From: Elusimicrobiota bacterium
Lineage (GTDB): Bacteria; Elusimicrobiota; Elusimicrobia; F11
Reading direction: 5' to 3'
Length of the DNA: 64,000 bases
Assembly (NCBI GenBank): GCA_022072025.1
Contig: JAJVIP010000002.1
Span: 225,356 to 289,355, forward strand
Positions 1-64,000 of this stretch are shown here, piece by piece (position 1 is the stretch's first letter; each line of letters starts with the position of its first letter). The notes under the pieces are model-generated. The model worked only from the letters and a program-made list of their open reading frames with translations, did no database searches and was not told the DNA's origin. Made by a program: the position numbers and the translations under genes.

Positions 1-57
1 GGTGAAGTTAAAAGGATTGTGGGGATTTATAAAAGCGTATCGCAACACCCAGAATGA
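1..57 (+). CDS. 3' end of an upstream gene (partial, unidentified)
   Basis: Frame 1 is open from the window edge and ends at TGA 55-57 after 18 codons, with C-terminal residues IYKSVSQHPE. The stop overlaps an ATG at 54 (ATGA), the arrangement seen at other junctions in this operon, so this is probably the last part of the gene preceding crtP. Too little is present to assign a family. Confidence 0.45.
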   Translation, partial: GEVKRIVGIYKSVSQHPE

Positions 58-71
58 AGAGCGAGGAAGTC

Positions 72-1580
72 ATGGAAAATAAAAACAAGAAAGTTGTTGT
101 TGTTGGCGCGGGGTTGGGAGGTCTATCGGCGGCTGTTTCTCTTCTGAGCGAAGGGTTTCAAGTCGACATTTATGAAAAAAACGAACGGGTCGGCGGAAAA
201 TTAAACATTTTAAAGCAGGACGGATTTACATTTGATTTAGGTCCCTCCATTCTGACCATGCCGCATATTTTTAGAACGCTCTTCACCCGCGCAGGGAAAC
301 GCATGGAAGATTATGTGCCGATTCAAGAAGTGATCCCGCACTGGCGGAATTTTTTTGAGGACGGCACGATTTTTGACTTTACTTCCGACATTCGACAGAT
401 GGAGGTGGAACTGGGGAAAATTCCCGGCGGGGGGACAGAGGGATTCTTTAAATTTCTCGAATATTCAAGACAACTTACCAAACTCACTGAAGAAGGATAT
501 TTCGCGAAAGGGTTGGACAATTTTTGGGAATTGGTTCGGTTCTATGGGCCCCTAAAAAGTTTACGCGGCTTTGATGTTTTTCGAACACTTGATCAAGGCG
601 TTCGGCATTTCGTGAAAAACGAAAAGTTGGTAGATGCTCTTAATTATTTCATCAAATACGTCGGGTCTTCTCCCTATGATGCCCCTGCTTTGCTCAATTT
701 GATGCCCTACATTCAATGGGGATATGGGTTGTGGTATGTGAAGGGCGGCCTTTATAACTTAGGAGTTGGAATGGAACGGTTGCTCAAAGAATTGGGCGGC
801 CGTGTCCATACCAATTGTGAAGTGGTGGGGGTGGAGCGGTCTGGTGGACGGGTTCAGTCCATTGTTCTCAAAGGAAATGAAAAAGTTACGGCTGATTTAT
901 TCGTATCCAACATGGAGGTGATTCCGGCCTACAGGGATCTCTTTAATGAGTCGCCGGGATTTCTAAAGACCTACGAGAAATTTGAGCCGGCCTGTTCGGG
1001 TCTCGTGCTTCATTTGGGAGTGAATCGGATCTATCCAGAGCTCGCACACCACAATTTCTTCTATGCCCAAAATGCAAAAAAACATTTTGACACGTTATTC
1101 CATAGACAAGACTTGTCTCAAGATCCCACTATTTATCTTGTCGCTCCATGCAAGTCGGATCCCTCGCAGGCTCCAGAGGGATGCGAGGTCATAAAAATTC
1201 TTCCCCATATCCCTCATTTACGGGACGAGAACCCCTTTACCAGAGAAGATTATTTGGCCCTTCGAGAACGCCTGCTCGTGAAGTTGGAAAGAATGGGACT
1301 CACCAATTTAAGGAAACACATAATCACCGAAGACATGTGGACTCCACATGATATTCAACAACGATATTATTCCAACAAAGGGGCGATCTATGGCGTTGTG
1401 TCTGATCGCAAGAAAAATTTGGGATTCAAGGCGCCCCAAAGAAGTGAAACCTACAAGAACCTTTATTTTGTTGGGGGAAGCGTGAATCCAGGCGGCGGCA
1501 TGCCGATGGTGGTTCTCTCCGGTCAGTTGGTCCGTGATAAAATTCTCCAAGACAGCGCCTCAGGTCGCCATTCATCCTAA
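72..1580 (+). CDS. crtP: 4,4'-diaponeurosporene oxygenase (CrtP-like)
   Basis: FAD-dependent carotenoid oxidase of the phytoene desaturase superfamily; CrtP oxidises the terminal methyl groups of C30 diapocarotenoids at the membrane. The N-terminus carries the dinucleotide-binding motif VVGAGLGG. Long stretches follow S. aureus CrtP rather than CrtN as I recall them: FDLGPSILTMP, IKYVGSS.YDAPA, SNMEVIP, LAHHNFF and the C-terminal FVGGSVNPGGGMPMV. The ATG at 72 is preferred because GAGG at 63-66 lies 5 nt upstream; an ATG at 54 overlapping the previous stop is the alternative. It is followed directly by DUF2141, crtQ and crtO. crtM and crtN are not in the window and may lie to the left. Confidence 0.88.
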   Translation: MENKNKKVVVVGAGLGGLSAAVSLLSEGFQVDIYEKNERVGGKLNILKQDGFTFDLGPSILTMPHIFRTLFTRAGKRMEDYVPIQEVIPHWRNFFEDGTIFDFTSDIRQMEVELGKIPGGGTEGFFKFLEYSRQLTKLTEEGYFAKGLDNFWELVRFYGPLKSLRGFDVFRTLDQGVRHFVKNEKLVDALNYFIKYVGSSPYDAPALLNLMPYIQWGYGLWYVKGGLYNLGVGMERLLKELGGRVHTNCEVVGVERSGGRVQSIVLKGNEKVTADLFVSNMEVIPAYRDLFNESPGFLKTYEKFEPACSGLVLHLGVNRIYPELAHHNFFYAQNAKKHFDTLFHRQDLSQDPTIYLVAPCKSDPSQAPEGCEVIKILPHIPHLRDENPFTREDYLALRERLLVKLERMGLTNLRKHIITEDMWTPHDIQQRYYSNKGAIYGVVSDRKKNLGFKAPQRSETYKNLYFVGGSVNPGGGMPMVVLSGQLVRDKILQDSASGRHSS

Positions 1581-2036
1581 ATGCGAGGTCGAACCTTTCC
1601 GTCCTGGTTGTTGGCATCACTTCTCCTGACAGCCTCACTGGTGTATGGCCAATCGAATCTTGAAAAAGAAAACCTTACTTTGATTGTTGAAGGCCTTATT
1701 CCAAACACCGGAGTCTTGCGAGTCGCTTTGTTCCAATCTGCCGACGGTTATCCGGGAAACACGAAGAAAGCTTTCTCGATATGCCGGGCAACAGTCACCG
1801 CGACCAGTGAGACAATAACCTTCGAAAATATCCCCCTTGGACCGTATGCCATCAGCGTTTACCAGGATTTGAACAACGATCACCGGTTGAATAAATCACT
1901 CATAGGAATTCCCAAAGAACCCGTTGGGTTTTCCAACGACCCGTCCATGAGAAGAGGGCAACCTCCATTTGAGGACACTGTCTTCTTATTCAATAACCGC
2001 ATGAAAAAAATCGTTATTCACATGAGGACGCGGTAA
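1581..2036 (+). CDS. DUF2141 secreted protein in carotenoid operon
   Basis: A 151-residue protein with an N-terminal Sec signal (SWLLASLLLTASLVYGQ) followed by one beta-rich domain. The pattern VEGLIPNTGVLRVALFQS, then FENIPLGPYAISVYQDLNNDHRLN, is that of DUF2141. The start is contiguous with the crtP stop, and the TAA shares one base with the crtQ start, so the three genes are translated as one unit. Function is unknown. A periplasmic or outer-membrane-facing role in handling the carotenoid product is only an inference from position. Confidence 0.8.
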   Translation: MRGRTFPSWLLASLLLTASLVYGQSNLEKENLTLIVEGLIPNTGVLRVALFQSADGYPGNTKKAFSICRATVTATSETITFENIPLGPYAISVYQDLNNDHRLNKSLIGIPKEPVGFSNDPSMRRGQPPFEDTVFLFNNRMKKIVIHMRTR

Positions 2037-3169
2037 TGCCGGGTTGGAATCATCCTTTGTTTGTCCTTGACTTCAGCATGTGGCTTCACGCGGCGTTTTG
2101 GATGGTGGGCTATCTTGTTTTGTTTCGAATTCGAGAATTGGGGACCCTTGATGGAGGCACCCTCTCAACGAAAACACCAATTTCAGTCATCATTCCCGCG
2201 CGAAACGAGGCGGAACGTTTGCCGACTCTTTTGGCTTCGCTTCAACAGCAGTCCATTCAACCCGATGAAATTATCGTGGTTGATGACCAATCCAGCGATC
2301 GAACCGCTCAGATTGCAACAGAGATGGGAGCCACTGTTCTTTTATCTCAACCTCTCCCTGAAAAGTGGCTGGGGAAACCCTGGGCTTGTTATCAAGGGGC
2401 TCTTTGCGCCAAAGGTGAGGTTCTCGTTTTTCTGGATGCGGACATCGCGCTTGAAAAAGAAGGGCTAGAAAAAATGGTTGCTGTGCAACACAAGAAGGGG
2501 GGGGCTCTCTCCATTCTTCCCTATCACACGATGGGGACTGTTGTAGAGCAATTCTCCGCCTTCTTTAATTTAATTCAGGCCGCGGGTTCGACTGCCTTCA
2601 CTTTAATGGGCCCAAGATTCGCTCACCCCAAGCCATTTGGCCCGGTGCTTGTGATCTCCAAAACAGATTATTTTAAATTCGGAGGCCACGAGGCCGTCAA
2701 AGGTAGTGTGGTGGAAAATTATTCTATGGCCGAGTACTTTTACAAGAACGGGATTTCCTTAAACTGTTATGTCGGGAGAAACGTTGTTAATTTCAGGATG
2801 TATTCAGGCGGTCTCAGCGATATTGTGGGCGGCTGGAACAAGTCTTTCTTGTCAGGGGCCAAAGGAACCCCGCCTGTCGTGTTCTTTGGTCTTTTCCTCT
2901 GGTTAACGGGATGCCTTGGGACAGCTCGGCACCTTGTGACTTCTCTATTGATGGGAAAAGGCGCGGAGCTTCCCTTGCTTTTGATTTTTTATGGATTGTA
3001 TGTTTCTCAAATTCACCGGTGGTTGACCAGACTGGGAACATTTCGCCTTCTGACATCAATTTTCTTTCCTATTCCGGCGGTATTTTTTGTTTTGGTGTTT
3101 TTAAAGTCCACACTTTTTTCGTCGATTTACCGTTCCGCTATCTGGAAAGGAAGAAAAATTCCTTCATGA
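2036..3169 (+). CDS. crtQ: Diaponeurosporenoate glycosyltransferase (CrtQ-like, GT2)
   Basis: Family 2 glycosyltransferase that in the staphyloxanthin pathway esterifies glucose to diaponeurosporenoate. After an N-terminal membrane segment comes the GT-A core: SVIIPARNEAERLPTLL, IIVVDDQSSDRTA and the metal-binding FLDADI. The CrtQ-typical EKWLGKPWACYQGA follows, with hydrophobic segments in the last ~110 residues. Length (377 aa) fits the family. It starts on the last base of the DUF2141 stop and ends in an ATGA overlap with crtO. Substrate identity rests on the gene neighbourhood. Confidence 0.85.
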   Translation: MPGWNHPLFVLDFSMWLHAAFWMVGYLVLFRIRELGTLDGGTLSTKTPISVIIPARNEAERLPTLLASLQQQSIQPDEIIVVDDQSSDRTAQIATEMGATVLLSQPLPEKWLGKPWACYQGALCAKGEVLVFLDADIALEKEGLEKMVAVQHKKGGALSILPYHTMGTVVEQFSAFFNLIQAAGSTAFTLMGPRFAHPKPFGPVLVISKTDYFKFGGHEAVKGSVVENYSMAEYFYKNGISLNCYVGRNVVNFRMYSGGLSDIVGGWNKSFLSGAKGTPPVVFFGLFLWLTGCLGTARHLVTSLLMGKGAELPLLLIFYGLYVSQIHRWLTRLGTFRLLTSIFFPIPAVFFVLVFLKSTLFSSIYRSAIWKGRKIPS

Positions 3170-3648
3170 GAGTTTTTGTTCTTCCCACCTTTGCCACCAT
3201 CGTTGTTGATGTCTGTGTTTGGTTTCTTCTCCATATGGGAATTTCAAAATGGATTACAAGTTGGGAGAGGGAAAAATTCAATCCTGGCAGCTGGCTTTAT
3301 CGTGAACGCGATTGGGAGCAAGGAGGGATGAGATACCAAAGAGTGTTTATGGTTCGTTACTGGAAAAAATGGCTACCCGACGCGGCCCCCTGGTTCAAGG
3401 GTGGATTCCCCAAGAAAGGCCTTCGTTTATTAACGCAGGATTTTATACAAACATTTATTATTGAAACCTGCCGGGGAGAATTAACTCATTGGATTTCTAT
3501 GGGAATCGCACCCATTTTCTTTTTATGGAATGCCCCCTGGGTTGGAAGCGCCATGATCATTTATGCGGTGGCGGCCAACCTGCCTTGTATCATCACCCAA
3601 CGTTACAACCGAATTCGCCTTTCACGTTTCTTGGTTAAGTCAGCTTAA
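3166..3648 (+). CDS. crtO: Glycosyl-diaponeurosporenoate acyltransferase (CrtO-like)
   Basis: A 160-residue membrane acyltransferase that finishes staphyloxanthin-type pigments by acylating the sugar. The region IIETCRGELTHWIS near residue 105 and ITQRYNRIRLSRFL at the C-terminus match S. aureus CrtO, which has about 165 residues. Two hydrophobic segments are evident. The start at 3166 gives a 4-bp ATGA overlap with crtQ; upstream in-frame codons belong to a shadow of crtQ. It is the last gene before the tRNA-fMet region. Confidence 0.85.
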   Translation: MRVFVLPTFATIVVDVCVWFLLHMGISKWITSWEREKFNPGSWLYRERDWEQGGMRYQRVFMVRYWKKWLPDAAPWFKGGFPKKGLRLLTQDFIQTFIIETCRGELTHWISMGIAPIFFLWNAPWVGSAMIIYAVAANLPCIITQRYNRIRLSRFLVKSA

Positions 3649-3660
3649 TTTGATTCCATC

Positions 3661-3680
3661 CCGATCAGTAATCCGTTTAG
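3661..3680. repeat. GATCAG motif, copy 1
   Basis: CCGATCAGTAATCCGTTTAG, 60 nt upstream of tRNA-fMet. The first 15 bases match the copies at 9740 and 10048 exactly; the second half-site is degenerate. Confidence 0.5.
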
Positions 3681-3705
3681 TTCTTTTCCGACGACAATAA
3701 ACTCC

Positions 3706-3735
3706 TTCCCGAAACCCTTGGGACTCTGCTACAAT
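3706..3735 (+). promoter_or_regulatory. Possible tRNA-fMet promoter
   Basis: TACAAT at 3730-3735 lies 5 nt upstream of the tRNA 5' end, the right place for a -10 box. The best -35 candidate, TTCCCG at 3706-3711 with an 18-nt spacer, is weak. Confidence 0.35.
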
Positions 3736-3740
3736 CCGTC

Positions 3741-3816
<76 letters not shown>

Positions 3817-3831
3817 TTTCAAAAAAATCTC

Positions 3832-3871
3832 AATCCCGCCAAAAAGAACTCAATTCCCCTTAGTAATCAGC
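3832..3871. repeat. Diverged end repeat, copy 1
   Basis: Forty bases beginning AATCCCGCCAAA, 18 nt after the tRNA end. They align with 12506-12545 (35/40 identical), where they also follow a short remnant of the tRNA 3' end. The pair probably marks outer boundaries of an older, larger insertion. Confidence 0.55.
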
Positions 3872-3976
3872 GACATTTCAGCGATCGTATTTCCCTGAAT
3901 TCCCATCGCACCAAATTCTTCATCACTTCCCATTTTTGTCCCGTTTAGTCCAATTTATGCCCATTTGGTCATGGAC

Positions 3977-3996
3977 CCGATCAGAAATCCGATCAG
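3977..3996. repeat. GATCAG motif, copy 2
   Basis: CCGATCAGAAATCCGATCAG, about 160 nt downstream of the tRNA 3' end. The preceding ~45 bp (ending ATTTGGTCatggac) resemble the bases preceding the copy at 10048, so the conserved unit is longer than the motif. It could be a recombinase arm site or an element-borne operator. Confidence 0.6.
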
Positions 3997-4121
3997 TTTG
4001 GTTACCATACAAGTGGTCTGAATATGCGAGGGGGGGGCAGCTGTCGCAGTGTGGCAATCAATAAAATCCTTATATGACGGCAATCATATCTCCCCTCCTT
4101 GTTCTTTCATAGAAAGAACTT

Positions 4122-4739
4122 ATGGAACGTTTGTCATTTATTCTGACCATATTCTTTATGTTGCTGGGGCCGTTCAAAATCATTCCGGCTTTTGCCGGGT
4201 TAACGAAGGGAATGGATCTCCAGTTCAAACGGGCCGTAGCAATTCAAGCGGCAACGATCGCCTCTGTGCTCTGCGCCTTTGTGGTGATTGCTGGTACGGC
4301 GCTTCTTAATAAGTATCGCATCAGCATTGATGCTGTGCGGATAACAGGAGGATTGGTCTTATTACTTGCGGCATTAAACGCCATCTTCACAAAAGGATAA
4401 CCGTCGACTCCAGTTTCCGATACAACCAAGCCGATTCAACTCGCTGTTTCACCAATGGCTGTTCCAATCATCGTACCCCATGCGGGCATCGCCGCCATGT
4501 TGATATTCGTTTTGCATGCCCCGCATTATCCTGGAATGCTGAGACTCGTCCTCGTTAGTGTCGCGATCATGATGATTTTGGATTTTCTGACCATGTACTT
4601 TATCGACCAAATCTTGATGATACCGGCATTAACTCTCGTTCTTACGGTGCTTGGATCCGTCCTAATTTTTATGCAGGCCTGTTTGGCGACACAGATGATA
4701 CTGGTGGGACTGGGCTTGTTGAAACCCGTCAATTTTTAG
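4122..4739 (+). pseudogene. MarC-family membrane protein with an in-frame stop
   Basis: One reading frame runs 4122-4739, interrupted only by TAA at 4398-4400. The first half has the MarC-like start MLLGPFKIIPAFAGLTKG and a segment ITGGLVLLLAALNAIF. After the stop the same frame continues through PMAVPIIVPHAGIAAM, where MarC proteins have their conserved PLA.PL..GPG stretch, and ends with two more hydrophobic segments. Total length (205 codons) and about six membrane segments fit the family. There is no frameshift, so this is a single nonsense change, a sequencing error, or two separately made halves with an ATG at 4455. Confidence 0.7.
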
Positions 4740-4768
4740 TTGGTGAAATTTAAATAGGAGGCGTGAGT

Positions 4769-5980
4769 ATGGGAAACGTAACGATTGAGGATAAACAAAC
4801 ATCGTCAATAAAGGAAACGACGATGCAAAATACGAAATTGAGCACCGTTCCATTGAATTGGAAAGAGGTGTACTACACCAATTGTCCCCTCGTCTCGGCA
4901 AGCAATGTTGATCAGGAATTGGGATGGACCAAAGAGGAGTACAAGAAAATAGGGGTGAAGTACGCGTTTCTGCGCTCTGCACGCGAAAACGATTGGTATC
5001 CCCATTACATCCACAATCTGGACAACATGATCCGTTTCGGCGGCTTGTTTCCTCCTATTAATGTTCATGCTGACATTCGCAAAACCAGGCTCCTTGGGGT
5101 GACGCAAGTCTACGAAGGTGGCGTCATGATGGTACGCGCCAAGGACGATATTTATCGGATGGTTGAGCTGAAGGGTAAAAAGATTGGTCTGTCGAAGAGC
5201 ATGAATAGAATTAAGAATGACTGGTGGAGGATCCAAGAAGAACAAGGCATTGAGCTGATGCTCCGAATAAACGGCATGACTCGCAAGGATGTCGAGATCG
5301 TCGAATTCCCATATGCCGATGACTGGTATAACAATCCCTCCATGTTGGATCCGATGGAAAACCCGTCAGAATTGTGGCTGAAGCGTGATCATAAACATGA
5401 TTTGGCCTTCCGTCCGCTGGAAACTGCGCTGGAGAAGGGCATCGTGGATGCCATTTACAGTCAAAGTAAAGTTCTAAGTTGTCTCTCAGAGTTAACCGGT
5501 AAATTCAAAGCAATTGAAGATTTGTCTAGATATCCGGACTGGACCCTGCAAGTCGCCAACGTTCCTGCCGTCATCACCTGCACCGACGAGATGGCGGAAA
5601 AGCACCCCGAGCTTGCCGTGACATTTATGAAAGGCATGATCAAGGTGGGGCGCTGGTCTAATGAGCATAAGCATGCCGCAGCAGCGATTCTCGACAAGCA
5701 GACCTTCTATCGGGATGTTGAAGATACCTACGAAGGAATCAGGCGGGTCGATATGGTGCCTAATCTGTCTCCACAAAATCTTGCTTCTGTTGAGATAGGA
5801 AAGAACTTTATGTTGAGTCATGGATACATCAAGAACGACTTTGACGTGAAGCAGTGGGCAGCTCCGGAGTTTCTGGAGAAAGCGGCTCGAGAATTATTGG
5901 AAGAAGAGTGGAAGAAAAAAACCACGTTAAAGCTTCCTGAAACAGCAGCGCTCTTGCAATCCAAGCAGCAACTGGGCTAG
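4769..5980 (+). CDS. DszB-like sulfinate desulfinase / SsuA-like fold protein
   Basis: About 403 residues with the periplasmic-binding-protein fold of the NitT/TauT group but no signal peptide. It resembles DszB, the 2-(2'-hydroxyphenyl)benzenesulfinate desulfinase, more than transport proteins: YYTNCPLV near the N-terminus (DszB TYSNCPVP), IRFGGLFPP (TRFGGEIPP), TRLLGVT, KKIGLSKS and a C-terminal KQWAAPEFL (DQWAAPEFL). The DszB catalytic residues Cys27, His60 and Arg70 correspond to C39, H79 and R89, with the His-Arg spacing of 10 preserved. ATG 4769 has AGGAGG 7 nt upstream; a GTG at 4763 is less likely. A rhodanese follows 16 nt later, suggesting sulfur release or transfer. The substrate is unknown and need not be biphenyl. 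Confidence 0.75.
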   Translation: MGNVTIEDKQTSSIKETTMQNTKLSTVPLNWKEVYYTNCPLVSASNVDQELGWTKEEYKKIGVKYAFLRSARENDWYPHYIHNLDNMIRFGGLFPPINVHADIRKTRLLGVTQVYEGGVMMVRAKDDIYRMVELKGKKIGLSKSMNRIKNDWWRIQEEQGIELMLRINGMTRKDVEIVEFPYADDWYNNPSMLDPMENPSELWLKRDHKHDLAFRPLETALEKGIVDAIYSQSKVLSCLSELTGKFKAIEDLSRYPDWTLQVANVPAVITCTDEMAEKHPELAVTFMKGMIKVGRWSNEHKHAAAAILDKQTFYRDVEDTYEGIRRVDMVPNLSPQNLASVEIGKNFMLSHGYIKNDFDVKQWAAPEFLEKAARELLEEEWKKKTTLKLPETAALLQSKQQLG

Positions 5981-5996
5981 TGAGAGGGACATTAAA

Positions 5997-6581
5997 ATGA
6001 CAACCAAAGAAAATGAGAATGGAAATCCGATGTGTTGTGCGCCGGGCGATCTAACGTCATGCTTGCCAAAACCCGGGGCAGAGATTGCGAACGGAAAACA
6101 AACAGTGCTGAATCTTTATCTAACGGCGAAAGAGGCCTACGAAAAATGGCAGGCCGAGCCAGAGAAGGTAAAGATTGTTGATGTTAGGACACCAGAGGAG
6201 TATCTCTTTGTCGGCCATCCAGAAATGGCGTGGAAGATACCTGTCGCAACTCAATCTTATGAATGGGATGCTGAAAAGAAGAAATTTCCGATGAATCCCT
6301 TGCCTGATTTCGTGTCCAGAGTGAGCAAGGTGGCAAAGAAAGACGAAACGCTTTTGCTGATGTGTCGGTCCGGTGGCCGCAGCGCGCTTGCTGTCAACCT
6401 TCTCGCCAAAGCCGGGTTTAAGAATGTTTACACCATTATTGACGGCATGGAAGGAGACGTTGTTGCGGACGTGAATAGTGTGTTTTTGGGGCAGCGCCAT
6501 ACGAACGGCTGGAAAAATTCAGGGTGTCCCTGGACGTACAAACTCACTCCCGACCGGATGTTGCTCCCGAATGGTCAATAA
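5997..6581 (+). CDS. Rhodanese-domain sulfurtransferase
   Basis: A 194-residue single rhodanese domain of the cytoplasmic type. VKIVDVRTPEEYLFVGHP starts the domain near residue 58, and the active-site loop CRSGGRS places catalytic cysteine at C123. An N-terminal extension holds three cysteines (C13, C14, C22) and the tail has GWKNSGCPW. Rhodaneses move sulfane sulfur through a Cys persulfide. It lies 16 nt after the DszB-like gene with its own GAGAGGGA ribosome site, and a DUF202 membrane protein follows, so the three probably form one sulfur-handling operon; that is inferred from order alone. Confidence 0.88.
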   Translation: MTTKENENGNPMCCAPGDLTSCLPKPGAEIANGKQTVLNLYLTAKEAYEKWQAEPEKVKIVDVRTPEEYLFVGHPEMAWKIPVATQSYEWDAEKKKFPMNPLPDFVSRVSKVAKKDETLLLMCRSGGRSALAVNLLAKAGFKNVYTIIDGMEGDVVADVNSVFLGQRHTNGWKNSGCPWTYKLTPDRMLLPNGQ

Positions 6582-6607
6582 ATGGAATTTAAGAGGAATA
6601 AAAACTA

Positions 6608-7036
6608 ATGAGCGAAAAAATTGTCGGAGACAGCGAGAACATCGACCGCGCACAACTGCAGACCACTATGGCGGTACTAAGGACAATCATGGCGGCGGAT
6701 CGATCGCTCATGGCATGGGTTCGCACAGGTCTTTCACTGATTACCTTTGGCTTTACCATTTATAAGTTTCTTCAATTCGAAAGGGAAACACTCATCGCCT
6801 CAGGTCAAGCGATAGTTGGTGTGTCGAGTTCGAAAACCGTCGGTCTTTTTATGATAGGGGTGGGAATCCTCAGCTTGATTATGGGAACGGTGGAAAATAT
6901 TTTTACCGTGAGGAGCTTGACAGGGCGAGAAGCGATTTCCCATCCGCGTTATTCGCTTCTCATGGCAGGGATAATTTTGATCCTTGGCCTTGTGATATTC
7001 ATAGGAATTTTATTAAAGCTAAAAGGTATCAGTTAA
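6608..7036 (+). CDS. DUF202 (YidH-type) inner-membrane protein
   Basis: 142 residues. The N-terminal LRTIMAADRSLMAWVRTGLSLI corresponds to the DUF202 signature (N.LA.ERT.LAW.RT), followed by three hydrophobic segments at about 35-55, 75-95 and 115-138. Function is unknown. It lies 26 nt downstream of the rhodanese gene on the same strand and closes the plus-strand half of the island, convergent with the outer-membrane gene ending at 7103. Confidence 0.8.
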   Translation: MSEKIVGDSENIDRAQLQTTMAVLRTIMAADRSLMAWVRTGLSLITFGFTIYKFLQFERETLIASGQAIVGVSSSKTVGLFMIGVGILSLIMGTVENIFTVRSLTGREAISHPRYSLLMAGIILILGLVIFIGILLKLKGIS

Positions 7037-7102
7037 TATAATTCTCTGTCGCACCCATTAAAAATTCCATTCTGTACTATGCCGATTTTTCCAAAGCGTC
7101 GG

Positions 7103-8491
7103 TTAGAATGAAAATCCGTAGTCGAAGGTCACAAAAGGCTGGATCTGCGGTTCCATGATCGTGATCTGTTCTGTACCGAGGATAACTTCCTCGCTTCCAC
7201 TTAATGGTTTCCAAGCGGTCACACCAATTTTCATCGCCAGACCCTTCTGAGGAACTCCGCCGAAAGGAATTACCAGAGCTAAATCACCTGCGAGTACATC
7301 CTGGTTCGATTTAACATCTCCAGTTGTGGTTTGATTAGGAACAAGAAAACCTTCTTGACGTCTTCCAAGGCGGATTTCGGCCATGAGGCTTGCCCCCGGC
7401 AATCCTTCCCAGCCAGGATAGTAGTGTGCTGCTGGTCCAACGGTTAAGCTGCGTTGAAACTCGTCCCATCCTTCCGGTGCGTCTTTTGGCATTTCGCCGC
7501 CAGTGAACACACTGGTTAAGCCCCATCGCCATTTTGGACTCCACGACCAACGGCTCGGAGCCAACCAAGCCAGATCACTTCGCACTCCGAAGTAAGGAAC
7601 CTCGGCACCAAGACTCAATACGATGTCGTGGCCTCGATCATCCGAAGAAGGTGCAGGGACAGAGTCATCCTCCAAAAGTGTCAGCCATCCGTAACCATAA
7701 GTGGAGCCAATCTTGTGGCCCAAATCGAGAGCGACGGGCCCTGCTTTAAATCCGATGACGGAATAAACACCCTCTTCCTGATGAAAGGTATTGTCAACGA
7801 CATGTCCTGTGTCACCAGCAGAACGTGCTTCTCCTCGGAAGCCCGTATAGAGAGTGACCTTTTTTGGATGCCATGAGCCATACGCACCGGCGGAGAGTTC
7901 CGCTTGACCCGCCGTGGTCACCAACCCCTGAATTGGAAACCACATGCCCCATTTGTTCTTTCTATCCAGATGCGAGAAATAATTGAAGGAAACCAATGGG
8001 CCAAGGTCGAGCCGACTTATATCTTCATAAGCGAGGTTGACTGGATTATTTTGAATAACCTCGTGGATTCCATTTTGTATCGCGGCTCCATTTAATTCAC
8101 CCGTTCGACGCAAAACGACGCCGAAGAGAAATTCCCGAGCATCTCCCTCTTTCTCCTTTGAAAAAATCCATCGACGAGAAAAGGACAAGGTCATTTGATC
8201 GATTCGGCCTTCTTCAGCCAGATCATTTTGACTGGTGGGACCTTTATCGGTTAAGGCGCTCAAATTGAGATTCAAGAATAAGTTGTTGGTTACACGGAAT
8301 CCAAAAGCTGTTTCTGTCGTACGATAGTCATCCTCATTCTTATCCAAGAGCCCAAAAAAGTCGTTGCCAAATCGAGCATAGAAATGAGGAAGTTTCCCAG
8401 GGGCTGGAGCCGCCGGTGTGCCGGCCAGCTCAGCCCAAAGAGGAAATTGACAAAGAAAAAAAACAATTAAACCTAAGCTTATTTTTTTCGT
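7103..8491 (-). CDS. Outer-membrane beta-barrel-like protein, probable ACG start
   Basis: Residues 49-462 are a beta-strand-rich protein ending in VTFDYGFSF, a terminal-Phe outer-membrane signature. No ATG, GTG or TTG gives a signal peptide; the first usual start is TTG at 8347. The frame is open further upstream to ACG at 8489-8491, which is followed by KKISLGLIVFFLCQFPLWAELA, a clear Sec signal, and preceded by AGGAG (8499-8503) at the ideal 7-nt distance. The real start is therefore probably ACG, either a non-canonical start or a mutated ATG. It is 21 nt downstream of another outer-membrane gene. Family not recognised. Confidence 0.65.
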   Translation of the reverse strand, partial: TKKISLGLIVFFLCQFPLWAELAGTPAAPAPGKLPHFYARFGNDFFGLLDKNEDDYRTTETAFGFRVTNNLFLNLNLSALTDKGPTSQNDLAEEGRIDQMTLSFSRRWIFSKEKEGDAREFLFGVVLRRTGELNGAAIQNGIHEVIQNNPVNLAYEDISRLDLGPLVSFNYFSHLDRKNKWGMWFPIQGLVTTAGQAELSAGAYGSWHPKKVTLYTGFRGEARSAGDTGHVVDNTFHQEEGVYSVIGFKAGPVALDLGHKIGSTYGYGWLTLLEDDSVPAPSSDDRGHDIVLSLGAEVPYFGVRSDLAWLAPSRWSWSPKWRWGLTSVFTGGEMPKDAPEGWDEFQRSLTVGPAAHYYPGWEGLPGASLMAEIRLGRRQEGFLVPNQTTTGDVKSNQDVLAGDLALVIPFGGVPQKGLAMKIGVTAWKPLSGSEEVILGTEQITIMEPQIQPFVTFDYGFSF

Positions 8492-8512
8492 AGTTGAACT
8501 CCTGAGCTCTCT

Positions 8513-9370
8513 TTAAAATTGAAAAGAAACGCCCAATGAGGGCCCGCTGAAACTCAATTTATCGATGAGCTTCGATCCGCTGGTTTGATAATCCAGATAT
8601 CGATAATTGGCTGAAATCTCACCCCAGTTAAAGGCATAGGAAAGCCCCGCTGATCCCTGCCAAGTTAAAGCCGATTCGCCGGTTCCGATATCAAAATAAT
8701 ATGGAAGAGCGAATTTAGTCTCACTGAGGTGAACTTGACCGCGGAACCCGACTAACATATCCCAAAGAGCTTCGCTCCCATGCACGCTTCCTGACTGTTG
8801 AAATGTTTCTCCCGGGCCTGGGCCTGCCACAGCCCCTGTTAAATTCCAATCCGTTCTTGCGGACAGGTTAAAGTAACGAAGACCAATTGTGGGCTCGAAT
8901 GAAATCTTTTTTGAATCGAGACATCGATATCCAGAAAGCAGCGTCCATTCCGTCATTTCCATCGTCGTTTCGGTTCCCGCATTAGCCGAAGCATTGATTG
9001 GAATTCGGTTGCCAGAATTAAACTCCGCTGATTTAACCCGGCTCTTCTCGTTCTCAATTTTCATGTAGTTAAAATCAGAAAATAGGGACCAATGCCCAAA
9101 CCGCGCCTCGATCTGAAACGGGAATATCATTTTGATATTGCCCACGTAGTCTTCCGGGGGAACGGTGACATCTGCTTCTCTTGATCCACTCGCTCCGTCA
9201 TACTTCAATGTCGACCCGATATCGGCCAACCAAAAATAGGGTGTGATGGCGAATGTCCATTTTTCGTCAGGTTCAGAGGCGTTTCCTTGGGCAAAGGAAC
9301 TTGAAGTCCCCAAAAACATGGTTGTTATGAAACATCCAACCGAAATAAGTAACGCAAATATCAATTTCAT
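8513..9370 (-). CDS. Outer-membrane beta-barrel protein
   Basis: About 285 residues with a Sec signal (MKLIFALLISVGCFITTMF ... SSSFAQ) and a barrel-like body starting WTFAITPYFWLADIGSTL, a pattern seen in many uncharacterised outer-membrane proteins. It has alternating strands and a terminal SLGVSFQF. ATG 9370 gives the most typical signal; ATG 9382 in the same frame is possible. It is first of a two-gene minus-strand unit with the ACG-start gene, transcribed toward the sulfur genes. No substrate can be inferred. Confidence 0.7.
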   Translation of the reverse strand: MKLIFALLISVGCFITTMFLGTSSSFAQGNASEPDEKWTFAITPYFWLADIGSTLKYDGASGSREADVTVPPEDYVGNIKMIFPFQIEARFGHWSLFSDFNYMKIENEKSRVKSAEFNSGNRIPINASANAGTETTMEMTEWTLLSGYRCLDSKKISFEPTIGLRYFNLSARTDWNLTGAVAGPGPGETFQQSGSVHGSEALWDMLVGFRGQVHLSETKFALPYYFDIGTGESALTWQGSAGLSYAFNWGEISANYRYLDYQTSGSKLIDKLSFSGPSLGVSFQF

Positions 9371-9407
9371 GGAGCATAGCATCCATCGTTGAAATAATTT
9401 TCATCGA

Positions 9408-9611
9408 ATGTCGCCAGTCACGGAAATGGCCTCTTTCGAGCTTCGAGACCAAGATTTAACCGGCCAATTTATCCTTTATCAAAGCTTAAAAGACCCAACT
9501 ATGATGGCGCTCATACGATGCGACCGTTTTTTGGGGACACGTCGTCTTGGCCTAAGCGCACTCCTGGGATTGGCCGCCTTAAATCTGACAACCAAAGGCG
9601 AATTACCATGA
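9408..9611 (+). CDS. Small ORF, uncertain
   Basis: 67 codons divergent from the outer-membrane genes, with a hydrophobic stretch (LGLSALLGLAALNL) near the C-terminus and no evident ribosome site. The stop overlaps the ATG of a 27-codon membrane ORF (ATGA at 9608-9611), which hints at coupling. No family recognised; it may be a decayed gene end. Confidence 0.25.
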   Translation: MSPVTEMASFELRDQDLTGQFILYQSLKDPTMMALIRCDRFLGTRRLGLSALLGLAALNLTTKGELP

Positions 9612-9691
9612 TTAAAGGTCTGCTGCTCTATGCTATCGGCAGCGTGGCGATGTTTTGGGTGATTCAACGAATCGCAATCTTCTATTGCTGA
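9608..9691 (+). CDS. 27-residue predicted membrane peptide
   Basis: ATG 9608 to TGA 9691 encodes one hydrophobic helix (GLLLYAIGSVAMFWVIQRIAIF). Translationally overlapped with the preceding ORF. Without comparative data this is only a candidate. Confidence 0.25.
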   Translation: MIKGLLLYAIGSVAMFWVIQRIAIFYC

Positions 9692-9739
9692 ACCGTAGCT
9701 GTAAATAGGCCGAGAGCGATTTTGTGTCTCGAAACTTAT

Positions 9740-9759
9740 CCGATCAGTAATCCGATCAG
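9740..9759. repeat. GATCAG motif, copy 3
   Basis: CCGATCAGTAATCCGATCAG, 74 nt upstream of the duplicated tRNA 3' fragment. Two GATCAG half-sites with 11-bp periodicity, roughly one helical turn. Confidence 0.6.
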
Positions 9760-9833
9760 TGCATTTTAGGGCTGGAATTTTTCCCAACGAAAGAGTCTGA
9801 GTATCAAGGTCGCAGGTCGCCTGCGGCGACCAG

Positions 9834-9895
<62 letters not shown>

Positions 9896-9939
9896 GAGCT
9901 TAAGAGCCGTTAGAAAAACTTAAATTAGCTCACACTCTC

Positions 9940-9976
9940 AAGGCGATTCGGAGTTTTTCCGGACCGCCTTTTTTGT
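9940..9976 (+). terminator. Rho-independent terminator downstream of the tRNA fragment
   Basis: AAGGCG at 9940 pairs with CGCCTT before a run of six Ts, and an inner CGGA/TCCG pairing extends the stem. Its position 45 nt past the fragment suggests it is the terminator that originally followed tRNA-fMet before the island separated them. Confidence 0.6.
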
Positions 9977-10047
9977 TGTTCAGACTGCAACGATGACCTG
10001 CCGATTTTGTGGCATTTGGCCACTTTTATTGTGATTTGGTCGTCTTG

Positions 10048-10067
10048 CCGATCAGTAATCCGATCAC
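10048..10067. repeat. GATCAG motif, copy 4
   Basis: CCGATCAGTAATCCGATCAC, ending immediately before the ATG at 10068 and about 150 nt after the tRNA fragment. This spacing mirrors copy 2 relative to the intact tRNA. Confidence 0.6.
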
Positions 10068-10448
10068 ATGTTGGAGATATTGTTGGACAAATCAAAAATT
10101 AATCAAAACCGAAAATTCATTGTTAATGGACGTGAATTTGGTTCACTTCAAAGCCTGGCGAGGGAATATGGGCTGTCCAACAACACGGTTAGTTACCGGC
10201 TTTCAAAAGGATGGACGCCGGACGAAGCTATTGGCCTACAGCCCCGACCAAGTCACGCTGGTAACACTCCAGGTATAGCAGTAAAAGTGCAAGGTCTTGA
10301 GTTCTCCAACATCAAATATCACACAAATCTTGCGAAGTGTGCTGGTAGCGGCTTAAGAATGCAGGCCCGCAGAAATGAATATTGGATTTTGTGGCCGCCC
10401 GATGCCATACCACCTTCTATCTATTTGTTGATCAGCCCCTCGATTTGA
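10068..10448 (+). CDS. Putative helix-turn-helix protein of the accessory block
   Basis: 126 residues. Residues 18-57 (FIVNGREFGSLQSLAREYG then LSNNTVSYRLSKGWTPDEAI) look like a short HTH module common in phage and integrative-element proteins; the remainder may be a second, degenerate module. The ATG follows the GATCAG motif directly and no ribosome site is seen, so the true start is uncertain. The 3' end overlaps the convergent AbiEii gene by 28 bp. A DNA-binding role in the element is inferred. Confidence 0.5.
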   Translation: MLEILLDKSKINQNRKFIVNGREFGSLQSLAREYGLSNNTVSYRLSKGWTPDEAIGLQPRPSHAGNTPGIAVKVQGLEFSNIKYHTNLAKCAGSGLRMQARRNEYWILWPPDAIPPSIYLLISPSI

Positions 10449-11461
10449 CCCAGTTCGCTCATCAATTCATCAAACGGTGGTGGGGTACCAAAAATCATCT
10501 CGCGCATTTTGGCGTAGTCATCCTCCAATTCCTTTTTCCGGTTTGGAGGTGGGAGAAGTTTCAGGTTGCCGGGGGTGGCCAGATCATAACGGGCGGCAGC
10601 TGAGGCGAAAAAAATCGATTTGTGGGTGACCACGTTTCTCAAGAGACCCAAATCGGCGATGGCTTTTTGGCCGGATTCGGTTTCATAAAGTTTCACGAAG
10701 TCGTAATAATGGCGGGATTGGCGGTCGGGGATCCGTTTTGTTGATGGAAGGTAGTAAAGCATGTGCAGGATGGTGGCCTTCTCCCAAAAGGTGCGCTCGG
10801 CAGAAAGCGCTTTGACCCGGCAGGAGGGATTTTTAAAGGGTTTGGGGACAACCTCCGCCGCATAGGGTATGACCTCGGCCCATTCGGCAGGCCATTGCTC
10901 GCCACGCGCTCCCAGTTCTAGGCGAACATTGGGGCGAGAATATCGCGGTTGAGAAGCTCCGCCCTCATCAATTCCTTTTGGATAATGGAAAACCAGCGTC
11001 TGTTGGTCAGGATCGTCCGGATCGAGTTCGATATTCCATGATCCTTTGGATGGGGACGTGCCGAGCGCATTCTTAAATTCCTTTTCGAGTTGCGGCAGGA
11101 ATTTCGCCCGAATTATTTCCTGGCAGGTTGCTGATAACTTTTCCAATCGTTTTTCTGTTTGAGATCTACTGGAGGCCTTGGCTGGATCCTTGTCGTCTCC
11201 GAATCCCATCGCGCTTCTGTCGAATGAGAGATCCACATCTTCAGAAAAGCGGTCGATTGCGCTGTACACCTTGGAAAGACTTGTCCCGCCTTTAAAAACG
11301 AGACCGGCCGGTGGACTCTTCAGGGTAAAGATCCGTTGGAGAGTCCAACAAACCCAGAAGTCTTTTTCGATCAGGGCGGGTCGAATGTTCCCGCATAAAC
11401 TGGCGGCTGTTTGGAATAGATCCGTTCGATCTTGAGCGGAAAGGCGGGCTACGTCATCCAT
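10421..11461 (-). CDS. abiEii: AbiEii-type nucleotidyltransferase toxin
   Basis: 346 residues from ATG 11461 (MDDVARLSAQDR). The nucleotidyltransferase core FKGGTSLSKVYSAIDRFSED plus VDLSF supplies the GS motif and paired acidic residues of the AbiEii/MenT superfamily, and WEKATILHMLYY is typical of the downstream helical part. Such toxins transfer nucleotides to tRNA or other targets; the target here is unknown. The ATG lies inside the last codons of the upstream antitoxin gene (8-bp overlap), so the pair is translationally coupled. Longer in-frame codons upstream of 11461 lie within the antitoxin gene. Confidence 0.85.
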   Translation of the reverse strand: MDDVARLSAQDRTDLFQTAASLCGNIRPALIEKDFWVCWTLQRIFTLKSPPAGLVFKGGTSLSKVYSAIDRFSEDVDLSFDRSAMGFGDDKDPAKASSRSQTEKRLEKLSATCQEIIRAKFLPQLEKEFKNALGTSPSKGSWNIELDPDDPDQQTLVFHYPKGIDEGGASQPRYSRPNVRLELGARGEQWPAEWAEVIPYAAEVVPKPFKNPSCRVKALSAERTFWEKATILHMLYYLPSTKRIPDRQSRHYYDFVKLYETESGQKAIADLGLLRNVVTHKSIFFASAAARYDLATPGNLKLLPPPNRKKELEDDYAKMREMIFGTPPPFDELMSELGQIEGLINK

Positions 11462-12089
11462 GAGCCACACCTTTGGTTTGATTATTGGTGGAGCAGATCT
11501 CCCGAATGGCGGCGGCCACCCAATCCGTGACGTACCTGGCATCTCTTAACAATTGCTTGCGCTCCTTTGGGGAGAGGCGACGACGCAAGTGGGACAGGGT
11601 GTTGGGTCCAACAGCTTCGTGGCCCAAATGGCGTAGGGCTTGAAACACCAATGCGCTCATTGGCCGTCCCAAGGGAAGGTCTTTGGGGGGGGCGTGTATA
11701 AGCAAGAAGGTGGTTTTGCCGACCCGCACACTGCGCGTTCTTCCATCCGTCAGATAGACCGGCTTGGCCGGGACCTGAGTTGATAGGCCAAGCGAATTGG
11801 CGGCTACCGCGCCAGAGGGAACGACCCGGCTGCCCGTCTTTCTGCCAAGGGCTTGGGCGATTTGATCAATGTTGGGAGCCAGGTCGATGCCCAATCTCGG
11901 ATTTGTTCGGGGAATGCGGTAAAGGCCCCGTCCGATTTTCTGGATCACTTTGTTATTGGCAAGGCGTTTGAGGGCCTGGTCGACCGCGGCGCGAGCGCCC
12001 AAATCCAAAAAGTCTTTGCTGGTGTAGACCCTGGTTTTGTCTTGGCGCATTCGGGCTAATACTTTAGATGGTACTTTATCACGTTTCAT
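11454..12089 (-). CDS. abiEi: AbiEi-type antitoxin (DUF6088-like)
   Basis: 211 residues. The N-terminal winged-helix region includes SKDFLDLGARAAVDQAL and LANNKVIQKIGRGLYRIP, typical of AbiEi/DUF6088 antitoxins that bind their own promoter. The remainder resembles the C-terminal antitoxin domain. A 34-bp near-perfect palindrome overlaps the start codon, an obvious site for autorepression. It precedes and overlaps the toxin gene. Confidence 0.85.
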   Translation of the reverse strand: MKRDKVPSKVLARMRQDKTRVYTSKDFLDLGARAAVDQALKRLANNKVIQKIGRGLYRIPRTNPRLGIDLAPNIDQIAQALGRKTGSRVVPSGAVAANSLGLSTQVPAKPVYLTDGRTRSVRVGKTTFLLIHAPPKDLPLGRPMSALVFQALRHLGHEAVGPNTLSHLRRRLSPKERKQLLRDARYVTDWVAAAIREICSTNNQTKGVAHG

Positions 12090-12122
12090 ATGTCAGAAAA
12101 GTGTATACGTTTTTCTGACATA
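12089..12122. promoter_or_regulatory. Operator of the AbiE pair
   Basis: TATGTCAGAAAA (12089-12100) and its exact inverse TTTTCTGACATA (12111-12122) flank a 10-bp centre containing GTATAC. On the minus strand TTGAGG and TATACA lie just upstream of the ATG, so the transcript may have almost no leader. Confidence 0.7.
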
Positions 12123-12540
12123 CCTCAAGCGGGTTTTTAGCCAATTTTACGGGGAGCAATGCCAGATTCGCGCCCGGTTCCATGAAAAGCGATGATTATC
12201 AAATATTAATTCCGGCTAGAGGAAGCATCAAGAACGGCTGCCAGGGGCCATCCGTCCAATTACGTCCAATTCAGGCTGAAGAGGCCTATTCGCCTTTGTG
12301 ACGAAGGGGTAGTGATCCGGATAGACGAGGTGGCGCAGGACCTCCCACCCAAAGGGCCACCTGTTTTTTCCCTTGATCTCGAACTTTAGTGGAATGGCGG
12401 TGCTGGGGACGGGGTGATAGTGACTGTTGCAGTGCCCGCTCCCGCAAATTTTTTTGCCAAGCAAAAAAATAGTCTATGGACCATGGACTATAGTCCATAG
12501 ACAAAAATCCCGCCAAATAGAACTCAAATCTCCTTAGGTA
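12123..12540. other. Region without a supported gene
   Basis: Minus-strand frames stay open at 12228-12516, but none resembles a known protein or has a ribosome site. It contains a 10-base tRNA 3'-end remnant (CTCCCGCAAA, 12439-12448), the perfect inverted repeat TTTTTTTGC-caa-GCAAAAAAA, the hairpin at 12472-12502 and the diverged end repeat. Confidence 0.5.
12472..12502. repeat. Inverted repeat GTCTATGGAC/GTCCATAGAC
   Basis: Ten-base arms at 12472-12481 and 12493-12502 match perfectly around an 11-nt centre that itself repeats ATGGAC. It lies within the tract separating the tRNA remnant from the diverged end repeat, where copy 1 has only ~15 nt. Confidence 0.55.
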
Positions 12541-12545
12541 TCAGC
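12506..12545. repeat. Diverged end repeat, copy 2
   Basis: 35 of 40 bases match 3832-3871. The tract ends inside the last codons of the truncated nucleotidyltransferase gene at 12541, so the boundary of the inserted DNA coincides with the loss of that gene's 3' end. Confidence 0.55.
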
Positions 12546-12780
12546 TAAATCCAACCCGGAAGCCCAGCGGAGCCAACGCCTCAGCCAAGTCAACTTGTTT
12601 CCTTTGTGGATAAGGACGGGGTAAAAGGAAATCAATGTCCTGAGTTTTGAGAGGATAGGGAGGTAGTCCGCATTGACGTTGGTAAATGACGAACGACCAG
12701 CTCCCAATAAGTTCAATGCCATCATCCCATAAGCCTACTTTGTCAAATGCGGCAAGTATTTCGTGAAACAAATCAGGCAT
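12541..12780 (-). pseudogene. Truncated nucleotidyltransferase (NTP_transf_8-like)
   Basis: 79 residues with LIGSWSFVIYQRQCGLPPYP and KTQDIDFLLP: the GSW and DID motifs of a small nucleotidyltransferase family whose members I recall as roughly 200 residues or more. The frame stops after GFRVGFS, exactly where the diverged end repeat begins, so the 3' part was probably lost when flanking DNA was exchanged. The start overlaps the upstream gene by 8 bp. Confidence 0.6.
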
Positions 12781-13081
12781 GGGCTTTCTTCTTGAGGGTT
12801 TTGGAAAGGAGTTTGAGACTGTTGATAACTTCTCTTTGTTGGCGCTCTAAAAGGCGCCGTTCTTTAATCTTTTTTTCAATTTCAATAGGGACTTCTTTTC
12901 CCAGGTATTTGGAATGAACCTCATTTCCTTCACGAACGCTCAGATAGAAATATTGGTTCTTCCCAATGTGGCGTTTATAAACGCTTCCTTGGGGGAGCTT
13001 TTTGAGTTGGGCTCTGATTTTTTTGTCGAGCCGCCTGTAATGAACCAGGCTATCGTTTAGGATTCCATTTAATATTGCCAT
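12773..13081 (-). CDS. Small coiled-coil partner protein of the nucleotidyltransferase
   Basis: 102 residues, highly charged, with a long predicted helix (EIEKKIKERRLLERQQREVI) after a short beta-rich part containing GSVYKRHIGKNQYFYLSV. It overlaps the nucleotidyltransferase by 8 bp and has two strong palindromes upstream, an arrangement like a toxin-antitoxin operon. Family and function are not recognised. Confidence 0.6.
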   Translation of the reverse strand: MAILNGILNDSLVHYRRLDKKIRAQLKKLPQGSVYKRHIGKNQYFYLSVREGNEVHSKYLGKEVPIEIEKKIKERRLLERQQREVINSLKLLSKTLKKKAHA

Positions 13082-13087
13082 ATTGAT

Positions 13088-13125
13088 TACACTACAAAAC
13101 GAATATATTTACATTCTGTAGTGTA
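13088..13125. promoter_or_regulatory. Operator-like palindrome 1
   Basis: TACACTACA (13088-13096) and TGTAGTGTA (13117-13125) are exact inverses directly upstream of the ATG at 13081. Confidence 0.6.
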
Positions 13126-13142
13126 TTTCCAATTTAACCATG

Positions 13143-13184
13143 TTTACACTACAAAACGATAGTTTTCTAATTTTGTAGTGTAAA
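13143..13184. promoter_or_regulatory. Operator-like palindrome 2
   Basis: TTTACACTACAAAA and TTTTGTAGTGTAAA (13171-13184) are exact inverses with the same core as palindrome 1, as expected for cooperative binding of one repressor at two sites. Confidence 0.65.
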
Positions 13185-13244
13185 AGTTTAGAGAGAATAA
13201 GCTGTGAATTGGAGTGTTTTTAAAGATTATAACACCTGTCTCGT

Positions 13245-13443
13245 CCTGAAATAAGTTGACACTAAAGAGGAGAATAAAAGTGTCAAAAGGAATAATTCAG
13301 TATGGAGAAGCTTTTAAGCGATAGGTTGTTGAAGCAATTGAGAGTGGTAAGATGTCTCAAACGAGTGCTAGCAATATGGGATTGGTGGAAAGTCGACCCT
13401 AAAGAAATGGCTGAAGAAATTTGCCAGGGCACCTGGTGTGTGA
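13245..13443 (+). mobile_element. IS3-family remnant (left end and orfA fragment)
   Basis: CCTGAAATAAGTTGACAC at 13245-13262 resembles the terminal inverted repeat of many IS3 elements. From GTG 13280 the translation reads SKGIIQYGEAFKR, stop, VVEAIESGKMSQTSASNMG, then, after a further stop and frame change, TLKKWLKKFA: a degraded OrfA transposase helix-turn-helix. No orfB and no right end are present. It sits directly against the 5' end of the histidine-kinase gene. Confidence 0.7.
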
Positions 13444-13454
13444 GGTAACGACAA

Positions 13455-14939
13455 TTGAACGTCCTTATTAACAATGGATATATCTCAGCCTTATTCGCCG
13501 TAATTATTTCCACGGCCATCTCCTTCGCGTTGTTCCCGTTTTTTGAACCCACCAACCTGGTCATGATCTATTTATTGGGAACACTTGTTGTGGCAACGCG
13601 AGGAAGGAGGGGGCCGTCCGCCCTCTGCGCCACTCTCGGCGTCCTTTGTTTTGACTTTTTCTTTGTTCCTCCGCGGTTTACCTTCTCGGTGGCGGACGCT
13701 CAGTACATCTGGACTTTTCTTGTCATGTTTATCACCGCTATGGTTATTAGCCATCTCACCATTCGTCTTCGTTCAGAGGCCGAATCCGCCCGTGAAGGCC
13801 ATAGGAGAACGGCCATGATGCATGCGTTCACTCAGCAATTATCGAGCGCGCGGAGTTTGGAGGATGTTTTGGGCATGGCCGTTCGTCAAATTTCAGAAGT
13901 GTTTAATTCGGATGTCGTTATATTCCTTCCAAATTCGACGGCTCGTTTGGAAACATATGCAAACTCGGGCAAAAATATCCCAACGGAAAAAGAAGTCGGC
14001 ATCGCTCAATGGGCTTATGACCAAAAGCAACCGGCGGGATTAAGCACTCAATCAGTCCCATCGGATAGTTCTCTGTATGTTCCGCTCTTGGGAACAGAAG
14101 GAGCGGTGGGAGTGATGAGCATCAGACCACGCGTAAAAGATCAGATGATGGTGACGGAGCAACGGCTGTTGCTCGATTCTTTGGCTCAGCAGATAGCGCT
14201 TGCGTTGGAAGTTGAGAGGTTGCAGGAAAACGCCAAGAAAACCGAAGTTGAGGTGGAAACGGAGCGTCTTCGCAGTTCTCTCTTGAGTTCAGTGTCGCAT
14301 GATCTGAGAACGCCGCTTACTGCCATCGTGGGTTTAGCCAGCACCCTTTTGGAAAACGAAGAGATGCGGAAAAGTCCCAAGGGTTTGGGCCTTTTGCAAA
14401 CAATTCAAACGGAAGGGCAGCGCCTTTCGAGATTGGTGCAGAATTTGTTGGAGGCGACTCGACTTGAATCGGGAGCCGTGCAAATAAAAAAGGAGCGGTA
14501 TCCGTTGGAAGAGATTGTGGGGAGCGCGTTAGGACGACTCGAGAAATCTCTTCATGGACGAAAAGTTGACGTGAAGCTGCCTCGGGATTTGCCTGCCGTT
14601 CCGCTCGACGGGATGTTAATCGAGCAGGTATTTATTAATTTGCTGGAGAACGCCATTCGGCATACTCCTGCCCGAAGCACCATTGATATAGGCGCCACGC
14701 TGCAGCAAGGAATGGTCAGCGTGACAGTCGCAGACCGAGGACCTGGATTAAATGAAGCTGACGTTGAACGTGTGTTTGAAAAATTTTTCCATGACCGTTC
14801 CTCCTCTGGCGCGGGGTTGGGATTGGCGATTTGCCGGGCCATCGTGTTGGCGCATGGCGGAAAAATATGGGCCGAGAATAGGACCGGAGGCGGGGCCCTG
14901 TTCCGTTTCACGCTTCCTATAAATGAAAATGGACGCTGA
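13455..14939 (+). CDS. DUF4118-GAF histidine kinase (KdpD kinase half)
   Basis: 494 residues: four membrane segments (about 10-30, 33-48, 55-70, 84-102) with the DUF4118 sequence CFDFFFVPPRF, a GAF domain (about 125-255), then HisKA with phospho-acceptor H282 in SSVSHDLRTPL, and HATPase with N box NLLENAIRHTP and G boxes DRGPGL and GAGLGLAI. The KdpD N-terminal ATP-binding and USP domains are absent. Start is TTG 13455 with GAGG 9 nt upstream; the frame is closed by TAA at 13446. It overlaps kdpE, its likely partner. It may be a natural short kinase or a KdpD cut by the adjoining IS. Confidence 0.85.
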   Translation: MNVLINNGYISALFAVIISTAISFALFPFFEPTNLVMIYLLGTLVVATRGRRGPSALCATLGVLCFDFFFVPPRFTFSVADAQYIWTFLVMFITAMVISHLTIRLRSEAESAREGHRRTAMMHAFTQQLSSARSLEDVLGMAVRQISEVFNSDVVIFLPNSTARLETYANSGKNIPTEKEVGIAQWAYDQKQPAGLSTQSVPSDSSLYVPLLGTEGAVGVMSIRPRVKDQMMVTEQRLLLDSLAQQIALALEVERLQENAKKTEVEVETERLRSSLLSSVSHDLRTPLTAIVGLASTLLENEEMRKSPKGLGLLQTIQTEGQRLSRLVQNLLEATRLESGAVQIKKERYPLEEIVGSALGRLEKSLHGRKVDVKLPRDLPAVPLDGMLIEQVFINLLENAIRHTPARSTIDIGATLQQGMVSVTVADRGPGLNEADVERVFEKFFHDRSSSGAGLGLAICRAIVLAHGGKIWAENRTGGGALFRFTLPINENGR

Positions 14940-15627
14940 ACGAACACTTCTTATCATTGAGGATGAACCCGCGATTCTTCAATTCTTACGGTCGTCGTTG
15001 GAGAAAACAGGTTGGAACATTATTGAAGCGACGACGGGTCGTATGGGGCTTGAATATGCCGCTTCAAAAAAACCCCATGTCATCCTGCTTGATCTTGGGT
15101 TGCCAGATCAAGATGGACTGGCTGTCTTGAAATCATTGCGCCAATGGACTTCCGCTCCGGTCATTATTATTTCTGCTCGGGGAAAAGAGAACGATAAAAT
15201 CGCGGGCCTGGATGCAGGGGCCGATGATTATTTAACCAAGCCCTTTAGCGTGGGTGAGCTGATGGCCCGCTTGCGGGTGGCTGTGCGCCACTTAGAACGA
15301 GGCTCCAATGACTCACCTCCTATATATGAATATGCCGGGTTGAAGGTTGATTTGGTGGCCAGAAAAGTGTGGGTTCGTAAAAAAGAAACCCATCTTACTC
15401 CGAAACAATATGACCTTCTTGCGGTGCTTGTCCGTCATGTGGGCAGAGTCGTAAGCCAAAAAATGTTGATTAAGGAAGTCTGGGGAGACGACGCCACCGC
15501 CACGCCTGAAACCGCGCGGATTTTTGTCCACCAGCTCCGCCAGAAAATCGAACCCGATCCTGTCAGGCCCAAATGCCTGAAAACGGAGCCTGGTGTCGGA
15601 TATCGTCTCGAAGCTCCAGAAGATTAA
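14923..15627 (+). CDS. kdpE: Response regulator KdpE
   Basis: 234 residues, OmpR/PhoB type. Receiver: acidic pair E13-D14, phospho-acceptor D57 in ILLDLGLPDQDG, and K106 in LTKPF. The C-terminal winged helix ends HQLRQKIEPD then PVRPKCLKTEPGVGYRL, where KTEPGVGYRL is a KdpE feature. ATG 14923 (or 14929) lies within the last codons of the histidine kinase. It presumably activates the kdpFABC genes that start 450 nt downstream. Confidence 0.92.
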   Translation: MKMDAERTLLIIEDEPAILQFLRSSLEKTGWNIIEATTGRMGLEYAASKKPHVILLDLGLPDQDGLAVLKSLRQWTSAPVIIISARGKENDKIAGLDAGADDYLTKPFSVGELMARLRVAVRHLERGSNDSPPIYEYAGLKVDLVARKVWVRKKETHLTPKQYDLLAVLVRHVGRVVSQKMLIKEVWGDDATATPETARIFVHQLRQKIEPDPVRPKCLKTEPGVGYRLEAPED

Positions 15628-15640
15628 GCGCCGCGATCTT

Positions 15641-15728
15641 CGTCATTCCCGCGATAGCGGCAATGCAGTCCTTCAGCCATTTTCTTAGAAGCAAGTTGAC
15701 GGCCTGGATCCCGCTTTCGCGGGGATGA
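15641..15728. repeat. Compound palindromic repeat, copy 1
   Basis: About 88 bp bounded by CGTCATTCCCGC and GCGGGGATGA, with CCTGGATCCCGC inside. Two hairpins face each other, the layout of REPIN-type elements. It lies in the kdpE to kdpF interval; the rest of that interval (to 15797) shows no clear promoter. Confidence 0.7.
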
Positions 15729-15797
15729 GGATTTGTTAACGAAATCTTAATGGGGTGACAATGGCTCCTAAACGGGGAGCTAAGTTATCTTGTTCCC

Positions 15798-16100
15798 ATG
15801 AGAAGAATTATTTCGTTTCTATTCCTCGTGGGAATCTCCGCGGTCGCACAAACAGTTTTTGCGGTTTGGTCTCCATCGACATCAATCGAAAAAGAGGAAT
15901 CTCACACGCAAGAACGCCAGCTTTCTCCGCGAGTTGATCAAGTTATTCAGAAGCTTGAAGAAGAAGCTGACCGCTTGGCTCGCGTTTTGAGCAATTTAGA
16001 ACGGGACGAGGCAAGGTTGAAAGATTTAGTTGAGAGGAAAGACACCACAAATCCCGCCTCACCCAAGAAGGAGAATCAAGATGGACATCGTTTACATTAG
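15798..16100 (+). CDS. Small secreted coiled-coil protein
   Basis: 100 residues with a signal peptide (RIISFLFLVGISAVAQTVFA) and a helical heptad-like region (VIQKLEEEADRLARVLSNLE). No family recognised. Its 3' end overlaps the 26-residue membrane ORF at 16081, placing it at the head of the kdp operon. No ribosome site is obvious at the ATG. Confidence 0.5.
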   Translation: MRRIISFLFLVGISAVAQTVFAVWSPSTSIEKEESHTQERQLSPRVDQVIQKLEEEADRLARVLSNLERDEARLKDLVERKDTTNPASPKKENQDGHRLH

Positions 16101-16161
16101 TTTAGTTCTGGGCCTTACAATCCTTTCTATAGGGTTCATCGTACTCTGCGAAAAGATTTAG
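16081..16161 (+). CDS. 26-residue membrane peptide upstream of kdpF
   Basis: ATG 16081 to TAG 16161 encodes one transmembrane helix (DIVYISLVLGLTILSIGFIV) ending LCEKI, with AAGGAG about 7 nt upstream. It is followed 12 nt later by kdpF. Similar tiny proteins ending in a Cys-Glu/Asp-basic tail occur beside some kdp operons as I recall; function unknown. Confidence 0.6.
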   Translation: MDIVYISLVLGLTILSIGFIVLCEKI

Positions 16162-16173
16162 GAGGGAAAAATC

Positions 16174-16263
16174 ATGAACATCATCTATTGGATCGGCGGG
16201 ATCACCTCGCTTTTCATTTTCGTCTATCTTTTGGTAGCGCTGCTTAAACCGGAGGCCTTCTAA
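16174..16263 (+). CDS. kdpF: K+-transporting ATPase subunit KdpF
   Basis: 29 residues, a single helix (IFVYLLVALLKPEAF) with the KdpF-typical end ALL.PE.F. GGAGGG at 16161-16166 lies 7 nt upstream of the ATG. KdpF stabilises the KdpABC complex in the membrane. One base separates its stop from kdpA. Confidence 0.85.
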   Translation: MNIIYWIGGITSLFIFVYLLVALLKPEAF

Positions 16264-16264
16264 T

Positions 16265-18004
16265 ATGAACGCGAATAATTTCATTCAATGCGCCCTTTAT
16301 TTGGGCGTCCTGCTCGTCTTGGTCAAGCCTCTTGGCCGTTATATGGCCAACGTTTACGAGGGAAAATCAACGTGGCTCGATAAGATTCTCGGGCCCATTG
16401 AACGGCTCATATACCGATTATCAGGCGTTCGCACCGAGGAAATGGATTGGAAGAAATACGCGGTGGCTATGATGCTCTTTAACGTCGTCGGTCTTCTTGT
16501 CGTTTATTTTCTTCAGCGCTTTCAGAACCATTTGCCGTTAAATCCTATGGCGATGGGCGCCGTCACGCCGGATTCCGCTTTTAATACCGCCACCAGTTTC
16601 GCCACGAACACCAACTGGCAAGGCTACGGCGGCGAAACGACCATGAGTTATCTCACCCAAATGATGGGTCTGGCCGTTCAAAACTTCGTCTCCGCTGCCA
16701 CCGGTATGGCGGTTCTTGCCGCCTTTATCCGGGGATTCGTTCGGCGAGAAGCGAAAGCCATCGGCAACTTTTGGGTCGACATGGTTCGAAGCACTCTTTA
16801 TATCTTGATGCCGCTCTCCATCGTCGTGGGGCTTGGAATCGCTTCCCAGGGCGTCGTTCAGAATTTTAAATCCAGTCAGGTTGTTTCGCTCGTTCAGCCG
16901 ACCAAAGACGCGGAAGGAAAAGACGTCACCGAACAGACCTTGGCCATGGGCCCGGTCGCTTCTCAAATCGCGATCAAACAACTGGGAACCAATGGCGGCG
17001 GCTATTTCAACGTCAACTCCGCGCATCCCTTCGAGAATGCCACGCCGTTCTCCAACTTCCTCGAATCGCTATCGATCTTATTAATAGGAGCGGCGCTCTG
17101 TTACACCTTTGGCGCGATGGTCAAGGACACGCGGCAAGGTTGGGCGGTCTTGGCGGCCATGCTCGTCATATTTGTGCCCATGCTGTGGCTTTGCACGGCC
17201 CAAGAACAAGCCGGAAATCCTCTCCTCTCCAAACTGGGTATTGACCAAACGGCTTCTGCGCTCCAGGCCGGAGGCAACATGGAAGGAAAAGAAGTGCGCT
17301 ATGGTGTTGCGAGCTCGGCCATTTGGGCGACCGCAACCACGGCCGCTTCCAACGGTTCCGTGAACTCCATGCATGATTCTTATACCCCACTCGGTGGGTT
17401 TGTGCCGCTGTTCATGATGCAATTGGGCGAGGTGGTTTTCGGCGGGGTTGGCTCGGGCCTCTACGGCATGCTTCTTTTCGCCATCATCGCGGTTTTTATT
17501 GCGGGCCTCATGGTGGGCCGTACGCCGGAATATCTTGGGAAGAAAATCGAAGCCTACGAGATGAAGATGGCGTCCCTCGGAATTCTGGTTCCCTGCTTGG
17601 TCGTGCTCGTGGGGACTGCCGTCGCGGTTGCGTCGGCGGCCGGCAAGGCTACGATTTACAACCCCGGTGCTCACGGATTCAGCGAGGTGCTCTACGCCTT
17701 CTCCTCCGCGGGCAATAATAACGGGAGCGCGTTTGCGGGTCTGGGAGCAAACAATCCTTTCTATAACTTCTGGCTGGGGCTCGCGATGTGGTTCTCGCGT
17801 TACTGGATTGCCATTCCGGTTTTGGCTTTGGCTGGGTCCTTGGCTCGCAAGAAAATCGTGCCACAGAGCCCTGGAACGCTGCCAACGCATACGCCGCTCT
17901 TCATTGTTTTTCTGGTCGGGGTGGTCCTCATCGTCGGCGCATTGACTTTCTTTCCGGCGCTGGCGCTGGGACCGATTGTCGAACATTTGATGATGGTTGC
18001 TTAG
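16265..18004 (+). CDS. kdpA: K+-transporting ATPase subunit KdpA
   Basis: 579 residues, the potassium-channel-like subunit. Selectivity-filter loops are all present: TNTNWQGYGGETTMSY, GTNGGGYFNVNSAHPFENAT, GSGLYGML and SSAGNNNGSAFAG, separated by about ten membrane helices. The ribosome site GGAGG lies in the kdpF tail. The 38-bp hairpin repeat at 18003-18040 begins in its stop codon and separates it from kdpB. Confidence 0.97.
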   Translation: MNANNFIQCALYLGVLLVLVKPLGRYMANVYEGKSTWLDKILGPIERLIYRLSGVRTEEMDWKKYAVAMMLFNVVGLLVVYFLQRFQNHLPLNPMAMGAVTPDSAFNTATSFATNTNWQGYGGETTMSYLTQMMGLAVQNFVSAATGMAVLAAFIRGFVRREAKAIGNFWVDMVRSTLYILMPLSIVVGLGIASQGVVQNFKSSQVVSLVQPTKDAEGKDVTEQTLAMGPVASQIAIKQLGTNGGGYFNVNSAHPFENATPFSNFLESLSILLIGAALCYTFGAMVKDTRQGWAVLAAMLVIFVPMLWLCTAQEQAGNPLLSKLGIDQTASALQAGGNMEGKEVRYGVASSAIWATATTAASNGSVNSMHDSYTPLGGFVPLFMMQLGEVVFGGVGSGLYGMLLFAIIAVFIAGLMVGRTPEYLGKKIEAYEMKMASLGILVPCLVVLVGTAVAVASAAGKATIYNPGAHGFSEVLYAFSSAGNNNGSAFAGLGANNPFYNFWLGLAMWFSRYWIAIPVLALAGSLARKKIVPQSPGTLPTHTPLFIVFLVGVVLIVGALTFFPALALGPIVEHLMMVA

Positions 18005-18040
18005 CCCTTCGATCCGCCGCGGCGGACTCAGGGCAAGGAG
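18003..18040. repeat. Hairpin repeat between kdpA and kdpB
   Basis: Nested palindromes: GCCCT...AGGGC around TCCGCCGCGGCGGA, ending GCAAGGAG. Identical to 20195-20232 except for the two central bases. Its last six bases (AAGGAG) serve as the kdpB ribosome-binding site, 10 nt from the ATG. Confidence 0.85.
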
Positions 18041-18050
18041 AAATTAAATT

Positions 18051-20195
18051 ATGAGAAAAGAACACAAGCTGTTTGATCCTTCAATATTAGGGCCGGCCTT
18101 GGCCGACTCGTTCAAAAAACTGAACCCGAAACACCTGATTAAAAATCCGGTGATGTTTGTGGTGTGGATAGGAAGCGTTTTAACGACGGGCCTATTCCTA
18201 CAGGCCTTGCTCGGTAAGGGAGAAGCACCGGCCGGGTTCATTCTGTCGGTCTCGCTCTGGCTGTGGTTCACGGTGCTCTTCGCCAATTTCGCCGAAGCGA
18301 TGGCGGAAGGGCGCGGGAAAGCGCAGGCGGCGAATTTGCGTAAATCCCGCCAGGACACCCCGGCGAAGAAACTGACGCGAAGCGTCACCCCGGCAAGTCG
18401 TAAGCCGGGGTCCAGTCTGGATTCCGGCTCGCCAAAGGACGAGTCCGCCGTGGCGGACTTTCGCGGCCGGAATGACGTTCAGGCTGTTTCAGCATCTCAA
18501 TTGCGAAAGGGAGATGTGGTATTGGTTGAAGCAGGCGACACCATTCCAATGGACGGAGAAATCGTTGAAGGCGTCGCTTCTGTCAATGAGGCTGCTATCA
18601 CCGGAGAAAGCGCGCCTGTGATCCGCGAAGCGGGAGGCGACAGAAGCGCCGTTACCGGAGGAACGCAGGTCCTTTCAGATTGGCTTGTGGTCAAGGTGAC
18701 CGCGAACCCCGGCGAAACGTTTCTGGACCGCATGATCAGCATGGTGGAAGGCGCCAAACGTCAGAAAACCCCGAACGAAATCGCACTTAATATCTTGCTG
18801 GCCGGCATGACGATCATTTTCTTAATCGCGACGGTCACGCTGCTTCCATTCTCGATTTTCAGCGTGGGCGCGGCGGGATCCGGCGTTCCGGTCACTGTAA
18901 CTGTGCTGGTCGCCCTCTTGGTGTGTCTTATTCCCACGACCATCGGCGGACTTCTGCCCGCCATCGGTATCGCCGGGATGGACCGTATGATTCAAGCCAA
19001 TGTGATCGCGATGTCGGGACGAGCGGTGGAAGCGGCCGGGGATGTGGACGTTCTTCTGTTGGATAAAACCGGAACGATCACGCTCGGCAACCGGCAAGCC
19101 GTGGCTTTCGTAACGCCAAACGGGACCGCTCCTGAAGTCCTTGCGGATGCGGCCCAGCTCTCCTCTCTTTCCGACGAGACGCCGGAAGGCCGAAGCATTG
19201 TCGTTTTGGCCAAGGAAAAATTCAACATTCGGGAGCGCCAGGTACATGAGCTCGGCGCGAATTTCATCCCCTTTACCGCGCAGACGCGCATGAGCGGTGT
19301 TGACTTAAACGATGGACGGCGAATCCGGAAAGGTGCCGCGGACGCCATCGAAGCGTACGTGAAAAGTCAGGGTGGCGCGTTTCCGCCGGCCATTAAAACA
19401 TCGGTGGATGAAATCTCCAAAACTGGTGGGACGCCGCTCGTCGTAGCGGATCGAGACAAAGTTCTCGGCGTCGTTCATTTAAAAGACATCGTCAAAGGCG
19501 GCATCAAGGACCGGTTTGGTGAATTGCGGCGGATGGGAATCAAAACAGTGATGATTACCGGCGACAATCCGTTGACCGCAGCCGCCATCGCGGCGGAAGC
19601 CGGAGTGGACGACTTTCTCGCTCAGGCGACGCCCGAGACAAAACTCAAACTGATTCGGGAGGCCCAAGCCGGAGGCCGTTTGGTCGCTATGACCGGAGAC
19701 GGAACCAATGATGCGCCGGCCTTGGCTCAAGCCGACGTGGCGGTGGCCATGAACACGGGAACTCAAGCCGCCAAGGAGGCGGGCAACATGGTCGACCTTG
19801 ATTCAAATCCCACCAAGTTGCTGGAGGTCGTCGAGATCGGTAAACAGTTGTTGATTACTCGAGGCGCGCTAACGACGTTCAGCATCGCCAATGACGTGGC
19901 CAAGTATTTCGCCATCATTCCGGCGGCCTTCGTTGCGACGTATCCCGCTCTTAGGGCCCTGAACATCATGAACCTGGCCACTCCGACCAGCGCGATCTTG
20001 TCAGCGGTTATCTTCAACGCGATCATCATCGTGCTTTTGATTCCGCTGTCGCTTCGCGGCGTGAAATACCGGGCGTTGGGGGCCAGCCGGCTCTTGCGGG
20101 ATCATGCGCTCGTCTATGGCGTCGGAGGCGTTATCGCGCCCTTTATTGGGATAAAGCTGATTGACATGGCGCTTGTGGCCTTGGGTTTGATTTAA
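18051..20195 (+). CDS. kdpB: K+-transporting ATPase subunit KdpB with an in-frame repeat insertion
   Basis: 714 residues, P-type ATPase subunit energising K+ uptake. Present are TGES in the A domain, phosphorylation site D338 in [25 protein letters not shown] and the hinge [16 protein letters not shown]. It is about 32 residues longer than E. coli KdpB (682). The excess falls between AKKL and [13 protein letters not shown], residues ~111-142, and is encoded by the palindromic repeat at 18383-18477. The frame is kept. The insert falls at the start of the A domain, where E. coli has a short loop, so activity may be retained. Confidence 0.95.
18383..18477. repeat. Compound palindromic repeat, copy 2, inside kdpB
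   Basis: 95 bp bounded by CGTCACCCCGGC and GCCGGAATGACG, with AGCCGGGGTCCAG and CTGGATTCCGGC as inner arms, like the intergenic copies. It also holds TCCGCCGTGGCGGA, the core of the kdpA/B and kdpB/C spacer hairpins. Translated in frame. Confidence 0.8.
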
Positions 20196-20232
20196 GCCCT
20201 TCGATCCGCCTAGGCGGACTCAGGGCAAGGAG
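20195..20232. repeat. Hairpin repeat between kdpB and kdpC
   Basis: Near-identical (36/38) to 18003-18040, centre TCCGCCTAGGCGGA. It ends in AAGGAGG with the next base and so provides the kdpC ribosome site 6 nt from the ATG. Confidence 0.85.
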
Positions 20233-20239
20233 GTCTGAT

Positions 20240-20836
20240 ATGTATATTGAACAACTCATCACTGCAATTCGCGCGCTGATCGTTCTATCGGTCCTGACGG
20301 GGATTGCTTATCCTTTTGCTATGACAGGATTGGCGCAAGTTTTTTTCCCACAGAAAGCCAATGGGAGCCTGGTCCTCAAAGAAGGCAAAGCTGTGGGGTC
20401 CGAGCTCATAGGCCAGTTTTTTGATGACCCCAAATATTTTTGGGGACGGTTGTCTGCGACCGGACCGGTTCCTTTCAATGGGGCTGCATCATCGGGTTCA
20501 AACTTGGGTCCGATCAATCCGGCCCTTATAAAGGCGGCGCAAGATCGGATCAGCGCATTAAAGAAAGTAGATCCGGACAATAATGAATTGATTCCCATCG
20601 ATCTTGTGACAGCGTCCGCCAGCGGGTTGGATCCTCATATCACACCGGCTTCTGCTCGATATCAATTAAAGCGAATTGCGCGAGTTCGCGGACTCTCAGA
20701 GCCGGTGGTTGAGTCATTGATTCAGAATAACACCGAAGGCCGTTTTCTGGGGCTACTTGGCGAATCCCGCGTGAACGTTTTAAAGCTGAATCTTAATTTG
20801 GATGAGGCCTCCCATGGATCAAAGACCCAACCCTGA
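20240..20836 (+). CDS. kdpC: K+-transporting ATPase subunit KdpC
   Basis: 198 residues: an N-terminal membrane helix (ALIVLSVLTGIAYPFAMTGL) and the periplasmic domain with FWGRLSATGPVPFN, NLGPINPAL, and ASGLDPHITPASA, all KdpC signatures. KdpC stabilises the pump and assists nucleotide binding. Its last 23 bases overlap the start of the sensor gene, so the sensor is cotranslated with the pump. Confidence 0.96.
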   Translation: MYIEQLITAIRALIVLSVLTGIAYPFAMTGLAQVFFPQKANGSLVLKEGKAVGSELIGQFFDDPKYFWGRLSATGPVPFNGAASSGSNLGPINPALIKAAQDRISALKKVDPDNNELIPIDLVTASASGLDPHITPASARYQLKRIARVRGLSEPVVESLIQNNTEGRFLGLLGESRVNVLKLNLNLDEASHGSKTQP

Positions 20837-23252
20837 TCAACTTCTCAAGCAGGTCCAAGCCGACGAGGAAATTGCCGGTCGAGGCCGATTGAAACTGTTT
20901 TTCGGCGCGAGTCCCGGTGTCGGCAAAACCTACGCCATGTTAGAGGCCGCTCGGCAGAGAAAAAAGGAAGGGTGGGATGTGGTCATTGGCCTTGCCGAAA
21001 CACACGGCAGAACAGAAACCGAAGCGCTTCTTGAGGGGTTTGAAATCTTGCCTCGAAAAGAAATCTCCTATAAAGGCGTTGTTCTGAAGGAATTTGATTT
21101 GGATGGCGCGTTGGCTCGCCATCCACGACTAATTGTGGTTGACGAGCTGGCCCACACAAACGCTCCAGGCCTTCGTCATGCGAAACGGTGGCAGGATGTC
21201 GAGGAATTGCTGGACGCGGGAGTCGACGTATACACCACGCTCAATGTTCAACATTGGGAGACATTGAACGATGTGGTCGCCCAAATCACGGGCGTGACAG
21301 TTCGGGAAACGGTCCCCGATACCTTTCTACAACAGGTTCACGAACTTGAACTCGTGGATTTAGCTCCTGAGGACCTTCTGACTCGATTGAAAGAAGGCAA
21401 AGTCTACAAGAATGAATTGGCGGGCAGAGCGGCGGAAAACTTCTTTCAACCGGGGAATCTAATCGCGCTTCGCGAACTCGCGTTGCGACATGCGGCTGAA
21501 CGAGTCGACGCGCAGATGCAGGCATTTAAAGAGCGGCATTCTATTTCTGAAGTGTGGCAGGTGGGCGAGAGGCTTCTTGTCGGGGTCAGTCAGAGTCCGA
21601 TGTCAGCCCGGCTCATTCGGGCCGCCAGCCGAATGGCCACCAGGCTTCGCGCGAATTGGATTGCGGTTCTCGTCGAAACACCGGCTTTTCTGCAACTTTC
21701 CGCTGATGAGCGCGCTCGAGCTATCAATAATTTAAGGATGGCGGAAAAACTGGGCGCAGAAACCGTGACTCTGTCTGGTAACGATATCACAGACGAGATC
21801 CTCACCTTCGCTCGATCTAGAAACGTAACCCGGATCATATTGGGAAAACCAGCCAGTCCAAGATGGAAGGAATGGCTTTTCGGTTCAATTGTCAACGATA
21901 TGGCCCGGCGCTGCGGGAATATCGACCTGCATATCATTAGCGGAGTTGGAACGGAGTTCAGTGATCGTAGACCCGTCGCACACGCAACTCCGACTGATTG
22001 GGCCGGTGTTGGGCAAGCCACTGCGGTGGTTGGTCTTGCGACGTTGGTTTGTTGGCCGCTTTTTCGCACATTGCCTCTTGTCAATATCGTCATGGTTTAT
22101 TTGCTCGGAATCATGTTCGTGTCTTATCGGTTTGGTCGAAAGGCTTCTATCCTCGCGTCCGTTTTAAGTGTGTTGGCCTTTGATTTTTTCTTTGTGCCTC
22201 CCTATCTGACTTTTGCCGTTTCCGACACCCAGTATGTTCTGACCTTCGTCATTATGCTGGGAACTGGGCTTCTCATCAGCACGATCACGGGTCGTCTTCG
22301 CCTGCAAACCGACGCGTCACGAGAACGGGCGGAGCGGATGCGCGTCCTTTATAAATTGAGTCGCGAACTTTCCGAAACACCCAACATTCAACAAATGTTT
22401 GAGACGGCCCGGACTCGACTGGAAGAGTTTTATGGATTGCCGATCCTCATCCTCACAACGGGATCGCAAGGCGACTTGGAAGTGAAGGCCGGAGACCCGG
22501 CTCGCTTTGAATGGAATGAAAACGAATTATCCGTGGCAAGATGGGTTCTTGATCGAGTTCAGATTGCCGGAGCCGGAAGCGACACGCTTTCAGGAGCGCG
22601 CGGGCTCTATCTGCCGATGAAAGGCATTAAGACCACAACGGGCGTTCTTGGAATCCGACCAAAAGATGCAAAAGTGTTTATGGATCCTGAGAGGCTCCAA
22701 CTGCTGGAGACCTTCGCCTCGGAAGTCGGAGCGGCGCTTGAAAGCACGCGAATGAGCGAGGAAATTGGTCGCGCCGAAATGCAAATGGAAATGCAGGCGA
22801 TTAAAAACCCTGCGACGGATACGCGAGTTCGAGTCGGTGATTTTCTCGCAAAGGAAAGGATCGTCATCCTTCAGAGCGGGCTTTCGAAAGAAGAGATTTT
22901 CCAGGAGCTGCTAAGGAGACTTCACTTGCCGAACCCATCTCAGGCCATGCAATCGCTCTTGGGTCGTGAAAAGGCGGGTCCAACGCTGATCGGTGAATCT
23001 GTGGCTGTTCCCCATGCTCGTGTGGCGGGACTAAAACATTTGCAAGTCTCTTTGGGAATCACGGCTGAGAATCCAGTACGCGTATGGCTCCTTTTTATTA
23101 GTCCAGCGGAAGATCCAAAACTTCACCTGAATTTCTTGGCGAGCATTTCATCCCTTTTCCAAGAGCCAAAGCGGGTTGACGATTTGCTTGATTTGAAATC
23201 TCCAAAAGCAATTCTCGACTATATTCGCCAGAGCGAGATTCCGATTTCTTGA
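20814..23252 (+). CDS. KdpD sensor fused to a PTS EIIA-Ntr domain
   Basis: About 812 residues from ATG 20814 (GAGG 6 nt upstream). Order: KdpD domain with Walker A GASPGVGKT (~31-39) and VVDELAHTNAPG; USP domain (~240-380); four membrane helices with FDFFFVPPYLTF (~400-495); GAF (~505-655). In place of HisKA and HATPase there is an EIIA type-2/PtsN domain (~673-810) with phospho-His H734 in AVPHARV. So it cannot autophosphorylate as KdpD does; the kinase is the separate gene at 13455. In E. coli EIIA-Ntr binds and stimulates KdpD, which makes this fusion functionally sensible. It probably reports PTS or K+ status to the kinase. Confidence 0.88.
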   Translation: MDQRPNPDQLLKQVQADEEIAGRGRLKLFFGASPGVGKTYAMLEAARQRKKEGWDVVIGLAETHGRTETEALLEGFEILPRKEISYKGVVLKEFDLDGALARHPRLIVVDELAHTNAPGLRHAKRWQDVEELLDAGVDVYTTLNVQHWETLNDVVAQITGVTVRETVPDTFLQQVHELELVDLAPEDLLTRLKEGKVYKNELAGRAAENFFQPGNLIALRELALRHAAERVDAQMQAFKERHSISEVWQVGERLLVGVSQSPMSARLIRAASRMATRLRANWIAVLVETPAFLQLSADERARAINNLRMAEKLGAETVTLSGNDITDEILTFARSRNVTRIILGKPASPRWKEWLFGSIVNDMARRCGNIDLHIISGVGTEFSDRRPVAHATPTDWAGVGQATAVVGLATLVCWPLFRTLPLVNIVMVYLLGIMFVSYRFGRKASILASVLSVLAFDFFFVPPYLTFAVSDTQYVLTFVIMLGTGLLISTITGRLRLQTDASRERAERMRVLYKLSRELSETPNIQQMFETARTRLEEFYGLPILILTTGSQGDLEVKAGDPARFEWNENELSVARWVLDRVQIAGAGSDTLSGARGLYLPMKGIKTTTGVLGIRPKDAKVFMDPERLQLLETFASEVGAALESTRMSEEIGRAEMQMEMQAIKNPATDTRVRVGDFLAKERIVILQSGLSKEEIFQELLRRLHLPNPSQAMQSLLGREKAGPTLIGESVAVPHARVAGLKHLQVSLGITAENPVRVWLLFISPAEDPKLHLNFLASISSLFQEPKRVDDLLDLKSPKAILDYIRQSEIPIS

Positions 23253-23319
23253 ATCAATCTATTTGAGACCTTCTTGCGATCGTTCGCGCGCCCACCTATT
23301 GTTTGACAGCCGTGATAAT

Positions 23320-23339
23320 ATATCTGCCTAGGCAGATAT
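23320..23339. promoter_or_regulatory. ArsR operator 1
   Basis: Perfect 20-bp palindrome ATATCTGCCTAGGCAGATAT overlapping the arsR ATG, 11 nt after a TTGACA (23303-23308). A close variant lies upstream of acr3. Confidence 0.75.
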
Positions 23340-23682
23340 GAATAAATCCATCGATAAAATATTTAGAGCTTTCGCTGACATAAACCGTCTGAGGATTCTT
23401 CACTTGCTCAGTCAGGGAGAACAATGTGTTTGCGATCTTATGGACGTTCTCAAAATGGGGCAGTCCAAGGTGTCCCGTCATTTGTCGTACTTGAAGCGGG
23501 CTGGGTTGGTGAAGCATCGAAAAGAGGGGCTTTGGGTTTACTACTCATTGGAGAAACCCCTGGGAGCGTTTCATAAGCGGATTTTATCCTGTCTCGACTG
23601 TTGCCTGGATGACGTTCCATCGCTCAAGAAAGATCGAGATCGACTCGCCGCAGGGAAAAAGAATGACAAAGCGTGTCGCTGA
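23338..23682 (+). CDS. arsR: ArsR-family arsenic-responsive repressor
   Basis: 114 residues, winged helix. The ECVCDL-type metal site appears as EQCVCDLMDVL with the recognition helix SKVSRHLSYLKRAGLV. Additional cysteines lie in LSCLDCCLDD near the C-terminus, as in many ArsR proteins. It starts inside its own operator palindrome and precedes acr3, with a second matching palindrome between, so arsenite would derepress both. No ribosome site is seen; translation may be nearly leaderless. Confidence 0.9.
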   Translation: MNKSIDKIFRAFADINRLRILHLLSQGEQCVCDLMDVLKMGQSKVSRHLSYLKRAGLVKHRKEGLWVYYSLEKPLGAFHKRILSCLDCCLDDVPSLKKDRDRLAAGKKNDKACR

Positions 23683-23698
23683 TATTTTTATAAATTAT

Positions 23699-23718
23699 AT
23701 ATCTGCTTAAGCGGATAT
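23699..23718. promoter_or_regulatory. ArsR operator 2
   Basis: ATATCTGCTTAAGCGGATAT, the same palindrome as 23320-23339 with changes only in the inner bases, 14 nt before acr3 and just upstream of its GGAGGG ribosome site. Confidence 0.7.
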
Positions 23719-23731
23719 ATTTGGAGGGAAA

Positions 23732-24865
23732 ATGAAAATTGATGTGGACGAGGACAACTCACAAAATGGTCAAGGTTGCCGGTCGCCGAACGCGTGTTCG
23801 ACGGCTATTTTGGGTTCCTCTGGCGTATCGAAGAGCCTGCCATTTCTAGACCGTTATTTAACTTTGTGGATTTTCGGCGCTATGGCCATCGGAGTTGGCA
23901 TCGGTTATTTCCTTCCACGCGCCAATGAGTTCATTGATTATTTTTCCATTGGCGCAACGAATATCCCCATCGCTCTCGGCCTGATTCTCATGATGTATCC
24001 GCCCTTTGCGAAAGTTCGCTACGAGGAAATGGGGGACGTCTTCCGAAACAAAAAGTTGCTCGGCCTTTCGTTAATTCAAAACTGGTTGATTGGGCCGGTC
24101 CTCATGTTCGTTCTGGCCATTGTTTTTCTCCGCGGATATCCCGATTACATGGCGGGGCTCATCATGATCGGTCTGGCTCGGTGTATTGCGATGGTCATCG
24201 TTTGGAATGAATTGGCGAATGGAGATACTGAATATGCCGCTGGACTGGTGGCTTTTAACAGCGTCTTCCAAGTTCTCTTCTATAGCGTCTATGCTTGGTT
24301 TTTTATAACGGTGTTGCCGCCCTTGTTTGGACTGAAAGGAACCGTGGTGTATATCACCATGGGCGAGATCGCAAAAAGCGTTTTCATTTATCTGGGAATT
24401 CCTTTTATTGCGGGTGCTGTGACACGATGGATCGGTGTGAAAATGAAAGGAACAGACTGGTATCACCGCCATGTGGTTCCCCGTATCAGCCCGATCACAC
24501 TAATCGCTTTGCTGTTCACAATTGTCGTTATGTTTAGTTTGAAGGGGAAATTGATCGTCACAATTCCAATGGATGTGGTTCGGATCGCGACGCCTCTCTT
24601 GATCTACTTCGTTCTTATGTTTCTGGTTTCGTTTTGGATGGGAAAACGTGTTGGAGCCGACACCAGTAAAACAACGACACTCGCTTTTACCGCCGCGAGC
24701 AATAATTTTGAGTTGGCAATCGCGGTGGCCGTTGCGGTGTTCGGACTGAATTCAGGCGCGGCCTTTGCTGCAGTTATGGGGCCCTTGGTTGAAGTTCCCG
24801 TGATGATGGGGCTTGTCCATGTGGCGTTTTGGTTCCAGCGCCGTTGCTTTAAGACGGTTGTCTAA
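23732..24865 (+). CDS. acr3: Arsenite efflux transporter Acr3
   Basis: 377 residues, ten hydrophobic segments, BART superfamily. Characteristic Acr3 stretches: [18 protein letters not shown] with the essential cysteine, [12 protein letters not shown], and [23 protein letters not shown]. It exports As(III) with the proton motive force. It has a ~45-residue Cys-containing N-terminal extension ([10 protein letters not shown]). GGAGGG precedes the ATG. The arsC start follows at once. Confidence 0.95.
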
Positions 24866-24880
24866 ATGGGAGCGGATATT

Positions 24881-25303
24881 ATGAAACCGAAGGTTCTGTT
24901 TGTCTGTGTTGAAAATTCATGCCGGAGTCAGATCGCCGAGGGCTTTGCACGCAAGCTTGGCGAAGACGTTATTGACGTCTGGAGCGCCGGTTCAAAGCCC
25001 TCAGGGAAGATTAATACCACGGGCATTGAGCTCATGAAGGAGAAGGGAATCGATCTGGATCTTCAACACTCGAAAGGATTAACGGATCTTCCAAATGTTA
25101 AATGGGATTACGTCATCACGATGGGCTGCGGCGACGCCTGTCCGTTCGTGCCCTCAACGTTGAAAGAGGATTGGGGCATTCCCGACCCGAAGAACCTGCC
25201 GTTGGATGAGTTCCGAAAGATTCGCGATCAAATTGAAAATAAAGTGAAAGATCTCATTTCCCGCGTTCATCAACATACCGGCGAGAAGCATCTTAAATCT
25301 TAG
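24881..25303 (+). CDS. arsC: Arsenate reductase, LMW-phosphatase type
   Basis: About 140 residues with the CX5R loop (CVENSCR) near the N-terminus, a second cysteine pair in MGCGDACPFVP and DPKNLP. It reduces arsenate to arsenite for export by Acr3 through a cysteine cascade; the GCGDAC form is seen in thioredoxin- and mycothiol-linked enzymes. ATG 24881 has GGGAG 8 nt upstream; ATG 24866, abutting the acr3 stop, is the alternative. Confidence 0.92.
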   Translation: MKPKVLFVCVENSCRSQIAEGFARKLGEDVIDVWSAGSKPSGKINTTGIELMKEKGIDLDLQHSKGLTDLPNVKWDYVITMGCGDACPFVPSTLKEDWGIPDPKNLPLDEFRKIRDQIENKVKDLISRVHQHTGEKHLKS

Positions 25304-25366
25304 ACCTGTTCCTCGCTTCAACTGGTCAAAGGTTGGTTTCAGGGTGGCTGGGTTGAAATGGTAGGC

Positions 25367-25418
25367 ATCAAACGACCAGTTTAAATTGTATCACTGGCGT
25401 TTGATACCGTAATCAAAC
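25367..25418. promoter_or_regulatory. Overlapping palindromes upstream of nnrS
   Basis: ATCAAACGACCAGT (25367-25380) is inverted as ACTGGCGTTTGAT (25393-25405), with one bulged base. The right arm also forms GTTTGAT-ACCGTA-ATCAAAC (25399-25418). Three alternating half-sites ending 15 nt before the nnrS ATG look like a regulator array. The half-site resembles an FNR/CRP-type arm but the spacer is 6, not 4. Confidence 0.5.
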
Positions 25419-25433
25419 TTCAGGAGAATTTGG

Positions 25434-26642
25434 ATGAATATCAATGAAAACATTTCTTGGTGGGGTTCTCTCCCTTTAAATCCCTTCCGGTTATTTTTCC
25501 CTATGGGCCTTCTTTTTGGGGTTCTTGGCGTGGGACATTGGGTCCTATGGAGCGTGGGAGTGGAATTTCCTTCAATCGCGTTGGTTCACGCCTCCCTGCA
25601 AACCCAAGGGTTTTTAACAAGTTTTGTGATCGGTTTTTTGATGACGGCGTTCCCGCGTTTCACCGGATCATGGCCTGCCAGTCGGCTTGAATTGAGCCTG
25701 ATGTTTCTGTCGATGACATTATTTCTCCTTTCGACACTCATGCAACAATGGGTCATTTCTCAAATTTCTTTTCTGGTTCTCATCGGCAATCTAATGGTTT
25801 TTGCTTCGCGTCGCTTTCCTCATCGGAACAAACCATTGCCGCCCTCTTTTCTGTTAATGGGTTTTGGGTTCCTCCACGCTTTTTTAGGGACGTCTTTTAT
25901 TCTCTGGAGTCGTTTTGGAATGTCCCATTTTCCACTTTTTTCCATTGGTCGGCAGATGGTTCAGGTGGGTTTCCTTCTCTGCATGGTGTTGGGGGTCACA
26001 GGAAAACTGGCCCCTTTCCTGTTGGGATACACCGATGACCCAGAAAAATCAACGGAATTAAGAGGTGTTTGGACTCGAGGGCCATGGGCGGTTTTGGCGC
26101 ATGGCCTAACAGGTCTCGGGATTATGGTCAGTTTTATGTTGGGGTTCATTCATCCCTGGGGAAGTGCCGTCATGAGAGCCTTGATTGTGACGATCCATTT
26201 GGTTCTTTTCGCTCGTATCGCTCGACCCTTGAAAAAAAAGACCACGTTGATGTTTCTCTTTCATCTCTCTTGCTGGATGGTTCCCTTGGGGCTTTGGGCG
26301 GGTGTTCTTTGGCCTGCCTACAGAATTGCTTCATTGCATGTTCTATTTATTGGGGGTTACAGCCTTATGATTTTTTCTTTTGGAACCTTAATCGTTCTCA
26401 GTCATTCGATGAAGGCAAGTTTAATTAATGGGCGCCTCATTTCTTTAAGAGTGATTGGTGGTCTGGTGTTGATATCGCTGGTCTTTCGGTTGTTTTCGGA
26501 ACTGGTACCCTTCCGTTACAAGGGTTTCATTCACACCTCCTCTGGGCTTTGGGTTCTAGCCGTTCTGATATGGGGGGCGGTTGTGTCTCCGGCCATGTTT
26601 GGTCGTTTGGTTATAAACAAGGCCGATCCCCATTCGAAATAG
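25434..26642 (+). CDS. NnrS-family membrane protein
   Basis: 402 residues, about twelve membrane helices. NPFRLFFPMGLLFG at the N-terminus and TSFVIGFLMTAFPRFTG correspond to the NnrS signatures, though the usual WHAHEM is replaced by ALVHASLQTQ. KLAPFLLGYTDD and LHVLFIGGYSLMIFSFGT match later NnrS regions. NnrS proteins bind heme and are linked to nitric oxide stress. AGGAG lies 7 nt upstream. It is a divergent member, so the metal sites may differ. Confidence 0.8.
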   Translation: MNINENISWWGSLPLNPFRLFFPMGLLFGVLGVGHWVLWSVGVEFPSIALVHASLQTQGFLTSFVIGFLMTAFPRFTGSWPASRLELSLMFLSMTLFLLSTLMQQWVISQISFLVLIGNLMVFASRRFPHRNKPLPPSFLLMGFGFLHAFLGTSFILWSRFGMSHFPLFSIGRQMVQVGFLLCMVLGVTGKLAPFLLGYTDDPEKSTELRGVWTRGPWAVLAHGLTGLGIMVSFMLGFIHPWGSAVMRALIVTIHLVLFARIARPLKKKTTLMFLFHLSCWMVPLGLWAGVLWPAYRIASLHVLFIGGYSLMIFSFGTLIVLSHSMKASLINGRLISLRVIGGLVLISLVFRLFSELVPFRYKGFIHTSSGLWVLAVLIWGAVVSPAMFGRLVINKADPHSK

Positions 26643-26738
26643 GGGGTGGTTGAGATGCGACATAAATGTGATGATTTGTTGCAGTCACAACCTTTACGGC
26701 CATTCTATATTCGATTCTCATTTTGAACGAAGGCATCA

Positions 26739-29429
26739 ATGATCACTTCTTGGCATGAACGAACATCGAGCGAAGTCGCTCAACAGATTGGAGTTGAGCC
26801 CTTATCGGGGTTGAGAGACACCGACGTCGCAGAACGTTTGTCTAAATACGGATTCAACGAGCTGATTGACCGGGGAGGGAAAAGCGCTGCCCGGGTTTTA
26901 TGGGAACAATTGACTTCGACAATGATCATTATTCTTCTGGCTGCGGCGGGCATTTCTTTTTTCCTTCGAGATTATAAAGACGCCATCGCGATTTTATCGA
27001 TTATTGTCCTTAACACCCTCCTGGGATTTTCCCAAGAATATCGAGCGGAACGCGCGATGGCCGCCCTAAAAAAATTGGCGATTCCATTTGTTAAGGTCAG
27101 ACGAAATGGGCGAGTTTTTGAGATTTCGTCACGAGATATTATCCCGGGAGATGTTGTTTTTTTGGAAGCCGGCAATTTGGTCCCGGCGGATGGGCGTTTG
27201 ATTGAAACTGTAAATTTGCGCACCCAAGAATCTTCCTTGACCGGAGAGTCTGAACCCATCGACAAAGACGCCCATTCTGTTTCAGCCCCCGATTCTCCGC
27301 TGGGCGATCGTCGCAACATGGTATTTCGTGGAACCTTGGTGGCCTCTGGTCGGGGGCAATTTATTGTGACGGAAACAGGAATGGCCACTCAGTTGGGGCA
27401 CATAGCCGGCATGATGCAAAAAGCCAGCCAGGATTTAACCCCTCTCCAAAAGCGGCTGGATAAATTGGCGAAACAATTGGCTGTGATTGCCTTAATGATT
27501 GTGGGCGTTGTTTTTTTGTTGGGACTATTGAGAGGAGAAGATCTCAAAAATATGTTTTTGATCGCGGTCAGTATGGCGGTGGCCGCGGTGCCGGAAGGTC
27601 TGCCCGCTGTGGTGACCATTTCTTTGGCGCTTGGAGCGCAGCGCATGCTCAAGCGTCATGCGCTCATTCGAAAACTGCCCGCCGTTGAAACGTTGGGGTC
27701 TGTTACGGTCATTTGCTCGGATAAAACAGGAACCTTAACCCAGAATCAAATGACGGTGACCGTTTTGGATGTGGCGGGCCATTCCCTTGAGTTGCAACAG
27801 TCCGATCACCGCTCTCTTTTGGAAGAAAAAGCGGCTGGGAAAAAACATTCATTTTCTTTGCTCTTGGCGGGAGCGGCGCTTTGCAATGACGCCGTATTAA
27901 ATGAGGAAAGCGGGGTCAAAAAGATAGTGGGTGATCCTACCGAGGGAGCGCTTTTGGTGATGGCCGATCGATGGGGGCTCTCAATTGAGGCGATCGGTAA
28001 AAAATTTCCTCGAGTCAACGAGTTGGCTTTTGATTCGAACCGAAAGCGAATGACCACCATCCACACTCTTCCCGAGGGAGATTTGGAGATTACAGCCGGC
28101 CTTAGCAACAAGCCTTTTGTGGCTTTTTCCAAGGGGGCATTGGATGGTTTGCTGGAACTCTCCTCTTCGGTGTGGTTGGATGGGGCGATCCAAAGCATGA
28201 ATGGGGATTGGCGAGAACGAATCAATGCGGCCAACCGAAAATTAACAGAAAAGGGAATGCGAGTTTTGGGGGTGGCTTTTCGTCCACTTGATTTTAAAGA
28301 GGGGAAGGCCGAAATTTTGGAAAAAGATTTAACTTTTGTGGGTTTGATTGGAATGGTCGATCCTCCTCGGCCGGAAGCCAAAGAAGCTGTTGAGAAATGC
28401 CGGCTGGCGGGAATTAGGCCCGTTATGATCACAGGCGATCATCCATTAACCGCGCACTCGATCGCGTCTCATTTGGGGATTACAACCACCAGTCAGGTTC
28501 TAACGGGTCAAGAACTTAACCATATGACTGTTGAAGAACTGATGAAAAAAGTGGATGAGGTTTCGGTATACGCGCGGGTGTCGCCGGAACACAAGTTGAA
28601 AATCATCGAAGCGCTTCAGAAGCGGGGACACAATGTGGCCATGACTGGCGATGGGGTGAACGATGCCCCAGCTCTTAAAAAAGCAGATATTGGTGTGGCC
28701 ATGGGGATCACCGGAACTGACGTCACAAAAGAAGCGGCGGATATGGTCCTTTTGGATGATAACTTCGCCACCATTGTGTCGGCCATCGAGGAAGGGCGGG
28801 TCATCTATGACAACATTCGTAAGTTCATCAAATATCTTTTAACCACCAATTCCGCGGAGATTCTCGTGATGCTCTTGGCTCCCTTTTTGGGAATGCCATT
28901 GCCTCTTCTTCCTCTTCAAATCCTTTGGATCAACTTGGTGACCGACGGTCCGACCGCTTTGGCTTTGGGTGTTGAACCCGCTGAACAAAATGTGATGGGC
29001 CGATCTCCGATCCATGCGAGTGAAAACATATTGGGACAAGGGATGGGCTGGCACGTGATGTGGGTGGGACTTTTAATGACGTTCTTGTCTCTGGTGGGGG
29101 GGTATTTCTTGTGGGCCCAGGGTCAGCAAGAGTGGCAGACCATGGTGTTTACCTCGCTCACTTTTTGTCAAATGGCGCATGTGTTGGCCATCCGATCGGA
29201 ACTGTCCTCGCTTTTTAAAATGGGAATCTTTTCCAATCCTTGGTTGGCGGGAGCCGTCTTCCTCACCGTGGGTTTGCAAATTCTGTTGGTTTACACCCCT
29301 GTTTTTCAGGAAATCTTTCATACCGTTCCTCTCGACGCGCGTCAGATTGGGCTCTGCGCCCTCTCTGCCAGCGGCGTCTTTTTAGCGGTTGAAGTTGAAA
29401 AAGGGCTAAAAAGAAGGAGCGTTAAATAG
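26739..29429 (+). CDS. P2A-type calcium-transporting ATPase
   Basis: 896 residues. N-terminal cation-ATPase domain, A-domain TGES ([12 protein letters not shown]), phosphorylation D328 in [42 protein letters not shown]. Calcium-site motifs are those of SERCA/PMCA-like pumps: [13 protein letters not shown] in M4 and [15 protein letters not shown] in M6. It probably exports Ca2+ (or Mn2+). It is monocistronic and overlaps the convergent hemerythrin gene by 24 bp. Confidence 0.93.
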
Positions 29430-29858
29430 CTTCCTGGCTTCCTCTTGACGGTTCTCCATCTCTTGGCCAAGTTGATTCAACCCTTCTTTGTCTAACACCT
29501 TTTCGGCCAGAGGAAAAAGCGCGCCCTCTTCTTTCAGTAAATGGTTTTCGAGAATCGCTCGAAATTGAAGCATAAAAGCGTCCCGATTTTTTGAAGGCTC
29601 TGTTTTTTGAATCAATTTCATGAAGTGATCGATGTCCTTATGTTCTTCGTAAAGTTCATCTAGATACTTTTTCACAAACAGGGGTTCGGTTCTAAAAGCA
29701 GGGAGAAAAACCACGTCTTCAAACCAAGCATGAGTCAACACAACGCGCTCTAAAGTTTTGGATATCTCGGCGAATCGGGGGTTGTCTGTATGGAACCCGT
29801 CTAATAGTTTTCGGATCATTTTGTGATCGCTCAACAAGGCATCGGTGGCTTTTTTCAT
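29406..29858 (-). CDS. Hemerythrin-like HHE-domain protein
   Basis: 150 residues, four-helix bundle. Metal ligands are recognisable in LLSDHKMI, THAWFEDVVF, EEHKDIDHF and ENHLLKEEGALFP, the H-H-E pattern that binds a di-iron centre. It is soluble and probably senses or handles O2 or NO, or protects Fe-S proteins; nnrS nearby makes NO plausible but this is inference. It is transcribed divergently from hppA. Confidence 0.88.
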   Translation of the reverse strand: MKKATDALLSDHKMIRKLLDGFHTDNPRFAEISKTLERVVLTHAWFEDVVFLPAFRTEPLFVKKYLDELYEEHKDIDHFMKLIQKTEPSKNRDAFMLQFRAILENHLLKEEGALFPLAEKVLDKEGLNQLGQEMENRQEEARKLFNAPSF

Positions 29859-29908
29859 GAGCGCATTGTACGGTAAAACAAATATTTTTCAAATGTATGT
29901 GAAGATGG

Positions 29909-29939
29909 TTGTTATTTATTCCTGCGAATGGTTTATAAT
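29909..29939 (+). promoter_or_regulatory. Probable hppA promoter
   Basis: TATAAT at 29934-29939 with TTGTTA at 29909-29914 (19-nt spacer), 40 nt upstream of the hppA ATG. Confidence 0.45.
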
Positions 29940-29979
29940 CCCCCGCCTTTAAATTATTTTTCAATGGGGAAAAATATCT

Positions 29980-32412
29980 ATGACCTTGTTCGAACCGCTT
30001 TTCAGCAGTGACTATGCGACGTATGAAAAGATTGCGCTTATCTCAAATGTTCTAATTGCATTGGCTGGTTTGGTGTATGCGCTCTTGTTGATGAAACAAG
30101 TGAAGCAAGCCGATCAGGGAACTCCCAAAATGCAACAAATCGCTCAAGCCGTCAGAGAAGGAGCGAACGCCTATTTGTATCGTCAGTTTCGGGTGGTGGC
30201 TGTCCTCATCGTTTTTTTAACGGGAATTTTATTTATCGCCGCTAAATTGTCTGGCGCTCCCATTGAGATATCGGGTGGACGTGCCATTTCTTTTCTGGTG
30301 GGGTCCGTTTTTTCTGGATTGGTGGGTTTTGTGGGCATGCGTTTGGCCACCATGGGTAATTTGCGGGTGGCCGCGGCCGCGCCCAAAGGGTTTGGCGGCG
30401 CCCTTCAGATTGGTTACCGGACCGGAACCATCACGGGCATGTTAACGGATGGGTTGGGTTTGTTGGGAGGCTCCATCATTTTCCTCATCTATGGCGAACA
30501 TGCCTATGAAGCGCTCCTCGGATTTGGGTTCGGAGGCACTTTGTTGGCGCTCTTTATGCGGGTGGGCGGCGGCATTTTCACCAAAGCGGCGGACGTCGGT
30601 GCGGATTTGGTTGGAAAATTGGAAAAAGGAATTCCGGAGGATGACCCTCGCAACGCCGCCACCATCGCCGACAATGTGGGAGACAATGTCGGCGATTGCG
30701 CTGGTATGGCCTCAGATATTTTTGAAAGTTATGAAGTGACCATGGTGGCGGCCATGATTTTGGGGTTGGCCAGTTTTGGACACAAGGGCGTGATTTTTCC
30801 CTTGTTGGTTCGCGCCATTGGCGTCGTGGCCAGCATCATCAGCACGTATAGCGTGCGCGCGGGTGAAAAGGGAAGCGTCAACGAAGCGATGGGAAGCGTC
30901 AACCGGGGGTTTGTGATCGGCTCTATCCTGAGCATTGTGGGTTTTGTAATCCTGGGTTTTTATTATCTGCGTTTCGATCTTTCGTATTTGGCTCAATATC
31001 CCCAAGCGGCCGCTGGGTTTCCTTTGGACGCGAATGGAATGCCCCATATCGCGGGACTCCCGTTCTGGGCGAATCTGGGAATCGCTGGGCTCGACATGAG
31101 AGCGGCTTGGACTTGTTTTATTGGAATCGTTCTTGCGGTGGGCCTCAACAAGGTGACGGAATATTACACGGGTACGGAATACTCGCCAGTCAGATCTCTC
31201 GTTAAATCGTGCGAAACAGGCCACGCCACCAACATCATTCAAGGGTTTGCCGTGGGGTATGAAAGCACGGTCGCCGCGGTGGTGGTGATCTCGAGTGCTG
31301 TTTTGGCCAGTGTGTTTGTTTATGGTGGAACGAACCCCACGTTTATCGCTTATGGGGTGGCCATGTGCGGTATCGGAATGCTTACTTTGACGGGCAATAC
31401 GATATCCATGGATGTGTTCGGTCCCGTGGCGGACAATGCCAATGGAATAGGCGAGATGGGTTACGATAGAAAGGAAATGGGCGAAACAAAATACAAAGAG
31501 TCTCGCCAAATTTTGGCCGACTTGGACGCGGTGGGAAATACCACCAAAGCCATCACCAAAGGAATCGCGATCGGATCGGCGGTGATCGCGGCGGTCTCCC
31601 TTTTCAATAGTTTTATTGTTTCGGTCGGGTCGGGAGGAGGCGGCGAAACGGCCCGTATCAGTTCCGAGGTATTCAATATGGTGGCATCAAAACTTTCCTT
31701 ATCGGATCCCACTCTGTTCGTTGGTTTGCTCCTAGGAGCGGCTGTTCCCTTCTTGTTTAGTTCCATGACAATTCGAGCGGTGGGGCGCGCCGCCTTTTTA
31801 ATTGTTTATGAGTGTCGTTTGCAATTTAGAGACAAAGAAATTTGGGAAGGAACCAAAAAGCCCAATTACGGACGGGTGGTGGATATTTGCACGGCGGAAG
31901 CTCAAAAAGAATTGGTGGGGCCGGCTTTGTTGGCGCTGTTGGTTCCCGCCATTGTGGGTTTTAGTTTGGGTGTGATCGCGTTGGCGGGTTTCTTGGCGGG
32001 CATGATTGTGTCAGGCCAATTGCTCGCCGTGTTTATGGCCAACGCCGGCGGAGCGTGGGACAATGCCAAAAAGATGGTGGAAGATGAAGTGGTTAACTTT
32101 GATGCGAACACCGGCAAAGGCAGCGAAAAACACAAAGCCTCCATTACCGGTGATACGGTGGGAGATCCGTTGAAAGACACCGCGGGGCCTGCAGTGAATC
32201 CTCTCATCAAAGTCATGAACATGGTGAGTTTGCTTTTGATCGGACTTATTTTGCCGTTTGATCATCGCTTTGTTCGGTATTTACAAGATCATTCTGTTCC
32301 CATTGCGACACAAGCGCATAATTTGACTTACTGGGTTATTATCCTTGTCTGTGTCGGCGGATTGGCCTGGGCGCTTTGGCAGTCCAAACGAGAACAAAAA
32401 CACTCGCACTAA
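29980..32412 (+). CDS. hppA: Membrane proton-pumping pyrophosphatase
   Basis: 810 residues, about sixteen membrane helices. The catalytic loop ADVGADLVGKLEKGIPEDDP and the acidic ADNVGDNVGDCAGMASDIFE are intact, as is DTVGDPLKDTAGPAVN near the end. It couples PPi hydrolysis to ion export. The K+-dependence determinant reads GNTTKA, with Lys at residue 523; Lys here marks the K+-independent, H+-pumping subclass, while K+-dependent enzymes have Ala. It is monocistronic with its own promoter. Confidence 0.96.
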   Translation: MTLFEPLFSSDYATYEKIALISNVLIALAGLVYALLLMKQVKQADQGTPKMQQIAQAVREGANAYLYRQFRVVAVLIVFLTGILFIAAKLSGAPIEISGGRAISFLVGSVFSGLVGFVGMRLATMGNLRVAAAAPKGFGGALQIGYRTGTITGMLTDGLGLLGGSIIFLIYGEHAYEALLGFGFGGTLLALFMRVGGGIFTKAADVGADLVGKLEKGIPEDDPRNAATIADNVGDNVGDCAGMASDIFESYEVTMVAAMILGLASFGHKGVIFPLLVRAIGVVASIISTYSVRAGEKGSVNEAMGSVNRGFVIGSILSIVGFVILGFYYLRFDLSYLAQYPQAAAGFPLDANGMPHIAGLPFWANLGIAGLDMRAAWTCFIGIVLAVGLNKVTEYYTGTEYSPVRSLVKSCETGHATNIIQGFAVGYESTVAAVVVISSAVLASVFVYGGTNPTFIAYGVAMCGIGMLTLTGNTISMDVFGPVADNANGIGEMGYDRKEMGETKYKESRQILADLDAVGNTTKAITKGIAIGSAVIAAVSLFNSFIVSVGSGGGGETARISSEVFNMVASKLSLSDPTLFVGLLLGAAVPFLFSSMTIRAVGRAAFLIVYECRLQFRDKEIWEGTKKPNYGRVVDICTAEAQKELVGPALLALLVPAIVGFSLGVIALAGFLAGMIVSGQLLAVFMANAGGAWDNAKKMVEDEVVNFDANTGKGSEKHKASITGDTVGDPLKDTAGPAVNPLIKVMNMVSLLLIGLILPFDHRFVRYLQDHSVPIATQAHNLTYWVIILVCVGGLAWALWQSKREQKHSH

Positions 32413-32535
32413 CCGCACTGCGGTTTAGTTAAGAAAAAATTGTTAGACACAAATCGTCGCCCCGGCGATCTTTTGGCCGGGGCCCAGGTTTTCCCGTCAA
32501 TAAAAACCTGGATCCCGTACTTCGCGGACGAGCGA
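32411..32535. repeat. Compound palindromic repeat, copy 3, left of cstA
   Basis: Begins AACCGCACTGCGGTTTAG, continues to CGTCGCCCCGGC (32455), GCCGGGGCCCAGGTTTTC and AACCTGGATCCCG; the right outer arm has decayed. The first ~110 bp match 34589-34700 in the same orientation. Confidence 0.75.
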
Positions 32536-32619
32536 GGGAGGGGAACTGTAAATTTTCGGGGTCCACCTTGGAAAATGTGAGAGGGAAAATTATTGGGTTT
32601 CGACAAGAACGTGACGGAT

Positions 32620-34440
32620 TTATTTTACCTGAAAGCCAGAAGACCCTATTTTCGACCGGGTCCAGTGGCGGGCTGAAACAAGGATCATGACGATTGCGCA
32701 GCTCATCATGATAAGGGTGAGGACGGCGTTGGTATAGCCCACAAATGCCTTGCCTGGTTGCGCGGCCAGCGGTAAAAAATTTTGAAACAGGCTTTGCCAA
32801 CCGGCGGTTAGTGTCGTGGTGGCGATGAATATCATCGGGAATAGAGTGGTCCAGGCATATTTTCTTTTTCCCATGTTGATGATAACGGTGGTGGCCACAC
32901 AAAGCGCGATCACCGCGAGAAGTTGATTCGCAATCCCAAACATCGGCCAAATGGTGGAAATGCTGCCGGTTAAAATGAAATAGGACCAAGCTCCCACCAC
33001 CAAGGCGCTTGAGAGTATGGTTCCTGGAAGCCAATCCGTTCGTTCAAAAGGTTTATAAATTTTCCCCAGAAACTCCTGCGCGATAAACCGGGCCACACGC
33101 GTGCCCGTATCAATAGTGGTCAGAATAAAAAGCGCCTCAAACATGATCGCGAAGTGATACCAATAGGACATCAGGTTCTTCATGCCTGGCAAACTGGAAA
33201 ATACCTGGGCCATTCCCACCGCGAGGGACACCGCCCCACCCGTACGTCCGGCTACCTCTTCTCCCACTTCGGCGGCCAAAGCCGATAAATTAACTGGATC
33301 CATTCCGAGTTCTGCGAATTTCGAAACGGGTACGTTGATGGCGAAATAGTCCCCAGGATGAAGCGCGGAGGCCGCGATTAATGCGGTGACACCCACCAAA
33401 CCTTCCATCAACATGGCTCCATATCCAATGGGACGAATGTCCATTTCATTGTTGATCATTTTGGGGGTGGTGCCTGAGGCCACCAGCGCGTGGAAACCCG
33501 AAATGGCTCCGCAGGCGATGGTGATGAACACAAAGGGGAAAATTTTTCCTGGGATGATGGGGCCTCCGCCCGAAACAAAGCCGCTCACGAGGGGTTGATG
33601 GAGGGGCGGATTAACCCACAGGAGCCCCAGGATAAGAAAGGCGATTGTTCCAATTTTCATGTAGGAGCTTAAGTAGTCCCGTGGGCAAAGGAGCATCCAC
33701 ACCGGCAAGATGGACGCCACAAATCCATAGGCTGCGATGGCGAGAGTCACACCGTGGGGGGTGAGTTTCATGTAAGGTTCAAGGAACGAACCTTGAACAT
33801 GTTTTCCAAAAATGACGGCCAAAAGAAGGCCTGTTACTCCGATTAGGGTGGCTTCGGCGATTTTCCCTTTTCGGAATCGGTACATGTAAAGACCCATGAA
33901 AAGAGCCAAGGGGATGGAGCATCCAATGGTGAAAACACCCCAAGAACTTTCCCTCAGTGCGTTGACAACGGCCAAACCCAAGCCAGCCAAGGCGACAATA
34001 ATAATGAAGAGCACCGCTATGGCGGTGGTAATACCTGCCACTGTTCCCAGTTCCGCGCGGGCAATCTCCGCCAATGATTTTCCGCCCCGGCGTGTGGAGG
34101 CTGTAAGAATAATGAAATCTTGAACCGCTCCGGCCAAGACCACCCCAATTAAAAGCCACAAAAATCCCGGGAGAAAACCGAACTGGGCCGCGAGCACGGG
34201 TCCAATCAACGGGCCCGCTCCCGTAATGGCCGCGAAATGGTGTCCAAACAAGACCCATTTGTTGGTGGGATGATAATTTTCACCATCGTAGTGTTGATGC
34301 GCGGGCGTTTGCGCCTTGGCATTTAAAGCCACCACCTTCGAAGCCAAAAATGCGCTGTAATATCGATAAGCCAATGCAAGCACGCACAGCGTGCCAATCA
34401 TAAATGGAAGAGCATGCATAGGGGGCGGATCATACGTCAT
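32620..34440 (-). CDS. cstA: CstA-family peptide/pyruvate transporter
   Basis: 606 residues, about sixteen membrane helices. Signatures: [60 protein letters not shown] (with the preceding CxAISGFH pattern) and [12 protein letters not shown]. CstA/BtsT proteins import pyruvate or peptides in carbon starvation. No ribosome site is obvious at ATG 34440 or 34419. It stands alone, flanked on both sides by direct copies of the ~120-bp repeat. Confidence 0.95.
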
Positions 34441-34588
34441 TGAAAGCAGTTTTTTAATCCTTTATCTGTTTTCAAAAATTTCACGAAGTGAATGGATATC
34501 ATTCAAATGGTTCTCCGTGAGAAGATGTGACCCCTTTTCTATCTGATTTGGGTTTTCCAGCAGCCTCGTTAGGACCCAATGGAACCTT

Positions 34589-34717
34589 AACCCCAATGCG
34601 GTTTAGTTAAGAAAAATTGTAAGACATAAATCGTCGCCCCGGCACGTTTTTGGCCGGGGCCCAGGTTTTCTCCCGACAGTGAACCTGGATCCCGGCCAAA
34701 AGATTGCCGGGATGACG
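34589..34717. repeat. Compound palindromic repeat, copy 4, right of cstA
   Basis: AACCCCAATGCGGTTTAG flank, then the full element from CGTCGCCCCGGC (34632) to GCCGGGATGACG (34717), including GGCCCAGGTTTTC and AACCTGGATCCCGGCC. Direct repeat of 32411-32535. Confidence 0.8.
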
Positions 34718-34774
34718 GCTTAAAGCTTACTTTCGCAACAGTCTCTGAAAAAGCGAGTCCGGTGTTTGCTGACC

Positions 34775-34802
34775 TTGATAAATCAAGGGCGTTCACTATA
34801 AT
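34775..34802 (+). promoter_or_regulatory. malQ operon promoter
   Basis: TTGATA (34775-34780), 16-nt spacer, TATAAT (34797-34802), 29 nt before the GTG of malQ. The best sigma-70 match in the window. Confidence 0.65.
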
Positions 34803-34831
34803 TGAAGAACTTAAAGCGTGTATAAATCCCA

Positions 34832-36358
34832 GTGAAATCTAAACGACAATTTTTATCCAATCCTTTGGAAAAAAGATCCAGTGGTCTTCTTCTCCACATT
34901 TCTTCGTTGCCTAGCCCTCATGGCGTTGGGGATCTGGGAAAAAAAGCCATTGAGTTTCTTGATTTTCTTCAAAAGGCTGATCAAACCTGGTGGCAAATGG
35001 TTCCGTTGGGCCCGACAGGAGCTAGCCATTCCCCCTATCAAGCCATCTCCGCATTTGCCGGTAATCCTTTATTTATAGATCTCGAATCACTTCGAAATGA
35101 TGGACTTCTGAATCATTCAGACCTGGAAGGTTTTCCTTTACCCAAAACCGGAAAAACAGAATACCACCAGGCATGGCAATTCAAAAAAGAACGTCTTCGA
35201 AAAGCCTTTTCCACATTTGAATTCCAAAAGAAAGGAGAACACGATGCTTTTGAGAAATTTTGTGTCTCTCAAGCCTTTTGGCTCGACGATTTTGCGCTCT
35301 TTTGCGCTCTAAAGGGAAAGCATCGGGGCGCGGCCTGGACGGAATGGGAGTCGCCCTATCGGCATCGCCACTCCAATTCACTCAAGAATGCAATGAGAAC
35401 GCTGGAGTTCTCCGTTCGTTATCATCAATTCCTTCAATATAAATTTTTCACCCAGTGGAGAAAATTTAAAAAGGCCAGCGCAGAAAGGGGGGTGTCTTTA
35501 ATCGGCGACGTCCCTATTTTTGTGTCCCATGACAGTGCCGACGTTTGGGCGCATCAGGATCTTTTTTGGCTGGACGCGTCGGGAAAACCTTCATCGGTGG
35601 CGGGCTGTCCTCCTGACTATTTCAGCTCGACTGGTCAACGTTGGGGAAATCCGCTTTATCGATGGGAACAAATGAAAGCGACGCATTACAAATGGTGGAT
35701 TCAGCGGTTTAATGTGCTATTTGAATTGGTGGACGCGGCGCGATTGGACCACTTTATCGGCTTTTATAATTATTGGCGAATTCCAGCCCAACATCGAACG
35801 GCAGAAAACGGGAGTTGGATTAAAGGGCCAGGCGAAGGTTTTTTTAAAGAAGTGTTTAAACGGTGTGGTCGATTGCCGTTGATCGCTGAAGATTTGGGCG
35901 CTGTAACACCGGAAGTGAGCGCGTTACGGGATAAACTGAAAATTCCGGGCATGCGGGTCCTTCAGTTTGCGTTTGATGGGAATCATTCCAATCCCTATCT
36001 GCCGCACAACCATGTCGTTAATTCGGTGGTCTACACAGGAACCCATGACAATGACACAACGGTGGGATGGTTTGAAAAACTCAAAACTGATGAGAAAGAG
36101 CGTGTATTGAATTATCTCCAAACTGATGGCCATGAAATCCATTGGAAAATGATAACCCTCGGCCTCTCCTCGGTGGCCAACCTGTCTGTTTTCCCTGTTC
36201 AGGATCTTCTTGGATTGGAAAGCCATGCTCGATTGAACACGCCGGGGACCACCTATGGAAATTGGACTTGGAGGCTTGATCCCCGCGCGCTCACCCCGCA
36301 TCTCGCCAAACGATTGGCGAAACTCACTCGAGTTTATCATCGAGGCCGAGTCCAATGA
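34832..36358 (+). CDS. malQ: 4-alpha-glucanotransferase (GH77)
   Basis: 508 residues, GTG start. The family opening RSSGLLLHISSLPSPHGVGDLG begins at residue 15. Catalytic residues of GH77 are in place: nucleophile D306 in AARLDHFIGF, acid/base E353 in IAEDLG, and D406 in TGTHDNDT. It transfers maltodextrin segments between alpha-1,4-glucans in the cytoplasm. The stop overlaps the glgE start (ATGA). It is the first gene of a three-gene glucan operon. Confidence 0.94.
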   Translation: MKSKRQFLSNPLEKRSSGLLLHISSLPSPHGVGDLGKKAIEFLDFLQKADQTWWQMVPLGPTGASHSPYQAISAFAGNPLFIDLESLRNDGLLNHSDLEGFPLPKTGKTEYHQAWQFKKERLRKAFSTFEFQKKGEHDAFEKFCVSQAFWLDDFALFCALKGKHRGAAWTEWESPYRHRHSNSLKNAMRTLEFSVRYHQFLQYKFFTQWRKFKKASAERGVSLIGDVPIFVSHDSADVWAHQDLFWLDASGKPSSVAGCPPDYFSSTGQRWGNPLYRWEQMKATHYKWWIQRFNVLFELVDAARLDHFIGFYNYWRIPAQHRTAENGSWIKGPGEGFFKEVFKRCGRLPLIAEDLGAVTPEVSALRDKLKIPGMRVLQFAFDGNHSNPYLPHNHVVNSVVYTGTHDNDTTVGWFEKLKTDEKERVLNYLQTDGHEIHWKMITLGLSSVANLSVFPVQDLLGLESHARLNTPGTTYGNWTWRLDPRALTPHLAKRLAKLTRVYHRGRVQ

Positions 36359-38073
36359 ATTTAAAAAATACACATATTCATTTTGAAAATATCGTTCCTT
36401 CTGTTGACCAGGGCCGCTATCCAGCCAAAGGGATTGTGGGTGAAACTTGTGTGGTGGCGGCCGATGTGTTTCGCGACGGCCATGAAACACTGAAAGTTTT
36501 TTTGTTGTGGCGTTTGGGGTCTCGCGATCCTTGGAATGAGGTGTCGATGAACGATTTGGGGAATGACCGGTGGAAAGCTGAATTTTTACCCGAACAGGTG
36601 GGGGAATATGAATATTTTATTCAGGCCTTTAGTGAATATGATGGGCGACGTTCATCTGTAGAAAGAAGTGGGATGATATATCGTTTGGTGGTGGATCCAC
36701 CCAAAGCGCGCTTTGGCGCGTGGTATGAAATCTTTGTTCGTTCTCAAGGGAATGACCCTCGCAAAGGCGGCACTTTTCGTGACGCTGAAGAGCGCTTAAG
36801 CGACATTAAAAAAATGGGATTTGATGTTGTTTATTTGGCGCCCATTCATCCGATTGGAACCACTGCAAGGAAAGGTCCCAACAACAGTTTGTTGGCGGGT
36901 CCCCATGACCCGGGGTCTCCTTGGGCGGTGGGCTCTGAGGCAGGCGGACATGATGCGCTTGAACCCTCTTTGGGGTCCTGGCAGGATTTTCATCAGTTCA
37001 TAGAGAGGGCAAAAAAACTAGAGATGGATGTCGCGCTGGATTTTGTTCCCCATTGCTCGCCCGATCATCCGTGGGTGAAGGAACATCCGGAATGGTTCTA
37101 TCATCGGGAGGACGGAAGCATCAAGTGCCACGAGAATCCACCCCATGTATATGAAGACGTGTTCCCTCTCAACTTTGATGCGCCTAATCACGAAGCCCTT
37201 TACTGCGCCTTGCGGGACGTGTTCTTGTTTTGGTGTCAGAAAGGAATCAAAATTTTCCGAGTGGACAACCCTCACACAAAACCTGTGACTTTTTGGGAAT
37301 GGGTGATTCGAGAAGTTAAAGACCGGTTCCCAGACGCTTTATTTTTGGCCGAAGCTTTCACTCGGCCCAAAATGATGAAACTTCTTTCCAAGGCGGGTTT
37401 TTCACAGTCCTATACCTATTTCATATGGCGAACCACCAAGGCGGAATTGACTGATTATCTAACCGAATTGGTTTCTTCAGAAATGTCCGCTTATTTCCGT
37501 CCCAACTTTTTTGTGACCACACCCGACATTTTGCCTCGGTATCTCCAAGAGGGCGGAAGGAATGCGTTTTTAAGCCGTTTGGCCCTGGCGGCAACATTGT
37601 CTCCCAGCTATGGTATTGTCAATGGGACTGAATTGATCGAAAATCAAGGTCTACCAGGAACGGAAGAATATGCTGATTCCGAAAAATACCAGATTCGGGT
37701 TAGAAACTGGGATCAAGAAGGAAATATTAAACATGTGATCAGCCAACTGAATCGTGTGCGGCGTGAAAATCCTTCTTTACACGTCTTGGATTCAGTGATG
37801 TTTTTGTCCACCAATCATGATCAAGTGCTCGCCTATATTAAAAGGACGAAGGACCAGAGAAACATCCTTGTGTGTGTGGTAAATTTGGATCCCTATCAGG
37901 CTCACGAGGCGGTGGTGCAAATTCCACTGGATAAATTGGGTTTCATATGGGAAGCTGATTTTGAGGTTTATGAACTTATGACTGGAGATCCCATCCGATT
38001 TTCCAAATCCATTTCAGTTTCAATTGATCCCCATGTTCTGCCGTTTAAAATTTTCCAGGTGAAACATTCATGA
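36355..38073 (+). CDS. glgE: Maltose-1-phosphate maltosyltransferase (GlgE, GH13_3)
   Basis: 572 residues. An N-terminal beta domain (~15-110) precedes the GH13 barrel. GlgE features: PIHPIGTT.RKGPNN, nucleophile D304 in FRVDNPHTKP, acid/base E333 in FLAEAFTRP, and TTPDILP. It extends alpha-1,4-glucans from maltose-1-phosphate. It is about 100 residues shorter than actinobacterial GlgE. Four-base overlaps with malQ and the GH57 gene imply stoichiometric expression. The TreS/Pep2 or GlgM source of maltose-1-phosphate is not in the window. Confidence 0.9.
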   Translation: MNLKNTHIHFENIVPSVDQGRYPAKGIVGETCVVAADVFRDGHETLKVFLLWRLGSRDPWNEVSMNDLGNDRWKAEFLPEQVGEYEYFIQAFSEYDGRRSSVERSGMIYRLVVDPPKARFGAWYEIFVRSQGNDPRKGGTFRDAEERLSDIKKMGFDVVYLAPIHPIGTTARKGPNNSLLAGPHDPGSPWAVGSEAGGHDALEPSLGSWQDFHQFIERAKKLEMDVALDFVPHCSPDHPWVKEHPEWFYHREDGSIKCHENPPHVYEDVFPLNFDAPNHEALYCALRDVFLFWCQKGIKIFRVDNPHTKPVTFWEWVIREVKDRFPDALFLAEAFTRPKMMKLLSKAGFSQSYTYFIWRTTKAELTDYLTELVSSEMSAYFRPNFFVTTPDILPRYLQEGGRNAFLSRLALAATLSPSYGIVNGTELIENQGLPGTEEYADSEKYQIRVRNWDQEGNIKHVISQLNRVRRENPSLHVLDSVMFLSTNHDQVLAYIKRTKDQRNILVCVVNLDPYQAHEAVVQIPLDKLGFIWEADFEVYELMTGDPIRFSKSISVSIDPHVLPFKIFQVKHS

Positions 38074-40499
38074 AAAAATTTATCTGCATTCACGGACACT
38101 TCTATCAGCCGCCTCGCGAGAACCCCTGGATTGAATCCATTGAACAACAAGATTCAGCCTATCCCTACCATGATTGGAATGAACGAATTCTGGCGGAATG
38201 TTACGGTCCGAATGGAACTTCTCGTATCCTGGATGAAAATGGCCGCATCACAAAAATCGTTAATAATTATTCTCGTATCAATTTTAATTTCGGGCCCACC
38301 CTGCTCAGCTGGATGGAAGAAAATGCCCACGACACCTACCGATCCGTTTTGGAGGCGGATCAAGAAAGCCGTGAACGGTTCTCCGGTCACGGTTCCGCCA
38401 TTGCGCAGGTGTACAATCACATGATTTTGCCTTTGGCCAATTCCAGGGACAAGTTCACTCAAATTCACTGGGGGATTCGGGATTTTGAATTTCGATTCGG
38501 TCGTAAACCTGAAGGTTTGTGGCTTTCAGAAACCGCGGTCGATTTGGAGAGCTTGGAAATTATGGCTCGTTTGGACATCAAATACACCATTTTGGCCCCG
38601 TCTCAAGCCAAAGCATTTCGCCGACGCGGGGACCCCGACTGGATTCCCCTTCACAATGGCTCTATTGACCCCACACGACCCTATTGGCTGAAACTTCCCT
38701 CTGGAAAAGAATTGGCTCTGTTTTTTTATGACGGTCCGATTTCCCGCGCCGTCGCTTTTGAGCGATTGTTGGATAAGGGGGATTATCTAATTAATCGTCT
38801 CATGGGGGGGTTTACAGATCAGAGGTCTTGGGATCAGTTGGTGCATATTGCGACTGATGGCGAAACTTACGGGCATCATCACCGACACGGCGAAATGGCT
38901 TTGGCCTATGCGCTCGAACAAATTGAAGCCAAGGGATTGGCCAAATTGACCAACTATGGAGAGTTTTTGGCTCTGAATCCTCCGGTGTATGAAGTTCAAA
39001 TTCATGAAAATACATCGTGGAGTTGTATGCATGGAATTGAGCGATGGCGAAGCGATTGCGGTTGTAATGCGGGGGGAATGCCCGAATGGAATCAATCTTG
39101 GCGAAAGCCTTTGAGGGAGGCGCTGGATTGGTTACGAAATGAAATCATTCCGCTTTTTGAAAAAAAAGGGGCCGACTATTATAAAGACCCCTGGGGAGCG
39201 CGAGATGAATATATCGAGTTGTTGTTTGATCGATCCCATGAATCGATTGAAGAATTTCTAAAAAAATGGGGTTCACGCGAATTGGCGCCCTCTGAAAAAT
39301 CAACCGCCCTTAAATTGCTCGAGTTACAACGACAAGCTATGCTGATGTATACAAGTTGCGGCTGGTTTTTTAACGATATTTCAGGAATCGAAACCATTCA
39401 GATCCTTCAGTATGCGGGGCGGGTTTTGCAATTATCTGAGGAATTATTTGATCAATCATTTGAAGCGGCCTTTTTGGAACGCTTGGCCGCCGCCAAGAGT
39501 AATGTGGTTGACATGCGTGATGGCCGTCGGGTTTATGAGAAATATGTGAAGTCATCTTCCATGGACCTATTAAAAGTGGGGGCCCATTACGCCATCAGTT
39601 CTCTTTTTTCTGACGGAGTCAGTGAGTCAAATACCTATTGCTATCGAATTGAGTATGAAGATTACAAAACGTTTACCGCCGGAAAAGCGCGGTTGGTGGT
39701 GGGATGGATTCACGTTATTTCTGACATCACACTTGAATCCGAACGATTGGTTTTTTCGATCCTTCATCTGGGGGATCATAATTTGAGTGGTGGAGTCTGC
39801 CGGTTCACCACCCCTGAAACATATGGCGCCATGATTGACGAGATGGTCACGGTGTTTCGAAAGGCCGATTTTAGCGAGACCATCAGAGTGATGGACCGGC
39901 ATTTTGGATCGGCGACCTATTCCCTGAAATCCCTTTTTCGTGATGAGCAAAGAAAAATTGTGGCTTCTATTCTGGGGTCGGTGATGGCTGAATCTGAAAT
40001 GATTTTGAGACAAATTTATGAGAACAATGTACCCCTCATGCGTTTTTTGGCAGATTTGTCAGCGCCACTCCCCAAAGCGTTACAGGCCGCCGCTGAATTT
40101 TCAGTGAATTTGAGTTTGCGTCACGCATTGGAAGGCGAAGAAATGGATGTTGATAAAGTGCGTGGTATTTTGGAGGAGGCCAAAGAGGCGCGTATTCCAT
40201 TGGACGGTGTGGGATTGGCCTATGTGGTTCAAAACACCTTGGGACACATGGTGGACGCCTTGTGGGCCGAGCCGCAAGACCAAGCGTTGATGAATCATTT
40301 CAATACGGTGATGGGATTGATAACGGATTTGCCTTTTGAAGTCAGTTTGTGGAATGTTCAAAACAACTATTACGAATTCTTTCAGCGTATTTATCCCAAT
40401 GTCAAAGCGCGCGCTGAGGTTGGGGATGAAACCGCCATAGAATGGAAAGAAAGTTTTCTGTCTCTGGGGGAAAAACTGCGCGTAAAAATTGACGGTTAG
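38070..40499 (+). CDS. GH57 family glucanase with DUF3536
   Basis: 809 residues. The N-terminal GH57 catalytic domain starts [17 protein letters not shown]; nucleophile E154 lies in [10 protein letters not shown] and the acid/base D263 in [12 protein letters not shown] long DUF3536 region follows ([25 protein letters not shown]). GH57 members act as alpha-amylases, branching enzymes or glucanotransferases; this DUF3536 branch is uncharacterised as far as I know. The operon suggests glycogen trimming or branching. Its 3' end overlaps the convergent c-di-GMP gene by 4 bp. Confidence 0.9.
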
Positions 40500-42229
40500 G
40501 GCACCTGCAGGTCAAAGAGGCTTCTGTCGTGGCGAATCGGTTTATTGGATTTGAGGATGGCTTCAAAGGTTTCGGCGGGCAATGGTTCACTGAAAAGAAA
40601 TCCCTGGACCTGATCACATCCCAAGTCGCGCAAGGTGCGTAATTGTCCTTCAGTTTCAACCCCTTCTGCTAAAACATTCATCTTCAGACCGTGTCCCAAT
40701 CCAATGACTGCTGTCGCAATGGCCGCATCATTGGAATCGGAGGCCAAATCCCGAATAAAAGATTGGTCCATTTTCAGGGTTTTAACAGGCAATCGTTTCA
40801 GGTAATTTAAGGAGGAATACCCTGTTCCAAAATCATCAATGGAAAAGCCCACCCCCATGGCTTTCAGTTCATGAGGAATGTGCATGGTATGACCGTAGAG
40901 ATCCATGAGTGTGCTCTCGGTCAACTCCAAATCCAAGCAGGCGGGGGGAAGGCCGGTTTCATTAAGAACTTTTCGAACGGTTACCAAAATATCCGAATGG
41001 CGCATTTGTTTGGCCGACACATTCACTCCCACTTTTACCATGGGGTACCCGCGGTCTTGCCATTCTTTGTTTTTTTGGCACGCCATTTGGAGGATGCGTT
41101 CGCCAATTGGAATGATGAGCCCTGAATCCTCCGCCCATTGAATAAAACTCGCGGGGGGAATCAACCCCATATCCGGGTGATTCCATCTTGCCAACGCTTC
41201 CACCCCCACGATTTCGCCAGTGGCGATGTTAATTTGGGGTTGGTAATGAACCACAAATTCATTTCGTTCAAGGGCGCGGCGTAGGCCGTTGTCCAGCGAT
41301 AGTTGATGGAACACCTCCGCTTTCATGCTCGATTCGAAAAGTTGGTAATTATTTCGACCACGTCGTTTGGCTCGGTACATGGCCGTGTCGGCATTTTTGG
41401 TCAAGGTTTCCCCGTTTATTCCGTCTTTGGGATAAATGCTGATGCCAATTGAAGCCGTGGTGTAGAGTTCATGTTCCTCAAGTAAAAATGGAGGGCGAAT
41501 GGAGGCAAGGAGCTTTTCTGTCAAATGGGTGATTTCCTCTGAATTTTTGATGTGGGTCAGAAGAATCATGAATTCATCTCCTCCCAATCTGGCGACCAAG
41601 TCCGACGATCTCAGTGTGTGTCGGATCCGATTGGCGACGCCGATGAGGAGGCGATCTCCCATGTCGTGTCCGAGAGAATCGTTGATGACTTTGACCCGGT
41701 CCAAGTCCATAAATAAAACGCCCAGCATTTCGTTGTGGCGTTGCGCATTCGCAATCGCATGTTGAAGTTGTTCACGGAACATCGCTCGGTTGGGCAGATC
41801 GGTGAGAGCGTCATAGGTGGCCATGTGACGAATGGTTTCCTGGGCGCGTTTTTTCTTTGTGATATCAGTAAACACAGCCATGTAATGGGTCTGTTTACCT
41901 CTTTTATTTTTTATAGCGCTGATGGTGATCCATTCGGTATAGAGTTCTCCATTCTTACGCTTGTTGATAATTTCTCCTTGCCAAAAACCATTTTTCTCAA
42001 TGGACGACCACATTTTTGCGTAAAAAGGAGCTTTGTGTTCACCGGATTTAAGGAGGCTGGGGTTTTTTCCAAGAACTTCTTGTTCGGAGTAGCCGGTGAC
42101 TTTCGAGAACAAGTCATTGACGGCGATGATGCGGTGGTGAAGGTCGGTAACAAGAACCCCTTCTCTCATATGATCAATGACTTGAGAGGCGGTTAAACTC
42201 AATAATTTTGAGTTTGAATTCTCAACCAT
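40496..42229 (-). CDS. PAS-GGDEF-EAL cyclic di-GMP protein
   Basis: 577 residues, no membrane segment. PAS domain (~10-130, with [20 protein letters not shown]), GGDEF (~135-300, intact [12 protein letters not shown]) and EAL (~315-565, intact [28 protein letters not shown] and LAEGVETE). Both synthesis and hydrolysis of c-di-GMP are chemically possible; the net activity cannot be read from sequence. It is monocistronic, on the opposite strand to its neighbours. Confidence 0.93.
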
Positions 42230-42561
42230 GGCGGCATTCTACCATGAGAGAGGAATCTCGACGAAAAAATATTCCCCTCGGAAGATGCAACGGAATGACC
42301 ATTACGTTCCCCTCATGGGGCCTCGTTTTAGATGTGGCCCCAAGTCTTCAATCCTTGATTCACAACGGACTAAAATGATCGAAACTCCATGCCCTTAAAA
42401 ATGCCCGTAGAGAAAAATCGCTTCCCACATCGGGTTACCCCTTGCCCACCGTTAGGTGCGGAGCTTCCAACTGCAGTCTTCGTAGCTATTTATAAAGATA
42501 ACTTGAACTCCTCCTCGGCATTTCATTTGGTATAAAGGATCGCCCAGAGGGATCCATTTTT
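42230..42561. other. Intergenic region upstream of the TolC-like gene
   Basis: 332 bases with no gene. A TGGGGCC/GGCCCCA hairpin (42316-42342) lacks a T tract. AGAGGGA about 9 nt before the ATG at 42562 is the ribosome site. TATAAA at 42531 could be a -10 box but has no good -35 partner. Confidence 0.5.
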
Positions 42562-43854
42562 ATGAAATCCATACACACTTTTATCGCATTTACCTTCCTT
42601 ATAAATTCCATTTCAGGGGTCTTAAAGGCCTCTGATGCGATACCTCCGCTGGGGTTGACACTCAAAGAGTGTTATCAGTTGGCGGTTAACCGAAGCGAAC
42701 GGCTGTTGATTTCTCAAGAAAACATGATTCAAGCGCAAGCGCGGCGGAAACAGGCCCTCGGAGCGGTGTTGCCCGATGTTCGTTGGCTTTTGGCGACGAC
42801 GTGGCAAGATACCACGGGCACTCAAAGTGATGGGGATGGAGACCGAAGTTCTGTGATTCGAGAAGAACGGACCGAGTCAAAATTCCAAGTGAAGCAACCC
42901 CTTTTTCAAGGATTCAAAGAATTCTCAGCGATATCTGGCTATAAAGCGGAGGAGAGACGAGCGCAAGCGCAATTGATGAGTGAATCCGTCGCCTTGTTTC
43001 TCGAGGTGGCGAAGGCTTTTTATCAGGTTTTACAGTTGGAAACGTTAAGAGAGGACCTTCGCATGTCAATTGATTTGGCCGAGGACCGTTTGAAGGAACT
43101 CAAAGAAAGGACGCGGTTGGGTAAATCGCGTGAAAGCGAGGTGCTGAGTTCGGAATCTCAGTTGGCGTCCCTGGAGGCCCTCGTGGCGCGCAATGAGGGG
43201 AATATTCTTTCGGCACGTTATGCGCTCGCATTTTTGGTGGGACTTCGAGCCAAAGACCTGAAAATTAGAGATGAAGCCTTTCCTTTCACATTTGAATCTG
43301 AAGAACAAGTGTTAGGGTTGGGCCAAAACCGGTCTGATCTCCGGGCGCTAAAAGAAGATGTGGAAGCCAAGCGGGCCGGCGTGAGGGTGGCCCGGTCAGG
43401 TTATTATCCCTATGCGAACGTCTTGGGAAATTACTACACCCATCGTGTGGGAACGCAGGAAAATGTTGATTGGGACGTGGCTTTTAATCTGGATGTACCT
43501 TTCTTTCAAGGGGGCGGGGTTAAAGCATTGTCAGAGGAAGCGCTGTCCCGGCTTAATCAGTCCGAATTGAATTTGGAGAGACAAACCCGTGTCGTCGAGA
43601 CGGAAATTGGGCAGGCCTTCGCCACCCTTCAATCTTCCATAGAAGAAACCGCGGCGCTTGAAGAGGCCTATAAAAAAGCCAAACGAAGTTACGATTCCCA
43701 GGTCAAAGAATATCGGTATGGCTTGTTAAACAACCTGGAAGTTTTGCAAGCCATGAATTCCATGCTCAACCTGAAAGTCCAATACGACACGGCGGTGCTT
43801 CAAGCCAAACTGGACCACTTCAAATTAAAAGCCGTCATTGAGGACATTCCCTGA
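42562..43854 (+). CDS. TolC-like outer-membrane efflux protein
   Basis: 430 residues with a signal peptide (FIAFTFLINSISGVLKASD) and two outer-membrane-efflux repeats. LTLKECYQLAVNRSERLL opens the first, QPLFQGFKE ends a strand segment, and DVPFFQGGGVKA recurs in the second repeat; long helices between fit the periplasmic tunnel. It is the exit duct for an export pump, probably the RND protein starting 235 nt downstream. No terminator is evident, only palindromic repeat copy 5. Confidence 0.88.
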   Translation: MKSIHTFIAFTFLINSISGVLKASDAIPPLGLTLKECYQLAVNRSERLLISQENMIQAQARRKQALGAVLPDVRWLLATTWQDTTGTQSDGDGDRSSVIREERTESKFQVKQPLFQGFKEFSAISGYKAEERRAQAQLMSESVALFLEVAKAFYQVLQLETLREDLRMSIDLAEDRLKELKERTRLGKSRESEVLSSESQLASLEALVARNEGNILSARYALAFLVGLRAKDLKIRDEAFPFTFESEEQVLGLGQNRSDLRALKEDVEAKRAGVRVARSGYYPYANVLGNYYTHRVGTQENVDWDVAFNLDVPFFQGGGVKALSEEALSRLNQSELNLERQTRVVETEIGQAFATLQSSIEETAALEEAYKKAKRSYDSQVKEYRYGLLNNLEVLQAMNSMLNLKVQYDTAVLQAKLDHFKLKAVIEDIP

Positions 43855-43947
43855 TGGCGATTCCGTTTTACATGATATTTTCCCAGACAGAGAATTGGGG
43901 GAATGACGAATTAATACAAACGCAATAAGAAATGGACATGCGATACC

Positions 43948-44032
43948 CGTCGCCCCGGCATGCCTTTGGCCGGGGCCCAGGTTTTCGTCGAGATCAGAAC
44001 CTGGGCCCCGGCCAAAAGATCGCCGGGGCGAC
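43948..44032. repeat. Compound palindromic repeat, copy 5
   Basis: 85 bp, the most symmetric copy: CGTCGCCCCGGC...GCCGGGGCCCAGGTTTTC, centre, GAACCTGGGCCCCGGC...GCCGGGGCGAC. The whole can fold as one long or two facing hairpins. It lies between tolC-like and RND genes. Confidence 0.85.
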
Positions 44033-44089
44033 AATGGTTGTTACGCCCTGAGCGTATTTGTGAAAAGAAGTACTTAGGAGATAAATTTT

Positions 44090-47000
44090 ATGACACTTTC
44101 TGATTACTCAATAAAGAAACCTGTTTTTGCTTGGATGCTCATGATGGGCCTGATCGTGTTTGGCGCCATCAGCTTTTCGCGTATGGGCATCAGCCAGTTG
44201 CCAGACGTTGATTATCCCGTGATCAATGTGCGGGTGGACTGGGAAGGCGCGTCCCCTGAAGTGGTCGAAACGGAAGTCACGGATGTCATTGAAGACGTCT
44301 TGATGAGCGTGGAAGGCGTGAAAGAAATTTCTTCTTCATCTCGAAATGGGCGCGCCAGTGTGAGTGTTGAATTTCACTTGAATCGGGATATCGATGTGGC
44401 GCTACAAGATGTTCAATCAAAATTGGCTCAGGCCCAGCGGAATTTACCAGTTGAAATTGATCCCCCTGTTGTCTCCAAAAATAATCCCGAAGACCAACCC
44501 ATTATGTGGGTGGCCTTAACGGGCGATCGGTCCACCAAGGAGTTAATGGAATACACGAAAGACCGCTTGAAAGATTCTTTCACCACCGTGCCTGGCGTGG
44601 GGGAAGTCACTTTGGGCGGTTATGTGGAGCCCAACCTGCGCGTGTGGCTGGATAAATCGAAAATGCGAGCCAATGAAATTACCGTGGACGATGTGATCAA
44701 TACCATTCGCACCCAGCACTCGGAATTGCCGGCAGGACGGATTGAGTCAACCAAACAAGACCTCACCATTCGCGTAATGGGCGAGGCCGCGACAGTTGAG
44801 GAATTTCAAAAAATTATTATTCCCTCTCGCCAAGGCGCTCCGTTGTGGAAAACGCTGCGAATGGGAGACGTTGGCCGTATTGAGGATGGGCTGGACGATA
44901 TTCAAAGAATATCCAGGAGCCAAGGGAAGTTGGCGGTGGGGTTGGGTATTAGAAAACAGCGAGGGTCCAACGCCGTGGCGGTGGCCAAGGCCGTGAAATT
45001 GAAAGTCAATGAATTAAAGGCCACTTTGCCTCAGGGAATGGATCTAACGGTGGTTTTTGACACCACGCGTTTTATTGAGGAAGGCACCCGAGAGTTAAAC
45101 CACCATCTTATTTTGGCCGCCCTATTAACAGGGGTTGTGTGCTGGATTTTTCTCGGTTCTTTCAGCTCAACGATCAATATTCTGCTGGCTATCCCGGTTT
45201 CCGTGGTGGGGGCCTTTACGGTTCTCTATTTCATGGGGTTTACGCTCAATACTTTCACGTTGTTGGGGTTGACCTTGGCCATCGGTATTGTGGTTGATGA
45301 CGCCATTATGGTTCTCGAAAATATTGTTCGGTATAAAGAGATGAAAATGTCTCGCGTCAAAGCGGCGCTCCTGGGAGCCCGTGAAATCACACCGGCGGCG
45401 GTGGCCGCCACCGTGGCAGTGTTGGCCATTTTTATCCCGGTTGTTTTTATGCCTGGTATTGTGGGGAAATTTTTATTTCAGTTTGGCGTCACGATGTCGG
45501 TGGCGGTTGGTTTATCGCTCGTGGAAGCGGTCACCATCACACCCATGCGCTGCTCTCAATTTTTGTCTACGGGACACAATACCTGGCTGGGGCGAAAGAT
45601 GGACCGATTTATGGAGTCTCTAAGCCGTCTTTACAGTCGTTCGCTGGGATGGGTGTTGGACCACCGAGGAGTCACTCTTCTGATCTCCCTTGGCATTTTT
45701 GCGACGGTGGTGCCTTTGTCAAAGCGCGTTAAAAAGGAATTTGTTCCCTCCCAGGATCAAAGCCGGTTTTTGGTTAGGATCCAAACCCCCACAGGTTCCT
45801 CGCTTGAATTTACCGATAAGGTTTTCCTCCGAGCTGAGAAAAAAATTCTGGAGAATCCCGCCGTTCTGAATTACTTCGCGGCCATTGGCGGGTTTGGCGG
45901 AGGGGAACCTGATACCGGCAATATGTTCGTGACGTTAAAAAATCCCAAAGAACGACCCTTAAGAGAAGGGGGCAAACGGCCCATGAGCCAGGCGGACGTG
46001 ATGTCATGGGTTCGAAATGAATTCAGCCAAATTCCCGGCGTGCGCCGGGCCGTGATTCAAGATTTGTCCCAGCAGGGATTTTCTGCTCAAAGGGGTTTCC
46101 CAGTGGAGGTGAGTTTGCTGGGCCGAGATTGGGATCAACTGTCGCAAGTCAGCGAGGCCCTGCAGGAAAAGATGAAAAACTCTGGTCTTATGACCGATGT
46201 TGATACCGATTATCGGTTGGGGCAGCCAGAGGTTCGAGTTATTCCGAACCGGAAAAAAGCGGCGGAACGCGGCGTGAGTGTTCAGGCCATTGGTAACGCC
46301 ATTAACGCCATGGTTGGTGGCATTCGCATTGGGAAATATACGCGGGGGGGGCGCCGCTATGATATTCGCGTTCGCTTGGAGGGTGTGGACCGCACCCAAC
46401 CCGATCAAATTCGCCAGATATGGGTGCGCAACAATCGCGGGGAACTGATTTCTTTGGCGGATGTGGTTGAACTCAAAGAAAAGTCGAGCCTCGTATCCAT
46501 TTCAAGAAAAGACCGGCAACGCGCCATTCGCGTTTTTGCGAATGTGGCGCCGGGCAAATCGCAAGGAGAAGCCTTACAAGAAATGAACCGCTTGGCCAAA
46601 GACCTTTTACCTGAGGGAACACGAATGGTTTTTTCCGGCAGCGCGGCGACTTTTGGCGAGTCGAACCAAGGGTTGATTTTCGTGTTTGTTCTGGGACTTT
46701 TTACGGCTTACATGGTGCTGGCTTCTCAGTACAACAGTTTTATTCATCCCGTTACCGTTCTATTGGCGTTGCCGTTTAGCGTGACCGGAGCCTTTTTGGC
46801 CTTGTGGCTCTCAGGTCACACGCTTAATTTATACAGCTCCATTGGGATCATTCTTTTGATGGGGATTGTGAAGAAAAACTCCATCTTGTTGGTCGACTTT
46901 ACCAACGAACGCCGCCGCCAGGGCGACAGTGTGCTCGAAGCCCTTAAAGCCGCTTGCCCCATTCGGTTGCGCCCCATAATTATGACTTCCATCTCGACTA

Positions 47001-47221
47001 TGTCTGCCGCTGTTCCAACCGCTATGGCAGTTGGCGCTGGCTCTGAAACGCGTGCTCCCATGGCCCAGGTGGTGATCGGCGGTGTGCTGCTTTCAACCTT
47101 GTTGACTTTGTTTGTTGTTCCCGTTGTTTACAGTTTGCTCTCTCATTTTGAATCGCACCAGCATGACCGCGACCTCAAAGAAGCGATGAAGGAGCTGGGC
47201 GAAATTCCCCATTCAAAATGA
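44090..47221 (+). CDS. RND efflux pump, AcrB/HAE1 type
   Basis: 1043 residues with twelve membrane helices and two large periplasmic loops. Proton-relay residues are conserved: DD in IVVDDAIMVLENI (TM4) and K in GIVKKNSILLVDF (TM10). VEGVKEISSSSRNG in the porter domain is typical of the MdtB/AcrB group. It exports hydrophobic or amphiphilic compounds with proton antiport. The periplasmic adaptor usually encoded beside it is absent here. AGGAG lies 10 nt upstream. Its stop overlaps cpdA by 4 bp. Confidence 0.93.
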   Translation: MTLSDYSIKKPVFAWMLMMGLIVFGAISFSRMGISQLPDVDYPVINVRVDWEGASPEVVETEVTDVIEDVLMSVEGVKEISSSSRNGRASVSVEFHLNRDIDVALQDVQSKLAQAQRNLPVEIDPPVVSKNNPEDQPIMWVALTGDRSTKELMEYTKDRLKDSFTTVPGVGEVTLGGYVEPNLRVWLDKSKMRANEITVDDVINTIRTQHSELPAGRIESTKQDLTIRVMGEAATVEEFQKIIIPSRQGAPLWKTLRMGDVGRIEDGLDDIQRISRSQGKLAVGLGIRKQRGSNAVAVAKAVKLKVNELKATLPQGMDLTVVFDTTRFIEEGTRELNHHLILAALLTGVVCWIFLGSFSSTINILLAIPVSVVGAFTVLYFMGFTLNTFTLLGLTLAIGIVVDDAIMVLENIVRYKEMKMSRVKAALLGAREITPAAVAATVAVLAIFIPVVFMPGIVGKFLFQFGVTMSVAVGLSLVEAVTITPMRCSQFLSTGHNTWLGRKMDRFMESLSRLYSRSLGWVLDHRGVTLLISLGIFATVVPLSKRVKKEFVPSQDQSRFLVRIQTPTGSSLEFTDKVFLRAEKKILENPAVLNYFAAIGGFGGGEPDTGNMFVTLKNPKERPLREGGKRPMSQADVMSWVRNEFSQIPGVRRAVIQDLSQQGFSAQRGFPVEVSLLGRDWDQLSQVSEALQEKMKNSGLMTDVDTDYRLGQPEVRVIPNRKKAAERGVSVQAIGNAINAMVGGIRIGKYTRGGRRYDIRVRLEGVDRTQPDQIRQIWVRNNRGELISLADVVELKEKSSLVSISRKDRQRAIRVFANVAPGKSQGEALQEMNRLAKDLLPEGTRMVFSGSAATFGESNQGLIFVFVLGLFTAYMVLASQYNSFIHPVTVLLALPFSVTGAFLALWLSGHTLNLYSSIGIILLMGIVKKNSILLVDFTNERRRQGDSVLEALKAACPIRLRPIIMTSISTMSAAVPTAMAVGAGSETRAPMAQVVIGGVLLSTLLTLFVVPVVYSLLSHFESHQHDRDLKEAMKELGEIPHSK

Positions 47222-48000
47222 AAATCTTGCAGATCACGGATACACACCTCTTCGCGGGTCTGGATCAGAAGTTATGCGGAATGAACACGGCGGAATCTCT
47301 GGCGAAAGTCCTTGAGTTGGCCAAAAAAGAGGATTGGCCGCCCGATTTGATTTTGGCCACCGGAGACCTTTCTCATGATGAAACCGAGCTTTCTTATAAA
47401 CGATTTTTAGAAATGTTTGAGCCGCTCGATGTTCCGGTTTTTTGTTTGCCGGGCAACCATGATTTGCCGGCGCGTTTTTCTCGTGTTCTCTCGGCTGAAA
47501 ATGTGCACGTTGCCCGGCAGATTCTGGAACAAAATTGGCAGATCGTTCTATTGAACTCGGTCGTGGTTGGCCAAAATGGGGGACGGCTGAAACAATATGA
47601 ACTGAACTACCTGGACCAATGTCTTTCGGTTCATGGAGACTTAAACGCGCTGGTGTGCCTTCATCACAATGTCCTTCCCACCCAAACCTCTTGGCTCGAC
47701 ACCATGACGCTCAAGAACTCGAACGAATTGTTTCAGGTGTTGGATCAGCACCCCAATGTTCGAGTTGTCTTGACGGGGCATATCCACCAAGATTTTTCAG
47801 CCAGACGGGGTAAGGTGGAGATTTTGGCCTCTCCTTCAACCTGCATACAGTTTCTTCCCAAATCGGGAAAATTTTCAATCGATGAACAACAGCCTGGATA
47901 CCGATGGCTGGAACTGAGACCCAATGGATCGATTAAAACAGGGGTTCGCCGATTGGAAAACTTCACTTTTACTCCTGACCTTTCTTCAAGGGGGTATTAG
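47218..48000 (+). CDS. Metallophosphoesterase, CpdA-like
   Basis: 260 residues. The binuclear metal motifs are all present in order: DTHL, GDLSHDE, PGNHDLP, HHN and GHIHQD, with spacing of class III cyclic-nucleotide phosphodiesterases. CpdA hydrolyses cAMP; the substrate here is unproven. The ATGA overlap with the RND gene shows cotranscription, but a functional tie is not obvious. Confidence 0.85.
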   Translation: MKILQITDTHLFAGLDQKLCGMNTAESLAKVLELAKKEDWPPDLILATGDLSHDETELSYKRFLEMFEPLDVPVFCLPGNHDLPARFSRVLSAENVHVARQILEQNWQIVLLNSVVVGQNGGRLKQYELNYLDQCLSVHGDLNALVCLHHNVLPTQTSWLDTMTLKNSNELFQVLDQHPNVRVVLTGHIHQDFSARRGKVEILASPSTCIQFLPKSGKFSIDEQQPGYRWLELRPNGSIKTGVRRLENFTFTPDLSSRGY

Positions 48001-48036
48001 TTCTCTTCCCCGTTGTCAAGAACGGGGCAAAAAATT

Positions 48037-48321
48037 ATGGCCACCAATAAATCAACCAAACACCTCCTCATCAAAGGCGAAGTCCAGGGCGTTGGCTACC
48101 GAATGTCCATGTATTACGCGGCAAAACGTTTGGGCGTGGCCGGTTGGGTTCGCAATCGTCGTGATGGGACGGTGGAGGCCATGGTCCAAGGGGAAACCGA
48201 AGCGGTGGAATCATTTATCGCCTGGGCCCACAAAGGGCCTGATTTGGCTCGTGTGGATGAGGTGAGTGTGACGGAGGGGGCGGGGGAATATTCTGAGTTT
48301 ACGGTGCGGAACAGTATTTGA
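48037..48321 (+). CDS. acyP: Acylphosphatase
   Basis: 94 residues. Catalytic arginine in [18 protein letters not shown] and asparagine in [17 protein letters not shown] define the family, which hydrolyses carboxyl-phosphate bonds. ATG 48037 gives the usual length; the in-frame TTG 48013 is less likely. The stop overlaps the TTG of the next gene. Confidence 0.92.
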
Positions 48322-48842
48322 AAATTCGGGCGGAACTCCATCTGGGGGATTTTTCAGGAAAAGTTATTTTGGCAGCCAAGCCAGAAGAGAAGGCCGACCA
48401 TCTGGCCATGAAATTGGCCGCCTTCACGATGTTTCTTCCCATGGGGCCCATTGTTGAACCTTCCACCGATCATCCGGGGTTGGCGGGTTTGGACATTCGA
48501 CCGGATGTGTGCACGTTGAATGAGGCCGGGGAGATCGATGTGTGGATCGAATGTGGGGAGGTTTCCATCAATAAACTCGACAAATTGGCGCGCCGCCTCC
48601 CAGAAACTCGGATTGTGGTTATTAAGTCTGATCGACGTCAGGCTCTGCACCTTCGCGAACGGTTGACGGATGAGGTCAAACAGGGGGAACGTATCGAAAT
48701 TTGGACTTGGCTGGAGGGGGCTTTTCAGACCTGGCTAAAAGCCATGGAAGATAAAACCGAACTCTATGGTGAAGCCCACGAAAAGTCCTTCAACCTGGTC
48801 ATCAACGGCATCCCCTATGCCGTCGATCTCATTTCCGTTTGA
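48318..48842 (+). CDS. YaeQ-family protein (probable)
   Basis: 174 residues from TTG 48318, overlapping the acylphosphatase stop as [22 protein letters not shown] and [19 protein letters not shown] with a following RIVVIKSD resemble YaeQ, a PD-(D/E)XK-like fold protein of unknown function. It is packed between acylphosphatase and hemDE with no gaps. An ATG start is not available near the N-terminus. Confidence 0.6.
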
Positions 48843-50795
48843 ATGCTATATTCCCAGCCCTCTATGAATTCTTCATCATCCACCACAAAAAACATTGATT
48901 TTTCCGGACTTCGGGTTGGGGCATTTGAAAGCCGCATGCAGGCGGAAATGATCCGTTTGATCCAAAACTTGAATGGCATTCCCTTCGTCGCCCCCTCCAT
49001 GAGAGAGGTTCCCTTGAACGAAAACAAAGAGGTGTTTTCATTTTGGGAAGAAGTGAAAAGGGGTCAGATTGATCTGTTGATTCTCATGACAGGGGTGGGA
49101 ACCCGAACTTTGATCAAGGCCCTGTCGACCCGTGTTCCAACACCTGAAGTGGTGGCCGCTCTTGAGAAGCTCCTCTTGGTGGTTCGGGGGCCCAAACCGG
49201 TGAAGGCACTGGCGGAGGTCGGGCTTGCGCCCCACATTCGGGTTCCTGAACCCAACACCTGGCGGGATGTGTTGAAAACCTTGGATGAAAAAAAAGATTT
49301 ATCAAACCTGACGGTCGCGGTTCAAGAATATGGAGAACCCAATCGCCTGTTTTTGGCCGAACTCTCCGCTCGAGGCGCTCAAGTGAGATCGGTGTCGGTT
49401 TACAAGTCCCAACTTCCCACGGACACGAAACCGTTGAGCGATCTTGTTTTAAAAATCGTTCAAGGGGAGATGGATGTTCTTTTGTTCACAAATGCCACAC
49501 AAGTTGAAAACGCCATGGCGATGGCGAGAAAATTGGGAAAGGCGCAGGAATTTCGCAAGGCCTTTGAACGATTGGCGGTGGCATCGGTGGGGCCTTCTTG
49601 TTCAGACATGCTTCGGGCCTATGGGCTTGCGGTTGATATGGAGCCGGAGCGTCCGATGATGGGAGCGTTGGTGGCCAAGGCCGCCGAGGCCAGCCAGAGC
49701 GTTCTCGAAAATAAAAAAAGAGTCCCTTTGAATATTCACTTCCCCAAGACTGGCGCTTCCAAAAAGGGCGACGCGCTTTTCGATAGTCGGTTTATGAAGG
49801 CCTGCCGAAAAGAGAAAACCGACCGGACCCCCATTTGGCTCATGCGTCAAGCGGGACGATATATGAAAGAGTATCGGGAGTTAAGGGCCAAAGTGTCTTT
49901 CTTGGAACTGTGTAAAAATTCTGATTTGGCCGCAGAAGTCACGGTGGACGCGGCTCATCGTTTGGGTGTTGACGCCGCCATTATTTTCTCGGACCTTCTC
50001 CCCATTGTGGAGCCGATGGGGTTTGAGTTGTCCTATGGAAAAGATCAGGGGCCACAAATTTCGAACCCTTTCAAAACGGCGGAAGATTTAAAACGGGTTA
50101 GCGCCGTGGATGTGGAAGATTCAATGGCCTACGTTCTTCAGGCCATTCGGAAAACACGTCATGCGTTAAAGTCGGATCTCCCCTTGATTGGGTTTGCGGG
50201 GGCCCCTTTTACCTTGGCCTCTTATTTGATTGAGGGAAAGGGATCTAAAAATTTCATCGAGACCAAAAGCCTTATGCTGAAAGATCCCCAAACGTGGCAC
50301 TCTTTGTTGGAAAAAATTACCACGGTGACGATCCAATATTTGAATGCGCAGGTGGCGGCGGGTGTTCAGGCGGTGCAAATATTTGATTCTTGGGTGGGTT
50401 GCCTTTCTCCTGAAGATTTCAGGACTTACGCGCTCCCTCACACGCGGCGATTGGTCAAATCCATTACTCCGGGCGTGCCGGTGATTACATTCGGGACTCA
50501 AACCGGCGGCATGTTGTCCTTGATCAAGGAAGCAGGGGGAGATGTGGTGGGCCTTGATTGGCGAGTGGAACTGGACGAGGCCTGGAATGTTTTGGGAGAC
50601 GTCGCCGTCATGGGAAACTTGGACCCGGCGGTCCTATTCTCTCATCCAAAAGAGATTCGTGAACGGGCCCAACGCCTATTAAACCAAGCCGCCGGCCGGC
50701 CCGGTCATATCTTTAATTTGGGGCATGGAATATTGCCGGGGACTCCCATCGAAAATGTTTTCGCTTTGATAGAAGCCGTCAAAAATCATGCTTAA
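48843..50795 (+). CDS. hemDE: Fused uroporphyrinogen-III synthase / uroporphyrinogen decarboxylase
   Basis: 650 residues carrying two successive heme enzymes. Residues ~20-285 are HemD: GLRVGAFESRMQAEM, LLILMTGVGTRTL, VAVQEYGEPNRLF and VLLFTNATQVENAM. Residues ~315-650 are HemE: WLMRQAGRYMKEYR, IIFSDLLPIVEPMG, GFAGAPFTLASYLIEG, DSWVGCLSP and LGHGILPGTP. HemD closes hydroxymethylbilane to uroporphyrinogen III, which HemE decarboxylates to coproporphyrinogen III, so the fusion joins consecutive steps. A short linker (~285-315) has no domain. It overlaps hemN by 8 bp. Confidence 0.92.
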   Translation: MLYSQPSMNSSSSTTKNIDFSGLRVGAFESRMQAEMIRLIQNLNGIPFVAPSMREVPLNENKEVFSFWEEVKRGQIDLLILMTGVGTRTLIKALSTRVPTPEVVAALEKLLLVVRGPKPVKALAEVGLAPHIRVPEPNTWRDVLKTLDEKKDLSNLTVAVQEYGEPNRLFLAELSARGAQVRSVSVYKSQLPTDTKPLSDLVLKIVQGEMDVLLFTNATQVENAMAMARKLGKAQEFRKAFERLAVASVGPSCSDMLRAYGLAVDMEPERPMMGALVAKAAEASQSVLENKKRVPLNIHFPKTGASKKGDALFDSRFMKACRKEKTDRTPIWLMRQAGRYMKEYRELRAKVSFLELCKNSDLAAEVTVDAAHRLGVDAAIIFSDLLPIVEPMGFELSYGKDQGPQISNPFKTAEDLKRVSAVDVEDSMAYVLQAIRKTRHALKSDLPLIGFAGAPFTLASYLIEGKGSKNFIETKSLMLKDPQTWHSLLEKITTVTIQYLNAQVAAGVQAVQIFDSWVGCLSPEDFRTYALPHTRRLVKSITPGVPVITFGTQTGGMLSLIKEAGGDVVGLDWRVELDEAWNVLGDVAVMGNLDPAVLFSHPKEIRERAQRLLNQAAGRPGHIFNLGHGILPGTPIENVFALIEAVKNHA

Positions 50796-52164
50796 TATTC
50801 CACTCGAGCTTCTCCAAAAATACAACGTGCAAGGCCCCCGCTACACCTCCTATCCGCCTGCGCCGTCTTGGACATCCGATTTTGGTCCCTCCGACTATGA
50901 AGCCACACTATCAGCCAGCAGTCAGACCGAAAAGCCATTTCCGCTATCGCTTTATTTTCATCTGCCCTTTTGCCAGCAACTCTGTTATTTCTGTGGATGC
51001 ACCACTGTTATAACGGGCCATGACCGGCGAAAAGAAGATCCCTATCTTGAATCTTTGATCAAAGAAGTGAACTGGGTGGCCGCAAGGGTGGGGACCGCGC
51101 GACCGGTGGTTCAACTTCATCTGGGAGGGGGGACTCCCACTTATTTTTCACCCGAAAAATTGTCTCGGTTCATGGAAAAAGTTCACAGCCTTTTTTCCAT
51201 TGATTCGGCCGCCGAAATGGGAGTGGAGGTGGACCCGCGGGTAACAACACTTGAACATCTGGAGGCCTTGCGGGGCCAAGGTTTTAACCGGATATCCATG
51301 GGGGTTCAAGATTTTGATCCTCTCGTTCAAAAAAGCATCAATCGGAACCAACCGTTTGAAATGACACAAAAGCTTGTGGATGCGGCGCGCGCCCTGGGGT
51401 TTGAAAGCATCAATATTGATTTAATTTATGGGCTTCCCCACCAAACAGAAAAATCATTTGAAATCACCATTCAGAAAGTTCTTATTCTAAATCCTGATCG
51501 TCTGGCGGTTTACTCCTATGCCCATGTGCCGTGGATGAAGACACATCAGGATGTCATCGCGCCTCATTTGCCAGGGGAAAAGGAAAAGTTGAATATCTTT
51601 TTGCTCGCCATGAAAATGTTTTCATCCGCCGGTTTCGAATATATTGGAATGGATCACTTTGCCAAACCCGGAGATGAAATGGCTCGGGCCCGGGCCGATC
51701 GAACCCTTTGGCGTAATTTTCAGGGGTATACCACCAAAGCGGGAACGGATCTTTTGGGGTTGGGGATGAGCGCTATCAGCCATATATATGGCTCTTATTT
51801 CCAAAATGAACGCGAGCTGATGGCCTATCAAAAAGCCATTCAGGCGGGTGCGGCCGCGACGGTGCGGGGGTTTAAATTAAATGCCGATGACAAACTTCGT
51901 TCGCGCGTGATTCAAAATCTGATGTGTCATGCCGTGGTTATGAAACCCGAAATTGAACGAGAGTTTGGAATCAATTTTGATGAATATTTTAAAGAGGCCC
52001 TTGAGGGCTTGAAACAACTTGAGCAAGACGGCCTCGTTCAACTCTCAAAACATGAAATTCGTCCCACCGATATCGGCCGTGTTTTCCTGCGTAACTTGGC
52101 GATGCCGTTCGATGCCTACCTCCCCAAACCCGGAGAGAAAAAAGTTTTTTCTAAAACGGTGTGA
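50788..52164 (+). CDS. hemN: Oxygen-independent coproporphyrinogen III oxidase
   Basis: 458 residues, radical SAM. The cluster motif is CQQLCYFCGC (CX3CX2CXC), preceded by the HemN-type PRYTSYPPAP and LYFHLPF. LHLGGGTPTYF, NRISMGVQDF and IDLIYGLPHQT complete the SAM core, and the C-terminal HemN domain follows (LMCHAVVMKPEIEREFG). It converts coproporphyrinogen III to protoporphyrinogen IX without O2, the step after HemE and before HemG (53566). All three lie within 6 kb. Confidence 0.95.
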   Translation: MLNIPLELLQKYNVQGPRYTSYPPAPSWTSDFGPSDYEATLSASSQTEKPFPLSLYFHLPFCQQLCYFCGCTTVITGHDRRKEDPYLESLIKEVNWVAARVGTARPVVQLHLGGGTPTYFSPEKLSRFMEKVHSLFSIDSAAEMGVEVDPRVTTLEHLEALRGQGFNRISMGVQDFDPLVQKSINRNQPFEMTQKLVDAARALGFESINIDLIYGLPHQTEKSFEITIQKVLILNPDRLAVYSYAHVPWMKTHQDVIAPHLPGEKEKLNIFLLAMKMFSSAGFEYIGMDHFAKPGDEMARARADRTLWRNFQGYTTKAGTDLLGLGMSAISHIYGSYFQNERELMAYQKAIQAGAAATVRGFKLNADDKLRSRVIQNLMCHAVVMKPEIEREFGINFDEYFKEALEGLKQLEQDGLVQLSKHEIRPTDIGRVFLRNLAMPFDAYLPKPGEKKVFSKTV

Positions 52165-52910
52165 AACCCAGTATTATTTTGACGGCCTATCACCGGCTTT
52201 ACTCTTCTTACGGGGCTCAAGGGTGGTGGCCCATCACACCAGCGCTGGAGATCGCGCCTGTTTATCAACCCGGGAAATCCCTTCGGAATTTAAGCGAACA
52301 GGATCGGTTTGAAATTTGTTTGGGGGCCCTCCTGACCCAAAATACTCAATGGAGCAATGTGGTCAAAGTATTGCGGGGATTAAAAGAGCGAGACTTGTTG
52401 AACCACCGGAAGCTTCTCACCCTGCCCAAACCTCAAATGGAACGGTTGTTTCGGTCCAGCGGCTATTTTCGTCAAAAAACAATCCGGGTCAAAACTTTTT
52501 TGACAGTCATCCAAAAAGAGGCTCAGGGAAAATTTTCCGTTTATTTTCAGGGTTCTTTGGCGGAGGTGCGGAAAAAACTGTTGGCCCTGCATGGAGTGGG
52601 ACCTGAAACGGCGGACTCGATGTTGCTTTATTCAGCCGGAAAGACCGTGTTTGTGGTGGATTCCTATACCAAACGGGTGGCCCAACGGTGGGGGGTTCTC
52701 AAGGGCCAAGAAACTTACAATGAGATCCAACAATTATTCCAGAATGAGATCCCTTCGTCTCTCCGCCTGTATGCTGAGTATCACGCGCTTCTGGTCCGCC
52801 TGGCCAAAGATCATTGCCGCCCTCGTCCCGTGTGTAAAGCGTGCCCCCTCTCTCGCCTTTGCCCCACCTCCCCTTTCCAGGACAAGAACCGAAAAAACAT
52901 CAGGGTTTAA
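52161..52910 (+). CDS. Endonuclease III-like DNA glycosylase
   Basis: 249 residues from GTG 52161 (GTGA overlap with hemN). HhH-GPD fold: [12 protein letters not shown], the hairpin [15 protein letters not shown], catalytic Asp in [11 protein letters not shown], and a [4Fe-4S] site [16 protein letters not shown]. Where endonuclease III has the catalytic lysine (GVGRKTA) this protein has glutamate, as in the MagIII-like monofunctional alkyl-base glycosylases, so lyase activity is doubtful. Base-excision repair role; substrate unproven. Confidence 0.85.
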
Positions 52911-53470
52911 ATCCTATTTTCGCGGGCTGTGTGAGTTCATAAATTGCCTCAAAGATTGAGCGGATGTGAGCATCCTGTTCACCCATTCGCAATTCCAGAA
53001 CTTTTAACTTACTCGCCAATTTTCGGTGGGAGGCGATCATTTCTCGCAGACGAACAAACGCGCGCATGATGGCAATATTGACCTCAATAGCGCGGTTGCT
53101 GCTCAATACAGATGAAAGCATCGCGACACCTTGTTCTGTAAACGCCAGCGGAAGATATTTTCTATGTCGCCCGCGCCCTGTTTCTAAGGTCGCAATTTGG
53201 GGATGGGTAAATAAATTCTGTTGATAATTGATCATGTCAATGTCCTTTTTTCCGTCTGAATCTAGTTTTCATTTAGAGACAATTCGCATGTATGAAAACA
53301 CTACATGCGAAATCTTTTGGGAAGCGCTTTAAGTTTCTTTTCACCTGTTCATTTATTCTCTTGGTTGGAACACCGTAAAGTGTGGCCAGGTCCTCATCAA
53401 GCATTATTTTTTGTCGGCGAATAAGAAATATGCGGCGCTCTAGATAGCTGGTTGGGATTAGATAAGACAT
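52900..53470 (-). pseudogene. Decayed ORF6N-domain gene
   Basis: The 5' part (53470-53273) encodes IMLDEDLATLYGVPTKRINE then QVKRNLKRFPKDF, the ORF6N DNA-binding domain. The 3' part (53235-52900) has [20 protein letters not shown] and [13 protein letters not shown], the usual continuation. The two lie in different frames, separated by stops and by an inverted repeat (GCATGTA...TACATGC near 53287-53310). One ancestral gene broken by a small insertion or deletion explains this. Such genes are common mobile-element passengers. The 3' end overlaps the endonuclease gene by 11 bp. Confidence 0.75.
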
Positions 53471-53565
53471 AAAAACTCCGGTGGAAGCAGGAAGGGATGC
53501 CGAATTAAATTGGAGGGTTCAGAATCATAGCAGGTTCACTTCTCAAAAAAACATAAAGACTTGGC

Positions 53566-54876
53566 CTATCCCGTCGCCTCTCGCACCACGTCTCCAACGG
53601 AGATCCCGCCTCGGATGTTTGAAATGAATCGGAGACCTGAATGTTTTTGTTCGGTTTCTTCCAGTACGCGCATGCGGTCTTTGTGTCCCAAGGTGTATTG
53701 GGGAATGGCGCGGTCGAGGCGGGTTATTTTGGAGAAAACGGGATCCCCTGAAATATCCATGAGGGGGCGCAAAACATTCATGGCTTTATGGATCAAGGTG
53801 GCGTCGTCCAATCCCAAGAGATGAGGTTGTGTGGTTCCTCCCATAAACACCGTCCACAATTGCATGTCCTTGGGGGCGCGGTGGGGGAAAAGTTGAGAAT
53901 TCCAGAGGCAACCTAAAATTTCCTGGTGTTCACTGGGGTTGCAGAGAAATCCGAACCCGGGTTTGGGACGGTGGATTTGATCCTCTCTAAAACCCACATG
54001 TAGAACCGCCAAGGAGGCGTAGGGAATTTGCTTGAGTGTAAAGGCGGCTTCCGGCGCGAAGGAGGCAATCATTGTGGCGGTGGCAGGAGCGGGTGTGGCA
54101 AAACATATATTTTGTGAAATCACATCAAAATCTTTTCCCGAAATTTTCCAGCCTTCTTGCGTTTTGGTCACGTTTAAAACTGCGGCCTTCACTTTTATAT
54201 TGGATTCAAGAGCCTTGACGAGAACTTGGGTTAAGGTTTCAATACCCGTTGGAAACGAAAGCAACCCTTTGGGGGATTGTTTGGCGGGCAACGTTTTATT
54301 TTTCCTTCCTCTCAGGATTCCTTTCAGTATCGAACCCTGTTCTCTTTCCCACGTCACCATTTGAGGGAAAGCATGGGCCGATAGTTGTTGGGTGTCTCCC
54401 GCCCAGACGCCCGAAACGAACGGCGCCATCAGTTCAGTGGCCACTTCGCCTCCCAAGCGGCGTTCGATAAATGCGTGGAGTGTTTCATCACCCTTTTCTG
54501 TTCGAGGGGGGACAAACGGTTCCTTAAAAAGGCGAAATTTCGCTTGGGGGGTGAGGAGCGGGGTGGTGATCAAGGTTTGGGGCGACATTGGAACAGCGTG
54601 TAATTGTCCCCTTCGAAAAATATACCGCGGAGTTCTAACGTCGGCAATTTGCATTTGGGAGGTGAGGTTCAGGTCCTCAATCAACTGAAACAGCTCGGGT
54701 TTAATCTGAATGGTATTGGGACCGTATTCCAACAGAAACCCTTGTGTTTCTTCCGATCGTATGACGCCCCCCAAACGAGACGAGGATTCCAAGAGCAGAA
54801 CCGAACGTCCCCTTTTTTTCGCGGTGAAAGCCGCGGTGAGGCCGGAAAGGCCTCCTCCAATAATTACCAAGTCCAT
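53566..54876 (-). CDS. hemG: Protoporphyrinogen oxidase (HemY type)
   Basis: 436 residues from ATG 54876 (a TTG at 54888 is possible). FAD motif LVIIGGGLSGLTAAF at the N-terminus, LLLESSSRLGGVIRS, FVSGVWAGD and LSAHAFPQM in the middle, and a C-terminal FAD contact FISNIRGGISVGDVV. It oxidises protoporphyrinogen IX (or coproporphyrinogen III in some lineages) with O2. Coexistence with HemN implies heme synthesis under changing oxygen. It is divergent from rfbB. Confidence 0.9.
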   Translation of the reverse strand: MDLVIIGGGLSGLTAAFTAKKRGRSVLLLESSSRLGGVIRSEETQGFLLEYGPNTIQIKPELFQLIEDLNLTSQMQIADVRTPRYIFRRGQLHAVPMSPQTLITTPLLTPQAKFRLFKEPFVPPRTEKGDETLHAFIERRLGGEVATELMAPFVSGVWAGDTQQLSAHAFPQMVTWEREQGSILKGILRGRKNKTLPAKQSPKGLLSFPTGIETLTQVLVKALESNIKVKAAVLNVTKTQEGWKISGKDFDVISQNICFATPAPATATMIASFAPEAAFTLKQIPYASLAVLHVGFREDQIHRPKPGFGFLCNPSEHQEILGCLWNSQLFPHRAPKDMQLWTVFMGGTTQPHLLGLDDATLIHKAMNVLRPLMDISGDPVFSKITRLDRAIPQYTLGHKDRMRVLEETEQKHSGLRFISNIRGGISVGDVVREATG

Positions 54877-54921
54877 ATCCGCAATCAATATTAAAATTTG
54901 ATATGAAACACCTACAAAAAT

Positions 54922-55986
54922 ATGGAAACAATCGTTATTACCGGAGGGGCTGGGTTCATTGGCTCCAACTATGTGCGTCTGGCCCTCGCGCAGACGCAGG
55001 CCCGTCTCGTTATTGTTGACAAGCTCACCTATGCCGGCAACCTCTCAAGCCTTAAAGACGTTTCCTCCAACGCGCGTTTTGTTTTTTTGGAAGCGGATAT
55101 AGCTGACGCCACGGCCATGAAAAATTTATTTAAGGATTATGAGCCCTCCGCTGTTGTGAATTTCGCGGCCGAAACCCATGTGGACCGCTCCATCGATGGC
55201 CCCCATGCTTTTGTGAACACCAATGTGATGGGAACCTTTGTTCTTTTAGAGGCGGCGCGAAAGTATTTCGGATCTTTAATCCAAGAAGACAAAAACCGTT
55301 TTCGGTTCCATCATGTTTCGACCGATGAAGTCTATGGTTCTTTGGGGAAAACGGGCGCTTTCACCGAACAGACGGCCTACGCCCCCAATTCTCCCTATTC
55401 AGCCTCGAAAGCAGGGGCCGATCATTTGGTGAGCGCCTATTTCGCGACCTATGGATTGCCCACCTTGATCACGAATTGCTCCAATAATTTTGGGCCCTAT
55501 CAATTTCCCGAAAAACTGATCCCTCTCACCATCTTAAACGCGCTGGAGGGGAAACCGCTTCCCATCTATGGGGATGGGAGCAATGTTCGAGATTGGCTGT
55601 ATGTGGAAGACCATTGCGCCGGACTGCTGACGGCTTTGCGGAAAGGGAAACCGGGTGAAAAATATAACTTGGGAGGATTGGCCGAAAAAACGAACCTTCA
55701 AGTGGTGGATAAAATTTGCGCTATTTTGGATTCGTTGCGTCCGTTGCCTCAGGGGAAAAGTCATAAAGATTTAAAAACGTTTGTGAAAGATCGACCGGGC
55801 CATGACCATCGGTATGCCATCGATATTTCGAAAATCAAAAAGGAACTTGGATGGAAACCTCAATACAGTTTTGACTCGGCTTTGGAAAAGACGGTGGAGT
55901 GGTATCTGGAACATAAAGAGTGGTGTGAAAACGTCCAATCCGGAAAATATCGCCGGGAACGTTTGGGCTTATTGGAGAGACCATGA
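54922..55986 (+). CDS. rfbB: dTDP-glucose 4,6-dehydratase
   Basis: 354 residues, SDR fold. NAD-binding [24 protein letters not shown], catalytic [13 protein letters not shown] and [12 protein letters not shown] (YxxxK), and [18 protein letters not shown]. Second step of dTDP-L-rhamnose synthesis. It is first in rfbBACD, and its stop overlaps rfbA by 4 bp. The order B-A-C-D matches classical rhamnose clusters. Confidence 0.96.
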
Positions 55987-56858
55987 AAGGAATTATATTG
56001 GCGGGTGGTTCGGGTTCCCGGCTTTACCCTGTGACGCGGGCCGTGAGCAAACAGTTGGTCCCCATTTATGACAAACCCATGATTTATTACCCGCTTTCGG
56101 TTCTCATGCTGGCGGGTATACGGGAAATTTTGATTATCACAACGCCTCATGAACAAGACAGTTTTAAACGGCTGCTGGGGGATGGCGAATCCTTGGGGCT
56201 TCAATTGCAATATGCGGCGCAACCTCATCCAGGGGGGTTGGCCCAGGCGTTTTTGATTGGCTGGTCCTTTGTGGGCAAGGACCGTGTGGCTTTGGTGCTG
56301 GGAGATAATATTTTTTACGGCCATGGATTGCCGCAGATTTTGACAAAGGCTGCCGCTCAAACCACCGGCGCCACGGTTTTTGGTTATCAGGTCCGGGATC
56401 CGGAACGATATGGCGTCGTGACATTTAATTCCAAAGGGAAAGCCATTCACATTGAAGAAAAGCCGAAGAAACCCCGCTCCAATTATGCGGTCACAGGACT
56501 TTATTTTTATGACAACAAAGTCCTTGAGATCGCGGCGGGCCTCAAACCCTCGAAACGCGGCGAGTTGGAAATCACCGATGTGAACGAGGCGTATTTAAAG
56601 AAAAAACAATTACACGTTCAGAAATTGGGGCGCGGTATTGCCTGGCTCGACACCGGAACCCATGAGGCCTTGCTCCAGGCCAGTAATTTCATTGAAGCCA
56701 TCCAGTCCCGTCAGGGGCTAAAAGTATCGTGTGTGGAAGAGATCGCGTACAAGTTGAATTATATTTCGGAAGCTCAATTGATTCGTTTGGCTGAACCCAT
56801 GAAAAATAACGACTATGGCCAATATTTAATGAGGGTGGCAGAGCACGCCACCGATTAA
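55983..56858 (+). CDS. rfbA: Glucose-1-phosphate thymidylyltransferase
   Basis: 291 residues. Nucleotide-binding [58 protein letters not shown] and [14 protein letters not shown] are all characteristic. It makes dTDP-glucose from glucose-1-phosphate and dTTP, the entry to the rhamnose branch. One base separates it from rfbC. Confidence 0.96.
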
Positions 56859-56859
56859 C

Positions 56860-57423
56860 GTGAAATTCACTCCCACTGATATCCCCGGTTTGGTCTTCAT
56901 TGAACCCCACGTTTTCCGAGATGAACGTGGTTTTTTCTTCGAAAATTATCATCAGAAGAAATTCGCGCAAGCGGGGATCCAGGCCTCCTTTGTTCAAGAC
57001 AATCATTCACGCTCAGTCAAGGGAACGCTCCGGGGCTTGCATTTTCAGATGAGTCGACCCCAAGCGAAATTGGTTCGTGTTCTATCAGGAGAAATCTTTG
57101 ACGTCGTTGTGGATCTGCGGGCCGGTTCCCCTACTTTTAAAAAATGGCAAGGATTCACTCTCTCGAGTGAAAGTTTCACGGAGTTGTTTGTCCCCGTGGG
57201 ACTGGCGCACGGTTTTGTGACACTGAGTGAACAGGCTGAAGTGGAATACAAGGTGACCGATTTCTACGACAAAAATGACGAGGGGGGAATTATCTGGAAT
57301 GATCCTGAGATTGGAATTGCCTGGCCCATTTCGCATCCCCTGCTTTCTCCCAAAGATGAACGCTGGACCCCGTTTAAAGACATCTCTTCCATCCTGATCA
57401 ATCACGCCGCTTACAAAGCATGA
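56860..57423 (+). CDS. rfbC: dTDP-4-dehydrorhamnose 3,5-epimerase
   Basis: 187 residues, cupin fold, GTG start. PHVFRDERGFFFENYH, FVQDNHSRSVKGTLRGLHFQ with the catalytic histidine, VVVDLRAGSPTF, and GLAHGFVTLSE are family signatures. Third step of dTDP-L-rhamnose synthesis. It overlaps rfbD by 4 bp. Confidence 0.96.
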   Translation: MKFTPTDIPGLVFIEPHVFRDERGFFFENYHQKKFAQAGIQASFVQDNHSRSVKGTLRGLHFQMSRPQAKLVRVLSGEIFDVVVDLRAGSPTFKKWQGFTLSSESFTELFVPVGLAHGFVTLSEQAEVEYKVTDFYDKNDEGGIIWNDPEIGIAWPISHPLLSPKDERWTPFKDISSILINHAAYKA

Positions 57424-58265
57424 AAATTCTGGTCACGGGCTCTTCGGGTCAACTGGCGCGTGCCCTGCAAACAGAAATGCCTCACCGGTCCACTCTCTCG
57501 GGCGTGTTTACCTCCCACAGCGAATTGGATATCACCCATTCGGTCCAGATTGAAAAAATAATGAATCAACACCAACCCGATCTGGTGATTAACACCGCGG
57601 CCTATAACCTTGTCGATCAAGCCGAAGAGGAACCCCAACAAGCTTATTTGGGGAATAAAACGGGGCCGGAGTTATTGGCGAAATGGACTTCAAAAGCCGG
57701 TATTCCTTTAATTCATTTTTCGACTGACTATGTGTTTGATGGAACCTCTTCAAACCCCTATACGGAATCCTCACCCACGGCTCCCTTGTCGGTTTATGGA
57801 AAAAGCAAATGGGAGGGAGAACAGGCGGTGTTCCAAGAAAATTCCCGCGCCATCGTGGTTCGGACATCTTGGGTATTCAACGTCAAGGGGCGGAATTTGG
57901 CGCTACGGCTTTTGGCTTTGGGAGACAATGTTGAGATTAAAGTCGTGAGTGATCAGTGGGGGTGTCCCACCTACGCGCCCCATCTTGCCAAGAAAATTTT
58001 AGACATGGTGGAGAATAAGTCAGGTCCCGGCCTCTATCATCTTGCAGGGGGGGGCCGAACCACCTGGTTTGAGTTCATTCGTTATTTCTTCCAGATGATG
58101 GACGTCAAAAAAAAGGTTCACCCGGTTTTGTCGGCGGATTTCCCTCGCAAAGCCGCGCGGCCCCGATTTTCAGTTCTCAAAACGGAAAAAGGGGCATTTT
58201 TCGAGTTGCCTCCATGGGAACAAGGAGTGACTGAATTTGTTAAGGAGTTGAAACATGGAATGTGA
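57420..58265 (+). CDS. rfbD: dTDP-4-dehydrorhamnose reductase
   Basis: 281 residues. ILVTGSSGQLARAL binds NAD(P)H; INTAAYNLVDQAE, HFSTDYVFDGT, and YGKSKWEGEQAV with the YxxxK pair are intact. Final step giving dTDP-L-rhamnose for surface polysaccharide. Its last codons overlap the CoA-binding gene by 11 bp. Confidence 0.95.
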   Translation: MKILVTGSSGQLARALQTEMPHRSTLSGVFTSHSELDITHSVQIEKIMNQHQPDLVINTAAYNLVDQAEEEPQQAYLGNKTGPELLAKWTSKAGIPLIHFSTDYVFDGTSSNPYTESSPTAPLSVYGKSKWEGEQAVFQENSRAIVVRTSWVFNVKGRNLALRLLALGDNVEIKVVSDQWGCPTYAPHLAKKILDMVENKSGPGLYHLAGGGRTTWFEFIRYFFQMMDVKKKVHPVLSADFPRKAARPRFSVLKTEKGAFFELPPWEQGVTEFVKELKHGM

Positions 58266-58686
58266 AATTCCCAAACATAACTCCACCTCTCAGGAAGTGC
58301 GTGATATTTTGTCCCACTCCAAAACCATTGCGGTGATTGGGGTATCTCCCAAAGAAGATCGTCCGAGTCACTGGATAGCGAAATATTTAATGGATCAAGG
58401 GTTTAAGGTCATTGGTGTCAATCCCGGTATTGGAGAACTGTTTGGTCAAAAAGTTTATAAATCCTTGGCGGATATTCCGGAGAGTATCGATATTGTGGAT
58501 ATTTTTAGGCCGGTTGAGGCCGTGCCGGCAATCGTTGAAGAAGCCATTCAAAAAAAGGCCAAAGTTATTTGGATGCAGGAAGGGATTGTTCACAATGCCG
58601 CGGCCGAACGAGCATGGGGGGCTGGTCTTAAAGTGGTGATGAACAAATGTATCTATAAAGAACATGGGCGGTTGAGCGGTCGATGA
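58255..58686 (+). CDS. CoA-binding domain protein (YccU-like)
   Basis: 143 residues, a single Rossmann CoA-binding domain: TIAVIGVSPKEDRPSHWIAKYL, VIGVNPGIGELFG, VDIFRPVEAVPAIV, KVIWMQEGI and a terminal VMNKCIYKEHGRL. This is the succinyl-CoA-synthetase-like CoA-binding fold alone, with no catalytic domain. Cellular function is unknown. It overlaps both neighbours. Confidence 0.9.
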   Translation: MECEIPKHNSTSQEVRDILSHSKTIAVIGVSPKEDRPSHWIAKYLMDQGFKVIGVNPGIGELFGQKVYKSLADIPESIDIVDIFRPVEAVPAIVEEAIQKKAKVIWMQEGIVHNAAAERAWGAGLKVVMNKCIYKEHGRLSGR

Positions 58687-59885
58687 AATGGTTTTCCACG
58701 CTTCATTCTTCATCATCTCTTGAACGGGCCTTGCGCGAGGCTGCGCGTGAGGTAAAAGTTCGTATGGATTCCGATCAGGCCGATTTGGGGTTATTGTTTA
58801 TTTCGTCCACCTATCGCCCCGATGTCATTGATTTGTGGCCGATCTTAAAGGAAGAGTTGCGTTTTAAACATTTGTTGGGTTGTACGGGAGGCGGAGTGAT
58901 TGGAGACGGGCGCGAGATTGAAGAAAAACCCGCGGTCAGTTTAACAGTGGCCAAACTTCCCGACGTTGAAATTCATACGTTTACCCTTCAACAAGATCAA
59001 TTGCCATCGCCGGACGCGTCTCCTCGTTTATGGCGAGAGTTGGTTCACGCCTCCCCAGATAAGAAACCCAGTTTCTTGATTTTGTCCGATCCCTTTTCAA
59101 TCGATACCGATGCCCTCAGCACGGGGTTGGACTACGCCTATCCTGGATCCATTAAAGTGGGTGGATTGGCTTCAGGCGGAAGGAGCCCCAATGAAAATTT
59201 GCTTTTGTGCGACAACAAAATTCTTTCAAAGGGCGCGGTGGGACTTTCACTTTCAGGAAATTTGTTTGTCGAAGCGATTGTGGCGCAAGGATGCCGCCCC
59301 ATCGGTCAGCCGGTGACCATTACGCACTCAGATGGCAATGTCCTCTTGGCGGTGAACAATCAACCACCGCTCGCTTATATTCAAGATTTATACGCCCGCC
59401 TTTCGCCTCGAGATCAAGAATTGACACAAACATCCCTCTTTTTGGGAATTTTGATGGACCCTTTTAATGCCGATCCCAAGCAAGGTGACTTTTTGGTGAG
59501 AAACATTATTGGCGTTGATCCCAAAAAAGGCATTTTGGCGATCGGGGCCTCGTTAAGAAATGGTCAAGTGGTTCAATTTCATTTGAGGGACGCCGCAACT
59601 TCGCGAGACGATCTAAATTTAATGTTGTCCAAATCCCATTCGGCCCAATCTCGGGTGATGGCGGCGGGCAATCCTTCTGAATCGGGAGCGGTGATGTTTT
59701 CTTGTTTGGGTCGCGGACAACGGCTTTATGGGGAACCCAACCATGATTCCTCCATGCTTAAATCCATTGTGGGGGATATCCCGGTGGGAGGCTTTTTCTG
59801 CAATGGAGAAATCGGACCGGTGGGAGGGAAAACCTATTTGCATGGCTATACAAGTTCGATTGCCGTTTTTTCTCCAAAAAAATAA
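58683..59885 (+). CDS. FIST-domain sensory protein
   Basis: 400 residues with FIST N (about 25-220; LLGCTGGGVIGDGREIEEKP, VGGLASGG) and FIST C (about 225-385; QGCRPIGQPVTIT, FLVRNIIGVD, GGFFCNGEIGPVGGKTYLHG). The domain is thought to bind small ligands such as amino acids and usually accompanies signalling modules; here it stands alone. It starts in a 4-bp overlap with the CoA-binding gene. Confidence 0.88.
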   Translation: MKWFSTLHSSSSLERALREAAREVKVRMDSDQADLGLLFISSTYRPDVIDLWPILKEELRFKHLLGCTGGGVIGDGREIEEKPAVSLTVAKLPDVEIHTFTLQQDQLPSPDASPRLWRELVHASPDKKPSFLILSDPFSIDTDALSTGLDYAYPGSIKVGGLASGGRSPNENLLLCDNKILSKGAVGLSLSGNLFVEAIVAQGCRPIGQPVTITHSDGNVLLAVNNQPPLAYIQDLYARLSPRDQELTQTSLFLGILMDPFNADPKQGDFLVRNIIGVDPKKGILAIGASLRNGQVVQFHLRDAATSRDDLNLMLSKSHSAQSRVMAAGNPSESGAVMFSCLGRGQRLYGEPNHDSSMLKSIVGDIPVGGFFCNGEIGPVGGKTYLHGYTSSIAVFSPKK

Positions 59886-59918
59886 TTTTTTCTCAATTCA
59901 AATACAAGGAGAAAATCC

Positions 59919-61028
59919 ATGACAAAAAAACTTCGAATTCTGATCCTTTCCCTTTTCTTGGCCTCCAACCTTTTGGCGAAACCAACGTTGATTGAGCCTC
60001 CGGCGCAAGTGTTGGCGCTACAAGATGCTTTTTCCAAAGTGGCGGAAATGGCCAAACCGGCGGTTGTGAATATTGCAGCCGTTCAAATTACCCGTGTTCA
60101 GAGCAATCCCTATGAATTTTTCTATGGAGATCCGAATGAATTTTTCGAGCAATATTATGGAGGGGGCGTCTCACCGCGTCAAAGGCCTCGTGAATATAGG
60201 AGGGAGGGGACCGGGTCAGGTGTGATAATTGGAGAAGACGGTTTGATCTTGACCAACAATCACGTTGTTCAAGGAGCGGACGAGTTGACGGTGACCTTGT
60301 CCAACGAAAAAAAATATCCGGGAAAAGTGGTGGGGACAGATCCTCGCACCGACTTGGCGGTGATTCGGATCAAAGGGACGGAACCCTTTCCTTACCTTCC
60401 TTTGGCTGATTCTTCTCAAACTCGGGTGGGTGATTGGGTATTGGCCATTGGATCTCCCTTTGGGTTGGAGCAGACGGTCACCTCCGGAATCATTTCAGCC
60501 ATTCGGCAATCATTAAATATTGAAGAAAAACGTTTTCGGAATTTGTTTCAAACCGACGCCGCCATCAATCGAGGCAATTCCGGAGGGGCCTTGGTCAATT
60601 TAAGGGGAGAATTGGTGGGAATCAACACGGCCATATATGCGCCCACCGGTGTTTTTTCAGGCATTGGTTTTGCCATCCCCGTGAACGATGCCAAACTGAT
60701 TTTGAAGGATTTGGTTGAGAAAGGATATGTGGAGCGCAGCTGGATGGGGGTTGAAATCATTCAAGTCAGCCCTGCGGTCGCCACTCAATTTAATTTACCG
60801 GTCAAAGAAGGCGTCTTGATCGGCAATATTGTTCAAGGGGCCCCGGCCAGCAAGGCCGGTTTGCAGCCCGGGGACATTATCACCGCTTTTAACGGCAAAA
60901 AGATTTCAACCGCCCAAATGCTTCAGGATATGGTGAGCGACACCAAACCCGGTCAAACCGTTCCAGTGAACATCATTCGAAATGGAAAAGTCAAAACCGT
61001 GATGCTCAAAACCGAAAGGAGCCGGTAG
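59919..61028 (+). CDS. HtrA/DegP-type periplasmic serine protease
   Basis: 369 residues. Signal peptide to about residue 20 (ILILSLFLASNLLA), trypsin-like domain with triad H115 (LTNNHVV), D145 (RTDLAVI) and S221 (GNSGGALV), and one C-terminal PDZ domain (GVLIGNIVQGAPASKAGLQPGD). The single PDZ makes it DegS-like in layout, but the signal looks cleavable. Protein quality control in the periplasm. It is 33 nt after the FIST gene and convergent with ilvD, with a 2-nt gap. Confidence 0.93.
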   Translation: MTKKLRILILSLFLASNLLAKPTLIEPPAQVLALQDAFSKVAEMAKPAVVNIAAVQITRVQSNPYEFFYGDPNEFFEQYYGGGVSPRQRPREYRREGTGSGVIIGEDGLILTNNHVVQGADELTVTLSNEKKYPGKVVGTDPRTDLAVIRIKGTEPFPYLPLADSSQTRVGDWVLAIGSPFGLEQTVTSGIISAIRQSLNIEEKRFRNLFQTDAAINRGNSGGALVNLRGELVGINTAIYAPTGVFSGIGFAIPVNDAKLILKDLVEKGYVERSWMGVEIIQVSPAVATQFNLPVKEGVLIGNIVQGAPASKAGLQPGDIITAFNGKKISTAQMLQDMVSDTKPGQTVPVNIIRNGKVKTVMLKTERSR

Positions 61029-61030
61029 AC

Positions 61031-62728
61031 TTATCGCCGGGCCGGGCCTTTGTGGGTCAGGGCCCCAAAGCAGGCTGGTCCCACGAGTTGCGCGTACTTC
61101 CAGAGAGCGCCGGCGTTGTACATGGGTTTGCGGGGTTTCCATTTTTTGAGGCGCTTTTTGATTTCAGCCGCGGAAATTTTCACGTTGAGCCGGCCTTTCA
61201 CGGCATCGATTTCGATGATGTCCCCATTCTTAATCACGGCAATGGGGCCTCCCACTTGAGCCTCAGGCCCCACGTGACCAATCATGAGTCCTCGGGTGGC
61301 TCCACTGAACCGACCGTCGGTTAAGAGGGCGCAATCGTATCCCAATCCTTGTCCGACAATGGCCGCGGTCACCCCGAGCATTTCACGCATGCCGGGTCCG
61401 CCTTTGGGGCCTTCATAGCGGATCACCACGCAGTCGCCCTTTTGAATTTTTTTGGCCTGGACCGCGGCGAATGCGGCATCCTCGCCATCGAACACCTTGG
61501 CGGGACCCACATGCACCCGTTTTTTCACTCCGGCCACTTTTATGACCGCGCCTTCTGGTGCCAAATTACCTTTGAGAATCACCAGTCCGCCGGTTTTGTC
61601 CAAGGCCCGGTTGATGGGGAGGATGACCTCTTGTCCAGAGGGGATCGTGACGCCTTCCAGATTTTCCTTGATCGTTTTTCCGCTCACAGTCAAGCAGTCC
61701 CCATGGAGAAGGCCCGCCTCTAAAAGCACTTTCATAATCGCAGGCACACCGCCGGCGTTGTACACATCCTGCATCACAAAACGTCCGCCGGGTTTGAGGT
61801 CGGCAATGACAGGGGTTCGGTGAGAAATGCGCTGAATTTCATCCAAAGACAATTTGATTCCTGCTTCATTCGCCAAGGCCGGTAAATGCAGCGCCGCATT
61901 GGTGGAGCCTCCGGTGGCCGCCACGATGGTCACCGCATTTTCCAGTGCTTTTTTGGTCACGATATCGCGTGGGCGAATTCCTTTTCTCAACAAGTTCATC
62001 ACCATCTCCCCGCATTTGAACGCGTATTGATCTCGTTCAAGATCTTCCGCGGGGGGGGCGCTCGAGCCGGGAAGAGCGAGGCCAATGGCCTCGGCGGCGC
62101 AGGCCATGGTATTGGCGGTGAATTGTCCTCCGCATGAACCGGCGCCGGGACAGGCCGAACACTCTATTTCTCGAAGTTCGGCATCGCTCATTTTCCCAGC
62201 GGCGTGGGCACCCACGGCTTCATAAACGTCCTGAACAGTGACATCATGGCCTTGAAATCGTCCGGGTTTGATGGTTCCGCCGTAAAGGAAAATGGCTGGC
62301 ACATTGAGTCGAAGCATGGCCATCATCATGCCGGGGAGGGATTTGTCGCATCCCGCCAAAGCAACCAATGCGTCATAGCCATGCGCCCGCATCATGAGTT
62401 CAACAGAGTCTGCGATCACTTCCCGGCTGATGAGAGAAGCCTTCATGCCTTCATGTCCCATGGCGATCCCATCTGAAACGGCGATGGTCACGAATTCACG
62501 GGGGGTTCCTCCCTGATTTGCCACTCCCTTTTTGGCGGCGGCGGCTTGTCGATTAAGAGTGAGGTTACAAGGGGTGGCTTCATTCCAAGAGCTCGCGACT
62601 CCCACAAAGGGACTGTTTATTTCTTTGTCTCCGAGCCCCATGGCGCGTAAAAAGGCGCGGTGGGGGGCCCGCTCCGCTCCTTCGGTGATAATTTTTGAAT
62701 GTTCTTTGAGTGACAAGTCAGTGGACAT
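61031..62728 (-). CDS. ilvD: Dihydroxy-acid dehydratase
   Basis: 565 residues. Fe-S cysteines occur in [19 protein letters not shown] and [34 protein letters not shown] and GHVGPEA are typical catalytic or structural motifs. It dehydrates dihydroxyacids in valine, leucine and isoleucine synthesis. Other ilv genes are not in the window. The start overlaps the end of the TPR membrane protein gene by 11 bp. Confidence 0.96.
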
Positions 62729-64000
62729 ATTTTCTCCTTAACATTTCGTATTCCGTTGCCAAATTGGGATTGATTGCCAGAGCGCGTTGGGCATGAACCT
62801 TTGCTTCTTTCAATTTTCCTTGCTGGAAATTGATTTCGGTCAATCTTAAGAAAATACGAGCGGCGTTGGTGGAGGGAAGTCCGCACCGAAGAGCCTGGAT
62901 GTAATTTTTTTCGGCCTGGTTCCTCCAATCTTCGTTCTCTTGCGATGTTCTTTGATTTTTTAACAGGGCGTTTGTTTTCTGCCATTCAGCGAGAAAAACC
63001 CAATTGTTCCAGTAAGTGGGATAGGATTTGATGGCTTGTTCCCAGAGTGTTTGATCGTTTTCCCAAGAAGGGATGGTCTTAAAAGTTAACAGAGTGATTC
63101 CCACCAGATAGGAAGCCATCAGCCATCGAATCCCTTCTTCATATTTTTGATAAAGCATTCCCATGCTCCAGCTGAAAGGAACAATCAATAAATATAGAAA
63201 GCGCTCAGAAAAAATTGATCGAATGGGGATTAATTGGGAAGTGGGAAGCCAAAACAAAACCAAAATCAGGAAATTCAAACACCATTTGTTTTTTCGTCGT
63301 AAAGCCCCCCAGGTAGACAAGAAGATAATAGATATCAGGATGGCGAGAGTTGCGGCCAATAAAAATAAATTTTCAGGGGGCAATGTCCAGGGACGGTGGT
63401 TAATCGAGGAAGGGAACGGAATCAATAAAAATCGAAGAGACATTCCAAAGCTAATCAGTATGCTCCAGAGGTAGGTAAACCACGAGAATTCATCTGGTGA
63501 AAGGTGGCTCATTCTGCCAATAACCATATTTCTCATGAACAGGTAGGCCATTGTGAGAAAATAAAGTGTAGAGAGCATTTTTAAAAATGGACGATGGATT
63601 TTTTGAGGGAGTGGGAAAACAAGGGTCAAGCTCGTTAATATAAATGGAAGCATGATCGGAGTTTCTCGAAAACCCAACCCCATGACATACAAAACAGGGA
63701 TAAACCAAATTCTATTTGTGGAAACCGATTGGCGGGATTTCTCCCAGATCCAAAGACTGGCCAGGACACAAAACGATGCCATGGTGTTCGATAACTCAGA
63801 AGCCCAAATTACAGATTCCACCTGAGTTGGATGTAGGTGGAAGGCCAGTCCGCAAACGATGCCGGTTGTCAAAGATAATCCGAAAAGTCCCATGGCCAGT
63901 AAGGTCACCAATGTCGCGTTCACTCCATGCAGGAATATATTCAGGAGACGATGACCAGTGGGTTTTCCACCACTGATGAAATTCAAAACAGCTGATCCCA
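62718..64000 (-). CDS. TPR membrane protein, TMTC/ArnT-like (5' end outside window)
   Basis: At least 427 residues; the frame stays open to the window edge, so the N-terminus lies to the right. Present are [20 protein letters not shown], then [20 protein letters not shown], about ten membrane helices, and a C-terminal TPR region ([29 protein letters not shown]). This is the layout of TMTC-like O-mannosyltransferase homologues and other GT-C proteins. The catalytic N-terminal loop is not visible, so enzymatic function cannot be judged. Confidence 0.8.

Follow-up and report, generated by a model that had tools for sequence, protein, structure and literature searches.

Desulfinases of the DszB fold are known mainly from a fuel-desulfurisation pathway whose enzymes are slow. 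In DszB, functional roles have been described for residues Cys27, His60, Arg70, Ser25 and Gly73, and the loops 55-62 and 187-204 reorder upon substrate binding (PMC6100217). The window analysed here, which is the whole 64,000-nt stretch of DNA from an Elusimicrobiota bacterium, encodes a DszB-like protein next to a rhodanese (Table 1). The widespread, horizontally moving gene for this protein, usually located beside a sulfur-transfer enzyme, suggests an overlooked way to free sulfur from organic compounds.

Table 1. Features at the DszB-like locus, in positions of the window.
Feature	Position	Strand	Evidence
tRNA-Met (CAT), integration target	3741..3814	+	ARAGORN, Rfam
Left 62-bp repeat copy: tRNA 3' end, putative attachment site	3755..3816	+	Exact repeat of 9834-9895
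MarC-family membrane protein gene, split by in-frame TAA (4398-4400)	4122..4739	+	PF01914 on first part; both parts in one frame
DszB-like protein, 403 aa; Cys39, His79, His82, Arg89, Thr37	4769..5980	+	ORF, sequence and structure comparison
Single-domain rhodanese, 194 aa; active-site loop C123-R-S-G-G-R; Cys-rich N-terminal tag NPMCCAPGDLTS	5997..6581	+	PF00581, E 9.1e-14, 52 bits
DUF202 membrane protein, 142 aa	6608..7036	+	PF02656, E 6.6e-13; same set in other phyla
Probable outer-membrane beta-barrel protein, within island	7103..8347	-	No Pfam match; inferred from sequence, by inspection
Secreted probable beta-barrel protein	8513..9382	-	tblastn
Right 62-bp repeat copy; end of 6.1-kb island	9834..9895	+	Exact repeat

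The DszB-like protein of the window

The ORF of the DszB-like protein starts at an ATG that follows an AGGAGG by about 7 nt; the alternative start, GTG in the same frame at 4763, was discarded for being too near this AGGAGG. When the protein was aligned with DszB, Cys27, His60 and Arg70 of the latter corresponded to Cys39 (TGT, 4883-4885), His79 (CAT, 5003-5005) and Arg89 (CGT, 5033-5035), just as the sequence-only reading had claimed, and the alignment also upheld its observation that the spacing of 10 residues between His and Arg is kept, as is QWAAPEFL at the C-terminus. In addition, the DszB dyad partner Ser25 aligned with Thr37, and Gly73 with Gly92. The DszB sequence used in these alignments is the one that we take to be that of IGTS8, the aligned stretches being independently confirmed by the PDB match. 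A phmmer search of the PDB with the window protein returned the DszB entries 2de2, 2de3 and 2de4 alone (E 4.5e-11 and 3.5e-10), and a profile-profile comparison matched it to DszB-type proteins with an E value of 8.5e-42; therefore, the likeness to DszB is more than chance. No family was matched by the protein in a Pfam search.

An AlphaFold model of the window protein was obtained with a pLDDT of 88 and a pTM of 0.87. Foldseek with this model ranked DszB in positions 1-3 (2de3 with E 2.4e-19; TM 0.73-0.74 by target length), followed by SsuA (E 6.5e-15), TauA and Thi5. The inner segments of lowest confidence, 71-90 and 181-220, aligned with the DszB loops 55-62 and 187-204, and are the probable counterparts of these reordering loops. 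Regarding the aromatic pocket of DszB (Phe61/Trp155/Phe203), Tyr80 and Trp203 of the window protein aligned with it and the Trp155 segment had no counterpart, so the pocket probably differs.

Members of the family are annotated in plasmid records as ABC-transporter solute-binding proteins, the usual annotation, and the NCBI SsuA model TIGR01728 does match the window protein weakly, at 59 bits. This score is nevertheless below the cut-off of 163.5 bits, no signal peptide was seen by inspection in the window protein or in most family members, and an ABC ATPase and an ABC permease were each found within 3 kb of the gene in 1 of the 79 family loci described below. In the alignment, E. coli SsuA and TauA were also without the Cys, His and Arg. 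The sequence-only reading had argued against transport, and this stands: such a role is highly improbable, being effectively excluded by the missing signal, the missing ABC partners and the sub-cut-off SsuA score. The window protein is a signal-less DszB-like protein, which confirms the earlier observation.

Conservation and spread of the family

When 84,980 species genomes were scanned for two short peptide patterns, 95 relatives were revealed, 80 of which were kept, representing 79 loci. They constitute a discrete family, 63-89% identical to the window protein, that is distributed over 14 or more phyla of bacteria and archaea and has members in methanogens. Family members scored 555-807 bits with the family model, compared with 84-127 bits for the next relatives, 53 for DszB and 13.5 for a Sphingobium SsuA, and in the tree the family was a separate clade with support of 100/99. 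Thus, DszB is no close relative. By tblastn against plasmids, proteins 74% and 68% identical were detected on Rhizobium plasmids, after which identity fell to about 27%, and no relatives were found in the viral contigs searched. As the matches include isolates (Flavihumibacter, Nocardioides, Chelatococcus, Kaistia, Synechococcus, Lutimonas, Tateyamaria and Pseudomonas), the family is not merely made up of mis-binned metagenome contigs.

Conservation was assessed in 81 full-length family proteins. Residues C39, H79, H82, R89, T37, N38, G91 and G92 were invariant or nearly so, although the invariance of His79 is partly built in, as it lies inside one of the search patterns, whereas Cys39 and Arg89 lie outside both. 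No variation at all was detected in the aligned family for C39, R89, T37, N38, G91 and G92, and C39 was its sole invariant cysteine. When the window gene was compared with six relatives, pN was 0.06-0.16 against a saturated or nearly saturated pS of 0.71-0.84, indicating that purifying selection is strong.

The labels of the 14 phyla required 30 changes on the tree (minimum 13), a pattern consistent with repeated horizontal transfer, although bins may hold foreign contigs. The closest row to the window protein was a Thermodesulfobacteriota bin. Within the phylum of the window the gene was present in 1 of the 295 genomes searched, which rules out vertical inheritance at phylum level in this lineage. 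Searches of the literature for the family, for the DszB-like/rhodanese pair and for the rhodanese/DUF202/MarC set found no published description. The family is of the DszB kind, its members not being orthologues of DszB.

In L052, L076, L085 and L086 (L numbers denote loci), DszB-like proteins are extended at the N-terminus by a region that is probably helical, together with a Lys/Ala/Pro linker, and in L052 (Tateyamaria pelophila) three family genes lie within about 8 kb.

Six DszB-like members (L037, L053, L064, L069, L072 and L077) have Tat-type N-termini by inspection (e.g. SRRDFLHNAAVLAVAGVAGVSTTASAQE). Tat export is typical for pre-folded, often cofactor-bearing proteins. Such signals, together with the presence of His82 (Tyr63 in DszB), which is invariant or nearly so and is matched by a His in most distant relatives that were examined (H-x-x-H), could point to a metal- or cofactor-dependent enzyme that performs another chemistry through Cys39, His79 and His82. 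However, the Tat signal is absent from most members, and Cu and Zn are inhibitors of DszB, whose proposed mechanisms require no metal (PMC6100217); such an enzyme is consequently regarded as quite improbable.

Genomic context

The location of the gene on a tRNA island, proposed from the sequence alone, was supported and sharpened by the exact repeat of the tRNA-Met 3' end, whose two copies are identical at 62/62 bp, are 6,079 bp apart and bound a 6.1-kb insert. These are the only two full copies in the whole genome. No integrase-like ORF was seen between them by inspection of the ORFs, and for an empty-site comparison at the tRNA-Met the nearest relatives were too distant. A motif of 20-27 nt (CCGATCAGTAATCCGATCAG) is present in four copies, at 3661, 3977, 9740 and 10048, flanking both attachment-like sites, with no copies elsewhere in the window; these could possibly be recombinase arm sites. 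Apart from one tRNA-Pro in L067, no tRNA genes adjoin the other family loci, which makes the tRNA site a peculiarity of the genome of the window. Regarding the secreted probable beta-barrel protein of the island, relatives with 25-31% identity were detected by tblastn beside the family gene in 6 other loci, and a related family (F005) in 14. Just past the island, two genes on the minus strand (10421-12089) resemble by inspection an AbiEii/AbiEi-type toxin-antitoxin pair.

As described in the sequence-only reading, the rhodanese gene follows 16 nt after the stop codon of the DszB-like gene, and the DUF202 gene comes next, after a gap of 26 nt. The absence of dszA/dszC and of ABC permease or ATPase genes, also claimed there, was corroborated among the surrounding ORFs examined, and neither dszA nor dszC appeared among the recurrent neighbour families of the whole family; with no dszA/dszC operon, the claim that the locus does not serve dibenzothiophene desulfurisation holds. 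The predicted tie to sulfur transfer was found across the family as well, with a rhodanese domain in 61 of the 79 loci. Rhodanese domains occur at about 0.9 per Mb in 21 related genomes (42 listed), from which about 0.4 loci would be expected to have one within 3 kb by chance. The profile employed was seeded from these same loci and some of the weak matches (below about 50 bits) may be marginal; strong matches, above 100 bits, were obtained in roughly 34 loci. The domain lay within 500 nt in 40 loci and within 3 kb in 56, nearly always on the same strand, these distances having been taken between stop-to-stop frames, with a slight bias to adjacency. The active-site residues C123, G126 and R128 of the rhodanese showed little or no variation among 33 sequences. 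Furthermore, the divergence of neighbouring DszB-like and rhodanese proteins was correlated (r 0.35), with 0 of 2000 permutations reaching such a value. In three of the loci with a Tat-type DszB-like protein (L037, L069 and L077) the adjoining rhodanese likewise seems by inspection to carry a signal peptide, and these matching locations argue that both proteins work together; in L030 and L085 the rhodanese seems by inspection to be exported and the DszB-like protein not.

The DszB-like/rhodanese/DUF202 trio was found again in other phyla: in L056, L062, L065 and L067, and in variant form in L074 and L022. With MarC added, the set was present in the same four loci, with variants in L022, L027 and L074. 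Other recurrent neighbours were SulP (31 loci), sodium-bile-acid-type symporters (19), DUF202 (11) and MarC (8, window included), in addition to beta-barrel proteins and lineage-specific regulators of AraC, LuxR or MalT type; two ORF-cluster families, F008 and F022, were antisense artefacts and were dropped. These dedicated regulators adjoining the gene, and a fold common to solute-binding proteins, would be compatible with a non-catalytic cytosolic binder or sensor of sulfur compounds partnered with the rhodanese. Nevertheless, as the lineages have their own DNA-binding regulators, the DszB-like protein need not sense, and its invariant Cys/His/Arg set occupies the catalytic positions of DszB, so a binder or sensor appears improbable.

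A CoA-disulfide/persulfide reductase with a rhodanese domain (CoADR-Rhd) was encoded in 23 loci, with related genes in L003, L082 and L084; it is nearest to the CoA-disulfide/persulfide reductases 3icr, 3nta and 8a56, and no close homologue was found in the genome of the window. In Pseudomonas sp. N040 (L048), an AlkB/XylM-type hydroxylase (FA_desaturase domain) and its ferredoxin reductase are encoded upstream of the gene, and an oxidoreductase, an MFS transporter, a TauD-type dioxygenase, a two-domain rhodanese, a sulfite-oxidase-type molybdoenzyme and a cytochrome c downstream. The arrangement resembles a catabolic cluster with sulfite as its end point, and is the strongest clue from context.

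Because rhodanese and CoADR-Rhd, the commonest partners, handle persulfide sulfur, the main rival to a desulfinase is a sulfane-sulfur enzyme, in which Cys39 would take up a sulfur atom by persulfide, thiosulfonate or thiosulfate chemistry and pass it to the rhodanese and the CoA-persulfide reductase, sulfite not being the main product. In contrast, Arg89/Gly92 and the nearest fold fit the sulfinate-binding DszB, and sulfite-oxidase-type enzymes are encoded in the clusters of Pseudomonas N040 and S. meliloti. Sulfane-sulfur chemistry is thus held to be unlikely, though it deserves serious consideration.

Several other features were observed in these loci. A motif like GDPTACSPGDLSK was present at the N-terminus of the DszB-like protein in nine loci (L011-L016, L019, L021 and L078), and the rhodaneses of the window (6021-6056), L055 and L058 bear variants of this motif; this type of tag is common to two unrelated proteins of one module, and in the genome of the window only the rhodanese bears it. 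In L002 (6514-11942) and L087, the family gene lies beside a benzoyl-CoA-reductase/2-hydroxyacyl-CoA-dehydratase-like pair, and on the Rhizobium plasmid of L002 it is placed between this pair and two activases. Such an ATP-dependent enzyme was dismissed as a partner, being not general and absent from the genome of the window. In seven loci from different phyla (L011, L019, L034, L042, L049, L050 and L055), a glycyl radical enzyme (78-92% similar) was encoded with a phosphofructokinase and an activase. Its assignment as an isethionate sulfite-lyase was rejected, as among solved structures it is nearest to hydroxyproline and glycerol dehydratases, and it thus gives no evidence for sulfonate cleavage.

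Proposed function and comparison with known systems

We propose, with confidence evenly balanced, that the DszB-like protein is a soluble Cys-dependent, desulfinase-like enzyme of the DszB fold that forms one functional unit with the adjoining rhodanese. The observations behind this proposal are the homology, the invariant catalytic set, the frequent linkage to rhodanese, the lack of transporter partners, the purifying selection and the spread across phyla. Catalysis, a sulfinate substrate, sulfite as the product and the direction of the sulfur flow are suggested by analogy. Cys39, helped by His79/Thr37 and by an anion-binding site at Arg89/Gly92, would cleave the C-S bond of an organic sulfinate-like compound to yield sulfite (SO2), as in DszB. 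The next step, an exchange of sulfur between persulfide and sulfite (thiosulfate), would fall to the rhodanese; in the richer clusters a CoA-persulfide reductase, a SulP carrier or a sulfite oxidase would handle the inorganic product. Counted against a desulfinase are the missing counterpart of the Trp155 segment, the lack, in most members, of a linked sulfinate-producing monooxygenase, and the fact that the rhodanese and persulfide-reductase partners indicate sulfane sulfur at least equally with sulfite. No assayed enzyme of this family was found in the literature.

A broader proposal, held with slightly less than even confidence, is that a DszB-like C-S lyase and its dedicated rhodanese constitute a pan-phylum, horizontally moving two-protein module by which aerobes, anaerobes and methanogens free inorganic sulfur from an organosulfur compound that is common in nature; it would reside in the cytoplasm of most and the periplasm of some, having so far been filed as 'ABC transporter substrate-binding protein'. 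If true, this would reveal an overlooked step of environmental organosulfur turnover in a strongly conserved family of 14 or more phyla, put right a long-lived misannotation and supply biodesulfurisation with many natural homologues. The DszB-like/rhodanese pair is small and can be tested directly.

Among known systems, the rhodanese/CoA-persulfide reductase modules (CoADR-Rhd, Npsr) share the sulfur-transfer partners of the family loci, and none with a DszB-like partner is known as far as found in the literature. The sulfonate and taurine binding proteins SsuA and TauA have the same fold and the G-x-x-PP region, but are exported, without the Cys/His/Arg set, and linked to an ABC permease and ATPase. 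Closer in kind are the DszB-like proteins of rhizobia, Sphingobium and Variovorax (YTRCPVPTP-type motif), also annotated as 'ABC transporter substrate-binding protein', most of which keep the Cys, His and Arg positions and which are often encoded near sulfurtransferase or sulfite oxidase genes, as seen in rhizobia and Variovorax. They differ in their scores (84-127 vs. 555-807 bits), in the absence of QWAAPEFL and in the linkage of several of them to LLM flavin monooxygenases. Finally, DszB itself (2'-hydroxybiphenyl-2-sulfinate desulfinase, EC 3.13.1.3; PDB 2de2/2de3/2de4) has in common with the window protein the fold, the Cys-His-Arg set, the RxGG motif and the QWAAPEFL tail, whereas identity is about 25%, dszA/dszC and the Trp155 segment are missing, Thr37 replaces Ser25 and His82 replaces Tyr63, and the family of the window has a frequent rhodanese partner and a specific segment of its own, KRDHKHDLAFRPLETAL.
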